Assembly: GCA_902728285.1 (NCBI GenBank)
Contig: CACVBU010000732.1
Span: 2,291,926-2,355,925 of the forward strand
DNA from: Clytia hemisphaerica
Lineage: Eukaryota > Cnidaria > Hydrozoa > Leptothecata > Clytiidae
Length of the DNA stretch: 64,000 nucleotides
Direction: 5' to 3'
A program made the translations under genes and the position numbers. The notes beneath the pieces were generated by a model. It was given only the letters and a program-made list of their open reading frames with translations, did no database searches and was not told the origin of the DNA. Positions 1-64,000 of the stretch are shown one piece after another; the stretch's first letter is position 1; each line of letters opens with the position of its first letter.

Positions 1-318
1 GAAATTTGGTTTTTGTTTTAGTGAGGACAGCAGCGCTAATTTCGAATTTTCCACTGTAAATTTTTTGAGGCAGATTTGTGCCTCGCAGGTCATACCCGTC
101 CCGTATACATCAGATTATAAAAATACAGGACGGGTCTCCTGTCTAATCAGGACAGTGTCTGCCTATTGTTATATTGTGCTGGTATAAACAAAAAAATGTT
201 TTTCTTTCCCTCTTTCTGATCATCTTGCTACACATCCGTGTCAATCCAATGTGAAAAAGCTTTTAAATTAAAATTGATGAGTAAGCAAACGATATCACTC
301 TTATTTAAAAACAAAACC

Positions 319-324
319 TTTAAT
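319..324 (-). terminator. Possible ataxin-2 poly(A) signal
   Basis: The plus strand reads TTTAAT, which is ATTAAA on the minus strand, about 140 bases beyond the ataxin-2 stop. It is the nearest variant signal I see; no canonical AATAAA was found between 465 and 1. Positions 1-318 hold no other recognised feature. Confidence 0.35.
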
Positions 325-464
325 AAAATAGAATGTTTCAAAACCTAACAGCCAAATGAATGGTTTGAAATGACCCGCAAAACCTCAACCCGATAAGATG
401 TCGAATGAAAAATAAACCAGCTTACCATTGAACCATTTTCTATGTTTTTTATGTGTTCACTTTT

Positions 465-3400
465 CTAATTTCCCTGTTGAAAGTTCGGCTGAATCAACCC
501 TCCTTGGCCTGAGAAAGAAAGAAGAAAGGTTATCATAATTAGGCACCGTTGGCTATATACTCGGGAAACCTTTAAGATGCTGAATTTTCAGTTACCTAAG
601 ACGAAAATGCCTCAGTTTTTCTCTACCTTAAAGTTGGAAAAACAGCAGTAATACTGATAAAAATGGGAGCCGAGATAATGTGTTTTCGTCTTTTTATTTC
701 ACAGAACTAATAATCTCTCAATCTAACCTTGTCCTCTTTTTCCATTTCAGCTTTTTATCTTATCTTATCTTATCGAAACCCATCAATAATGGCAATAGCC
801 TAATGCTAGCCTAGAGATCTAAGCCAGATTGATTCAGTCACTTGGTAAAATCTGATGGTAAGTTGTGAGTGAATATCTGTTTTTCAAGGCAAACTTAAAA
901 TTCCGTACATAAAAATCATTAAAGCGCCGATAACGCTATAATGCCGTCAGCCGTATCTTGGCCTTGTAAAAACTGGCTTCATCAATGCTAAGTTCAATTC
1001 AAAACTGACAAATCTCCACAAAGAGTTTTCGGTTACCTGGGTGATGAAAGGGTTGTGGTATAACGACGAACGGTTGTTGGTGTTGTTGTTGATGATGAGG
1101 TTGTCCACCCGCTGTGTATACTGATGGTCGTTGCTGGTACACGGCCGTTGCCGCTGCTGCCGCCGCTGGGTTCCCTAAACAGGAATACACGTTTTTAGAG
1201 GCGTGGTGTAAATTTTGTTGGTAAAGCTGATGCTAAGTACATGCTTAAAGGCTCTTTACGGGAATAAAAGGAGCTTATTTTATGCAGTGTCTTCAAGCTG
1301 AGTCAGATAAATTTAAGCTACTTTTTTTACGCAACGATATTCTGCAAACAAGTGAAAGATCGAAAGTTGTTTCGAGATGTGACCTCACATTTTATTGCTT
1401 TTGTAAACAAAAGAATAGCAAAGTTGATTTCGAGCAGATTTACAACCGAATGTTTTGATTATAATATAAGATGAAACATTCGGAAGAGTATCAGTAAAAA
1501 TCCCTTTTTTTGAAGAAAAATTTTTTAATTCAATGTATTTTCGTTTTTTCAAAACCTTTTCTAATCTTGTCGCACTTGTTTTTACTACATCAGCATCATC
1601 GGACCTTTCAATCAAGACAAAACCTTTAATTTTGCTTAATTCGGACTCAGAGCGTGTAATCTAATTTGGTGGAATGTCATAGAGATTCGAATCATAAAAA
1701 GCATCTTATGGAAAATTCTTAGAGTCCACTTTACTTCTGCCGGTGACAGAAGTTCAATCAGACCCTGGAAATTTTCCCCGAAAGGAGATTTCCGGGTAGG
1801 GTGATATTTCCGGGACCGAATTTCTCTAGAATCAGTTCTTCCCAGCAACTTAAGGATGGAAATACAAGTATAGAGTAAAGTTTACCTTGTGAATGCATTG
1901 AGTGCGCAACATGTTGATAATTTGTATTTTGGTTATTCATAACGTATTGCTGATGGTGGGACGGTACGTAATGTTGTGAGACCACCACTGAACCGGCGCC
2001 CCCTGTGGCGGGAGAAGAGGGCGTTTGATGTTGTTGGTAGGAAGCCGCCATCGTTTGGTGGGGTGTGGCCACAGAATGAGGTGTCGCTAAAAGAGAAAAT
2101 GTTTAAGTTCGTTTCGATGACATATTTGAGAATACAGAGGCGTCCTTTTAGTGTGTAAGCACTCAAGATATGGCTTGCGAGGCTGTAAAAATATTTCTGT
2201 TCAAAATTGTTTAAAATGTGGACCTTACCTTGTAATATATAACTTGATGCGATGGTCGCATTGTTATCTTGTGGGTGGAAATTGGCGGTATTGGGCATGC
2301 GCTGTGCTGGATTGATGAAACGGATGGCGGAAGGGTGAGGCGCCGTCATATAAGGTTGTCCTTGTTGACCTTGCATCATCTGAAAGATGCAAAAGTAAAT
2401 ACTGTCAAACCTCTCTTATTCGAATTTGAACAAGTTGAATCTTTATGTAAGTCGAACTAAAGTATTAATCCATTTTTATAACATTTTTCGACTCGAACGA
2501 GCTACCTTCTAGGGGCTCGATGCAGGAACTTTGAGAGAAAAATAATTATTATATAGCTGAAATCAGGAGGCTTCAAAGTACCTCTGTACCAAAAATGAAG
2601 TTCCTACAAACAAAGGATAAAAATCTTTCTTCTTCTCCATTTTTTATCTTTATTTTGTATTTTTTTTTGAATCATTTTCCCCAAAAATTAAAGCGCTCTG
2701 AATTATCTTTTCAACGGTATATAATATGTTAGTAAGCAAGTGTAAAACAAGAATTAGCGCACGCATAAAGTGAACGGACTTTAACAACTTAGAAAAGTAC
2801 CAAGTTTACCTTTTTTACACATGGAAATCTCTCCTTTGTTTACAAAAAACAAAGCTAACTTTCCGAAAGAAGAGTAGGCTCAATATTTTCCTCTCTAGAA
2901 GATCTCAATTTTCATTTTTTCTTCTATTTTAGTAGTTTTTAGTAGTTTTTCACTATTTTTCACAGAATTCTTGATAAAATCATTTCAAATCTCCATCGGG
3001 ACTTGATTTCAAGAAATCCAAGGAATCTTATCCTATTAATCATTAATCAAAAAGTTATGTGTAGTCTACCTTAAGACGAACCTGCTGCTGGTACTGTTGC
3101 GTGTTCAGTACAAACATCTGCGGTTGATTCTGTACATAACCCGCTGCTGCACTCGGATACACCGATGTTGGGTTACTCAATATGGGTGAATTGTTTTGCA
3201 TCTCGATTGGCGTGCCAGCGGAAGGATCTGTTTAGAAAAAGGAAAAATATTGAATGTATTGAGTCTATATATACTCATTCATCAAACTTTGTTCGATCCA
3301 TCTAATTCCCGTCGAACTAAAAACTCTCCGTGAACTCGAACTTTTATTAGATCAAAGATACTTTAATTAGACAAATTTTTGCGTCAACCAAAATTTTGCA

Positions 3401-3893
3401 TAAAGTGACCCATGAAACGTTAAAAATAGCATTGTCAGTGATCTCGTGCAATTTCGCGAGATTTGTTTTCGAAATTAAATCTCGCGAAACATAGTCCGAA
3501 TGAAGAGTGTTTGTTTATTTCTTTGAAATTCAAGCATCTATTAACACTGTTTCACATTTTTGAGATCATTATATCCTTAATAAGTTTTAAAGTTTACCAC
3601 CTGTAGTAACAAAAAAAAGTTTAAAACAAAACAAAACAGAAATTCTTACATGATTGCGTTCGATATACCGGTCTTGTAATATAATGTGGTTGTGTCTGTT
3701 GTGGTTGATTAGGCTGAATAACTTCCTGTGGACCCACTTGCGGCGCATGTTGGTGATGGGCGGCTGCTTGTTGATGGTGGGCGGCAATCACAACTTGTTG
3801 TTGGTTAACGCCGCCGGGCGTTGCTGCAATGTATTGATGCGACGCTTGTGGCTGTGGGTGGTGTACATGTGGAGTAGCCGTCACGTGGTGGTC
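465..3893 (-). CDS. ATXN2: Ataxin-2 His/Gln/Pro-rich C-terminal exons
   Basis: Six exons (3893-3650, 3227-3082, 2379-2229, 2086-1886, 1174-1037, 508-465) encode a tail rich in His, Gln, Pro and Ala, for example AAHHQQAAAHHQHAPQ and QPHHQQQHQQPFVVIPQ. The last exon gives QGGLIQPNFQQGN then TAG. This matches the tail composition of ataxin-2. The tail exons are mostly phase 1 at their ends, so several could be skipped in frame. Confidence 0.88.
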
Positions 3894-6800
3894 CTATAAT
3901 GAGGGAAGGTGATCAGCAATTTCTCCATAACTCGATCAAACACGAGGAACAAAAATGTATTCGAGTAATAGAGAGATCAAGTTATGAAAACTGTTTTGTT
4001 TAAGGGTTTATCGACAGACGAGCAGAAAATTTGTTTCAAAGAATTGTAATAATGGACACTCTATTGTTTAAGTTGATATCATAAGATAAGAGCGAAGGAC
4101 TGGGTTCGAGTTATGGTGATTATCTCATAGTTCACCAATAGACGCTAACTATGCAAATTTGGCTCAGGCAAAGTTAAGCCAAGAGCGTCTTTGAGTTTAA
4201 GTCGAGATGCGTCAGCAGACATATCACAGCCTCCTTTTATTACGATGTCTTCGTTTTTACATTTGAGACACACAAGCTGAGGTTGACAAAAGAGTTTAAA
4301 CTGGGGGGGGGGGGGGGGGGGAGGACGAAGAAAATTATTAAAAAAGGTCTCTCTAAGGGTCACCTTTTCAACAAAAATGAGTATCTCTAAGGGTAAGGGT
4401 TTGGAAGGTCCGGCACGCACATACCCAGCCTCCCTTAACCCTAGTATCTCCCGGGCCACTATGACATTAAATGGATTTCTCCTAAACACTCATTGAGTAC
4501 TCTGTACCAGAGTGTATCTCACGTTTATCGCTTCGTAGTACACTCTGTGTGCATTCCCGTACGGAGACCTCTGCGATAAAGTATGATTTATAAACAGCAG
4601 CACTTCTCTCATCGTCTTCCCTCTCTCATCAACACTCCATCGCAGTGGTCGGTTTGAAAAATCTCAAATGAGAAAAGACAATGACAACAGACCCTCTACA
4701 TGGTTTCAGCCCACTTTTCAGGTGCCCCCATTGAGCATGGTGCCCCCAGCAATTTAGGTCCCCTTGAAAAATTGCTTTGAGTTAGGTACCCCTATTCAGC
4801 AGATAATTTCTTTGAATTGACACTTTTTATTCTTTTGTCATTCCTAAAATCATGCTCACGCATGAACGCCTGCTAATAAGCTTTGTTGTTATGCTATAAA
4901 GATGGCGGCTGTAAATCAAAACAATCACATTAGAAAAATATAGCAAAAGATGGCGTGATGGGAAACGAAAGAAAAATTGGATGGGAAACTAGGTGCTGGG
5001 GTAAAAAAATTCAATAATTTGAAATATTTTGAAATATTAGATTTGGAAAATATAACCAGCCCCCAGAGCCTCCATCAAGACAGCTAGGTACCCTTAATGA
5101 ATAGGTAACCCCAAAGAATTGCAAGGCATTAGCCCCCCTCTACTAACCTGGCCTAGGTGCCCTTCAGATTTCTGGGGGGGGCTGATACCATGCTCTACGG
5201 CAATGAATTTTGAAATTAGTCGTAGAAATCGGGTCTGTGTATAGAATACTCATTGAGTGGAGTTAAGAGAAAGAGTACATACGCTGTTGACATGTTTGGT
5301 TGGAGATGGTTTCGGTTTGAATTCCTTTACTGCAGGATTGAAAACAAACGATTTCGCACCAGGATTCAATCTACGGCAAAAGAAGAAATGAGAATACATT
5401 AAACAATATATAAACAAGCTAGATGCTGAATGGACCTACCTGATGATGAAAGTTAGATAGCAATGCGAGGAGAAAAATGAAAAAAATCAGTCAGAAAATA
5501 TAGCGTTTAGCAAAAATGCATAACGCAAAATTTCATCATTGATTGTTGATAAGGGAGAGGAAAGGGTTGTAAGGAAAAAATAAATAGAAAGTTGTGGTCG
5601 CAAAAATCAGTTTTATTGACAATTGAATCATGCTTGATGGCGAGCATTGTTACCTATAATGTTTTTGTGTGAAAAAAATTGGAAATATAATGAAAAAATC
5701 CAATAGTTCCCGCTTCAAAATTCAATTTTATTGAAAATTGAAACATGCTGATGGTGGACATTGCTATTAATAATGTGTTTGAATGAAAAAACAACCATTT
5801 AAAAAGAAAAAGCCCAATGAAAACCCAGAAAACGGCGATTTCCGCCATATTTCAGGCATTTTCCGCCGGAAAAAATTTTTTCTTAAAAATCGGACTCGGC
5901 CATGTTTTTGACATTGTTAATACGCATCTTTGTGCAAAAAGTCAGAAAAAACTAATAATAAAATCTCGAGAAAATGCCAAAAAAACAGTATTTCCGGCAT
6001 ATTTCTGGCTTTTTCGGCCGGAAAAAAATGTTTTTCGAAAATCGGGCTCCGTCACATTTTAGGTATTATCACTTTGCATCAGTGTGCAAAATTTCATAAA
6101 AAAATATAAAGTACAGCTCGAGAAAATCAAGAAATACTGTCTTTCCGGCGAAAATAGGTTGTTCCGGCGATTTTTAAATAGTTCCGGCTTCAAAAATCAA
6201 TTTTATTGAAAATTGAAACATGCTTGATGGTGGGCATTGCTATTAATAATGTTTTTGAATGAAAAAAACAACCAATTACATGGAAAAAGTCCAATGAAAA
6301 TCCAGAAAAACGGCGATTTCCGGCATATTTCCGGCATTTTCGATTTTTTCTCAAAAATCGGACTCGGCCAAGTTTTGGGCATTGCTAATACGCATCTTTG
6401 GGCAAAAAATCAGAAAAAACTAATGATGAAATCTTGAGAAAATGCCAAAAAACAGGTTTTTCCGGCATATTTCCGGCATTTTCGGCCGGAAATGATTTTT
6501 TTTCGAAAATCGGGCTCCGTCACATTTTGGCCATTGCCATTTTGCATCTTTGTGCAAAAAATCAGAAAAAACTAATGAGCCAATCTCGAGAAAAGCTGGT
6601 AACAGACGAACGAACGAACGAACGAACGAACGGACGAACAGACAGAGGTTAATTCATAGGACCTCCACCGGGGCACCCGGAGGTAGGTCCAAAAAAACAG
6701 AAAGAAAAAATAGAAATATATTTTTAAAAATATCAATCATTATAAGAAATACGCCCCGCACCCCCCCCCCCCCCGGAAAATTACCCCCGTAATTTAATCC

Positions 6801-9800
6801 CGAAAATGTACCTCATGTAGGAAATGCCAGAGAGACTGACATTTGAGCATGGAAAAAGGTTGTAATAAAACAAAGAAGATCAAACTCATGCTTATTTAAG
6901 AAACAGAGACAGTAGACTAATGTCCAGGATTGATTTAAGTATAACTTTCTCAAAAAGTATTGCTTTGGCTTTTTGTATGCTGAATCTCAATGTCGGTCAT
7001 TATTAATTGGGAGATAATTTCCTGGGGCAAATTTCCGGGGGGGGAGGGGGATTTCCGGGGACAATTTTCCTGTCACCATATCATATAGAGTAATAATTAT
7101 TTAGCTAATTCCACATTTTGCTGTTCTAACCTTTCAACAATTAGGACTCATTTTCAGTAAGGAGAGATAAATTAATAAAAATAAAATAATTTCTATAGTT
7201 CGTATATCTCATCTAACGAAGATAGTGTTCCGGTTCGCGTTCTTGCTAGTTCTCCAGCTGGAATTTCGAATTAGAAAGAGTTTTTAAAATACTCCATACT
7301 CCTAGGTACAAGTATTTTAGAATCAAATATACTCCTCTCTGATTGATTTTACTTACTTGGAAGGTGTCGTAGAGGAGGTTGTGACGGTAGCACTGACAAC
7401 ACTAGAGACAACAGATGTCGTAGTTGTCGTTGAAACTGTCGGAGTTGTTGTTGAGACGTTCTTAGTGTCGGTTGTAGATGTCGCGACTCGTGTTGCAGAA
7501 GTTGTAGTAGTTGTTGTAGAAGTCGTGGTTGTGATGGAAGGTCTTGCGGAGACGTCTTTGGTGTTGGGTTTAGATGTAAGAACAGTTTCAGGAACTGTAA
7601 ACATAGACAGAAAAAAAAGTTGAAATTTTTAAAACAACACTTTTTGAGGAAAACGGACCATGCACCATCATTACTTTTGAGTTTGTATTTTACTTAAGTT
7701 AAAGGGGTCTTTCTCAATGACTATTGTACTAGTCCGTCTCAGACCAAGAATTCTATACAAAATATCAATGATTTAGAATTATTTAAAACAAATTATGTCA
7801 TTGGTACCGAATGAAATAGTTCAATATTGAAAAGACTTAAAAAAATACACCCCGCTGTGGAAATGACATCAATGGGCGTAGAGATTATATACCTGGTGCA
7901 GATAAAGCAACATTTGCAACAGATTTCGTGATTGTTTCTTCGACGACCGCCTTACTGTCTTTGGTCGTGGAAGATGGGGTTGCAACAGCCACATGTGTTG
8001 TGGATGCGGTCATGTCTGTCTTCACTTCAGTCTTTTTTGTTTTTGATTCAAGCTAAAATTATAAGAAAATTTTGTGAGATATCAATTCCCCCGATACCGA
8101 AGACCTGCAATTTATTGGTTTAAAGCAGCTACCTTATCGACCCCTTCTTAAGCTGGCCCTAATTTAACGCCGACGCCTTCTTACGATGGCCCTAATTTAA
8201 CGCCGACCCCTTAAACGCCGGCCCTTATTACGCCACAATTTAATTTCTGTCCTTTTTAGGTCCGCTTTAATTTACAACCAGCCCCTTACGCCGGATCTTA
8301 TTACTTCAGCGACGAAAAAATAAAACCAATAAGGGCCGATAAGGTATGTCGAAGTATTAGAATATTCGAAGTTTATTTTGAATTTTTGCCGTAGTAGGGG
8401 GAAATTTGTTCGTTTTTTTGAGGTCGCTCGATTTTTTTAGTCAAAGCACTTGTTATACATTTTTGGAAAGCTAATGGGTAGAGGAATCAAAATAACTTAG
8501 GTGCCAATTTTTTTTCTGACACTTTGGTGTGATTTTGGGACAAATACAACGGTCTCAAGCAAAAATCATAGAGTGAAAAATTATTGAAAAATTTAGCCTG
8601 TTTTATATTTTTGCCGTATAGTTTTGGGAGCTTCTAAAAACTCTCTTTTTAATAATATTCAGACTAATGAAGGGGTGGGTGGTAGCTAAAGATGCAATAG
8701 AAACTGTGTGTTTTTCTGAGGGTAGCTTTAGTTCCAAGCTTTGACAAGTCAATTTTCTGACTAACTGTCGTAGATACCTCCAGATATCCTTGGCATGAAC
8801 GAAAGTTTTCCAACTTTATTTGAAGAAAGGCTGGGAAATCATAGCCCGGGGGTCAATTAAAGCTTTTTAATAGACTGGATGGCGCTGATAAGTGGCCCGA
8901 TGTAATTTGGCAGGCTCCAATTTTTGGCTTTGCTTGAGGTGGTAGCAAATCCGTACCACTAGATACAGTCCCTTTTTGAAGAAAAACAAACAGAAAACCA
9001 TGACCGATAGACCAATTTTTTTCAAATTTTGGAGGTATTTTCTTGTTTTTATTATAATTTCATAAACTGTAATGGATTTTCAGAAAAAATTTTATTGCTT
9101 TGATGTTTTCATATAATTTTTGAAAACGAAAGTGAACAAAATCAAGATGGCGAAGTCCTCTAGTCTACTTCACTGGACTCAGCGCTATCAGAGTCATCAA
9201 AAAGCACCACAGTTCAGTCAGAAATAGACTATAGTCTAGGGAAATCACTACTCGCTTAACCTAAGGCTGGGTTTCAGTTCATCGCAAATTTGTTTATCGC
9301 AAAAAAATAAATCTAGACATATGCCTGTAATTAAAAATGTTTTATTTGCAATATGGCAAAAAGAACATAAAAAGTGTTACTACTCAACTGTTCCCAAAAA
9401 AATCTCCAAATTTTGACATACAAACAAACCATCGGTAAAATGCGCGCTTTCTTTTAATAAGAATTGTGTACTTTGAATGAGGGTCAAGTATTACTTTTTT
9501 AGACTTGACTTTTTACAAACATGACAAATGATCAATTTGAGAGTTTTGGACTTTTGAATGAACATTTGGAGCTAAAATTGCATTTTTGCCTCAAAGTTCA
9601 AATTCAAGTCTAACAAAGGAAGCAGCTTTTTCTGTTAACCAAATACAAAATGACTGTATTCTTATCAAATTCTGTGAAATTCACCCTAGAGGGAATTCTT
9701 AAGGTATTCTTACGATTTGGTAAATTTAGCACCCTGATATTCTTATAGAACATATTCTTATAAAAAAAAAGCGTGCAGAAGCATTCATGCATTACTTACT

Positions 9801-12800
9801 TTGAAGGAGTGTGAAAAATCTTTCAATTTGTTAAGATCTGGTTCTTTTCGACCTGCAAGTAAAGAAAAGAAGGATCATCTTCAGAAAAAATCTACGACAC
9901 CGATTGGCTGTTCCATTTAAAAATTGATACAGGGTGGGGGGATGGACGAACCTTTTAATGTCAAAAATAAATTCTTGGAAATGTGAGGATACCTGCTGGA
10001 AAATGGCAAAATTTGCAAATTAACACTCGGAAAAGTTTTATTTTATACTTTAAATGGTTTAAAGTGACAGTGGACGAAATAAAACTTGTCTTGTCCAAAT
10101 TTTAGAATAACTATATTTACCCCCTGGAAAAAAAAACACTTCTTTAGACCCCCCTGGAAATTCTTCTCGGGTTACCCCCTGGAAATGTTTGTCCACCCCC
10201 CCCCCCCTGTATGGAGATAAAATGGAATGGCCCAATGGCTGGAACGATGGCTGAGACGTCTAAAAGCGCCAACCCCACGAACCTATACCACTTTCAACGC
10301 TCCGTTAGAGTTCATATATTGCTGTAAAATATCGACTATATCTTCGATTATGGACAAAAATGATCTGGCACCATTTTAAACTGTCAATCTTGCGATCCTT
10401 GTTAACACAGTACTCTGACAAAACTTATCTTCGAGGTGCGAAAGTACAAAATTAGCGTTTTTTACAAGAATTCTTTTCCTTTGAAAGGGTCTTTGCATAA
10501 ATTCGTTTATTTCTGGGAAAACTTTACGCTAAACCTGTAATAGTACTGCATCAGACCTGCTCTGATTCACAAAAAGAGTTGTTAAAAAGTTACGGACAAA
10601 AAAAGCCATACCATCCTCATTAATCTTATTGATTTTTCCGAACTTGATGACTTCGCCCTGTCCTCTTGGCGTCGTGCTTGGCATCTGCTCCATGCGCGTG
10701 TGTTCAACCGCACCCGTCTTGTTCGTCGTGCTTAGTCGACTACTATACGAAGCTTTCGGGGCGTTTGAGGTGGGCGTCGGGGCGGATCCAGCAGCTAACG
10801 ACAAGCCGGGAGGGCCTTGTGTTGGCGCCTTAGGGGCGTCTTGATGGGTACCAGTTGACATAGGCATTTGGTTGACAGGTGGCTTATTGGCGGGAGGGGT
10901 ACTGTTACTTTTAGCAACAGCCTGTTTAGCTTGTGCGATATATTGTTGTTTTGCATTATGCAATTGTTCTTGTTTGACAGGTAGAGCTTTACTTATATCT
11001 TGAGGTTCCACTGCTTGGGCGGGAGGACCTGCTTTCATAGGCGGCCGCCCATTGTTGACAGGCGGCTGTTGTCCAATATTATTGGTGATTTGTACTCCTT
11101 GAGGCTGTTGTCCTGGTAGAGGGGGCATTCCACCGCTTGGTTTATTACGCGCTGCTACTGAAGAATAGGACTTCAACGGTGGAGGGATGTTGGGGTCGAC
11201 CACTACGTTTTGTGAGTGATTATGTGGTGCTCCACCGGTGGGTTGGTTTTTGCTTGGTACTTGTTTGTGATGAGGGTCATGATGGTTGCTATGGTGAGTA
11301 TGATGGTTACTATGGTGATGATTATTGTAGGGTGAAGCTGATTGGTGGTTTTGTGGTGATCGATTGTTCGAATATTCGTGTTGCTGTTGTTGGTATTCTA
11401 CAGAATATAAAGAAAACAAAGCAGTATAAAAAACCTGATAAATAGATTAAAACTCTAGCCCGATTAGATTTTAGGACAGCCCCCAGAGAATTACCCCCCC
11501 TCCCAAACAATTACCTTCGAGACAAAATTTTGATCGTTACAGTTAGTCTTTTTTACTATTCGTCTTGTTGCAAATCGTCCCTCACATGACTTAAGGTTTA
11601 ATCTCAAAATTAATACCTTATGAAATTTAGAGTTTTACTGTGGTGGTCATCTTTGAGATTGAGATTGCTCTTTTTTCATGTAGAGGAATAGTCGATGTTT
11701 TCATAGGACAAAAAGGCCAATGTCAAAGGCAGAACAGGATTGCAAGATTTCCAATTTTCCAAGACAATTATTTGAGATTGAACCTTTAGTCATGTGAGGG
11801 ACGAAATGTAGTTTTAAGAATGCTGTATGAAAGTGTATAAGGATGCTGTTAATAGTACGATTTTTCAAAAAGCCATTTTTTACTCGAACCTCTCATTTCG
11901 GGTCTCATTTACAGGAGAAAATTGTCTGCATCATACAACAACAAACTGTAAACAAACATGTATGACCAAAAGTTAACTTTCCTTCACAAAACTTCAAAAT
12001 ATCTTTCAAAAATTCAGGAAATTCCAAAGATAAGTTTTTTTTATAAGAACATTAAGGCTACAATTGAGTTATTTGATCACCATAAATTTAATTGTCTGGG
12101 GGTAATTGTCCTATCTATCTCATCAAAAAATTTAGTAATTTGGCTACGAACATTGATGCATGCTTATAAATAGTGATTTTTATGGATAAAAATTCAATTA
12201 TTGAGGCGAGAAAATGTTTTTGTGAAAATCTGCTTCAACAATATTTTGCCGATGGTGGTAGGTACCCTTTCATGCAAAAAATCAGGGAAGATTAATTTAC
12301 AGTAATATATTTCTCAGGTCTATCGACCTCTATGAAATAATCATGCTTAACATTTTACAATTTTACAGTTGTAGGCGCATGGGCCTAACCAGTCGTCTTT
12401 ACAATATTTCATTTTCAGTAACCGGTTTGTTACAGATCTTCTTAAAGTAGAGTTTTGTCCGAGGACTTCCTCTAACCTTATATATCCAGCTGCCATCCTT
12501 TTGTAATTCTGTTTTCTCCTTTGCCTTCCTATGCCACTCTTTGATGGTTTCGCGTTCTTTCTTCGAAAAATCGTCGGATACTCTAAATTCGTCTTTCTCT
12601 AATTTGTGGACTGATGCCAGAATATGACGTTTCTCTTCTTCGTTCTTTAGAACGACTTTCAAGGGTCGCCATCTTTTTGTTTTGAACATTTCGTCCTTCC
12701 GAGCTCCTATTCTTTCTGCGCTGACGATGTTTACCTTAAATCCCATTTGGTTTTGTACAACTTCTTCAACATAATCCTTATCACCGACACGTTGTTCTTC

Positions 12801-15800
12801 TAGGTCTTCATGTTTGTTCTCTCCGAGGTTGTGAACAATGATATTGTACTTTGTTAAGTTTAACCATCGTTCTTCTTCTTTCTCTTCTTTGATGAAATTC
12901 TTGATCGTTACCTCTTGTTTCTTTAGCTCATCTTTAGTAATGCTAGCGTATGTCTGTTGTTGCTTTGATCCTATATCGTGGTCTTTTTTCTTTAGCTCAT
13001 CTTTAGCGATGCTAGCGTATGTCTGTTGTTGTTTGGATCCTTTAACGACATCATCTTTGTTTACAAGATCGTCGATCTTCTTCTCCAGTCTATCCAGTCT
13101 AGCGAAAAAACATTGCTCATCTTGATCTTTCTCTTTACCTTCAGTATTTGTTGCCTTGTTATTGGTCGTTCTTTGTTTACTTGTTTTGATCTTCTCTAAT
13201 AATATTGGCGTGACTGTGATGCATTTCGCACATTCGAATCTCCTTGCTTTGTACTGAAGGCAAATCTGTACTTGGTAGGCTGGAAGCTCGGAACAGGCAT
13301 AATGAACAAATCTTTGACACTTCCTACACTGCAAGACATCGTTATCCCGTATTATTTCATTTATAAAGCATTTATTTGGGGAGCAGGATCCATATTTTGA
13401 TGAAATTTCCGTGTTAAGATTTTCAGAAGTTTTCGCCATTTTGTTGCATTGTCAAGAGCACAACCGCACAGATTTTATTTGACGTCAATTATTAAGTTAA
13501 GCGATTAATGATCCAGTTTTCAACAAAGTCCAAAAAAAATGTTTTTTAGCTGGAATTTGCCCCCAAATTTTTTTCCCAAGATCGGGCTACGTCACATTCG
13601 AAGTTTTATAGTTAGGCACCTTGGTGCAAAAAATCATTAAGAATGAATGAGCCAATCTCGAGAAAAGCTAATAACTAAGTAATTGGTAATGTTCTTATAA
13701 AAAAAATATCGAATTTGGCCACTTTTTCTAGAAAAACACGTCTAGCAGCCAAAATTTCATGTCAAACACAAATATTCTTCAAAATTAAGCCTTCATGAGT
13801 AAAAAAAATATCCATCTCATAAAAAAATTGAGTAATTTGACTAAGAACATCGATGTATGCTTATAAATAGCGTTTCTTATGAATTAAGATTCAATTCTTT
13901 AGGCGAAAAATGTTTTGTGTGAAAATCTACTTCAACAATCTTTCACCGATGATGGCACCCTACTTTTATGCAAAAAATCAGGAAAATTAACGATCCAGTT
14001 TTCAACAAAGTCCAAAAAACCCTTTTTTACCCGTTTTTTTTGGCTAGAATTTGCCCCCCCGAATTGTTCTTCCAAAATCGGGCTCCGTTACATTCGAGGG
14101 TTTATAGTTAGGCACCTTTGTGCAAAAAAATCATAAAGGACGAATGAGCAAATCTCGAGAAAAGCTAATAACTAAGTAATTTGTAACGTGCTTATAAAAA
14201 AAATATCGAAATAGACTTGATAATAATAATCATATCAAGGTCACAACTGCAGGATTTATTTGAAAGTAATCAAGAGTAGTAGTTTAGTAGAATACACACA
14301 ACACGACAAAAGGCATTCAGGGAGTAATCAAGAGTAGTAGTTTAGTAGAATACACACAACACGACAAAAGGCATTCAGGGAGTAATCAAGAGTAGTAGTT
14401 TAGTAGAATACACACAACACGACAAAAGGCATTCAGGGAGTAATCAAGAGTAGTAGTTTAGTAGAATACACACAACACGACAAAGGCATTCAGGAGTAAT
14501 CAAGAGTAGTAGTTTAGTAGAATACACACAACACGACAAAAGGCATTCAGGGAGTAATCAGAGTAGTAGTTTAGTAGAATACACACAACACGACAAAAGG
14601 CATTCAGGGAGTAATCAAGAGTAGTAGTTTAGTAGAATACACACAACACGACAAAAGGCATTCAGGGAGTAATCAAGAGTAGTAGTTTAGTAGAATACAC
14701 ACAACACGACAAAAGGCATTCAGGGAAATTTCAAACGGACAACGAATCTGTATTTTGAGAGAATAAAAAGCTCGACAGCGAGAGTGGTGACGTCATTAAC
14801 TATAAAAGCAGAAACCGATACTGGAAAATGAGCTATTTCAACATGGGCGATGAAGTGGAGAGGACTACTACTTTTACTGCCTCTCGAGGCGATGTCTTTA
14901 TCGAGACAGACAAGGAGTCTACTTTTGTTATTTGTGGGTTGGTGAGATACTCTACACTACCAGAGGTTCGTCAACAGGATATTGGAAATGTTGAGATACA
15001 ATGTACAAGGAGAAGATCTCCAGTTGAAAGTTCGCATCTAGAGGCAGCTAGATTTGAAAATACCCAGGAGAATGGAAGTCAAAATAACCCGCCAAATGGA
15101 GCCCAAAGTAATGGTTGATAACACATAGATTGACCGTGACAGTTTCGTAAAAAATAGGATGAAAGCTGCATTTGTCCTTTTCTTGTCATTGTTGGAAAAA
15201 GAAAAGTAGTTATCAAAAAGACTATTTTGCTTACTTCAGGAACTGTAACATGGTGTAACATGAAACATTCATTTATTCATTCACTTATTCATTCATTTTG
15301 TACATTCCGCAATTTTAGCCGTGGAATATTTTATTTATAACTAATTGTAAAAATCAGCCCAGTCATTCAAACTTGTCAAACAGTTAAATAAATTTACTTT
15401 TAAATCACCTCGAGTCAAAGAATTTTAGTTATCTTTCCCTTTTTTACTATACAGTTATACACCTTTTCGACCGTAGCCACCAATTGCTGCGCGGGCACTT
15501 TTTGTCCGCTTTATCCCACTAAAACCGTCCCAGTCCTTTTTTCGCACCAATAGAAAATAGAAAAATGCGTCAAAAAAGGATTGGGACGGTTTTAGTGGGA
15601 TAAAGCGGAGAAAAAAATGCCCGCGCTACTACGGTCAAAAAGGAGTATTGTATTGATGGATAAAATCTGCGTGGCTAATCAAGATTAGTACCTGTAGCAA
15701 AGTCAAAATGATAAGAGAAAATAAGGTGGGGCGAAAAAAAGAAAGTCAATAAATATTTACACTTACGAGGGTGTCTTGGGCTGCCGCCATTGACTCTTTG

Positions 15801-18800
15801 CATTTGACTTCCGCCATGATGAATCCGGGGTGCGCCTCCAGTTACATCTTCTTGACTTCTGCGGTGTTGAAAGCGGGGCGGTTGTTGGGCGTTTTTTCCT
15901 CCTCGCGCACCACCGCCCATAGGTTTTCCATCGGCATTTCGAGGGGAGTTTGGGTACGACATGTTGTTACTTGAAGGGTTTGAAGGTGTACGATGAACAG
16001 CACTGAAAAGTTCTTCTTCGCCTTGACCACTGTCCGCCTGTTTTGAAAAGAGAATATTTAAGAAAAATTAGATATCGCATCACCGTAATTACAGCAAAGT
16101 CTCTTAACTCGAGCCTCTGTAACTCGAACCTATGTCACCTTAACTCAAATCTCAAATATTCTCGTCCCTTCAGTTAATAATGCCTTATAAACCTTACTCC
16201 ATAACTCGGAATTTCCTTAACTCGAACAAATTTGTGTTCACCGTGCGGGTTAGAATTATGAAGACTCCACTGTAACAAGTTGTAATTCCATCTACAACTG
16301 ATACAATCTAATGAGCATAATTGATACAAATATATGGTCCATATACATGTTATTATTCATGACGTAATGTTTTATACGGATGCATCCAAAACACCCTGGG
16401 CTTTCACCACTGGTTTAATTGTTTAAATTCAAAATTAGTGGCAAACACCCGTGCTTTTTTTAGTTTTCCTGTATAAAACATTACGTCACGAATATCAAGA
16501 AATTCAACTGAAAAAAGTTTTTTCAAGTCAGAGGGAATAGACTAGAGGAGACCAACCTGTTCGAATTCTTTGTGTTTCGTATCGCCTTGTATTTCGCGAG
16601 CAGTCCGTTCTGCTTTTTCTTCCAGTGCTCGCCTTGTTTCTTCATCATAGTTCTCAAGGGGAGTCCTGTTTAGAAAGAAAATTTATGACTCATTTTTTGG
16701 TCAAAAGGAGACTGGAAGTTTTTTAGAGTTTTTTAGTTTTTTAGAGTAAACATCGAGGAGGTTCTCAGTACTAAAATCTAGGACATCATGATATTTAATG
16801 TCATGGTGGTATTCATGATATGCACCACTGCAATGACTTCACGAAATTATGCAACTTTTCCGTTTTTGTTCCACCCAATACGTCACTTTTTCTATTGTTT
16901 AAGTGACGTATTGGGTGGAAAATTTTAAAAGTTCTCAGAAGACTCTCCAGTGGTGCATATCATGAAAACCCAAAAAACTTCAAAATCCTTTAAGTACCAT
17001 GCGGTACTAAAATACCAAAAAGGTGATTATCCAGACTAAAATTTACGATTTTTTTAGTAAATTGGTATTGCTCAATTCATGAAGCAGCATTGGTTAAAAG
17101 TATCAATTTTTGCAAAAAATGAATATTTAAATTGAAAAAATCAGCTCTTTTGAGAAAAATCGTCCCGAGAAGACAAAATTTTGTCCTGAAAAGACCAAAA
17201 ATGGGTAGTCTGTCTTAATGTCCCTAAAAAATTTAGTACATGACATGGGTACTAAAATACCACTTCTCTAAAATGGGGGTGGTGGTATGCAAACGTTTCT
17301 CGAAACCCCTTTTAGTATTCATATACCAAGATAATACCTCCAACCTCATACCTCTCGGTTCTCATTATGTAAAAGGGGGAAGTTACACAGTCAAATCATC
17401 TCTGCAACTTAAACAAAACAGCATGTTTTAAATCATCTTTTTATATACTTTTATTCGGTTTTAATTAACTTTATAAATACCTGTTTATCTATTTTTGAAG
17501 TACACACGACGTAGGCACATTCTTTATGGATCTGACCTTGAGGTTTACGATGATCAAAACTACAGAATCTTAGATATATTTAGGGCTCTTTATTATTAGT
17601 ATTATTATTATTATTATTTAGAGACGAGAGAGACGATAAAAAAAAAAGAATCAGATTTGTTTCAGGTTTTGAATAATAAGAGTTGGCAAACTTATTGCAA
17701 GCCAACTTCTGTTGTACACAAATTCTTCAATTGATTTTCATTCAAAATAGTCTATTACTCATTATTGATTGCACGAACAGCATTCCACTCTAGATTTGTT
17801 GTATACAACACAATGTTATCAACAGTTGTTTCTGTCTCTAAAATAGGATCTTACATGTAGTTAGACATAGTGCTATCGAATGTTGATTCGGTGCCGTAAT
17901 TATCTTCATGTTGTTTGATCATCTCTTCAAATTTCCATCCACCAGTGTTCCCCATCTAGAAAAAGTCAACGAAATTAAATGTTTTATTAAAACTAAAACC
18001 TTGAATTCCCTGAAAAGGTCACGTTGATTAAAAAAATAATTTTCTTTATAAGATATCAAGAATGAATCATTATAATCAAGGATGAAAACAAAATCGCCAC
18101 AAATTTCGAATTCAAACAGAGACTTGGGAGAACAATCCGTTTCTTTAGCATAAAACATGGGGTATGAAAATAAGCGTATCCTAAAATCACCCTATAATAA
18201 TAATCATCCAAACGGATCAAATGAAATATTGAATTTTTCAATTCGGATTAATTCAATCGCGAAATTTTCTGTATTAATTTTCGCCAATCAGCCAAAGGTC
18301 AGTTAAGAATTGTTTTAATTATCGTCCAAAGTAGCAAATTTACGGTATTTTACGCCAAAAATTGAATTTAAAAAAATTTCGTATTCCATTACACTTTACA
18401 GTGTGTTCCAAATAACTTACGGTATCGAGTTCATTGATGGCGCCGTCCACCGTGTCCCCTTCTTCGGCTTGCCATTGAACAAGTTCCCGTTCCACAAATG
18501 TACCAGTTCCCCCTGAAATGGCTGTGTCTGTCATCAAGTTTTGACGCTTCGCAAAATCCAAGTCTACATCCTAAAAACAAAAATAGTTTGAGTGTAAAAC
18601 AGTAATTTTTATAGGCCTTGAACAGACAGACAAAAACTGCGACGAAAAGAAACTTTCTATTTCTTGTGTTTTCATTGCATTGAAAAAACTTTAGGACAAA
18701 CTTTACAAGTCCAAGAAAGGAAATCGCTAAGGAAACGTTTGTGTTTGCTTAAAAATAATTGGAAGACAATCAAAATGATGAATTGTTTCTAAAGGGAAGA

Positions 18801-21800
18801 AATTTTCGCGGAATTTAATTTAGCGGTCCACAGTTCGAAATTCGGAAGTTTCGCGGATTTAATTTCGCGGTTAAAACAACTTTTTACGTAAAATATGGCC
18901 TAATTTGCCCTAAAAAGACCAATTTTTATGTGATTTTTTTTAAATTTTGGGAATGTGTCAAAAATCCGCGAAATTAAAATCCAAGAAAATTTTTTCCCGC
19001 GAAAATTTGTTCGCTTATGGTATCCACCGAGAATCTTACCTTGGCATTGCACCTGACAATGTCACAAAATTGGAACATAAGAGTTTTATGTTGGTTAGAG
19101 TCCCCATTTTCTATCGATTCTCCATTTATTGACTTCAATGATGCATGACATAAATGAACTTCAAGCTGGAAAAGAAACAGAATATCAAGAGTCAGATGGC
19201 TTCATTCCAAAGAGTACCGCAAGTTGGTCTAATATCGACATCCCTTGTCTAATTCCGACACCCTTCTTCAGAGAAAGGAATAATATGAAAGCTTGAATCA
19301 CTGATTGAAAAAGGATTATTCCTCTCTGACCACTAAGCAAAGAAAAACAGATTTCAACCTTTCTATAAATTTCAGCTGATAAAAAGGGTGTCGGAATTAG
19401 AGGAGGGGTGTCGACATTAGACCAAGTTGATAGTTTGATCATCACAATATACGGCGAAAGATGAAAATTACAGAAGAGTCACTTAAACTCGAACCTCTGT
19501 AACTAGAACGAGTCCCTAACTCGAACAAGTTTTATGGTCCCTCAGATCATGTTCAGACGTTACCGTTCCGTTCCGTTCCGTTTCGTTCCGAAACAAGTGC
19601 GAACGTCAAAATTCGAAACATCAGTTAACAATGCCTTATAAGACCATGTTCACATGTTACTGTTCCGTTTCGCTCCGGTATGATTTTCGTTACGAATCGA
19701 ATTTGTTCATATTGGTTTCGGAACGTTTCGAAGCAAGAAAACGGAGCAGTTCCGTTCCGATGACAAAAGTAGAGCGAAACCGTTTCGATCTGTTTTGCTT
19801 TGTAACGTCTTATTTTTTGACGTTCACACTTGTTCCGGAACCATTTCGGAACGGAACGGAGCGGAACCGTAACGTCTGAACATGGTCTAAGCCTTACTTC
19901 ATAACTTGAAATTCCTTAACTCGAACAAATCTGCGTTCCCCGTTCGTGTGCGAGTTCTGGAAACTCCACTATATTTCATAGAGACGGGGTGATATAAACA
20001 GGAAAAGCAAGAAGCGTATAAGCAACTCTCAACCTTAGTTGATAGCGAACTCCCAAACTGAGAATGAGATTCGGATCTAAAGACTTCCACGCCAATAAGA
20101 AGAACCTCAAAAGATAGGGTAACTATGGGAATGTTTTCACCAGTTTCATGTTTTCACATTATTTTCTACTATTTTCTAATACTCTGATTCGCTTAAAAGT
20201 CCCCCAAGCCGTTTGCGTGATATCGGGACTTTTTTCTAGCATGATTGCGTGATTTCGAATTTTTTTCTTCGCGATCTCGTGATAAAACGTGATTTGAAAG
20301 ATTTTTGAGCCGTGATGCGTGATTTTGACTTTTTTAGAGGAATAAAGTGATTATCAAAGTTTTCTGCTGTTTTATGTGATCGAGGTTGAAGACCAAAAAT
20401 TGCGTGACCAGAGTTACCGCTGGGGGAGTCTCTTGAAATGGGGGAATGAAAACCTTTGAGCATGGTAAACGAGAGACTTCATATACTTTTTTTACAAAAA
20501 GGTAATAAGATGTTTGCGAGTCAAGCAAATACCTAATGTCTTATTGATAATACTAAAGCTAAAGTTTCTCGTGGAAAATTTTATATTCACGTTTTAGATC
20601 AGATTTTAACAGTTTTCAAGGCCGTAGACATCCTAAAACTGCCTGAATAAGGTAATATGACTAGTCGAGTGCAAACAAGACTTTCGAAGTCACATCTTTT
20701 CTTCTTAACACTTACATCGGGTGACACACTTTCCAATATCCCCTCATAAATGTGTCCATCTGTTTTTTGTACTTCTACTGTTAGTCCCTGGAGAATGAAG
20801 AATGAATAATGGTGATTATGAAAATCAATAGTCATTTCTCCTTCTACTCAAACCTTTGGGCGAAGTGTGGGGACTAGAAAAATGAAATGAAAATACCGCA
20901 CCAACTGAAGAGTCTACTTCTGGCTGAACTTTGCTTTTTTGTTAACATTGATAGAGTCGATATTTTATGTGGATAGCTCAGTAATCTAGGACTTCTAGAC
21001 AGTCTTTCGATTGTTTTCATGGGGTCCACGGCCAGCTGGCTCGGCTTTCTATGAACTGAACGGAACATTGGAAGGAGCGGGAATTCGAACCGCGAGCCCC
21101 TGGTTTAAGACACTGACGCCTTTGACCACTTGGTCATCGCTCCTTAATGACGCTGAGTTCAGTGAAGTAGACTAGAAACTGTCGACAACGTTCGAACAGT
21201 CCACCTAAGCTCAAAATTGAGAACTACTTTATACTACCGGGTCACCTAATCGCGGTAATTAGTCTATCAAATAGTGAACCCCAGGCTAGCATAAAAAGAG
21301 CAGATTGGGTTTTCATAACTTTGGGAAACAAAGACGAAACTCACCACCAGAGTAACGAAGGCGCTTGTTAAATGATGGTTTTTGTAACCGTTCGTAGCGA
21401 AATCATTGTAGTTGTTGTTCTGAAAGAAAGCAAGAAAAATAAGCTCAAAATACTATATGATGAAACGAGTAAGGTTCATATTATGAAAAAATATTATTAA
21501 AGCTATTCCGTTTACACGCTAATTGATTTATAAGTGACAGGAAAGCGACCATAGAGTGCCGACCGTAGTGCAGTGGTAGAGCACCCGGCTACTGTTCGCA
21601 AGGTTGTGGGTTCAAACCCCAGCCGGGTCATACCAAAGATTCCCAAAATGGTATTTGATGCATGTCTGCTTGAGGCCCAGCAATTAAGAGAAGGATCAAG
21701 GGTAAGTGGAGCAATCCAGGGAAAAAGAGTGGCGCCCTTCCCTACCTTCGGGTAGATAGCTATCGAAAGAGGAGCCTTCGGGTCGCCTCTGACTGGGGTC

Positions 21801-21968
21801 GCAGACTTACTTACTGACTATAGAGTGCCTTGACTTTCACAACTTACAGATACAAAATGAAAGTGGGATGTTGCAGAGAAAACACTGACCTTTGTTGTTT
21901 CACGCCAGTTTGTAGAATTGGATCCACCGGAACCGAACCCACTGTGATTCTTCTTCTTGTTAATGTGT
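465..21968 (-). CDS. ATXN2: Ataxin-2, 19 coding exons (5' end incomplete)
   Basis: Ataxin-2 is a cytoplasmic RNA-binding protein of polysomes and stress granules that binds poly(A)-binding protein. Coding exons in transcript order: 21968-21890, 21419-21345, 20787-20716, 19165-19040, 18570-18421, 17955-17855, 16665-16557, 16037-15767, 11397-10612, 9852-9800, 8052-7893, 7594-7357, 5370-5283, 3893-3650, 3227-3082, 2379-2229, 2086-1886, 1174-1037, 508-465 (stop TAG at 465-467). Every junction has GT-AG ends and the reading phase is kept throughout, giving about 1077 residues, within the family range. The order LSm, LsmAD, low-complexity region, PAM2, His/Gln/Pro-rich tail is diagnostic. The exon at 3227-3082 could instead end at 3070, adding four codons. 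The first seen exon begins inside a codon (xx|A), so at least one 5' exon is missing. No long polyQ tract is present. Family assignment is certain; exon edges are read by eye. Confidence 0.93.
2400..3069. other. Ataxin-2 intron 15, nothing clear
   Basis: AT-rich intron sequence. A few scattered CTCGAAC-like words at 2440-2520 suggest a heavily decayed copy of the Tc1-like repeat seen at 16.1, 19.5 and 22.2 kb. Nothing else is recognised. Confidence 0.4.
4699..5192. mobile_element. TIR element, 5-bp TSD, family CATGGT (copy 1)
   Basis: A 494-bp element starting CATGGTTTCAGCCCAC and ending in the inverted form GGGCTGATACCATG. It is flanked by the direct repeat CTCTA (4694-4698 and 5193-5197). 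A second copy lies inverted at 25067-25787, with its own 5-bp duplication. It has no coding capacity. It sits in the ataxin-2 intron between the exons at 3893 and 5283. Superfamily is uncertain; 5-bp duplications are typical of Transib-type elements. Confidence 0.8.
5283..7594 (-). CDS. ATXN2: Ataxin-2 Thr-rich exon and PAM2 motif
   Basis: Exon 7594-7357 encodes a strikingly Thr-rich stretch (for example ITTTTSTTTTTTSATR) and ends two bases into a Lys codon. Exon 5370-5283 completes it and gives SKLNPGAKSFVFNP, the PAM2 peptide (L-N-P-x-A-K-x-F-x-P type) that binds the MLLE domain of poly(A)-binding protein. The motif is therefore assembled across a phase-2 intron of 1986 bp. That intron holds two TIR or tail-repeat families described separately. 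Confidence 0.93.
5760..6665 (+). repeat. Interspersed repeat with (CGAA)n tail
   Basis: Two or three degenerate tandem segments share the words CATCTTTGTGCAAAAA, AATCTCGAGAAAA and a TTCCGG-rich block. The stretch ends in a CGAA microsatellite at about 6606-6640, followed by GGACCTCCACCGGG. Related copies are at 11990-12296, 13503-14215 and (inverted) 42820-43700. A shared tail with a simple-sequence end suggests a retroposed family. It lies in an ataxin-2 intron. Confidence 0.7.
8132..8344. mobile_element. Small TIR element with TA target site
   Basis: A 213-bp GC-richer block begins CCTTATCGACCCCTT and ends AAGGGCCGATAAGG, flanked by TA on both sides. The interior repeats GGCCCTAATTTAACGCCGA. 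It is consistent with a Tc1/mariner-type MITE in the ataxin-2 intron between 8052 and 9800. The rest of that intron (8345-9799) is AT-rich apart from a palindromic CTAGTCTACTTC element at 9162-9237. Confidence 0.65.
9162..9237. mobile_element. Short palindromic element, CTAGTCTACTTC family
   Basis: A roughly 76-bp unit with ends related to CTAGTCTACTTC and containing GGACTCAGCGCT. Related copies are at 60451-60521 (uninterrupted) and 20908-21173 (split by a tRNA-like insertion). Confidence 0.55.
9930..10209. mobile_element. TIR element CAGGGTGGGGGG, TA target site
   Basis: A 280-bp element beginning CAGGGTGGGGGGATGGACG and ending GTCCACC followed by a C run and TG, flanked by TA at each end. 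The long G/C homopolymers at the tips are shared with other elements in this window. No ORF. It occupies much of the ataxin-2 intron 10611-9853. Confidence 0.7.
10612..11397 (-). CDS. ATXN2: Ataxin-2 large low-complexity exon
   Basis: This 786-nt exon is the largest of the gene. It encodes a disordered stretch that starts Gln/His/Asn-rich (runs such as NHHHSNHHTHHSNHHDPHH) and becomes Pro/Ala/Ser-rich, with SYSSVAARNKPSGG and SYSSRLSTTNK. It enters with phase 1 (C|AA) and leaves with phase 1 (GAT G|gt). This region has no conserved fold; it is expected to drive condensate formation. The next exon, 9852-9800, encodes RKEPDLNKLKDFSHSFK, which matches the conserved short block (DDLKKFKNDF) of ataxin-2. 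Confidence 0.9.
12297..13502 (-). mobile_element. ORF1-only (half-LINE-like) retroelement
   Basis: The element interrupts an older repeat whose uninterrupted form is readable 480 bp away (13975-14000). The duplicated target GATTAAT is present at 12290-12296 and 13503-13509. Between them are about 63 bases of leader, one 346-codon ORF on the minus strand, and about 100 bases of trailer. There is no endonuclease or reverse transcriptase frame and no room for one. It looks like a complete short unit, comparable in layout to the HAL1 half-LINEs of mammals. It lies in the ataxin-2 intron 15766-11398 in the same transcriptional sense. Confidence 0.75.
12399..13439 (-). CDS. Retrotransposon ORF1-like protein (346 aa)
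   Basis: Intact frame from ATG (13437-13439) to TAA. Residues about 18-75 form a PHD-like Cys/His finger (C-x3-C, C-x2-C, H-x2-C, C-x2-C spacing). A Lys/Glu-rich coiled-coil region follows near residues 105-190. The C-terminal part (YNIIVHNLGENK, then SAERIGARKDE, RPLKVVLKNEEEKRHIL and FRVSDDFSKKERE) has the layout of the RRM-like plus C-terminal domain of LINE ORF1 proteins, which bind RNA as chaperones. The 18-residue block GSKQQQTYASIAKDELKK is duplicated in tandem. No ORF2 follows. An intact frame in a solo ORF1 unit suggests recent spread or selection; domain calls are by pattern only. Confidence 0.8.
   Translation of the reverse strand: MAKTSENLNTEISSKYGSCSPNKCFINEIIRDNDVLQCRKCQRFVHYACSELPAYQVQICLQYKARRFECAKCITVTPILLEKIKTSKQRTTNNKATNTEGKEKDQDEQCFFARLDRLEKKIDDLVNKDDVVKGSKQQQTYASIAKDELKKKDHDIGSKQQQTYASITKDELKKQEVTIKNFIKEEKEEERWLNLTKYNIIVHNLGENKHEDLEEQRVGDKDYVEEVVQNQMGFKVNIVSAERIGARKDEMFKTKRWRPLKVVLKNEEEKRHILASVHKLEKDEFRVSDDFSKKERETIKEWHRKAKEKTELQKDGSWIYKVRGSPRTKLYFKKICNKPVTENEIL
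13503..14230 (+). repeat. Interspersed repeat, two partial units
   Basis: Two units of about 480 bp share AATGATCCAGTTTTCAACAA, GGGCTCCGTTACATTCGA, TTAGGCACCTTTGTGCAAAA and AATCTCGAGAAAAGCTAATA. Positions 11990-12296 hold the neighbouring part of the same repeat, split off by the ORF1-only element. Inverted relatives are at 42820-43700. Confidence 0.75.
14266..14726 (+). repeat. 58-bp tandem repeat, eight copies
   Basis: Eight nearly identical copies of a 58-bp unit beginning GTAATCAAGAGTAGTAGTTT and ending AAAGGCATTCAGGGA. Copies differ mainly by one-base losses in A or G runs. The array stops abruptly and runs into a promoter-like segment and a short ORF. The near identity implies recent amplification or homogenisation. 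The array resembles the monomer promoters of some retrotransposons in its position. Confidence 0.9.
14788..14808 (+). promoter_or_regulatory. CRE site and TATA box
   Basis: A palindromic TGACGTCA (14788-14795) is followed by TATAAAAG (14801-14808). With normal TATA spacing, transcription would start near 14830. The 58-bp array ends about 60 bases upstream. Confidence 0.5.
14828..15118 (+). CDS. 96-aa ORF behind tandem-repeat promoter, unknown
   Basis: The frame runs MSYFNMGDEVERTT to NNPPNGAQSNG and then TGA. A CRE and TATA box stand just upstream and AAATAAA follows at about 15388. With standard TATA spacing the start site falls on the first ATG, so Met6 (14843, MGDEVERTT) may be the real start. 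The N-terminal half is mixed hydrophobic and polar; the C-terminal half is Asn/Gln/Ser-rich and probably disordered. There is no signal peptide or membrane segment. I do not recognise the family. It is antisense inside an ataxin-2 intron. It could be a small nested gene or the coding remnant of a retroelement whose promoter is the 58-bp array. Confidence 0.4.
   Translation: MSYFNMGDEVERTTTFTASRGDVFIETDKESTFVICGLVRYSTLPEVRQQDIGNVEIQCTRRRSPVESSHLEAARFENTQENGSQNNPPNGAQSNG
15469..15646. mobile_element. Palindromic MITE, about 80-bp arms
   Basis: Two arms of about 80 bp, ACCTTTTCGACCGTAG...CCACTAAAACCGTCCCA and the inverse, surround a short spacer. It would fold into one long hairpin. It lies 120 bp downstream (in transcript sense) of the ataxin-2 exon 16037-15767. 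Confidence 0.75.
16092..16272. mobile_element. Tc1/mariner-like MITE, CTCGAAC family copy A
   Basis: A 181-bp unit with TA at both ends, starting CAGCAAAGTCTCTTAACTCG and ending GAAGACTCCACTG. The interior repeats ACTCGAAC. It is uninterrupted and serves as the reference for the split copies at 19471-19971 and 22185-22569. Confidence 0.75.
16355..16492. mobile_element. Palindromic MITE, TTCATGACGTAATG family copy 1
   Basis: The ends read TTCATGACGTAATGTTTTAT and the inverse of TTCGTGACGTAATGTTTTAT. A related copy is at 52074-52211 beside the last FET exon. Confidence 0.7.
16557..18570 (-). CDS. ATXN2: Ataxin-2 LsmAD domain exons
   Basis: Exons 18570-18421, 17955-17855 and 16665-16557 encode the LSm-associated domain. 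Recognisable blocks are DFAKRQNLMTDTAIS, GGWKFEEMIKQHEDNYGTES and PLENYDEETRRALEEKAER, in the same order as in known ataxin-2 proteins (FTDSAIS, WDPNDMFRYNEENYG, VPLER). The codon ATG of M-T-P-L is split AT|G over the 17855/16665 junction. The acidic, helical character is kept. Confidence 0.92.
16811..16967. mobile_element. Palindromic MITE inserted in a TACTAAAA-type repeat
   Basis: Ends ATTCATGATATGCACCACTG and its inverse, with an inner inverted pair TTCCACCCAATACGTCACT. It interrupts a repeat (about 16750-17300) whose uninterrupted form is at 55866-55970. Nothing else is recognised in intron 17854-16666. Confidence 0.7.
19040..21419 (-). CDS. ATXN2: Ataxin-2 LSm domain exons
   Basis: Three exons (21419-21345, 20787-20716, 19165-19040) encode the Sm-like fold. 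The segment HHLTSAFVTLV corresponds to the first strand, VEVQKTDGHIYEGILESVSP to the G-x-x-Y-E-G-x-x Sm1 core, and FQFCDIVRC to the Sm2 part. In the family this domain contacts RNA and RNA helicases. All three exons are phase 0 at their shared boundaries. Intron 20715-19166 carries a TIR element and a nested Tc1-like repeat; the intron 21889-21420 carries a SINE. Confidence 0.92.
19224..19425. mobile_element. TIR element TTGGTCTAATRTCGACA
   Basis: About 202 bp with arms TTGGTCTAATATCGACATCC and CTAATTCCGACACCCTT, repeated inverted at the other end. A fragment of the same end is at 40372-40385. It is in the LSm-region intron of ataxin-2. Confidence 0.7.
19471..19971. mobile_element. CTCGAAC family copy B with two nested insertions
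   Basis: TA-flanked, with ends CAGAAGAGTCAC and GGAAACTCCACTA. Relative to copy A it is interrupted twice: a 75-bp fragment at about 19545-19618, and a complete element at 19642-19887 of the same inserted family. Both insertions are GTTCCG-rich. Confidence 0.75.
19642..19887. mobile_element. Harbinger-like MITE, TAA target site
   Basis: A 246-bp element beginning GACCATGTTCACATGTTAC and ending GTAACGTCTGAACATGGTC, flanked by TAA on both sides (19639-19641, 19888-19890). A 3-bp TWA duplication fits PIF/Harbinger. It is nested in copy B of the CTCGAAC family. Confidence 0.75.
20935..21145 (-). mobile_element. tRNA-derived SINE inside a palindromic element
   Basis: The plus-strand end at 21074-21143 reads, on the minus strand, as a tRNA-like head with an A box (TGACCAAGTGGTC) and B box (GGTTCGAATTC) and outer stem GGAGCG/CGCTCC. 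The anticodon stem does not pair, so it is not a working tRNA. The unit splits a CTAGTCTACTTC-family element (20908-21173) that is whole at 60451-60521. Confidence 0.55.
21561..21819 (+). mobile_element. tRNA-derived SINE with 10-bp TSD
   Basis: A 259-bp unit flanked by the perfect direct repeat ATAGAGTGCC (21551-21560, 21820-21829). The head has a Pol III A box (TAGTGCAGTGGTAGAGCA) and B box (GGTTCAAACCC). The 3' end is a short TTAC-type tail (CTTACTTACTGACT). It lies in the ataxin-2 intron 21889-21420, opposite to the gene. The clean duplication suggests recent insertion. Confidence 0.9.
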
Positions 21969-22184
21969 CTGGAAAAAAGGGAACAAAAATAGCAGGGGTT
22001 TGCGAGAGCTAGTAATTATGTGATTTCAAGGATTTCAATTTTAGACAAAATGCTGAAAATGATAGAAAGAGAGACTTTTGAAGAACCTTTTTTAGATTGA
22101 GGCAAAACGAGAAGCTTTACAACCACTGACATTTTGGATAGACATCTACATTGACTGAAAATGATCTAACGAATCAATAAAGCA

Positions 22185-22569
22185 CAGTGTCTATTTAACT
22201 CAAACCTTTATAACTCGAATGTCTCCTTATCTAGCATTAGTTTGATGGCCGTTAGTTAACAATGACCTATAAGTTACTCAATAACATTACTTAACGCTAT
22301 TCGAACAAACTTGTGTTCCCCGTGTGCAGGGATCTTATTTAGGCCCGGCGAACGGCGAATTTTGCCGTTCCAAGGATCAAAAAAATTCTAATTCGCCGTT
22401 CGAAAAGTTCGATTCGCCGCCTCAAGTATATATTTACGTTAATCAATACATTGCGAATTCGCCGGGCAAGAATCTAGAAATTGCCAGAGCTAATTTTTCA
22501 TTCGCCAGCCTACCAAAAAACAAAGCAAAACCCCTGCGTGTGTGTGTTCGAGTTATGGAGATTACACTA
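22185..22569. mobile_element. CTCGAAC family copy C with nested insertion
   Basis: Ends CAGTGTCTATTTAACTC and GGAGATTACACTA. It is interrupted at 22328-22531 by a different element beginning CAGGGATCTTATTTAGGCC and ending AAAACCCCTG. CGTGTG stands at both junctions. The inserted element is rich in GGCGAA words. Confidence 0.65.
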
Positions 22570-22792
22570 TAGAATGTCATGTACAACACGGACTCCTTGA
22601 AACAGAAACTGTTGCCGTCAAATGACCTTGGTAAAACATAATGAGCTTTCTGTGAAGATAATGTACCAATCAGAAACTGTTTTGGGTGTCTGACGGGGTC
22701 AAATGACGTCAAATGTCTAAAATCATTGCATCGTAGCGTTCATTGGTGAAAAACTTCTTGACGTGTAGTAGACGAGCAAAATAGTGAATGTA

Positions 22793-24112
22793 AGAACATT
22801 TTAAGAACATTTTAGGCTTGAAACCCAAAATGTTAAGAACATCCCAAGGATTCGAAAAATTTGGATGTTCTCATAAAAAGTGTAATATTTAATAAGTATA
22901 AGTACCATTAGTAATACCTTGATGCAAATAATAGAGCCACCACCATCCCAGAAAAGTCCAAACAAATCAAAACAATTTGATATAGATTTATCGTTCCAGG
23001 TGTTCACATTTATTAAAATACTAATTAAATCGAATTTTCAGGTATATTGTTATTGTGTCCAGGATAAAAATCTGTGGTTAATCAGTGAATAAACAAAAAA
23101 ACTCTTGTGTGTAATCTTTCTAAGAAAGCCATTTTACATTACAAAAAAAATTATTGCAACAATCATATAAAAGTCACGTTGATAACATTATCATAAGGCA
23201 CCATGTGCAGACTGTTTTTAAACTTGCTATAATAAAATAGTCTCATATTACAAGCTCAGATTTTATTCCATTAAAAGAGAAGCACATTTAAATTACATCA
23301 GCTCTCTCTCATTACTCTTTCTATTTAAATGACAGTTCAAAAGTGATTACAAAACAAGTTGCTGAATAAACAAAAAGAATTTCAATAATTATGCAACTTT
23401 GGAAGCTTATTATTCGCATAAAGAAGTGAGTGAATTGAATAAATTTTAATATTTGAGAAACAGAAAGTGTCCAAATGACTTAAAAAGGTTTTAAATGTCA
23501 CACGAGCTTGACGATTTCAGACGATCTTTAAGCCTTTTAATCTGTTTTGATATAGGGTTATAGGGCATTAGAACTTTAGAGGTTTACTTTACAAATTCGA
23601 GCACATTTTGGCAACAGAATTGCTAATGTATGGTACTTTTCATGGGTTATATTTGTTACTTTTTTCTTACTTTCTTTTAAAATCAATTCTGTTTCAATGA
23701 TAATTTTGAAAAATTATTCAAAATTGAAAATGTTAAGAGTTATGTTTTACAAACTTTATACTTTTGAGAGGATGGGTGATTAGATATTATTAAAAATGTG
23801 AGCATTTCATTTACAATTTTAACTTCAGTTGTACATTTTTTATCTTCTGTATTTTTTGTAGTGATGCACTGCAAAAATGTCTTTACACATTTAACAAGTT
23901 CTCTGTATATAAATATGCAGATTCAGACCTTATTTTTTAAGTTTTTTCATTAAATTTGATATAATTTCACTTTCAGAAAGTGTTTAACATGTAAACAGTA
24001 CACGTTTTTTTTTAAAGAACATCAAAAATCTTTGAAGTCTTCCGATGTTTTTAACTTTTTGAGTTTTGAACCCTAAAAATGTTCTTAACATGTTCTTATT
24101 TTGACCATTATG
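22793..24112. mobile_element. About 1.3-kb TIR element, AAGAACAT family
   Basis: The first and last roughly 100 bp are imperfect inverted repeats built on TAAGAACAT words and GGCTTGAAACCC. A single arm of the same family is at about 48715-48835. The interior is AT-rich with no convincing ORF. Confidence 0.6.
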
Positions 24113-24415
24113 TGAGTATTTTTGACCATTTTCCTAAGACATAGGGTGTTTCTGAGTTCACCAAGCCTTAAATGTTCTTAACTGGTTCTTAACATTTTGG
24201 CCATTGAAGTCTCATGTTTTTATATAGTTTGTTCTTATGAAAAAAAACGGGTATTAAAATCACAGACGTATATATATACTGATGTATACTAAAAGGGTTT
24301 TTGAGAATTTTCTGCATACTAACACTCCGTTTTGGAGAAGAGTGGTATTTTTAGTATAGATGTAGGGACTTTTTGACACAGAGACCACCAAATGTTGGCC
24401 TTTTCAAGACAAATA

Positions 24416-24691
24416 CTCTCGGGTACCTAATAGCCGGGGGGTTTGGAATAAGCAGGGGGGTTTGAAAAAATCTCAAAATTTAATAAGCGGGGGGGGGGGG
24501 GGGGGGGTTGGAATAAAAATGTCCTGGGTGGAAAAGGTTCGAAAAGGAGGCTGATACAGCAGAATTAGGGCAAAAGAGGTAACTTTCAAAAAGAATTTCC
24601 CAAAAATCAATAGGGGGGTGGGGGGTGTTCTGGGTGGAAAATTTTTGAAAAATTAATTAGCGGGCCCCCCCGGCTATTAGGTACCCGAGAG
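24416..24691. mobile_element. TIR element CTCTCGGGTACC, TA target site
   Basis: A 276-bp element with 27-bp TIRs (CTCTCGGGTACCTAATAGCC then a G run), flanked by TA (24414-24415, 24692-24693). The interior is G-rich and includes a long poly-G tract at about 24490-24507. It interrupts a TAGTACCA-type repeat (24270-24800). Confidence 0.8.
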
Positions 24692-25066
24692 TAGTAAATG
24701 ATGAAAACCACTAACTTTAGTACCAATGTACTAAACAATTTCAAAAATTTTAGTCTGTATACCACCGTTTTAGTACATGGTACTAAAACGATTTTTAAGC
24801 TTTTTTGAGTATACTACTACATAACTAAAAGACATGACATCTAAGAAAGTTCACAAATAATATCAGAGATAAACAGTGACACTTCGGGAAAAAGATTGGC
24901 TCTAAGGGGTTGGGTCTGTCGGGAAGCGAAGGAGCGGCTGGACAAGTGCACTTTAGTTGGTCACCCCCTCTCGGGGGGGGGGAAACTGCACTGAGAGTGC
25001 AAGAATTATTTTAACGAAAATGACCAGTAAAGTACGAGCAAACATGATATCATGACCAAAGATTCT

Positions 25067-25787
25067 CATGGTGTCAGCCCCCCAAAAATCTGAAGGGCAC
25101 CTAGGCCAGGTTAGTAGAGGGGGGCTAATGCCTTGCAATTCTTTGGGGTTACCTATTCATTAAGGGTACCTAGCTGTCTTGATGGAGGCTCTGGGGGCTG
25201 GCTATATTTTCCAAATCGAATATGTCAAAATATTTCAAATTATTGAATTTTTTTACCCCAGCACCTAGTTTCCCATCAAATTTTTCTTTCGTTTCCCAGT
25301 TTCCCATCATGCCATATTTTGCTATATTTTTCTAATGTGGTTGTTTTGATTTACAGCCGCCATCTTTATAGCATAACAACAAAGCTTATTAGCAGGCGTT
25401 CATGCGTGAGCGCTTCCCACACTATCATTGAGAAGCTAGGACATAAGAGTAAACAAACATGGTAGCCAGTTTTGTTTTTGGCTCTGTTTCACATTAACAT
25501 AACTGATAACAATCTTCTGTAGACGTTTTGAAATCTTTACTGGTACTAATATTTATTCCTTGTACATTCCTGTATATTATATAATAACACTATAGTCTTG
25601 TTTTTTCATCGTTAGAAAGATTTAAAAATCATTAAGATTTTAGGAATGACAAAAGAACAAAAAGTGTCAATTCAAAAAAATTATCGGCTGAATAGGGGTA
25701 CCTATCAAAGCAATTTCTCAAGGAGACCTAATTCGTTGGGGGCACCATGCTTCAATGGGGGCACCTGAAAAGTGGGCTGAAACCATG
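25067..25787. mobile_element. TIR element, 5-bp TSD, family CATGGT (copy 2)
   Basis: A 721-bp inverted relative of 4699-5192, flanked by ATTCT (25062-25066, 25788-25792). It carries about 220 bp of extra sequence (25411-25635) absent from copy 1. No transposase frame is visible. Confidence 0.8.
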
Positions 25788-25792
25788 ATTCT

Positions 25793-28016
25793 TATTTGAT
25801 ACCCCTTTAAAAGCTAAAAGAAATCTATATTTATATTACATAAAGAATCTGGTATTTGCTAAAAATGTCATCGTAAATGGCTAAATTTTTGACTGTGCCA
25901 ATATTAATACACTCTCGCCTTCGAAATTTAACAATTTTTGGACATTTTAAACAGTAACACATGATGGGAAAATGAAAAGATGAAACAGTTTCTTAGCTAA
26001 TAACTAGTGATGGTTGAAAAATTTCAAAAATAGGGGGAATGAAAATATTGTAGGGCTAGATGAATTTATAAAAGGGGGTTGAGACTGTACACTTTGTTCA
26101 TAGATGTAACATTCTAAATTTTTCAAAGGCTCTCAAATGCTAAGACTTTGATGTTTGATTTCAAGCCAACTAAACTAGACATTCCAGGTTTGATCTTCAT
26201 TGAGTATATTTTCCAGACTTTTAGGCCTCTAAACCTGCTGAATTGCAGCTATCTAAAAGAATAAAGAATTTTTTCTTCAAAGCAGAACCTCTATTTCCCC
26301 TGTATCATTTTGTCTGTATCTTGTTCTATCTTAAGCTTGAGAATCATGAATTCTGTTCTAAAGCCTGTCTCAATATAACCTGCAGCAGAGACCAAAAAAC
26401 GCTATAAGTTTTGATAGAATTTGAATTAAATAGTAGGTTTATGCTCGTGAGAAAGATATTCCAGAGGGGAATATTATCAAAAAAGAAAAAATTCAACAAT
26501 TGGAAAAACTGAAGATGAAAAGTGAAGTAGAAGAAAATCAACTTCATGTAGAATAATTTATGATCAAAGAACCAAAAAAATATTTATTCAGTCAAAAAAT
26601 GCAGCTTAAAACTTTCGCCTAGTTGAATTGAAAAAGGGCTTTTTTGTTGTCATGATTTACAAAGTCAATCAGTGATACTATCTTTCGATCAAAATTTTCA
26701 CACTGATGTCCTAAGATCAAAGAATCACTGGTATGAAAATGATTATTATAGCACGCCACAGTTATTGAAGAAGTTGATTTTTTTGTTCCTCATTTTCAAT
26801 CTTCATTTTTTGATATTTTTAAATTCATTTTTGATTCATTTTTTGATTCGTGATTTCCTAATTTCATTGATAATACTCCACTCCTGTTTATCTTTTCAAC
26901 AAGCACAAAACACTATTTTATATTCCGCAGCAGATTACAAGCCCATAGCTATATTATAATCTGATCTTGTAGTTCAAGAAAAACTAAAATTCCTCTAATG
27001 GTTTTGATTGTAATAAAAATAGAAAATGAAAATGCTTCTTCAGGCTTTATCATTTGAAAATGCTAGATGTGTGGTTAATCGCACTCCTAAACCATTATTG
27101 TTAGAAGTTTCAGACATGTGACAGGGTGTGCAATGCACTGCTTTTAGACGTAAAATCAAATTGAAGGTGTGTGATTTATCACTCTTCTAAGTAGCTTTTA
27201 AGTGCGGAGGCATGTTGGTGCAATTGCACGCCTTAAACAATGCAGCCTACTTCTTCCTTCTTGCTGTGGTATTTAGTCACTTTCCGTTTGTTTTGATTGT
27301 AAAGTCAGATTTAAAAAATTTGAAAAACTTTGTTTATCATTTGACCAAACGATTTTAAAACATTCTTCTTATTTGATGTCAATTTGATAAGATGCTTTGC
27401 AATGCAACATTAACACCTCACCACATACATGTGTACATGTAGTACATGTAGATGTGTACATAATATAATGAAGTGCTGAATCGCTCAACGTACAATAATG
27501 TAAAAGACCAGTTCACCATGAGTACATACAGCTACCTTGTATCAACTACAAATATTGAACAACGAGGTTAACATCAACACAAAATCCCATGATTCCATCA
27601 AAAACGACCTCAAAACATTTCTGGCAGGAAAACACAGACTGTGACAATTTCATGAGCATCAGCTCAGTTACACCTTTATTTAAATTTTCCATAAAAAGGA
27701 CACGGCTTAAGTACACCACTTTCTTGGGGGGACCGATGTAAAAAAAGAACATCATGAGGATATTTTGTATAAAAAAATAAAAACATCCGAGCCTCAACAA
27801 CAGCTCTTTTTTTTGTTTCAATCTATGATCATACAGGGTAGGCTATTTCTCATTTTAAATTCTTTGGAGAAAGCAGGAATTCGATGCAAGAATTAGATTT
27901 TTGAATGAAATCGTTGAATAAAAGAAAAATTCAAAATCTTAAACATTTCATTTCGGGGTCGGGGTTTGGAAAATTTTATATAATTGGTTTCTTGCACAAA
28001 CTCCTGTAACTAGAGA
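25793..28016. other. Intergenic or first-intron spacer, nothing recognised
   Basis: AT-rich sequence with short low-complexity ORFs only. I see no coding, RNA or repeat signal that I can support. Confidence 0.5.
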
Positions 28017-28163
28017 CAAGCTGGAGTTTTTACAAGCTCTTATTTGATTTGGTTGGTCGTTAAGATGTAATAAAAGAATCTTATTACTTTTTTCTAAAGA
28101 ACGCATCATCTTTATCACTTTAAATGACCAATTAGTGAAGTATCTTGTAAAAACTCCAGCTCA
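28017..28163. mobile_element. Palindromic MITE, CAAGCTGGAG family copy 1
   Basis: Arms CAAGCTGGAGTTTTTACAAG and CTTGTAAAAACTCCAGCT enclose a spacer containing GGTTGGTCGTTAA. A relative sits in the SNRPD3 intron at 45394-45537. Confidence 0.75.
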
Positions 28164-28559
28164 TGCCTGTAACTATAGGCGATCATCTTGTTAGTAAGAT
28201 ATTGACTTGAAATGGAAAATGAAACCACCGGAAACAACAGTAAAATATTTGATATTTTCAGATTTTGTAACCTGATGTTTGTATGTGCACTTTTAGGCCC
28301 AGCACGCAGATACTTAGTTAAAGAAACACAGTGAGATAAAAATTATACCCATTGAAATTGACCTACTATCAGGCTATCGCATGGAGTCATTACATAATGT
28401 TTTCACATGAAGATAAAATAGTATCCTAACTATAACTAGCAAAAGGTCTATTTTATGTTTAAGGGTTGGGTTTTTTTTTTACTTGATGTTTATTTTGTCT
28501 TTGATCTTGATAACGTTGCCAACTACTTAAGACTTAACATTCAACTCAACATTCGCCAC

Positions 28560-29570
28560 TCTTAATAAAACCAACAAATTCAAAAGGCTTGGATTAACTG
28601 GTAAAATCTATAATTGGATAGGATCATTCTTGAGAGACCAGTAATGGTGAATGGTGAATGGCTTGAAATCAAACCAACATGTGAATATCTCAGGTTTTCC
28701 GCAAGGAAGTGTACTTGGACCCCTGACTTTCCTGATTCTCATGAGAGACATAGATGCAAATGCCATAAACTGTATTGTAAAGTCCTTTGCAGATGACACT
28801 TGCACCACCAAATCAAGAAAAATGTGGATGTCATGTCAAAATACTACAGTAAGAGTTTCAGATCTTATCAATGGACAATTGCTAACCATATGAAATTGAA
28901 TGATACCGAATTCAAATTGTTTTGTATAGTTCGAATAATGAAATCAAAAAGGAAACCTAAAATCGAAGAAAAGGATTTTGTTAAAGAGTCCTTATGTCTT
29001 CAAAGATCAGATTGAAATGCTATTGAAAAAGCAAAAAAGACTGAAAAAGATATTACGAGCCTTCACTTGTTGCTAAGCTCATACTATGCTTGCTCTATGT
29101 AAATAAATTGTTATCCCAATTCTGGAGTACTGCTCAGTTCTATGGAGCCTTGGTGCTGTCAGCCTTATTCAAAGACTTGAAGAGATACAGAAATCTTTTT
29201 TTAAATAAATAAGAAGAACATTGCAAAATTATTGGGAAAGTCTGAAAATTACATGACAGCACACTAGCAATACAAGGTACAAAAAGCTGTTCAATGCAAT
29301 GCCAAAGAGCATTAGAAAATAGCAAAATGTTCCAGTTGATAAATTCAAAAATGCACTAGATAAGCACCTCAAAAAAATTCCCAATGAACCCCAAATCTGT
29401 GGTTATACAGGGTGCAGGAGAGTTGATTTCAGACATGAAATCTCTCTGTTGATCCATTCTTCAGGAATTATGGATTCATGGAGATTGTGGTGTGGATCAA
29501 AAGAAGCTCTTCCCAGAGCAATATGCTCAAAGACAACCAAAAGTAACCCAAATTAGGTAAGGACAACACA
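28560..29570 (+). pseudogene. Decayed non-LTR reverse transcriptase fragment
   Basis: Translation in shifting frames gives FKRLGLTGKIYNWIGSFLRD, then PQGSVLGPLTFLILMRDID, FADDT, and downstream PILEYCSVLW, NAMPKSIR and VPVDKFKNALDKHLK. These are in the order of reverse transcriptase motifs and the C-terminal region of CR1/L2-type LINEs. Several stops and frameshifts make it non-functional. The endonuclease part is missing. Confidence 0.75.
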
Positions 29571-29599
29571 GTCCTCAGATCTCACTTAATCTCAAGTTA

Positions 29600-31870
29600 T
29601 TACTTTCTTCTTCAAAACCATCAAAAGAAGCTTGAAATGTACAGTTTTTTTCATTGTCTTTGTATGTTTTTTTGAAAAACAGTAGAGAAATTTTAAATTT
29701 TTCACTTGCATTTAACTTTTAACTAGATGCAGGCTAGGTAATACGAATTGATTTGAACCAGTTTGAACCATAAAAAAACTCTTAAACTTTCCCGTAATTA
29801 AATTCCATTTTTATTTCCCTTTGGCATGTTTTCCAAGAATTTTTCTTCACATCGCCATTTTTTTCTAAAGTTTGTTTTTGTTTTGATATGAAAGTAGCGG
29901 TTTTCGGGAAGTCTTCATTTGATAAAAAATGCAGGAACTTTTTATGTCTATCTGGAGATTGAATATACCGGTTTCCTTTGTTATTTGAAATCAAAGCTAA
30001 TAACATCGCATTGGAGCTGTCAAAGTTGAAGACTGTGGGCATGCCCCTCAAATGTTTTGATCGCAATGCAAGTTCTTCTTTTTGTCCCCCACATCTCAAA
30101 TGTCTTGATTGCAATGTAGAGTCTTCTTTTTCTTTTTTCGATTTTGGTAGCCAGTTAGTGGAAGTACCTCGATTTTAAGCATGTTCAAAGTTCACAATAA
30201 CGACTTTATTTTTATTATGGAAACCAAACAAGCGAGAACAAGTCATAAAATTATAATTCAGCGCTCTGTGGTTGTGACGTAGTTTACTAAATTGTTAAGA
30301 TAAAATAACATACTTTTTAACAACTTTTTTTCTACGTCAGTTTTTTGAAGCCTCTTCGTAGGCGAATGTGTCTTTCTATAACAAGGAATTTTATAACACT
30401 TCATGGCAGGAACTAGGAAATCAAGCTTTCAGAAAAAACAACATCAGTCATCTACAGGATGTATTTGCAACAACAAGGATGAGAGTGACCTGAATCAAGT
30501 TCAAGTTCCCAAGACAATTGATTAAAGCTTGAAAACTTAAAATGAGACAAAATGACCAATTGCGAACGTGCAGCAGCCAGAATATCAACCAACCAAATTT
30601 TGCCATTCAATTCCTGAGACAGCGCTTCGATTTTTAAGACTTTGTTTACACGCTGAAGTAAAAATAATTCCACACATGTAAATGGGTCAGTAATCGAAAT
30701 AGCCTATCTGGTGGATCTAAGTGGGTTCCATCTCCCCCCGTAGATCTTTTTCTTGGGAAGTTGATCTTCAAATTAGTTTTCAAGGTTGGCTTGGCTGAAA
30801 TTTTTTCATCTATGGCTCAAATTTTAGGCAATTTCTCATAGTTTTTAAAAAATTTAAATGTTTTCTTTCAATAAAAGTACATAACTTAAAGTTTTGTGCT
30901 TCCGCACTTGTTCAAATGTACAAGAGAAGTGATTTGTAGTTTTTGAAAATGTTAATTTCATTAAAAAGCGTTGAGTTATTTTTTCATGAATCCCTTTAGA
31001 AGTTTTGCGATGCATTTTTTGCTTCCGAATAAAAAATAAAGCGCTTTCGCAGCATTAATCTTTGACACTAGTGTGACTAACTGTTTGGTGGTCGCACACT
31101 GGACGTCTAATTTCGAAGCTGACTGCATCAACTTTTTTATCATTATTTCAGACAAAGGAAACTGTATCGGGCTGACTTTTATGGAAATGCTTTCCACCAT
31201 TCTCATTTTAATGAATGGCTGTTGAAAGTGTTTTTTCTTAAGAAGCTTTTTTATCCACATCAGCTTCTTTTTGTACCATCGGCGCTCTTTTTAACTTTTT
31301 TGTTTTCATTCAAAATGACCGGACGCCAGTCAAATCAAATGACTTTGGAGGTTCGGTGAAATGGTGGTCGAATTGCCGTCCCATGTTTTGTCAGATAGTC
31401 CCAAGTTAGAGCAGTTGACGGTATGATTTTCGAAAACAACAGTTTTTTCAAGTGCTTTCATGCAAACTTGAGTTCGATCTTTAGGACTCTACTAGTTCTT
31501 TTCTAGAATTTTTCCACACAGTACAGCAAATAGGTCAAGGAAGATAACTACTAAAAGAAATTCTCCAAGGGTTTGTTTTTGTATGACTTTTCTGGGTTAA
31601 TAAACATTTGGTCGCAAATTAGTCTGGTCGCTACAAATGGGCAGGGGACTCTACCTTTTAAGCTTTATATTATGGTTGACAAACAAAATCATCCACCAGG
31701 ATGCATCCTCTCTTATCCCCCCCTATTTTCTACCTTCCTATGTTCTATCCTGATTTTCTGACTTTCTCAAGTGTTTCTAACTGTAATCTAAGTATTTTTT
31801 TGAACCCCCCTGTCTTCTAGGTCTGCAGATTGAAAAATTTCACTTGCATCCTCAGTCAGTATAGACTTAA
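29600..31870. other. Spacer, nothing recognised
   Basis: AT-rich sequence. Minus-strand frames at 29782-30114 and 30976-31260 are open for about 95-110 codons with Lys-rich content, but I see no family match, splice logic or promoter, so I do not call genes. Confidence 0.45.
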
Positions 31871-31877
31871 ACTTGTA

Positions 31878-32040
31878 CAGGCATTGAAATAAGGGATAGA
31901 AAGTGCATCGCAATTTTTTGATAAGCATGATTTTGCATCCTAAAATGGATCAATTTTCAATTTTTAGCTTGTATGTAAGTAATCCAAAAACGCATCGCGA
32001 ATTGCAAATTGCAAAATGCAATACGCTAATTCGATCCCTG
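31878..32040. mobile_element. Small TIR element CAGGCATTGAA, 5-bp TSD (copy 1)
   Basis: A 163-bp unit beginning CAGGCATTGAAATAAGGGAT and ending AATTCGATCCCTG, flanked by TTGTA (31873-31877, 32041-32045). It is about 90% identical by eye to 59881-60032, which also has a 5-bp duplication. Confidence 0.75.
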
Positions 32041-32142
32041 TTGTATATCAAGATTACGGGATTTCGAGTACAGGCCTATTTTACTTTCGTTTTGAGTGGT
32101 TGAAGATGAGAAAAAACCAAAGCCACGGATCACGGATTGAAA

Positions 32143-32212
32143 CTTTCACTTTCACTTTCCAAATGATCCGGTACAGCCAATGAGCAGGAAATTAAATGAA
32201 GTTCAACAATGC
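32143..32212. repeat. 70-bp duplicated segment with CCAAT box
   Basis: CACTTTCACTTTCCAAATGA then CAGCCAATGAGCAGGAAATT recurs almost unchanged at 38610-38675 in the same orientation. It holds a CCAAT box and a word near an E2F site (GCGGGAAA in the second copy). It could be a repeat end or a duplicated promoter piece. Confidence 0.55.
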
Positions 32213-32340
32213 TGTGTCAACTTATCAGCATTGTATTGTTGTAAAGGAAAAGACAAAAGAGGTAAGACTAGCCTAGTTTCTAATCCTGATATAGGAGCTT
32301 TTAAGTTTAGACTGTCAGTTGGGTGTTTAAGATAAAAACG

Positions 32341-35300
32341 GCAATTATTGCTCATTGCCGAAAAGAGCAATTTTTTCAGCAATGAAATGCTGAATCAGCA
32401 GAAAAATAAAAAAGTAAATGAATGAAAATTGCCGTTTTTGGCAATTATTGCCACTTTTGGAAAGAAAAGTTGATTTTATTATTGAACACACGGTATTTGA
32501 CACCCTCGCGATAAGTAGGCCCACTCTGCCTCATTTAGTTTTGTTTTCAACTGGTTTTTGTTGGAAATGCAGCTTTAAAAATGAGTCATGTGTAAACAAA
32601 TAAAAAGAAACACCATAACTCCAAATTTGAGTCGAAGTTTTCTAGATGAATGATCAAGAAAAATAAACAAAGACAGAGACCCGTCCACTAAAAGGCGGCA
32701 ACCTGTCTAAAATCACTATATAAAATGGCTCCAAGATGTCCTATTTGCAATCGTGCTGTTGCCATATCACATAGAGCAATTGAATGTGATGGTTGCTCAA
32801 ATTGGATACATATCAAATGTGGCCAGATCAGTCCAAAGCGATATGATGAACTTCAAATATTGGAAACATTTAACTGGCTTTGTCCAAATTGTCACCGTAT
32901 ACCAACTGAAAACTTAAATGAACTCTTGAATAATGATACTGAAATTAATTTAGAAATTGATGAGGAAATCATGAAAGCGTTCAAAGAGATTGCTACAAAA
33001 ATCAATGAAGGAAACGGAATAAAAGTTGCTCACCTCAACATAAATGGACTTCTTGCAAAACTAAACTTGCTCAAAGTTTTGTTGGAAGAAACTAATCTAG
33101 ACATCCTTGCTATCACTGAAACACATCTTCAACCAGATACATCAGATGACAAAGTAAAAATTGAGAACTATGAATTGTTGCGTCGTGACAGAAAAACTGA
33201 AAATGGCTGGGGAGGAGTTATAGTTTACCATAAAAAAATCCTAAACGGTATTGAATATAAAACCTTAAATGAGACAGATCTTGAAATGACTTGGTTGGAA
33301 TGCAATGTCAAATCACAGAGATTTCTTGTTTGTTGTGTATATCAACCCCCACGTGAACATCGAACTTTTCTTACCAAATTTGAAACCATTGTTAGTGAGA
33401 TAACAACCAAGAGACGTAATGTAATTATTGTTGGAGATCTGAATATTGATATGTTAGAGGAAAACGAATCTAGTGCACCTATTCGAAATCAACTAAAAAA
33501 ACTGCTAAACACCCGCAACTTACATAATGCAATCACAGAACCTACGCGCATCACAGAAACATCCAAAACTCTCATTGATCACATAATTATACCAAATGCG
33601 ATCAAACACAAGATAAATAATGCAAAATCAATGGATCCTGCAATTTCAGATCACCACCTTATATTCTGTTCATTCTCCGCAGTACAGATAAAGGAAAAAC
33701 CGATGATAAAAACTGTTAGAAACTACAAAAACATTGATATAAAACAGCTGAAAAATGATATCTTGTCAGCCCCATGGCAAGTTTGTGATATATTTGACGA
33801 TGTTGATGATACATTATATGTATGGGAAACCTTGTATAATAGTACTGTCAATGAACACTTCAAAGAACGTAAAGTCAAAATAAGATCAAAGTCACATCCA
33901 TGGATCAATGGACTAATTCGTAAACAGTTAAACAATCGCTTCAAACTACTTAAAACAGCCCAAAAAACACCAAAGGACTCACATGAGTGGAAAATATACC
34001 GCAGAGCCAAAAATCACTGCACTAAAATTCTTAGAACTGCTGAAGCAAAATATTGGAGGGATAAATTTCAGGGGCTTTCTCCCTCAAGTAAAAACTTTTG
34101 GAATTGTATCAATGAATTTATCGGAAAAAGTAAACAACAGAATGTCGGCCCTCTAGAGGATGAAAAGGGGGTCCTTACGACCGATGAACCTATGAAATGT
34201 AATATTCTTAATAACTATTTTGCGAACATTGGGAAGCTTGATAAAATACCTGAAAATTCAGACCTGATGAGCCATATTTACAGAGTGACACCTAGAATAT
34301 CGAATGTCAACTACGAATTCTACAAACTGAGCAGAATCTTTAAACATGTCTTCAAACCTAACAAAGCAGGAGGACACGATTGTGTAAATTCTAAAATAAT
34401 GAGATTAATCGGTGAAGAAGCTTTAACTGGTCTTCACTATATTGCAAAGAAAAGTTTTGAAACAAATAAATTTCCGACCAAACATAAAGTGGCAAAAGTA
34501 ACTTGTATTTTCAAAAATAAAGGGTCAAAAACAAAAAGCGAAAATTACAGGCCCATCTCCCTTCTTTGTTTACCAGGAAAAATGCTGGAGGCTATCATAG
34601 CTTCAGAAGTCGATGCTCATGTTTACCAACATCAACTCCTAAGTAATCAGCAATGGGGTTTTAGAAAGGGACGATCTCCAGAACTCATGCTTATAAGAAT
34701 GTGTAGTAGATGGCTCTCATTACTCGACAAAGGGAAATTTATTGGAGTTTTGCTAATTGATTTTAGTAAAGCCTTTGACAGCGTCTGTCATAAAACTTTA
34801 TTAAAGAAAATCACTGCCATTGGAATCTCAGGAGACTTGTTCGAGTGGTGCAAAAGTTATCTAAGTGAAAGGCAACAGTTTGTTAAAATTGGAAATAGTA
34901 AATCAACCATCAAACCAGTAGAGCAAGGAGTTCCACAGGGCTCCATCTTAGGCCCTAGATGCTATTCCTACCATGCGAATGACCTTCCAGATGCAACAAA
35001 ATCAGAAGATACTCTTGAGGATGAGAATCAAGATGAAACGGAAATGTGTGCTGACGATACTACAGAATCCAGTGCTGCAGATACTATTGATGAATTGATA
35101 CCAAAAATCCAAGCAGCTGCCAATAAACTGCACAATTGGTCAGCTTTGAATGGAATGATAATTCATCCTGGAAAAAACGAAAATCATGATCATCTCCAAA
35201 CGTAAATTTATTGGTCCACTGCAGAACATCACCATGAATGGAAGAAACCTTGAAATTGTGGATCACCAGAAGGTTTTGGGAACCACCATTGACGATTCCT

Positions 35301-36702
35301 TATCCTGGAGAGTACAAATTGATAAAAACGAAAAGCACTATCGCACAAAAATCAAAATGTTGAAACGTATGGTTATTCTTGGTAATGTTGTCATGTCAAA
35401 ATTTTACTTTGCAACGATTATTCCATCCGTTACTTATAATATAACAGTATGGGGCAACAATAATGTTATCTTGAAAAAGCTAGAAATTCTGCATGTACGA
35501 GCTGCTAGACGAATATTCCAACCACCTGACCATTTGTCTGACGATGAGGTACTAAAGGCAGCTGGATGGATGAGTATTGAATATTTGTATAAACGAAGAC
35601 TGTTATGTCTTATGCACAAAATATTTTACAGAAATATTGATTCAGAACTATCAAATATGTTTTGTATTTTGAACTCAAAATCTACTCCTAAACGGAGGGA
35701 CAATCAAGTAAAAATTGCTAAACAATTCAAAACAACAAATCAAAATACTTTTGTTGTTAGAGCATCCAAGATATGGAATGCAATGCCGAATGAACTTACC
35801 AATGTATCAAAATTTGACATTTTTAGGAATAAATTGAAAAATTTTAAAGATAAGATCAATAAATTTTCTTTTACATATAATTCATACAATATTAGAGATG
35901 ACTATGTATTTATTTAGTTAATCTTTATCAAACAACTTTATACACATCATTTCCCATGAACTTTGCTTTACATTAAATTCTTTGATTATGAAACATAAAC
36001 TTTGAAGTCCTATCTTAGCTATATTCTTGGCAAACAAAACAATTTGTTTGCTTAATTTCCCTATCTCACTTTGATGACCTAGATTTTAAAATTTTATTTA
36101 TTTTTTTTTTTTAGATACATAGCTTTTAATTTTATATTGCACATGCGTAGGTTTTTATGACTCATAGGTTACATTAGGTTAGCTCAAGTCTAGTTCTAAT
36201 TAACTCCTATAACAAAACTAAATCTCACTTAAGCCACATAAGCTTATCAAGCTTACTTTTTTCTCTGGTTAACTATCCTTCAGAAATCTCTGCACTAATA
36301 ATTTACAGCATATACATAATTTTAATACATTTTAACTATTTTTCATTTGTAATATAGTCCTTAGTTGCAGGTCCACATCAGCTTAGTCTGCGTTTTTTAA
36401 CCTGCTTTATCAAATAAATAAAATAAAAAAAAAAAAAAAATAACAAACTTACACCAGGGGTTTCTCTTTCTGGCTATGTTTCGGCATCGATGCAAGATCT
36501 TTTTACATATTATTTTAGAACGAAAAATTGAAAAAATCACTTTTAAAAATCTGGAAAACCTTTTTCTCTACAGTACATTCTGCAGTACATACACCTGTAT
36601 GCAATTTTACAATTCTCAAACCTCTGACATCTTTGCAAGATAAGGACAACATATTTTGCTGATTGAGCATTTCATTGCTAAAAAAATTGAGCAATAATTG
36701 CC
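32341..36702. repeat. 60-bp inverted repeats flanking the LINE
   Basis: GGCAATTATTGCTCA...AGCAATGAAATGCTGA at 32346-32397 reappears inverted at 36658-36702. The retrotransposon lies between them. Most simply an older TIR element was split by the LINE insertion. Confidence 0.55.
32725..35917 (+). pseudogene. CR1/L2-like LINE ORF2 (PHD-endonuclease-RT), one frameshift
   Basis: The first 826 codons contain an N-terminal PHD-like finger (residues about 5-56), an APE-type endonuclease (HLNINGL, AITETHL, GDLNID, SDHHLIF) and a reverse transcriptase (YRPISLL, LIDFSKAFD, GVPQGSILGP). Such proteins nick DNA and copy their own RNA at the nick. The frame breaks near 35175 in an A run and continues in the +2 frame at 35186-35917 (LNPC-terminal block ending about KFDIFRNKLKNFKDKINKF). 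The active-site box reads CADD where F/YADD is usual, and an acidic stretch precedes it. The 3' UTR ends in AAATAAATAAAATA plus poly(A) at 36413-36440. No separate ORF1 was seen upstream. Confidence 0.88.
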
Positions 36703-36714
36703 TTTTTTTTCTTA

Positions 36715-37276
36715 GGAGTCACTCACATATCGATTCTTCCCACGACTAACGTCAAATTTACGCTAATTTGGAAACCCCACCACCCCCACCTCTTAACGCC
36801 AAAGTTTAAAAATTATTAAAAATCGATGAAACTTTATCGTTGTTTCGTCAGCAATCTTTAATTTCGCTACGGCTTGCTCAGTTTACATTTGAAAAATAAT
36901 GGAGATAATTCTAAACTTTTTTCGGAAAGTTGCCGGAATTAATTATCTCCGTAATCATAATCAACAGCATAGCGGCATTTCACAAAAAAAGACCGACCGT
37001 CGACAAAATTCAAAGGTCGCGTGCAGGGCCGCGCAGACAGCCTAAACAAAAGGAACACGGGACATAAACATCGGGCCGTTTGTTTTGGTTAAAATTGTTC
37101 TATAAAATAGCAAAGCCAACGAATACTTGGGTAAACAAGAGGAAGAAAAGAAGTATGGAAAGCAACATTTGTCACGGAATAAACGTCTCAAAAATCGATA
37201 TTTCTGGTGAAATTTCTTAGTGTCACAAACTCTAACCCCCCCACGGCCACCCCTTCGGTGGTATGTGCGTGACCCC
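36715..37276. mobile_element. Harbinger-like MITE, TTA target site
   Basis: A 562-bp element starting GGAGTCACTCACATATCG and ending GGTATGTGCGTGACCCC, flanked by TTA (36712-36714, 37277-37279). It shares interior blocks (GGAGATAATT, AAACGGCCCGATG in inverse) with the neighbour at 37447-37947, in opposite orientation. Confidence 0.8.
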
Positions 37277-37446
37277 TTAATTAAAAACCCAAATGATCCT
37301 GGTGGATGATATCGTCTGCCAACCTTATTTTATGGTTTTGAAGAAGAAAGTTTTAACTGGAAGGCATTTTATTTTTACAGTAGAGAAATTCTTATTACAG
37401 ATCAAGCGTCAATCCAATGTCAAAAAAAGTTCTAAAATGGAACTAA

Positions 37447-37947
37447 GGGGTCAGTCACAAATCGATTTTAGGTTAGAAGAACGTCAATTGACGTATATGG
37501 GTGGGTGGGTTAAAGGTTGTTGACGTTTTTCAGAAACATCGATTTTTCATTCCATGCCAAATATTACTTCTCGCCATGTTTCTGTTTGATCGCTTCGTTT
37601 GTTTTGAAAACCAAAACAAACGGCCCGATGTTTAGGTCTTTTCTTTGTTTGACGGCCCGAACGGCCCTTGAATTTTTTGTTTCTGTCGCTACATACTACG
37701 GAGATAATTAATTACGGGAATTTTGTGAACAAGTTTAGAAATTATCTCTGTTTCTTTTTTTTTTCAAATATAAATTATGCGAGCCGTAGTGAAAATCAAG
37801 ATGGCTGACGAAACAGCGATGAAGGCAGTTTTTATCGATTTACGGGGATATCAAGGTGTTTGACGTTTTTGGGTGTGGGTGGGTGGGTCAGCTTTTAAAA
37901 CGTCAATTGACGTTCTTCTAACCTAAAATCGATTTGTGACTGACCCC
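37447..37947. mobile_element. Harbinger-like MITE, TAA target site
   Basis: A 501-bp element with about 50-bp TIRs beginning GGGGTCAGTCACAAATCG and including ACGTCAATTGACGT, flanked by TAA (37444-37446, 37948-37950). TIRs and 3-bp TWA duplication fit PIF/Harbinger. No transposase is encoded. Confidence 0.85.
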
Positions 37948-38609
37948 TAACTCAATGGATCAAAAACCAAAAACAAATGAGAAAAGTTCCTTTTTGACTG
38001 TAACCCCTGGAGGGCTACATGTAACAAAACTACTCTGCTTCATTTTCCAGGTTTTTAAGGTCTTGTGGACTGATAGTAATAACAAAGCAATGAATTTTAA
38101 AACAAAAGTAGTAAAAAGTTTGGCAAATTTTTACCTCATATTTTGTGCTGATCGGACTCTACCATTGTTTCCAGTCATACTGATGAGTTTGATACGAAAA
38201 TATCAAAGATTTACATTGACCATTATTTAATCATAAATCCATGAATGAAAATTAAAACTAATTTAAAAACACAACACGCTAAAAAATTTCAGACTAATGA
38301 AAAATTTCATTGACGACTGTCGCCATCTTGGAAAGTCTTTCTCTGGTTGTTTCCGTACGTCATGGAACTTCAACCGGTAATAGAGCAGACCGGTTTTTGA
38401 TATTGTTGAAAGATGGAAAATACTTGATCCCACTGGATCCCAATGTTTTGGTCAATTTGATCCATTATTTAGCCAAATGAAGACAATTAATGATTTTTTT
38501 CACTACTGGAACCAGCTAAAACTCAAAATTCTGACTTAAGATTTGAATCAACTGAACGAGAGAGTTAGTTCTTATTGATCAAAATTTAAATTCTCTCAAC
38601 ACTATTGTT

Positions 38610-38775
38610 TCACTTTCACTTTCAAAATGATCCGGTACAGCCAATGAGCGGGAAATTAAATGAACTTCAACAATCGGTCCCGTAAGGTTTTTAAAACGTT
38701 CTCGGCTCGTGGAGAACAAAACACCGCGAAGGATGCAAGATGGCGACGTCGATTCTCCAGAGAAAGTGAGGGAAG
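38610..38775 (+). promoter_or_regulatory. GC-richer promoter-like segment with short leader ORF
   Basis: The second copy of the CCAAT-bearing 70-bp repeat is followed by a CG-rich leader and GCAAGATGGCGACGTCG. The frame MATSILQRK runs into GTGAGG, a possible splice donor. It could be exon 1 of an unknown plus-strand gene, but no following exon was identified. Equally it may be part of a repeat, since ATGGCG words recur in MITEs here. Confidence 0.25.
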
Positions 38776-39084
38776 CACATTGACACATTATTTTGGATCA
38801 CATTCTGTAAGATTGATTCTACAGGTTTTCAAACTTTAAATATGAATATCATGGTATGATCTTTGGGCATTTTTTTATTATAATCGTTGATCAAAACTTG
38901 AAAGGAATTTTTTTTTTATCTGTCCAAACCTCTATAGCTTTATAAATTCATTCAGCTCAGGACAGGGGAGATTGGGTGGCAGAGCTAGTAGTCAGACAGT
39001 CTAGACTTAAACTCTTATATCAGGGTTAGAAACTAGGCCGTCTTAACTCTTTTATCTTCCTCCTTTACAACAATAAAATGCCAT

Positions 39085-39445
39085 ACCGTAAGGCGGCCAT
39101 AGAAAAATTGTTCTGTTTGCGTCGCAACAGGTGTTAAAAATGCATGCGGGCGGACGGGCGATTTTTTAATCGCTTCTGTTAGTCGGGGGCAGGTGGTGAC
39201 ACAAACAGAACAATTTTCTGATGGCCGCCAGAGCGATCAAGATGCGGAGATGAGGAAAAAATCTGGGAAAAGCAATTTGTTCTTTTAAAGTATAGCTTTT
39301 TTCTCAATTGCTCTGACGACCATCGAAAAATTGTTTTGCTCGCGTTACCACCCGTCCCTGAGTTACTGGCGTGATTAAAAAAACCCGGGAATGTTTTTGA
39401 CCGCCCGTCCGCCCGCATGCATTTTTAACACCCGTTGCGACGCCA
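39085..39445. repeat. Interleaved inverted repeats, GC-rich
   Basis: Arm A (GGCGGCCATAGAAAAATTGT, 39093) is inverted at 39196-39229 and again, diverged, at 39308-39335. Arm B (GCATGCGGGCGGACGGGCG, 39141) is inverted at 39403-39421. The result is a hairpin nested in a larger hairpin. Confidence 0.65.
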
Positions 39446-41000
39446 CAAGTGTTTCAACCGGTATTCCAACGAAGCCATATTTTGGTTTGTACAGAAATTT
39501 CGCCCGCTCAAATCTAAAACAACAAAATGGTCAATCTCACTAAAGCAAAACATTGCGGCCACGGCATTTCCCTGGATAAAAATTCTGGTCACGTGACCAT
39601 CTTATCCGTGATTTTAGACCAATGAAAACGCTTCATTTCCCCGGATTAAAGTTGTGTCTACACTAACGCGCGGGAATTTGTTAGAAAAAGAGAAAAAAAA
39701 CCGGGGGTCAAATTAAATGTTTCTCTCTTCTTGCGGCAAACATAAAAGACTTTAAGAGGCCATTTATTTAAGAAAGGGGTGTTATATCATATATAAATCA
39801 TGTAAGTAAGTGATATTTTAAGTAATAAGTTCATTAACAATTTTATTTTGAAGTTTGTTTTTAAAAACAAAACCCCCGTGCTCTATGATAATCTCATTTT
39901 CTTAGCTTATGGACCCACTTGGAAGTCTTTGTAATACAGATCATCTGGCAGTGTAGTTGCAGCCTATACAAGAATTGGAATCTAAAGTCTGAAGTCGTAA
40001 CTCCTTGCCAGTGAACCCGCAGAGACATTTTTAGTTGGCAGACACTGACTTTAGGTTGGTTTAGAAATCGTTTTATTTTGAAATGTAATCTTCACTTTAG
40101 ATGAATACCTTTATTTATTTGGATTCGTGAAAGGTTCAAGGTTTGTTTACTTTTTATTTCAAATTATTTCATTGATTTATTGAGCTGCAATAGCTGATTG
40201 AAAAACGAAGATTTTTGATAGTTATCAGCGTGGGCTTGGCCGCCATTTTGAATTTCGATTTTTTTTCTCCTGTACTCGGCAATTTAGAGGTTGTTCGTAA
40301 TACGCGATTTGGCTTACGCGTAACACTTGTGACGCGAACAGAGCATTTTTTCGATGACCGCCTAAGTTGGTCTAATATCGACAGGTACATGTCCCAGACG
40401 GTGTCAATCAAACAACTTTGAACAAAAATCGCAATTGAACCAATCGAACGTAATTGAACACGATCGAATAATTGCGATTCGATTGTCGAACGTAATCGAA
40501 TCTCAATCAAACAGCTGATTCCTGATTGTGTTCAATTGCGTTCGAGTATAGATTGGTTCGATTATTAGTTGACTATGTTCCATTGGTTTGATTACGATTA
40601 TGTTCGATGAGTTTGATTGCGATTAAATTAAATTGGATCACTCTGTTAGGGGTCTTCGACAAAAAACTTTCGAATTTTTTATCTGCATTGGGCCTATAAG
40701 CTCCAGACGGGTAGGCAGACTTCCAGGCTATATTCGGAGCCTTACTGGACCATTTTTGAACTTTTGGGTCCTAAGTCTTAAGTCTAGCGTTAAAACTCAG
40801 AGTTAAAACTCTACCCTTCGAACCTATTTTAGAGCACTTACAAATCAGTGAAGTCAAGTTTGAAGATATTCTTTATTAGAAAAACAGTTAAAAGCAGTCA
40901 AAACGCAATTTACCTTACCTCCTGAGTTTGTCTTTGTTATGCTAAAATATAACAAACCTTTGCTTTGTCATGCTGTCTAATTACAAAAACCTCCAATCAC
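39446..41000. other. Spacer with ATTGAACC/TCGAAC palindromic tract
   Basis: Mostly AT-rich. At 40420-40630 a tract is made of CAATCGAAC, GATTGCGATT and their inverses, and looks like a degenerate palindromic repeat. No ORF is supported. Confidence 0.4.
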
Positions 41001-41003
41001 TAC

Positions 41004-41014
41004 TTCTCCGCCAT
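41004..41014 (-). CDS. ATXN2: Candidate first coding exon of ataxin-2
   Basis: On the minus strand a strong start context (CAAGATGG) begins ATG GCG GAG AA followed by GT. The two left-over bases fit exactly the missing phase of the exon at 21968 (AA|A CAC), which would give MAEKHINKKKNH. About 360-500 bases upstream are five CCAAT boxes. The donor (GTAGTG) is weak, and the resulting first intron would be 19 kb and contain the LINE. This is inference only. Confidence 0.25.
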
Positions 41015-41370
41015 CTTGTTTCACTTTAAATGCCGTGTTTTAAAATTCCTTAGCTACATTATATGTATGGAAAAGGTTTTCTCCAGGTTTTTTCAATCCC
41101 GGGATTAAACTACGAGGGCGGTTCCGCCCGCTTATTTTTCTTTCGGCGTTGAGCCCTGGGGATACTTAACAATAAAAGAGATTTTAAGATTAATGTTGAA
41201 AAGCATATTTTTTCGATAAATTTAGGCGATACTCAACATTAAATAAGGTGGTTTTAAACAAATCTTTGACAAATTGGCGTTTCTTTCTGTTCTAATATAT
41301 GCAAATCACGTTGAAAAAAGAATATATTTCCGCCTTTACTTTCACTTTCGCTTTCGTGTTACGCGATTCC

Positions 41371-41506
41371 AATTGGATGAATACCACTCGCTAACAAATT
41401 CTAATTGGCTGTAAGTCTTTAGCTTCGGGATTCTGATTGGATCATTTCCCGCGTCACGGTTGAATTTTGATTGGTTGAAAGTTTCTGAGCGTGAATTCTG
41501 ATTGGA
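41371..41506 (-). promoter_or_regulatory. Array of five CCAAT boxes
   Basis: Five ATTGG words occur at 41372, 41403, 41438, 41470 and 41503, spaced 31-35 bp; on the minus strand these are CCAAT boxes. A TTTCCCGCG word (E2F-like) lies between them. The regular spacing suggests an NF-Y-driven promoter reading leftwards, although a tandem repeat origin is possible. Confidence 0.45.
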
Positions 41507-41519
41507 TGAATACCTGAAA

Positions 41520-42750
41520 AGTAAACAATAGTATGTAAGTATTTTGCTTATCAAAACCTAAAGAATTCCAGGGGGTTTTATTTACTTTGCATGACGATAA
41601 TTAAGCCTACAAAACACCGAGAAATAAACCCAACATAGAACAGGTGTATTTTGTAATGAAGAATATGATAGCGTGAATCTTTTTGAAATTCTATGTCAGG
41701 ATTTTATCTCAATGCCTCGTAACTATGCCCGGGGTACTCGTTGCTAAGACCTTATGTTAAAAACGAAAGCGATTACGGCAAAAAGTAGCGATTTTCGTAA
41801 TACCTCAAATATTGATACTTGACTGTACTGCAAATCGATTGTGGTTTCAAAACTTCCTGGGGAATTTCCCATTTGTCTCAAATATTTCTTGAAGGATTGA
41901 AGCAACCAGAGCCCACATTTTCGAGGAGCCAAGTCAACATTTCAAGAACAACGACACAAACAATCAGTTCTCTTTTCCACTGAATAAGAGGAGGGATAAA
42001 TTCTTCCAGATTATCCATATCCTGAATATTTTCGTCCCCATTTCAAAGCATACAAAAAGTCCAAGTTCATATTATTGCTATATTCGCTTTGCAAAAAGGT
42101 TTTTTTTATCAAGTATGCAGGTCATTTTTCAGCTTTCCTTTCTGGAAATGACACAACCAACTCTGTTGATCCTGGCTTGTCGATGAAACAATAAAAATTT
42201 CCATCTTCTTTCTTCTGTTCTTTCTCTATGCTACAGTTTCAACTGCTTCTTTTCAACCAACATCTTGCACCTCTTCAACTTTTTCAAAACATTCAACGTT
42301 TCATTTTTATTTTTGACAAAAAGTAAACATTTGAAATTGGAAAAATTAGAAGGTTCGAAAGTGTCTGTGTCCGTCAATGCAGCGTCTTCTTAAAAAGAAG
42401 ACCATTATTAACCTTTCCAGCAACTTTTACTTTATCGCTTTTTTCCACCCATCCATTAGTGCGGTCGTGTTACAAAATTACAGGCTGTTTGTAGGAAAAC
42501 AATTATATCTAGCTGAAACTTTCTCCAGACCTTCTCTATAGGATGCTTATGCCTCAGGAAAAAATCCCCTAAAATCCCACTGGTGGAACATCCCTTTTTT
42601 GGGCAATTTCTTTTTTCCCCATGCAAAACCCTAAGGTCGAAAATTTTTGAAAATTTCAAACTCATTTCCGACAATATCATGTATACCATTCGAAAGCTCT
42701 CAAAAAACTACTCGGGTATAGCCGATTTCATTACCTAACTCAAGATAATT
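41520..42750. other. Spacer, nothing recognised
   Basis: AT-rich, with several short frames but no coding or repeat signature that I can support. Confidence 0.45.
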
Positions 42751-42819
42751 CACGCAGAAGATGCAATTGATGGTCAATTTTAGACCAAAATGTGGCAAAA
42801 AGTGGAACTTGCGCATTGT

Positions 42820-43700
42820 CCGTTCGTTCGTTAGTTACCAGCTTTTCTCGAGATTGGCTCATTAGTTTTTTCTGATTTTTTGCACAAAGCTGCATAACTA
42901 AACCCTCGAATGTGACAGAACCCAATTTTCAAAAAAAAAGTTTTTGGGCAAATTTGGGCTAAAAAACGGCTAAAAAACTGGTTTTTTCTGATTTTTTGTA
43001 TGAAAGTAGGGTACCATCATAGGTAAAAGATGGCTCAAGCAGATTTTTGGCTCAAAAAACGCATGTTTATCTATAAGAATCACTATTAATAAGCATACAT
43101 CAATGTTCTTAGTCAAATTACTCAATTTTTTTATGAGATAAATGTTTTTTGCTCATGAGGGCTTATTTTTAAAGAAAGTGTCTTTAGACATGAAATTTTG
43201 GTTGCTTGGCGTGTTTTTATAGAAAAACTGGCCAAATTCAATCTTTTTTTATAAGCACATTATTAATTACTTAGGTATTAACTTTTCTCGAGATTGGCTC
43301 TTTCATTCTTTATGATTTTTTGCACAAAGATGCGTAACTATAAACCCTCGAATGTGATGGAGCCCGATTTTCGAAAAAAAAGTTTTTGGGCAAATTTGGG
43401 CCAAAAAGCAGCTAAAAACGAGTTGGATCATTAATTTTTTCTATTTTTTTTAATGAATGTAAGTAAAAGATGGCTCAAGCAGATTTTTGTAAAAAACGAA
43501 TTTTTCATCTCAAAAAACGCATCTTTATCTATAAGAATCACTATTAATAAGCATACATCAATGTTCTTAGCCAAATTACTCAATATTTTGATGAGAGCGA
43601 TGTTTTTTTTTGCTCATGAAGTCTTGAATATGAAAGAATATTTTTAAAAAGAGCATGAAATTTTGGTTTCTAAACGGTTTTTTATAAGAAGCAAACGACT
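42820..43700 (-). repeat. Interspersed repeat, inverted relative of 13.5-14.2 kb
   Basis: Begins at a GTTCGTTCGTT microsatellite and contains CTTTTCTCGAGATTGGCTC twice, TTTTTTGCACAAAG twice and CATACATCAATGTTCTTAG twice. It is the reverse complement of the family at 5760-6665 and 13503-14230. Units are about 450-480 bp. Confidence 0.75.
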
Positions 43701-44383
43701 AATTTTAATAGATCGTCACTATTTGTGTTCTGAATGATTGTTTAATCACGTAGATATCAATTATAAATGCATAACCAGGTAGGTCCATAAAAGTATTACT
43801 TGTTTCCTGTAAATTATGCTAAACGACCCCACTACATACATAGTTATATTAATATCAGGACCAAAATTTTTGAAACCTGGCACCTTGGCTTTTTTGTTCT
43901 TTGATACTTTAATGGGATAAACTTTCGCGGGGATTAGATTTCACAGATTTCGCGAAATTAAGTCCCAATGGAAATTTGGAAGGGCCTCTCATCTGCGAAA
44001 TATTTCTAAACAAAACTCAAAATATGTCAAATAAATACTATTTGAATGTTTACTTGCATCAAAGAGGCGCAAATAATGTATATTTCAACAACCAACATGC
44101 ATGATTTGACAGTAAAAGTCACAAAATCGTTAAAATATTGCCACCCAATAGTGCCACCCGCGAAATTAAGTCCCCGCGAAATTTTTGAATTTCGCGGATA
44201 GGCCCAACCGCAAAATTTAATCCCCGCGAAAGTTTATCCCATTAAAGTAGTATTACGATAAATCATTTTAAACTAAAAAAAAAAAACCTTAATGTTAATG
44301 TTATAATGCACCCTTTGAAGCTTTAACATTTATAGTATCTTTTTTTCGTTTAAGGCTAGAAATAAATAGAAAATAAATCCAAA

Positions 44384-45796
44384 ATGTCAGGTGGCTCAAT
44401 CGGTGTTCCTATTAAAGTTCTTCACGAAGCTGAAGGCCATGTTGTGACGTTAGAGACACTTACAGGTGAAGTTTACCGTGGAAAATTATTAGAGGCTGAA
44501 GACAATATGAACTGTCAAATGATCAACATTACCATGACTGCACGAGATGGTCGTGTCTCACAGTTGGAACAGATTTTCATCCGAGGAAGTAAAATTCGTT
44601 TTGTTATCTTACCTGATATGCTGAAGAACGCTCCTATGTTCAAGAAAATGATGATCCAAAAAAGTAGTGGTGTTGGCCGTGGAAAGTCTGCACTACTGAA
44701 AGCCCAAGGTGAGGAAAGAATATGATTTGACACCTCTCCTCACAGACCCACTGGGACCCCCTTCCCGCTGGAAGAATTGGCCAAAATATCTTCCCCATTG
44801 GGTAATTATATAACGAGATAAGTAAATCCACACTGAATTTTATGACTTGAAAACAATGGATTTCAAACCCCCATCGAGTCTTGGTCCATTGGCTGAAAAA
44901 TCCTATCGGGTCTGTGAGAAGGGGTGTGATTTTGGGATGTCAAAGACGTCATTCAAACAAAAGACGTATACTTTCGGTACATAATATATTGATGGCCAAA
45001 CGTTTTGGCAATATGTTGCATCTAGACCCAACGATTTGCTGAAACACTAAGTCTGCATTCTGCCTCAAGAGTTCCTCCCTCTTTACCCACTAAGTATTAC
45101 TTCATATTGCTGTAATTTCGACTCAGTGTGAACTTAATTAATAAAATCAGAGAATGAATGTACGCTCTGTGTTGTCCAAGTGATAATCATTGAGAAAATA
45201 TACGAAAGAGTATTTATTGGTAAAAGAACTGGTTTCAGGGACTACTTAAAGGGAAAATAAAAATTATTGGTTGTTTTCCTCAGCGTATAGACATTGTTAA
45301 GATTATTGAATGATGTTTTGAATCTGAAGCAGTGTTAAAAGTTCTTCCGTCTTAGAAGGATTTCCGTCTCGATGATGTACACATAAAGGGGATGAGCTGG
45401 AGTTTTTACAAGAGACTTCACTAATTGGTTATTTGAAGTAATAGAGATGACGCGTTCTTTAGAAAAAGTAACAAAATTGTTTTATAACAGGTTAACGACC
45501 AACCAAATCAAACTCCAGCTTGTAAAAACTCCAGCTTGTCCCACATAAAGAGGCTTTCCCGTCTCAAAATTCTGCATAATTCACCAAAAGTTCAAGAATT
45601 ATGTTCTAATTTGATGTTTGAATTACATTTTCATAGTCTCATACAAAAAATCTTGTTTTGGCCACTGCTGAAAATATTGAGTAATCATTCTGATTCTTCT
45701 CTCCTCTCTCTCGTTTTAGTTGCAGCGCGCGGTCGTGGAACGGAACGTGGAGGCTCAAGAGGCGGATCCAGAGGATTCTTCCCAAGAAGACGTTAA
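44384..45796 (+). CDS. SNRPD3: Small nuclear ribonucleoprotein Sm D3, two exons
   Basis: SmD3 is one of seven Sm proteins forming the ring on U1, U2, U4 and U5 snRNAs, and so is part of the spliceosome. Exon 1 is 44384-44708 and exon 2 is 45720-45796; the junction G|TT encodes Val and has GT (44709) and AG (45718-45719). The 133-residue product has the Sm1 motif ([20 protein letters not shown]), the Sm2 motif ([17 protein letters not shown]) and a C-terminal Arg/Gly tail ([14 protein letters not shown]) that in the family is dimethylated for SMN-assisted assembly. The tail is a few residues longer than in human SmD3. The start follows AATCCAAAATGT. AATAAA at about 46142-46147 may end the transcript. 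The 1011-bp intron carries a MITE. Confidence 0.97.
45394..45537. mobile_element. Palindromic MITE in SNRPD3 intron (CAAGCTGGAG family)
   Basis: Arms GAGCTGGAGTTTTTACAAG and CTTGTAAAAACTCCAGCTTG, with a spacer containing ACGCGTTCTTTAGAAAAAGT, match 28017-28163. It ends about 180 bp before exon 2. Confidence 0.75.
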
Positions 45797-46141
45797 TGTA
45801 AACGGGGCTTTAATAGACACTTTTGCAAAACTAAAAGATAATATTGAATTTGATGGTGGACATTGCATCATGGACATTTTTTAACATTCGTCAAAAGTGA
45901 GAAGGAAAAACAAGACACTCGTGTTTAAATAATTCAATTTAGAGCATATAGACATCTGAACGTTTTAAGGCTTGGAGCATAATGATACCTATTCTTTGTA
46001 AATAACCGATTGGTTCAAAAGTACCAAATTAAAACGGTATCCTTTTTATTGTTTATTTTTATCTTTTGATTTTAGCGTTATACTATCAGTGACGGAACGT
46101 TGGTTATTGAAAGATAATTAATAACATTTTTTACATTTTAA

Positions 46142-46147
46142 AATAAA
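46142..46147 (+). terminator. SNRPD3 poly(A) signal candidate
   Basis: AATAAA about 350 bases after the SNRPD3 stop. No earlier canonical signal was noted between 45797 and this site. Confidence 0.45.
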
Positions 46148-46149
46148 AC

Positions 46150-47455
46150 TTATTTCGATGCCATGACTAATTTTAGTGAAGGATATCGACAACTTATTTT
46201 GGCAATTACATGATTTTTTAATTTTGGCGAATGACAGGATACCAGTTCCATTTTGCCTAAAAGTAAGCGTTTTTAAAAAATTAGGGGTTTGATTCTTTAA
46301 TTACTAACTCTTTAATTACAAAGAAATTTATTTCGGTGAAGACAGATAAATCTTCGTTTCGATGAGAAGCAATAGACCTTCTCATAAATTACGTCACGAG
46401 CAACGCAAAAATGAGGCGATTTGAAATGGAAATGGGTCTATGAAAGTTAACCTAATTAGAAAACGGATGTGACAAATTAAAATGAAAATAAAACTTTTAC
46501 TCAAATCAATATTTTTCATCAAAAGTTTTCTTATTTCGAAATTACCAAAATGATATTTTTAAATATAGCGATAAATGGATAAACTATTTACATTATATAC
46601 ATCTTAATGTTTACAGTACAAAGTATTGTGTTTTGTTTTTTTGCAAAAATATTAGTTTTAAAAGAATTGTCAATTAAATGACATCACGCAAGAGCTAATT
46701 GCTGACGGGGACAAAATTTGCCTTTTTTAACGTTACTATTTCAATAATTGTTCTAAATTTTGGAAGTAGGAAGCAAATGAAACTTCTTTCCCTAATATTA
46801 CTAGTAGGAAAATTGAGAAGCATAAACTTAAAATCGCCCTTGAAAAAAAAGAAAAACAAGGAAAAATCTAAATTCTCACTAAATTTAATCTTGATAAATC
46901 TGACGAAAAATTTAGGCTATTTTTTGACAACTTATGATCATGGGGAGAATAAGCTATTTAATCTGATAAAACATATAAGGCTAATTTCTGGCCCTAATTG
47001 ATCGCGTGATTTACGTCAAAATTGAGTTTATTTTCAAAGTATCAAAAGCAAAATTAATGACCAATTCATGAAAAGTTTTCAATTAAATTTTCCTTTCCTA
47101 CTCTGTGAAATCTCGCAAATGCAACGACTGAATTTCAAAATTCTTTGTAATGTAAACTTGGTTTTGTGTGAGCCGGCTGGTTTGTGTAAATCAGCCTTTA
47201 ATAAACGAAAGGATTTTAATCCATTCAATGTATGAATGATACCCCAGCTTAAGTTATTTCCCAGTCTCTTTTAGTACCCCTTTTAAAACTTTTCATTTTT
47301 TGATTTTCAGTTTTTCCAATAAATTCTATAATATTAAAAATATTTTAATCATACACATCTCTGCATCCTTGAAACTTACATGTTTTTATAAGCATGTGAA
47401 GACTCAGTTTTCGGTACTTGTCACCTGCTTATTAAAAAAAGCATGTATGTGGAGA
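46150..47455. other. Spacer downstream of SNRPD3
   Basis: Very AT-rich, with a 100-codon low-complexity frame (46699-47001) that I do not regard as coding. No repeat family is recognised. Confidence 0.45.
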
Positions 47456-47483
47456 GTCTACTTTTGCATATGAGAGAACATAC

Positions 47484-47775
47484 CGGTTCCAAAGAAATGT
47501 TTATAGCATTTACAATTTTTGCCAGAGCACAATCCAATTGACGAAGAGTGTGAACTACATCCTTTGGTGATTGCTTGCCGGTTCTTCGCGCAATGAGTAC
47601 AGTTGCATCGAACGCATTTGCATAATCCGGAGTTTCTTCGTTCTTTCCTATTTTTGACGTGTTTTTTTGGTGTCTTGCGGTGATTGTCTGAGACTCGGCG
47701 CTTCAGGATGTGTCGCTGTGTTGTTTTGTACTTTGTCGTGTCTTGTGTGATTTGTGTGTTACGATGGTCTTCACT
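47484..47775 (-). CDS. Candidate Cys-rich exon, unknown protein
   Basis: A 105-codon open frame without an early Met runs on the minus strand from after a stop at 47778 to TAG at 47458. The first part is Lys/Arg/Thr-rich (NHRKTPKKHVKNRKERR); the second has nine cysteines in the pattern SGLCKCVRCNCTHC, GC, LCSGKNCKCYKHFFGTG. A good donor, G|GTATGT, stands at 47483, right after the Cys block. The base composition is less AT-rich than its surroundings. The Cys pattern suggests a metal-binding module, but I cannot name the family. It could be an internal exon, a pseudogene piece or a transposon-coded finger. No partner exon was found. Confidence 0.35.
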
Positions 47776-49145
47776 TTATAATTTGTGTAGTTTTACTGCA
47801 ATTGAGTTGCTTAGAACGATACAGTAACTGCAACCTTTTGTTATTTTTCGTTGTTTTCCCCGCTTGATTCCAACTTCTATAACGCTTGTATGTCGCTATG
47901 TATAACAATTCGTTAGTAGAAGTGTTGCTTGCAAATGATGAAGTCTTACAAACTGGAACCCCCTTTTATAGAAAAATGACCGATCCGGAATTATCCCGAC
48001 CGCAATTAGAATCCGGAAAGAATAATAATGGAAATTCTTTTTGGGATGATGATTTCATTTTTTTACTTTCTCTTGTTTTTTCAATCGACTTTTGATTTTT
48101 AAATGAGTTTTTTATTTCCTATAGGAAACCTTAGATCAGGATGTTATAAAGATTCCATGTTTGCTGGTAAACGCAAATGTACTAGTACACATTTTTTTTA
48201 TAAGTAACTCCGATTTTCGGGTCCAGGGCTGGGGTTGCTTAGCATTCTAAAAAAATGGCTCCTTATAAAGAAAAAAATTGTACAAACTGATTCAGTTTTT
48301 AGCCCTGAACTTTGCTTTCTAATAAAAAGAGTTCACTAGCATCGTCTAGTCTATGAACCCCTGACAATGCAGAGGAAATTTGGGCCAAAAATTGACTACA
48401 GTGCATTTTCTTGAAATTAATCTATTTTAAGGCAAAAAATTTTGCACCAAAGCCTTTTTTCTCATTTTTTACACTCTTATTCAATTTAGGATTAGGAAGC
48501 CTGAAAAATGGCCCTTAATAAAGGGCCGCGCATCTACCTACCGATAGATCGCTTAACTTCAGTGTCCCCCCCCCCGGGGTTTTTTCGAACAAAAAAATTC
48601 GATCTAGTAGCTTCTCTACCATCTTTAAAAATTGTTACGAAAATGGTATTAAGAAGAATTTATGCTTTTGCAGACTCTAAAAACACCTGATTTCTTGCAA
48701 ATAAGGACAAAAATACTCAAAGAAATAGCGAAAATAAGAACATGTTAGGAACATTCTTGAGCCTTAAACTCAAAAGGTTAATTAAGAACATCCGAAAACT
48801 TGAAAAATTTTGAATGTTCTTATAAAAAAACGTGTTGTTTAATAAAGTTCATTGCTGCCTGATGCTCATTTTTGCTAGCTATTCTTTAACAAATTACAAA
48901 TCGTTGAAAAGATATTTCGAAGCACTTGAATTTTTCAAAAAAAAGTTTTCAAAATATTTTGAAAGTGAAGAACAAAATTTGGACTTATTTACCTTAGATG
49001 TTATTAGAAACCTCCGGATTTCAGCTAAATAATTATTTTTCACGTCAAAAGTTACAGCCTCTTAATCTGATAGATCTTTTGGGTCCAGGAACCACCAAAT
49101 ACCGTCGTTTTACATAAGATTCCCATTCCTGCGCTAAGATTAAAT

Positions 49146-49464
49146 GATATGAGCCCTCCTCACTGGCGAATGGATCCTACTCCTTACGAAGTAGGAATTC
49201 CTTCTTTTTCAAGTTGGAACGCTTAGCACTGTCCAGACACCGCTGGTTCCGTGCACGCGAGACACAGATACTATGATACATAGTGGTGACACTCGACCTG
49301 CGCGGGAGAGCATATAGCTCATCGCAGGATGGGATGAGTGACACCACAAACCAATGTCTGGCATATCACTTTCACTTGCCTAGTGAACCGTAGTACTACA
49401 GTTTGGAATCGTAATAGGACCTCCCAGACAGGAGTCAAGAGCGATGACCATCACACCACTACGC
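49146..49464 (-). mobile_element. tRNA-derived SINE with perfect 12-bp TSD
   Basis: A 319-bp GC-rich unit flanked by CTAAGATTAAAT (49134-49145, 49465-49476). On the minus strand the head GGCGTAGTGGTGTGATGG resembles a Pol III A box and TTACGATTCC a B box about 45 bases later. The rest (for example CCTGCGATGAGCTATATGC) is unlike the other SINE in this window, so it is a separate family. The perfect duplication implies a young insertion. Confidence 0.8.
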
Positions 49465-49539
49465 CTAAGATTAAATATACCCAATAATTGAAAAAAATGC
49501 TAAATTGTGAGAAAATTACCAAAGCATATAGCTTGAATA

Positions 49540-51409
49540 CAGTATATGGCCCCCAAAACAGAGACGGCCCCCAAAACGGAGGTCGTCATTAAAATGAAGA
49601 TTCTGACTTGTAGATTTATCAGAATTAAACGATTTTTGTTTATTTTGAAAGAAAGATGGTTATACTTAAAAATGAGCATGTTTTTGCTGGTTTGAGACAG
49701 ATTCAAAATAGCATATTTGCGTCTAAAGGAAATATTTTAACACCAAAATTAGATAAAAATTGCATATAACTCACTCTAGCTCCTTGAATATTGAAAATAA
49801 GTTATGAAAACGAGGTATAGGAACCTTTCTACATCTAATGCCGTTCAGAAAATGCAGATACATCAGTGACTTTAGAGGCTGGGTAAAAGATATAGCATCT
49901 TGAAGGTCAACCAGTATTTTGGGACCCTAGAATCAGCATTGATAAAACCGAAAGTTCTAAATATGAGAAACAGCAAAAAATCTTGGAATTCCATTCCTAT
50001 CAGCTTGAGTTAATAGTTTATAACAAAAAATTAACATTATATATATTTTTTTTCGCTGGATCAGCAAAAACGGCAAATTCTCTCATTTTTTTGCAAAATA
50101 TAGGAGAAAAATATCTTTAAAGCTTAATATTTTCAGTTTCAGTTAAGCTTTTTTTCTAAAATTTTCACAGCTTATTCCATACATGAATGGAACTATTTTC
50201 AAAAGAGATTTGTTTTCAAAAACTTGATTAAGCAGGGGGGGGTCGGTAGTAAAATCTCAGACATATATGAGTAGTAAAAGGATTTTTACGAATTTTTACA
50301 TACCACACCACCCAGACTCTTGGAAGAGGTATTTTACTACCCTGGTAGTAAAAGTTTTTGGGACAATTTGTCATGGAGACCACCTACTTTTTGATTGCTT
50401 TTAGGACTGATTTTACAAAAAAAGCTAAAAAATGATTATTTCTGTGACACATATGTCACTTAGTGCAAAAATTAATGTTTTGCCCTTAGAATCAAAGTCT
50501 TTTTTATATTGACAAAAAATTTCGAGGATTTTTTGTTTGCAACAAACAACTTTCCACCAGAAAATTTTTTCAAATTATAAAAATTTTCAGATTTTTTCAG
50601 AAAAGTCATCCAAAAAATTGAGAGAATTACAATAATATAGCTAAATTTGCTAATTTTACCAGTTTAACTACCCAGGTAGTAAAAATTTTTCAACATTTAA
50701 CACATAGATACCACCCATTTTAGTATTTAACTACCCTGGGTAGTAAAAGTTTTTTTCGATTTTTCGTCACACCACCACCGTAGTAAACGTCATTATGTCT
50801 GAGATTTTACTACCGACCCCCCCCCCTGGATTAAGACGTTGTTAAATCAAAATTGTCATTTTGAAAATTTCTAAATTTTCAGTTTGGACTTTGCAATATC
50901 GAAAATCTTGAAATATTTCATAAAAATCATAAATTTTACATCCATCGGGTCGTAAATTTAAGGGGAAACACAAATATGTTCATAGTTTTTCCCCCTATTA
51001 CCACTGGGCTTAATAATTTGATTTTAGCTACACCTCCGTTTTGGGGGCCCCAAACCTGCATTTTGACAACCAGGGGTATACTGTAAAAATTTTATCAAAT
51101 AAATTTATGCCCAAAACCCTCTAAATCATATTTCAAAACTATGGTCAAAATTTTGTATTCATATCTTAAAGATATCTCGAGAAATCGCTAAAATTTCAAA
51201 CCTCCGTTTTGGGGGCCATTAGAAAAAAGCTACCTATCTTTAAGCGATTGAAAAATATTGTTGAAATTAGAAATTTTCAAAAAGAACTACCAGGAAATAA
51301 AGTAGAGATGTTAAAGGTTTTCATGCAAGAAAAATTGTTGTAAAACCTTTTTTCCTCTAGATTTGAGAGAAATTTTAAATTTGATCGCCGTTTTGGGGGC
51401 CACATACTG
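49540..51409. mobile_element. Tc1/pogo-like element, TA target site, 1.87 kb
   Basis: TIRs CAGTATATGGCCCCCAAAAC and the inverse of CAGTATGTGGCCCCCAAAAC stand next to TA at each end (49538-49539, 51410-51411). The interior has more copies of CCTCCGTTTTGGGGGCC (about 51030 and 51203). No transposase frame remains, and another TIR element is nested at 50233-50828. Confidence 0.8.
50233..50828. mobile_element. hAT-like element with 7-bp TSD
   Basis: A 596-bp element starting CAGGGGGGGGTCGGTAGTAA and ending in the inverse, with 33-bp TIRs. It is flanked by GATTAAG (50226-50232, 50829-50835). The interior repeats TACCCTGGTAGTAAAAG. Related half-elements are at 16750-17300, 24270-24800 and 55863-57015. 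The CAGGG tip fits hAT, though hAT normally makes 8-bp duplications. Confidence 0.8.
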
Positions 51410-51483
51410 TAACTAAAATCTTTTCAGGCAACCAATGTTTTTCCTAGTGAAGTATCTTTGCGAAGCAAACAATTAGTAAGAAG

Positions 51484-51683
51484 AAACAGAACTGACAAAA
51501 AGGAGTGCAGAAGTTTCGAGAGTTCTTCGTTCAAAATTATTCTGTATATATGAAACAGAACTGACAAAAAGGAGTGCAGAAGTTTCGAGAGTTTTTCGTT
51601 CAAAATTATTCTGTATATATGAAACAGAACTGACAAAAAGGAGTGCAGAAGTTTCGAGAGTTCTTCGTTCAAAATTATTCTGT
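51484..51683 (+). repeat. 69-bp tandem repeat, three copies
   Basis: Unit starting AAACAGAACTGACAAAAAGG and ending CTGTATATATG, with the third copy truncated by about 8 bases. Copies differ at one or two positions. It lies just beyond the putative FET poly(A) signal. Confidence 0.85.
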
Positions 51684-51693
51684 TTGAAAAAGT

Positions 51694-51699
51694 TTTATT
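51694..51699 (-). terminator. FET gene poly(A) signal candidate
   Basis: TTTATT on the plus strand is AATAAA on the minus strand, about 300 bases after the FET stop codon. Confidence 0.5.
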
Positions 51700-51996
51700 T
51701 CCAGTTTAAAATTTATGATACAAAAAAAGAATCATATAAGCGTGGACGGAATATGTCGGGTGATCTGCAGATACCCGTTAGTTATATACAATGTCCGGTA
51801 TAATTCAATCATTTTTGGGTTAAAACTCCGTCTTTTGAGCTGGAGATTCTGGTTGAGGGATTCACAACACTTTCAAATTGAATCATGTGAATCGATTAGT
51901 CGTCGTCACGTGTTTTAAAGTTTCACGTTTTCGTTTTATGTTGAAGTAGCTCGAGGTTCGACACATTTTTGGTTGTAGTGGAATGAAACATGGTGC

Positions 51997-54900
51997 TCAA
52001 TAAGGTCTCGACGATCTTCTGTCAGAACGATCACGATCACCACGATCTCTGAAATAATAAAGACAACAGTTGAATTCACGACGTAATGTTTTCTACGGAA
52101 AGACCCCGGTTTTAGCCAGTAGTGGCAAATTTTTACTAGACTAAAGTTAGATCAAATTTGCCACTACTGGCAAAAACCAGGGTCTTTCGTAGAAAACACG
52201 ACGTCATGAATAGGCCATTTCACTGTCGAAATGGATTATGGGTAATCAGGACAGATTGAGACTCCATAACGGCTTTCTGTTGGCTAGACGCAAAAATCTT
52301 CAAATTTTTTCAAAACTTTGGACAAATACTAAGTCGTCATTAGCGCACAGGGGTCCTGATTACCCATTACGCTTTGCGACTGTGAAACGACCTATGTGTA
52401 AGATGATCTTCAAATTAACACACATTGAAGGGAAAACGTCAAAGCTGGTGACCAACAAGTTATCACATGAAGAAATCTACACTCGAAAATTCATAGATCT
52501 CAATTTTTAAGTTTGCATTTCAACGATGAAATCACTAAAGAGCATTGGGCTCTTCCAGGGGGGGGGGGTCAACATCCAGATACCAGACCCATAGCCGGGT
52601 GGTGGTGTCTTTTTTTCCTTTAAAAGTTTGAAAAGTCAAGTTGGTATTGATGGGGGTGGGTCCCCCTTTTTTTAGAAAAAAAGAGTTATTCTCAGTTGGT
52701 ATTGATACCAAAATAGGGGGTGGGTACCCCTTTTTTTAAATAATATGATTCAGAAAGTTGGTACCCATATAAAAATGACAGCAAAACTTTCCTAAATTCT
52801 GCCCCTATAGCTAGAAAATACCCCGGGGTACATATCAGTCTAAACAGGTTTCAATTGGATTTGTTTTAGCTTATGAGTATAATGACTGTAAATGAGTAAC
52901 AAGTATAAATAAATGACTTTGAAGTTTGTTTATTTTGGACTTTTTCGATATTTTCAAGTTTTCTTTTTGATCAAGCCTGAAGAAAAAACATTTTTTCTGT
53001 GATAGCATTTGGTAATGAACGAGTGAATCTATTCTGTTCTAAAATTATGTACTAATAATAGCTTCTCCTAGTTTTTGCACATCAATTATTATATTCAGAT
53101 AATATAATATTGATTCAGATTGATTTTGCTAGCATCATTGGGTTTGTCAGTTTTCAGTCATTTTCTATTTTAGCATATGACATTTTTTGTGTTGTGTTGA
53201 AGAAAGAGTATTTCAAAAATGAGTTTTTTGAAGTTTCTCTTAGTACCTTGTTTGTGTGGGAGGGGGTGGGTCCCCTTTAAACAGCTTTAAGCTCAAATTT
53301 GTCAGATTGGTATTGGTACTAAATTAGGGGGTGGGTCGCATGATATTTTGTCAAATTCAAAAAGTCATGTTGGTATAGATACCAAATTAATGGGGTGGGT
53401 CCCCCCCTTTGCTGAAAATTATGATTTTCAAGCTGGTATCGATACCAAAATAAGGGGGTGGGTCCCTACCTTTTTCTGAAAATTATGATTTTCAAGTTGG
53501 TATCGATACCAATTTTGGGGTGGTGGTGTTAACTTAGCTCAAAAGGTCAAAAGTCAGGTTTTTGGGCTATGGGTTGGTATTATAAATGTTGACCCCCCCC
53601 CTGGCTCTTCCAGAAAAAAATTGAATATGGGAGGATATAACACTTTTTGAAAATTTACCCCCGGACAACAGATCTAACCCCCTGACATTTATAATTACCC
53701 CTAAACAGAGCAGTTTTGCCCCCAAACAAAGCAAATTTTGTCGATTTTCATCACCCCCGGACAATATATCTATCCAATATATCTTACATCCCCCCAGCAC
53801 GAATGCAATTCAATTGATATTTCAAAAAGATACACACGTTCCACAGTACGCATCAAGGTATATTACTAGTATATTGCAGATTAAATACTGCTTTAAAAGC
53901 TCCTAAAAAGGTATAAAAAATATTTCAAGCTCGGCCAGGAAGTGTATTATGTATAGACAATTACGAGTACAAGAGGAAAACATTATCAAAACATTTAAAG
54001 ATGTAGTGACGTTGGCAATAATTTCCTGTACACAAAAAACATTATTTGCATCGGAAATTGATCGTGTACTCGATCTTGTATTTGCACAAATATGGCGGTG
54101 GAACAGGATTAGACATTAGAGTAGATTGAAGACCACGTAAGTATACTTTAGTACAAAGAAAGCAATTTCATCTTTTATGTAGAAAATATTTCAAGTTTAA
54201 GTTTAAGAAGCTTTATAGAACGACACTAGCGAAGTTTTCTTGGCCAAAATTAGTACCTTTAAACATCTATTGATGTTAAAAAGACTAGAAACAACGAAAA
54301 AGCTAGCAACACTTTAAGTAAAAAATGGTTGTTTACATACCTGTCACGACCACCTCCGCGATCACCACCTCGTCCTGGAAAGTAGTTAAGATAAAAAGAA
54401 TTAAACTTTTTTTAACGGCGAAACCATAAATCTTTCATTTACACACCAATGTCAGCCTTACTTAGACAAGGAACGTTGGTTTAAAGACAAACCACGAATT
54501 CAAGAGAATAGGGGCCCATTGGTATTCTGGAGTGCAGTTGAGTGTAAGAAAAGAAAGGTGTTTCAAATCACTTTTTTTTAATGTTTGTTTCTCAATGTTT
54601 CAATTAATGCCCAATTTGCACTAAACCATCTCCAATTTTATGAAAACAGTTAAAAATTAAATAGAGGTTTTAATTAAAAAAGTCTGGAAATTCAAAACTC
54701 AAAAAGTAGAATTCAAAAGTCTGACGAAAAGAGTTATCATAGTTTCCTCCCCCCTCTTTTCTGCCGGGGGGTGTTAGGGTTTTTCAAAAACTCTTCCAAA
54801 AGGGGGGGGCAAACGGAAAATAGAAATCCAGGGGGTGGGGTTCCTAAAATGTGCAACAAAACTTTTTTCTGGGGGGGGGGGGAGAGAACTTTTTGACTTC

Positions 54901-57900
54901 TTGACAGAAAGTCTTTTTAGTTTTTTTTACATATGCATGTTTTTTCTTCCTCAAATCACATGGAAGATTTCTTTCTTGGATAATTAGCAATTATCTAAGA
55001 AAGAGAACATCAACAAACTACATTTTAGTGTGCAAGTGCCAAAGGTGCATAAAAATTAATTGCCCGAATCCAGGTCGGTAAAAGTGGGGGGGGGGGGGGG
55101 GTCAACATTTCTGGGGGGGGGGGTCAACATTTCTGGGGGTGGGGAAAACACGAAGGATTTGTGTGGGAAAAGCATTTTTTCATTTTCAGGGGGGATTTTA
55201 CAACCGGGGAATCTAAAATTTCTGAGGGGGTCCGACCCAGGAGGAAACTATGGTTATACATTAAAATTATTTCAAAATGGCATAAATATTACCTCCGCCA
55301 TAAGAGGAACCACCGCCGCCACCACCACCATCAGCCCTTGGTGTTTGACATCTATTACATTCACTTCGTCTTGCGAAATTCAAGTTATTACAGCTGTAAA
55401 AGGAATAAAATAAGAAATTGAATTAAGAAATTGAGAACACGAACTAAAATTCTTTCGAAACAATTCAGTATCTTTTCAACCTGGACTTGTTCAGCGAATT
55501 GAGAATCTAAAATATTGCATGAACGAAATTTTTTATCTCCTAGGGGTTTGTGTTGAAATTTTGATATCAAATTAATAAATGGAGCCACCCATAAAGACTG
55601 GAGAGTGGGGTTTAAAGCGTACGCCTATTGTTTGAATGGCGTCATTTCTTTTTCTCTGCGTCCAAGAGAAGGAGGTGTCAAATATTTGGAATATACGTAC
55701 TATATGGACGACCCCTATACAAAATTTAATCTACTTAAGGTAATAAATCAGATGCAATCTCACCTTGGACAGTTCCAGTCACCATCTCTGGCATTAGCTA
55801 TAAGTATGAAAAAAATATATAAAAATCTTAAAAGCCCATAATCCACATAGGTCCTACTAAACCAGGCGGGGGGTCAGTACTAAAATCCTGGACATCATGA
55901 TGTTGAATAACGTGTGGTATGCCCAAAAAAACTTAAAAATCCTTTTAGTACCACGGGGTATTAAAATATAACAGGCCAATCTCGCACTTATTTCTACCAT
56001 GTGTGTAGATATGTAAACATCCGTAAATCTACCATATGTGTAGATATTAGAATCCGTAAATCTACCATATGCGTAGATATCGTAAATCTACCATATGTGT
56101 AGATATGTAAAAATCCATAAATCTACCATATTGGTAGTTACGGTAAATACTATCCAGACAATCTAAAAAGAACGACAAATAACTATTAAAAAGCGACAAA
56201 AAGAACGACAAACCTTAACCCTAATTATCAAAGAACGACATATTTCAAACCCTAAACCTAACTATCAAAGAACGAAACAAAAAGAACGATGACAAACCTT
56301 AACCCTAACTATCCAAAGAACGACATATTTCAAACCCTAACCCTAACTATCAAAGAACGAAACGACATATTTTGCCCTCCACAACCCCGACCAAAAAGTG
56401 ACTGTACCACCCCTAGCGATTCATTCCTTTTTGTTCATCACGCTATTTAACTACATGTGGTGTTAACATTACGCATGCGCATAAGTCTTTATGTTAAGCA
56501 TTTACCGTATCTACACATATGGTAGATTTACGGATTCTAATATCTACACATATGGTAGAAATAAGTGTGAGAATGTGTTGAATATAAAAAAGGTGGTATC
56601 CAGACCAAAATTTGAGATATTTTTTAGTACTTTGGTACTAAATTTAGTGATTTTGATCATATTTTCTATCTTTTTCAGTATTTTTCGTGATTTTTCAGAG
56701 TTTCTCAAAAAAATCAAATATTTTCATTTAAGAAAATTTCTTGAATACATTTATTTTTGCATTCAGTCAAATGTCTTTATTATTTGTTTGATTTGTAAAG
56801 CAGCATTGTTTAAAAGAATCAATTTTTGCAAAAATGAATATCATGTTGGAAAAATCAGCACTTTCAGGCTGACTCTCACTTTTGAGAAAATGGTCATCAG
56901 AAGACAAAAATTGTCCTGAGAAACCAAACAAAATTGGGTAGTCTCTGTGACAAAAATATCAAAAATTTAGTTCATTGGTACTGAAAGACCACTTCTCTAA
57001 AAGGGAGTAAGGAACATATACATAAACACAGAAATAAGAATTAAAGGAATGTACACTTACGTCGGTCACCACCGCCTCCACGTCCACCTCCGCGACCACC
57101 GCCTCCTCGGCCACCAAAACCTGTAAGAGATAGGAGATGATGAAATTATTAGGGTGTGAATTGTAAATTGAGATTTAAGACTCAGACAAATTGCTGACAG
57201 TGTTTGACGTCAGGAAGTTTTAGAAATCTTCTCAAATCTAATTATGTATGGTAAAGTTAAATCTTCTATTATATTAAAAAATTTGAGAGTTCAACTTACC
57301 ACCGCCTCTGCCTCTACCGCCACCACGTCCTCCACCGCGTTTTTGGAATCCACCCTCGGGTGCTTTCCGCTGGGCGATGGATACTTTCAATACATGAGAA
57401 CTATCATATTCTTTCCCATTGAACCAACTAACAGCAGCCTGACTTGCATCACAATCATCGTATGTTATAGTACATTCACCCTAAAAAGAGAAAGACCATA
57501 TAATAATATTAGAATTATTGTACTTAATGTTTTATACTCAGTGAAAGGAAGAACTTTAAGATTACAAACTGGACAGAAAGAGAATAGAGAAAAAAACTTT
57601 TAACCTTATTTCACTTTTTTCAAAATTCTCAACCCTCCAAAATCCAGGGGGAGAGGGTACCCACTGTGATTACGTGTAAATAAATTTGAAATCACGCCAT
57701 CATGCAGTAAATTAGCCCTAATCATGTCATCATGCAAACTGTCAGAGGCCGTCTACGCACCTTTGGTGTTCCATCATGGTTTTTGTACATCCAAATTTTT
57801 GGTTCACGAGTACGCCTGTCCGTCTAAAGAAAGAAAATCAAATGCCAAATGCCATTATTAAAATATCCAAGGCATTGTCGCATTAGTTAAGATTACACAG

Positions 57901-60900
57901 CTTGAAATCATTTGAATTGCTCACAAGACAGGAATTAATAACTTAGTATTTTGAAAAGGGTGGCACATCTCAGTCTTTTTATAGAGAGATAAAACTCCTC
58001 CCCGGCCCAGTATCAGGTCTCTCATTAGCATGTTGCTATTTTTGGCGCTGTATGTCTGTTTTGAAAATGCAGTGTTTTCTAGAAGAAACATCACCTTTCA
58101 CACACTGCAAAACAAACATTCAACTATTGCTTCGTCTCTGGGGCATCAAATAGCTTCAGGATCTTGCTGTTTATAAAATGTATCTCTCACCTTGATGATT
58201 CCAATTTTCCCGAAGAATTCAGCAATTTCAGTTGTACTGGCACTTGGAGGTAAACCAGCAACAAAGACAGTATCTTCCTGAATAATCATCCCATCTTTAA
58301 ATTTGTTGTTTCCTACAAAGAGAAAAACATCCGTTGAACTAATGAATTACACAGGTTGCTAAGGCTCGAGTCCTGAAATTAGTCTTTTTTTACTATCTTG
58401 TAAAGCATAAACTTTTTAGATAATCTAATCAGGGCCAACGATAGCCCTTTACCCAATAAGCATAAATATGGTCTAATCATAGATTTATTAAGCCCAAAGG
58501 GCTAGATGTTGTGCTTTGGCTGAAAAGAGTGCCAAGGTTAGGTAAGAAATCCTACCTAGGCCACGTAGCATTACAATAGTTTCAGCGCTTGACCAATAAG
58601 AAGCGTCGCAAGACAACAGCAACAATATTTTTTGCGATATTAACTTTTCTTGGAAGAGCTTAAAGCACGACATCTAGTGAGTATAATATTAAAGGCGGTA
58701 AAAGCAAATTTTTCAGAAAATGAGTAAGTATGCTTAGCAACCCTGACTCGAAAATTTGGGTTACTTAAAAAGAATGAGTAGTATTCTGAAAGTTTCATGG
58801 AATTTTACATTTTTCTTAGCAAGAGAAAAACATTAAGGCTGTTAATAATTAGTCTCAAATACTTAGGATCATTTTATCTCAAAAGACTAATTAAGAAATT
58901 AAAAATTCTTTAAAAAGAATACATGCAACTTGAAACCAATAAAAAAGACTTCTTTCGTCAACCATTTTCATTGGTTGGTATCTATAAACCTTATATCTCC
59001 AGTGCCAATTAAAAAAGGCAACACAAAATTCTATGGAAGGTGACAATTTTTTTTTAGTTTCTTGTAGCTTCTTCGAAAAAAACCTGTTTTTTATTAGAAA
59101 CCTTTTTTAATATTTCTATCAATGCTGTCATCAATGCTGTCTTGTAATTTTAACAAAATCAGTCACCTTTTATTTTTGTTCATTAAACCGGCCAGCATCC
59201 TCTTGCGAATAAAGGCTTTAATAACTTTTTAACCCTGGTTAGAATCTTCTTAGGGAGCTATTTGCGCCCTGGTTGAAATTTTGTAGGGAACTATTTGCGC
59301 ATGATAAGGTTTACGTTTACATTTCCATTTTTCATTACTATCCAGCACACAGAAAGTTGTTAATGATTACCCAGATAGACTTGAAAAGATTAGGATATTT
59401 TATGGTATTTTTACCACTCTTTCAGCAAATACTTCTTGTTAATGACATTGGTTAAAGCAGTTTTTTCAAAGTTTTTCTTCTTGGACGGAAAATGAACCAT
59501 TTCACTAATATCTTATAGAACTTTTCTGATGAAAGTATCTTTTAATCTTGGTGAGATATAAATGAAAATGATACCAGGCTGACAGTTTAATTTTTTTTGT
59601 AATGAATAGATGATTGCGGATAGATATTGCAGTTAACACAGTAAACACCAAAGAGTCTAATGCTCAATTTACTATACCCATTACATTACTAGGCTTTGAT
59701 CCCACACTTGGGCACTATCAAGAAGCTGTACACAAAAATTTAAATTTTAAAGTAAAATTTTAGTTAAAGGCAAGTAAGCATTAAGTTTGACCAGAAAAAC
59801 GAGACAACCAAAGTTGATAAGGGAAAGCTAGAATCCAGCCTGTCAATGATAAAGTGATAGTGAACATCATATCCATTTGTCAGGCATTGAAATAATGAAT
59901 AGAAAGTGCATCGCAATTTTTTGATAAGCATGATTTTGTATCCTAAAATGGATCAATTTTCAATTTTTAGCTTGTAAGTAATTCAAAAACGCACCGCGGA
60001 TTGCGAAATGTGATACGCTAATTCGATCCCTGTTTGTACTAGAATTAATCACCCAATTGACGTTAACACTTGATGGACGTGAAACAAATAAAACATACCA
60101 TTCATAGATAAATACCTTTGTGTTACATGCATGTTACCTTTATACTTTTTGTTACGACACCTTGTTACGATTTTACCGATATGTTTTACATGAACGAATG
60201 ATGACGTATTGCATACCATAAACTTACCCCCGTAATTATAATTGCCATCAGGTTTAGAACCTCCACGATCACCATAACCACTAATATGAGGTAAGAGCGA
60301 AATAATACACAAGTTATACAAGCTTCAGTAACTGCACAATTTGAAAGGCAGCTAAACCCTCCTTTAGTAGCAGTAGCCAAGCCCTCAAAGATACCCAAAT
60401 TGTAATTTTTAGGCTGTCTTTACAGGTCTTTAGGCTACAGGGAAAGAAGACTAGAGTCACTTCTAGCTGAACTTTGCCTTTTGATAATTTTTATGACGCT
60501 GAGTCCAGTGAAGTAGACTAGGAGCAATTGACGAGGTCACCATTGTAAAAGAAGAACACTAAAAATTCTAAATAATAAAAAACTACTTTGATTTAAAAAA
60601 ATAGAACTAAGAATAGGAAACAAACATAAATGAGAGGTTTCCAAAACTCTATCTGCAAATAAAAACATTGCCAAATCCTTTTTACCTTCCAAAAGCAACT
60701 AAAATCTGTCCGCCTAAGCAAAACCGAAATACCCATGGCCACTTAATTGCGCTATCCAGTCTATCAAAAAGCTTTCAAGGCTACAAGGAAAGCAATTAAG
60801 CCAGATTGATATGTCATTGTATCTTTAATTCTTTTAATAATAATAATTGTTTTATGTCATAGTTAGTGTTTATAGTAAATTCAAAGATTTTCCAGTTAAG

Positions 60901-63809
60901 TCCCATATACACCCTGAATTGTGAAGTCTTCCTTTTTATAAAACATGGTGAACAGCCATTATAAAAGAACACCCTTTCTTTAGTGCCATTCACTCCCATC
61001 AAGATCTAAATTTCTTTTTTAAATCATTCGTGTGATGAGAGGGTAACCATAATAATAAACCTTGATGTCTTTTGCCAGTGGTCAAAGCAAATTTTTTGTC
61101 TCAGACCTGCTCAGACAGGGAACGCTTTCTCATGTCTCCGTCCCATTTTTCTTTTAATATTAATAAGATTTGTGCTTCTCTCACTTTTATAAATGAAAGA
61201 AACCATGAGACACGCACTTTGCATTGCACCAACACAAAAAAAACTTCTCGTGTCCCCAAGCCTTAAGGAAGAGACCTGAACGGGATGGAAGAACTTTTTA
61301 CAATTTAATTACATAAAAAAGATGTTCCTCGCATAAACATACCGGGTGTGTCAGAAAAAACTTTGGACGTTTGGTGAGCCACTGGGACCGAGCAAAGTCT
61401 TTTTGAAACTCAAAACCACTTTTATTAGAAAGAGGATAGTCTAACTTAAATTTTGAGGTATAGCTTTTTAAGTTGGGTAAAGTATTTCTCAAGTTATAGG
61501 TCGTGTTCACACTGCAGACCTTCCTTAATTAAATCCATTAACAACAAACAAAGAGATTTATGATAAATGAATACACTGTTTCTTATAGTTTTTGTAGGTT
61601 CACGAGATCTTTATAACTGTTAATTGATTTGCTTAAGCTCATTGGTGATTTTTATTGAGAGTCGATTCACCTGTATTGGTGATATTGTATCCTACCACTT
61701 GAAATCTGCAAACATATTGTTCTAATGGTTTACTCATTACTGCATCTCTTACCTCAACAACACCGTTTGACGATTTAATTTTTCCTCAGGCATTCGTTTG
61801 AAATCGTAAAACTTTTTTTCACTGTCGCTTCTTGTATGTTCCTTATAAATCGTTGTTTAAGGGAAGCCTCTACCCTATCCTACCAATAGAGCTTACGACT
61901 CTTAATTCAGAAGATCGATTAAAATTAACTTTACGCGTCGACGCGTTCGACTCTGTTAAATCACGTTCGATTGTAGTCAACAAAAGATTCTCCTAACTAC
62001 AGTTTATTAAGGAAGCGTAGTGTGAACACGCCCTTAGCTTTGAAGAAAATTCACTGCGAAAGTGTAAAAAAACGTCAAAAAGGGGTAATTAAAATGTTTG
62101 TGACAATAGCCATGTTGTCGCCGCATTTTGAGAAAGAGAGATTTTTTTCCATACATCACACTCTCACAGATAGATTCTCTCAAAAATTCACCAAAAGAAA
62201 ATTTTTTTGTTGTTTTACAATATTCTGGTAGTTTATTATCCGTGGAACATAATGGACATCGTTAAAAACGTGCACATCAGACAAAAGAGAAAGAGAGAGA
62301 TAGAAAAAAAGAGAAAAATAATTACCTGTTTGGATGCATGGGCTCTTTTGATAAGAAGGGGAGCTCAAATAGCAGAGGCAAAAGTTTTGCGGCAAAGTAA
62401 TGAATGAGACCTCAAAAGTAATTTAGACTATCCTCTTACTAATAAAAGTGGTTTTGAGTTTCAAAAAGACTTTGCTCAGTCCCAGTGGCTCACCAAACGT
62501 CCAAAGTTTTTTCTGACGCACCCGGTACATGCTATATAACTTTTAAGTACAAAAAAAAAGGTCAAAGAAGAAGTGCTGAATGGTGGCAGAGGGTGCTTCA
62601 TTGTTCACATTATTTCATTATTCAAACTATTTTGTGCAGTTTAAAACGAATTGTTTTTCCTTTTTATATCAAAAATTGCTTGGCCTCACATATGAAGGGG
62701 TGACAGTGAGTTCAGGGGTTTAATGGTTGAGAAATATATTCAGCAAGCACACTTGTCTGCCCACTGAATACTGCCCCTCCTGAAATATTCCATTTTTATT
62801 GAAAACACACTGAACAAACACCTTCCCTAGCTTTTAGTTGATGTTACCATGCCTTTCTAGAATATGGACTGATTGCAAGGTCAATTTAATGTGTTTTTAA
62901 AAATTGTATAAGTGTCATATTATCACCGAGAAATGTTCTTATTACTTGATGTTACAACCTCTAGATTTCAAAACTCTCAAATTGGTCAGCTAACCCATAT
63001 AATTCACTGATGATCTGCCAAAAACACAAAATCAATATCTGTGACAAAATTATTCAAATTGAATTTAGTGAAACACATAGGAAAATGTAGTTGGGCCTTG
63101 ACGATCTTACAAAATTCTTGATATCCTAACCATAGACTACATTAGGCAAAGAAAGTTTGTTGATCACCCATCAGAAATCTGATATTTTTGGTAGACAAAA
63201 TTAAGAAAATGTGACTTCAAGACCAATCAGGTACAAACTAGAGTTAATACTAATTCTAGAGGGGCACAAAGGAAAAACCCCACTTTAGCCACTCACACCT
63301 TGGTGGATCTGGCTTGCTAGTTTCTAACTCTATTAAATTGACTTGAAAGGCATATGAAAAACTTATTCACCTTCCGCCATCACGTCCGCCATCTCTGCCA
63401 CCACCATATCCTCCTCCACGGCTGTTTCCACCATAAGAATTGCCACCACCATATCCACCACCACTGCCACCTTGTGAATAGCCACCACTAGATCCACCAT
63501 ATGACCCACCACCTGACTGTTGCTGATAACCCTAAAAAGAATATGACGAAAATAGAGCATGTCCTGCCTTTCTAGTATTTGGACTGTAACTTTTTTCCAG
63601 GTCTTAACAGGTCTTAAAAATCATAGAATATATCAAATCGTTTGGCAATACAATAAGGAACATTAGAATTGCAGAAAAGTATACCTGATTATAACCACCA
63701 CTTGCTCCGTACCCACCACCTGAGGATTGATCATAGTTACCATAACTTTGTTGTTGACCTCCACCGTAGCCTCCTTGTTGACCACCGCCCCCTTGGCCAT
63801 AGTTGTTAT
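51997..63809 (-). CDS. FET-family RNA-binding protein (FUS/EWSR1/TAF15-like), 5' partial
   Basis: FET proteins are nuclear RNA/DNA-binding factors that link RNA polymerase II to splicing and form condensates. Coding exons in transcript order: 63809-63685, 63531-63371, 60280-60228, 58312-58191, 57823-57761, 57480-57300, 57120-57061, 55797-55764, 55393-55293, 54374-54341, 52048-51997 (stop TGA at 51997-51999). All junctions are GT-AG and in phase; about 328 residues are visible. The order is a QGSY-rich start, RRM, RGG, RanBP2-type zinc finger, RGG and a terminal RSSRPY, a PY-NLS as in FUS (RERPY). The first exon begins inside a codon, so the 5' end is outside the window. It resembles fly cabeza; a single FET gene is usual in invertebrates. 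I cannot assign it to one vertebrate paralogue. Confidence 0.94.
52074..52211. mobile_element. Palindromic MITE, TTCATGACGTAATG family copy 2
   Basis: Arms ATTCACGACGTAATGTTTTC plus AGACCCCGGTTTT, mirrored at the other end around a short spacer. It is related to 16355-16492 and sits 25 bases before the acceptor of the last FET exon in transcript order. Confidence 0.75.
52556..53603. mobile_element. 1.05-kb TIR element CAGGGGGG..TCAACAT, 7-bp TSD
   Basis: Starts CAGGGG and G run then TCAACAT; ends ATGTTGACC and C run then CTG. It is flanked by GCTCTTC (52549-52555, 53604-53610). The interior repeats TTGGTATTGATACCAAA and GGGGGTGGGTCCCC. Fragments of the same end are at 55085-55140. It lies in the last FET intron. 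Confidence 0.8.
53611..54340. other. FET last intron, remainder
   Basis: Contains CCCCCGGACAA-type C-rich patches at 53650-53800 that look like decayed TIR-element sequence, then ordinary AT-rich intron. Confidence 0.45.
55293..55797 (-). CDS. FET RanBP2-type zinc finger exons
   Basis: Exons 55797-55764 and 55393-55293 give DGDWNCPSCNNLNFARRSEC followed by NRCQTPR. The four Cys and the W-x-C-P-x-C and N-F-x-R-R-x-x-C-N-x-C spacing are complete; this finger binds GGU-type RNA in FUS. The finger is split between its first two cysteines by an intron (CCA AG|C TGT). A Gly run and SSYGG follow. Confidence 0.94.
55984..56577. mobile_element. TIR element with telomere-like internal repeats
   Basis: Arms of at least 60 bp, CTCGCACTTATTTCTACCAT and repeats of AAATCTACCATATGTGTAGA, are inverted at 56500-56577. 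The centre has three copies of a roughly 60-bp unit containing CCCTAACCCTAACTATC and AAAGAACGAC. It is nested in a CAGTACTAAAATC-type repeat (55863-57015). Confidence 0.7.
57300..58312 (-). CDS. FET RRM exons
   Basis: Exons 58312-58191, 57823-57761 and 57480-57300 encode the RNA recognition motif. TVFVAGLPPSASTTEIAEFF is RNP2 and helix 1, IGIIK follows, then KIWMYKNHDGTPK with GECTITYDD as RNP1, and AAVSWFNGKEYDSSHVLKVS closes the fold. The RNP1 and loop form (K-G-E-x-T) is the FET type, lacking the usual aromatic pair. An RGG box begins in the same last exon (KRGGGRGGGRGRGG). Confidence 0.94.
58313..60227. other. FET intron 3, mostly plain
   Basis: AT-rich intron. The only recognised repeat is the CAGGCATTGAA element at 59881-60032. 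Confidence 0.5.
59881..60032. mobile_element. Small TIR element CAGGCATTGAA, 5-bp TSD (copy 2)
   Basis: A 152-bp relative of 31878-32040, flanked by TTTGT (59876-59880, 60033-60037). It lies in a FET intron. Confidence 0.75.
60228..63809 (-). CDS. FET N-terminal QGSY/Gly-rich exons
   Basis: Exons 63809-63685, 63531-63371 and 60280-60228 encode repeats such as GGYGGGQQQSYGNYDQSSGG and GGGNSYGGNSRGGGYGGG, ending in SGYGDRGGSKPDGNYNYGG. This is the prion-like, activation-competent region of FET proteins. The codon AGT is split AG|T over the 63371/60280 junction. Confidence 0.9.
60451..60521. mobile_element. Short palindromic element, CTAGTCTACTTC family
   Basis: Uninterrupted copy with CTAGAGTCACTTCTAGCTGA at one end and CCAGTGAAGTAGACTAG at the other. 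It gives the empty-site form for the split copy at 20908-21173. Confidence 0.55.
61341..62526. mobile_element. 1.19-kb TIR element with nested TIR element
   Basis: Arms of about 120 bp start ACCGGGTGTGTCAGAAAAAA and are flanked by ACAT (61337-61340, 62527-62530). Inside, a second inverted pair (GGTCGTGTTCACACTGC at about 61498 and its inverse ending near 62032) marks a nested element of about 535 bp. No transposase frame is visible. It lies in FET intron 63370-60281. Confidence 0.75.
62531..63370. other. FET intron 2, remainder
   Basis: AT-rich intron sequence with no recognised feature. Confidence 0.5.
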
Positions 63810-64000
63810 CTAAAACATAGATTTATTGGATTATCTCATGTAAGTTTTTGAAAATGTGTGAGGGTTAAAGGTGGTTACATTTTTTTAGAAACAAGTGAAA
63901 ATAAACTTTGTTATAAAAGGATAAACCTAAGAGAAGTTAATTCCATACCAAATGTTACAGTGAATTTTAGATTTAGCGACACAAAAATTACAAAGTTAAA

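Follow-up and report, generated by a model that had tools for sequence, protein, structure and literature searches.

The 64,000-nucleotide stretch of Clytia hemisphaerica DNA analysed here (the window) carries one member of a family of ORF1-only elements, or half-LINEs, that is young and still intact. The evidence below strongly favours a long-lived LINE derivative with ORF1 (Gag) only, likely CR1/L2-like, that would be copied in trans by LINEs sharing its 3' tail.

Structure of the Window Copy

The window copy has a single 346-codon ORF1 and no ORF2. It lies within an array of interspersed repeats, about 270 kb inside C508, a 2.57-Mb contig, and has the following features:

12290..12296, no strand: TSD copy GATTAAT; five letters possibly element tail
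12297..13488, minus strand: half-LINE core element, 1192 nt, TTGACGTCAA ... TATTACTGTAA (40 copies compared, common 3' end)
12297..12398, minus strand: 3' UTR
12315..12337, minus strand: 3' tail motif TTTCATAGAGGTCGATAGACCTG, hairpin AGGTC-GATA-GACCT, shared with LINEs (G or A at the one R position)
12399..13439, minus strand: ORF1, 346 codons and stop
12516..12854, minus strand: RRM-like order, residues 196-308 (low-confidence model)
12913..13050, minus strand: 69-bp tandem duplication, two 23-codon units, 86%
13221..13385, minus strand: PHD-like zinc finger, residues 19-73 (C19 C24 C38 C41 H46 C49 C70 C73)
13479..13488, minus strand: 5'-terminal TTGACGTCAA palindrome
13489..13502, no strand: extra 14 nt on the 5' side of the window copy, outside the family sequence and differing between copies
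13503..13509, no strand: second TSD copy GATTAAT

The earlier note had placed the element at 12297..13502, between two copies of GATTAAT. The frame stood as described, but the last 14 nt of that interval are not family sequence: when they were included in the query, full-length matches started between positions 12 and 27 of the query, in most cases at 20-22 (position 22 is the T of TTGACGTC), and the sequences upstream of TTGACGTC are unrelated between copies. Both GATTAAT copies are present, but five of the seven letters are ambiguous because matches to other copies extend about five letters past the 3' end (ATTAA, the start of a variable tail). Across the family the target site duplications are short and weak, with a mean longest shared word of 5.68 letters versus a shuffled mean of 5.05 (300 shuffles; highest shuffled mean 5.475), and a shared word of seven or more letters was found in 10 of 40 copies (shuffles average 4.3, maximum 10). 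The empty site can indeed be read from the neighbouring repeat, since the joined flanks align with that repeat copy across the insertion point (112/149 identical, 12% gaps), and the duplicated block reported within the frame is a real tandem repeat.

Copies in the Genome

In the 417-Mb genome, 40 matches of 836 candidates were scored; the group of the window copy is called group A. The 3' end was the same in all 40; 22 copies were full length, and the remainder were 5'-truncated. Divergence from the consensus was 0.08-2.6% in 39 copies, the 40th being split by a DNA transposon, and a frame of 343-350 residues was kept in 25 of the 38 copies having a start codon. ORF1 led directly into the common 3' end in every scored copy, the split one included, and the tail was present throughout (38 exact, two with one mismatch). 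These data bear out the proposal of a half-LINE kept open without an RT, and the contrary outcome named in the earlier note, a lone internally deleted copy whose relatives carry ORF2, was not what these copies showed.

At locus L040, the 0.7 kb between ORF1 and the tail was considered as a hidden ORF2 and proved to be a TTAA-flanked inverted-repeat DNA element. A tail near L003 aside, no further half-LINE copy was found next to any of the 40, within a distance of about 1.5 kb. Several copies have A-rich runs 3' of the tail, which makes priming on poly-A possible.

Such runs, along with a single intact frame and no RT, would also be expected if LINEs had retrocopied a domesticated host gene of LINE ORF1 origin, leaving processed copies; exons of a parent gene were detectable by protein search only among the 117 best candidates. 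We consider this origin very improbable, given that the copies carry the common LINE tail at their 3' end, that 39 of them are near-identical and that the 5' palindrome recurs in four groups.

Diverged Groups and Selection on ORF1

Three more ORF1-only groups (B, C, and D) have 57-75% protein identity to the window element and the same 3' tail. In the seven copies read from these groups, the tail was at most 200 nt past ORF1 with no ORF2 between. Among 28 ORF1 matches on contigs C3-C232, an exact tail was found within 300 nt in 23 and at 300-1000 nt in two; none of the 28 had a tail at LINE distance (1-6 kb), and three had none nearby. Homology between groups A and B does not end with ORF1 but extends past its stop into the 3' UTR. 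In addition, the TTGACGTCAA palindrome, which we take to be CRE-like and a possible promoter element, was present in groups B, C, and D, near the 5' end of a copy from each. At least four diverged half-LINE groups of this type coexist, which is unusual and goes beyond what the earlier note proposed. On contig C687 an RT lies 3.6 kb past a group-B ORF1; this RT stretch has a different 3' end lacking the tail, and the group-B copy has already terminated, at a tail of its own, where the stretch begins. No relatives were found in viral_contigs or genome_contigs, which are collections of viruses and prokaryotes.

ORF1 is under selection that is strong between groups and moderate within group A. Between groups, dN/dS was approximately 0.08-0.18 where computable, with most dS values near saturation. 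The private changes of group A (77 nonsynonymous and 44 synonymous) gave a w of 0.59, moderately below 1, with p 0.009 at kappa 3.2; significance was lost at kappa 6 (p 0.054), and for the shared changes of the group p was 0.07 already at kappa 3.2.

Features of the ORF1 Protein

Of the eight presumed ligands of the PHD-like finger proposed in the earlier note, all are conserved across the alignment apart from H46, a Tyr in one copy; the Pfam match of the window ORF1 is weak, with an E of 0.0036 that falls below the cut-off. A PHD match was obtained in five of six aligned members, again weakly (best E 0.0024; the sole tabled member was below the cut-off). Toward the C-terminus, residues 196-308 are modelled in a strand-helix-strand-strand-helix-strand order like that of an RRM, in a model with a mean pLDDT of 44.9 (56-79 in blocks over residues 191-300 and 49 over 301-310). 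No RRM or Tnp22 profile matched the C-terminal part of ORF1. A structure model made from the single sequence was unusable (mean pLDDT 35).

The 3' Tail and Candidate Partner LINEs

The tail motif occurs 467 times genome-wide, and its reversed control not at all. Its hairpin stem is invariant in the sequences read, so that covariation lends it no support, and folding gives a z-score of only -1.4. On C113, five tails form a tandem array, the only one of its kind, which does not coincide with a known contig end.

At three of 41 RT loci the tail was 665-676 nt past the RT domain, and in the two of these loci that were read it stood just beyond the ORF2 C-terminus. A close relative of one tail-sharing LINE has both endonuclease and RT domains. 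A third related LINE copy, L084, is without the tail, and its homology to L085 ends where the tail starts. One R position in the motif is either G or A; groups A and B carry the G-type. LINEs with the same tail, which the earlier note suggested looking for, do exist: the A-type tail follows the ORF2 of both LINEs read, but the exact G-type was in neither. The PHD-endonuclease-RT LINE of the window itself (32692-35917) was rejected as a partner on account of its different 3' end, as were RT loci L041-L070, where none of the 30 had a convincing tail match.

The hairpin tail ends in TRTAA, and a PHD-like finger is present in both ORF1s, that of the half-LINE and that of the LINE. The LINE clade is probably CR1/L2-like, judged from such features rather than from a tree. 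Zebrafish L2 LINEs are described as requiring their own 3' stem-loop (PMC4176376), and UnaL2 as terminating in TGTAA repeats (PMC3747384).

The tail-sharing LINE on C41, the one examined at its 5' end, has its own open ORF1 frame of 353 codons. The two kinds of element might be mutual partners in a bipartite retrotransposon, in which half-LINE ORF1p would serve the LINEs in trans, as the common tail and the large numbers of both half-LINEs and RT loci would allow; the C41 LINE, by keeping an ORF1 of its own, has no evident need for half-LINE ORF1p, and we regard such a partnership as improbable.

The C41 ORF1 is homologous to the half-LINE ORF1s of all four groups (E 1e-18 to 4e-23) but 26-27% identical to them, a distance not foreseen in the earlier note. 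As it is the only LINE ORF1 read, other LINEs could carry a closer one. The 3' UTR of group C, on the other hand, is 92-95% identical to the last ORF2 codons and tail of the C41 LINE (C832, 95% over 106 nt; C195, 92% over 112 nt) and so retains approximately 14 codons from the ORF2 of a LINE of the C41 type. This remnant could be the trace of a recent internal deletion, with each group arising independently from its own LINE with the same ORF1 and the purifying selection having been gained in the LINEs rather than in the half-LINEs; HAL1 is reported to have arisen independently several times (PMC5753468). We think this history unlikely, because the distance of the C41 ORF1 from all four groups indicates that the group C ORF1 did not come from the C41 LINE, because groups A and B are homologous across the ORF1 stop, and because none of the 28 ORF1 matches had its tail at LINE distance.

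A plausible reading, if somewhat short of an even chance, and one that the group C 3' end suggests, is that these elements represent an ancient Gag-only satellite lineage, long ORF2-free, that has stayed mobile via the captured or tracked tails of successive LINEs. In this reading the time apart from any ORF2 would have let ORF1 fall to about 57% identity between groups and to 26% against the ORF1 of a partner LINE, and the lineage would combine a packaging protein of its own with a borrowed, replaceable tail.

Proposed Mode of Mobilization

For the ORF1-only derivative copied by tail-sharing LINEs, we propose that the half-LINE RNA would be transcribed from its own 5' end, with a putative promoter at the palindrome, and translated into an ORF1p with a PHD-like finger, a helical middle and an RRM-like C-terminal part. 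This ORF1p would package its own RNA, presumably in cis. Judging from the shared sequence of the tails, mobilization is probably in trans, with reverse transcription by the ORF2p of autonomous LINEs that would recognise the same 3' hairpin tail.

Relation to Known Systems

The nearest known systems are HAL1 and HeT-A, the latter of which encodes Gag only. HAL1 of mammals is likewise described as non-autonomous and as encoding ORF1p only (PMC5753468). HAL1 is L1-derived. The half-LINE here has a PHD-like finger and a hairpin tail shared with a LINE, like stringent L2-type LINEs, features that point to CR1/L2, and there is only about 26% identity between its ORF1 and the one read from a tail-sharing LINE. 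HeT-A, a non-LTR element of Drosophila telomeres, is one for which TART or TAHRE should supply the enzymatic activities for transposition (PMC3357415); its telomere-specific head-to-tail arrays are not matched here, the window copy being so far inside its contig. Persaeus, a SIDE from the CR1 element Zenon in Lepidoptera, is an internally deleted CR1-type derivative amplified alongside its partner (PMC6740152); the half-LINE keeps a conserved ORF1.

The putative order of an N-terminal PHD-like finger and a C-terminal RRM-like part is similar to that of the type IIC ORF1 (PHD and Tnp22) described for CR1/L2 elements (PMC4120745). Type IIC ORF1 sits 5' to its own endonuclease-RT (PMC4120745), whereas the half-LINE stops after ORF1, and Tnp22 comprises an RRM and a CTD, whereas the RRM-like order of the half-LINE is model-based, without a profile match. 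A literature search, mostly at title and abstract level and with few subscription papers, returned HAL1 and HeT-A but no diversified ORF1-only lineage among the matches listed.

ORF1-only LINEs prompt the question of why ORF1 is kept when ORF2 is borrowed, and they imply an action of ORF1p on its own RNA. Here a young system of several groups occurs in the same genome as tail-sharing LINEs, so that this question can be tested. If a coding satellite and its LINE do exchange tails, the idea of shared SINE-LINE tails would extend to protein-coding elements.

Window Copy and Its Boundaries

The insertion and its reading frame, as read from the sequence, were placed as follows.

Between 12290–12296 and 13503–13509, minus strand: half-LINE insertion, flanked by two copies of GATTAAT
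12399–13439, minus strand: ORF1 frame of 346 codons, the sole long frame of the insertion

The earlier note had described a 7-bp GATTAAT duplication enclosing a 346-codon frame and an empty site readable from a neighboring repeat, and both were present. The host sequence is a tandem AT-rich repeat, and the joined flanks aligned to the neighboring repeat copy through the insertion point (112 of 149 positions identical). Since target site duplications were weak across the family (mean longest shared word 5.68 observed vs 5.05 shuffled; 300 shuffles, maximum 5.475), the clean duplication of the window copy is not the strongest argument for insertion; the strongest are the empty site and the 3′ end that the copies share. 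The core start was set at TTGACGTCAAAT because upstream sequences vary from copy to copy. With a longer query, full-length matches started at query positions 12–27, mostly 20–22, the first core base being 22; the window copy extends 14 nucleotides (13489–13502) beyond the core.

The ORF1 frame of the window copy includes a 69-bp tandem duplication and an N-terminal PHD-like finger (Pfam E 0.0036, below Pfam's cut-off). In a low-confidence model from six sequences, the strands and helices of residues 199–289 follow one another much as in an RRM, and profile searches gave no RRM match in ORF1.

Two other features of the window were observed. A 58-bp satellite (14265–14726, ~8 copies, 98% alike) adjoins the host repeat. 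A different LINE at 32692–35917 (plus strand) carries PHD, endonuclease and RT within a single frame that a frame change breaks near 35162–35205; its A-rich end lies near 36420.

A Young ORF1-Only Family

A DNA search of the genome (951 contigs totalling 417,433,876 bases) returned 836 first-look candidates. Forty of them were scored, and all 40 matched the window element (group A) at 97–100% identity. After orienting, all ended in TGAGAAATATATWACTGTAA (the last ten in at least its final 15 letters as printed), followed by a variable ATTAA/A-rich run; the 23-letter tail motif was present in all 40 and exact in 38. Full-length copies, beginning at core position ≤6, numbered 22, and the other 18 began further in, as in 5′ truncation. 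The flank directly past the element differed for every pair of scored copies. Distance from the majority consensus was 0.08–2.6% in 39 copies; in the remaining one, L040, a DNA element with inverted repeats and TTAA flanks interrupts the sequence. Near-identity, the common 3′ end, 5′ truncation and unshared flanks together indicate that this is a young, retrotransposed and, among scored copies, ORF1-only family. Judged by these 40 copies, the window element is not a single internally deleted copy of a LINE whose other copies carry ORF2, the outcome that would have spoken against the earlier note.

The DNA element inside L040 (2520–3231, element strand) has inverted ends GGGCTCTGACCATAG, a motif that recurs near the end of locus L076. 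At L003:2800, a group-D-like tail with one mismatch lies ~140 nt past the group-A tail, suggesting nested or adjacent half-LINE insertions.

Related Groups and Selection on ORF1

Searching with the ORF1 protein yielded 2743 candidates, and the 117 that were scored gave 140 matches. Besides group A, these included group B at about 75%, group C at about 59% and group D at about 72% over the C-terminal part. Whole-ORF1 identity to A was 75% for B, 57–58% for C and 69% for D. In the seven copies whose DNA 3′ of ORF1 was read (three of B, two each of C and D), there was no ORF2 between ORF1 and tail, and GATTRTTTCATAGAGGTCRATAGACCTGMGAAATA was reached within 200 nt of ORF1. Homology between A and B ran on without a break past the ORF1 stop codon and into the 3′ UTR. 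The word TTGACGTCAA lay ~50 nt upstream of the ATG in both group B copies read in this region, in C832 of group C and in C191 of group D, and the exact word was absent from the 5′ regions read in C195 and C716.

The frame of 343–350 residues was kept in 25 of the 38 group A copies that include the start codon. Counts within group A (39 copies, L040 left out) gave 77 nonsynonymous (three of them stops) and 44 synonymous private changes, and 20 and 13 shared changes, respectively. With kappa at 3.2, derived from 109 transitions and 68 transversions, the ratio was 0.59 for private (p 0.009) and 0.52 for shared changes (p 0.07); with kappa at 6, neither p was below 0.05. Between groups, dN/dS was 0.08–0.18 where computable (A vs C832 was saturated), with dS ~1 for A–B and 1.8–3.4 for other pairs. 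The signal of selection is much stronger between groups than within group A, where it depends on kappa, and the proposal that the frame has been kept open is supported.

The Shared Tail and Candidate Partner LINEs

The tail motif occurred 467 times in the genome (reversed control, 0). The first 100 positions, on contigs C3–C232, were compared with 28 ORF1 matches there (32 rows minus four second pieces of one element): a listed tail lay within 300 nt of 23 and at 300–1000 nt from two, and none of the 28 had one at 1–6 kb. The other three had no exact tail nearby, although one (L018) has a one-mismatch tail. On C113 (738575–744626), five motifs recur on one strand at ~1507-nt spacing, a pattern like that of a tandem array that includes the 3′ end of a half-LINE or LINE.

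Among the 41 of 150 RT matches on C3–C232, three had a listed tail 665–676 nt downstream on the same strand. Two of these three loci were read, L085 (C133) and L086 (C41), and at both the tail comes just past the ORF2 C-terminus, giving LINEs that share the tail motif, as the earlier note had asked for; the L085 frame is broken in that copy. A relative of L085 on C816 (L084) has a 1009-codon frame with endonuclease (E 3e-13) and RT (E 8e-38) and lacks the tail. Homology between the two copies stops, at L084:4283 and L085:790, exactly where the L085 tail begins; this would be expected if the tail is an exchangeable module, or if L084 was cut at that point. These LINEs are probably CR1/L2-like, judging by the tail, the PHD-like ORF1 and features of the RT.

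The C41 LINE has its own ORF1, an open 353-codon frame upstream of its RT, only 26–27% identical to half-LINE ORF1s (E 1e-18 to 4e-23). In contrast, the group C 3′ UTR matches that LINE at 95% (C832, 106 nt) and 92% (C195, 112 nt), over a segment comprising the last ~14 ORF2 codons and the tail. This disparity indicates that group C acquired its 3′ end recently from a LINE, whereas the ORF1 of group C goes with those of the other half-LINEs. The same pattern is also compatible with an unseen LINE that could combine a half-LINE-like ORF1 with a C41-like 3′ end. The data fit an old ORF1-only lineage taking or tracking the tails of current LINEs.

Proposed Mechanism and Comparison with Known Elements

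A short hairpin (AGGTC-GATA-GACCT, fold z −1.4) is present in the half-LINE tail, which ends in TRTAA in groups A, B and D and in one of two copies of C. We propose that a partner's ORF2p would recognize this tail and copy the RNA in trans, while the half-LINE ORF1p may package its own RNA, which would explain the selection on ORF1. The 5′ palindrome of the half-LINE may be CRE-like. Stringent L2-type LINEs are described as requiring their own 3′ stem-loop (PMC4176376), and UnaL2 as ending in TGTAA repeats (PMC3747384).

In PMC4120745, the ORF1s of CR1 and L2 lineages that combine PHD with Tnp22 are classed as type IIC. HAL1, as described in PMC5753468, encodes ORF1p only and arose several times from L1; the Clytia half-LINE would resemble it in its way of working and probably was not derived from L1. 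HeT-A is telomeric, and TART or TAHRE should provide its enzymatic activities according to PMC3357415. The Clytia element is best placed among the half-LINEs, as a probably new variant.
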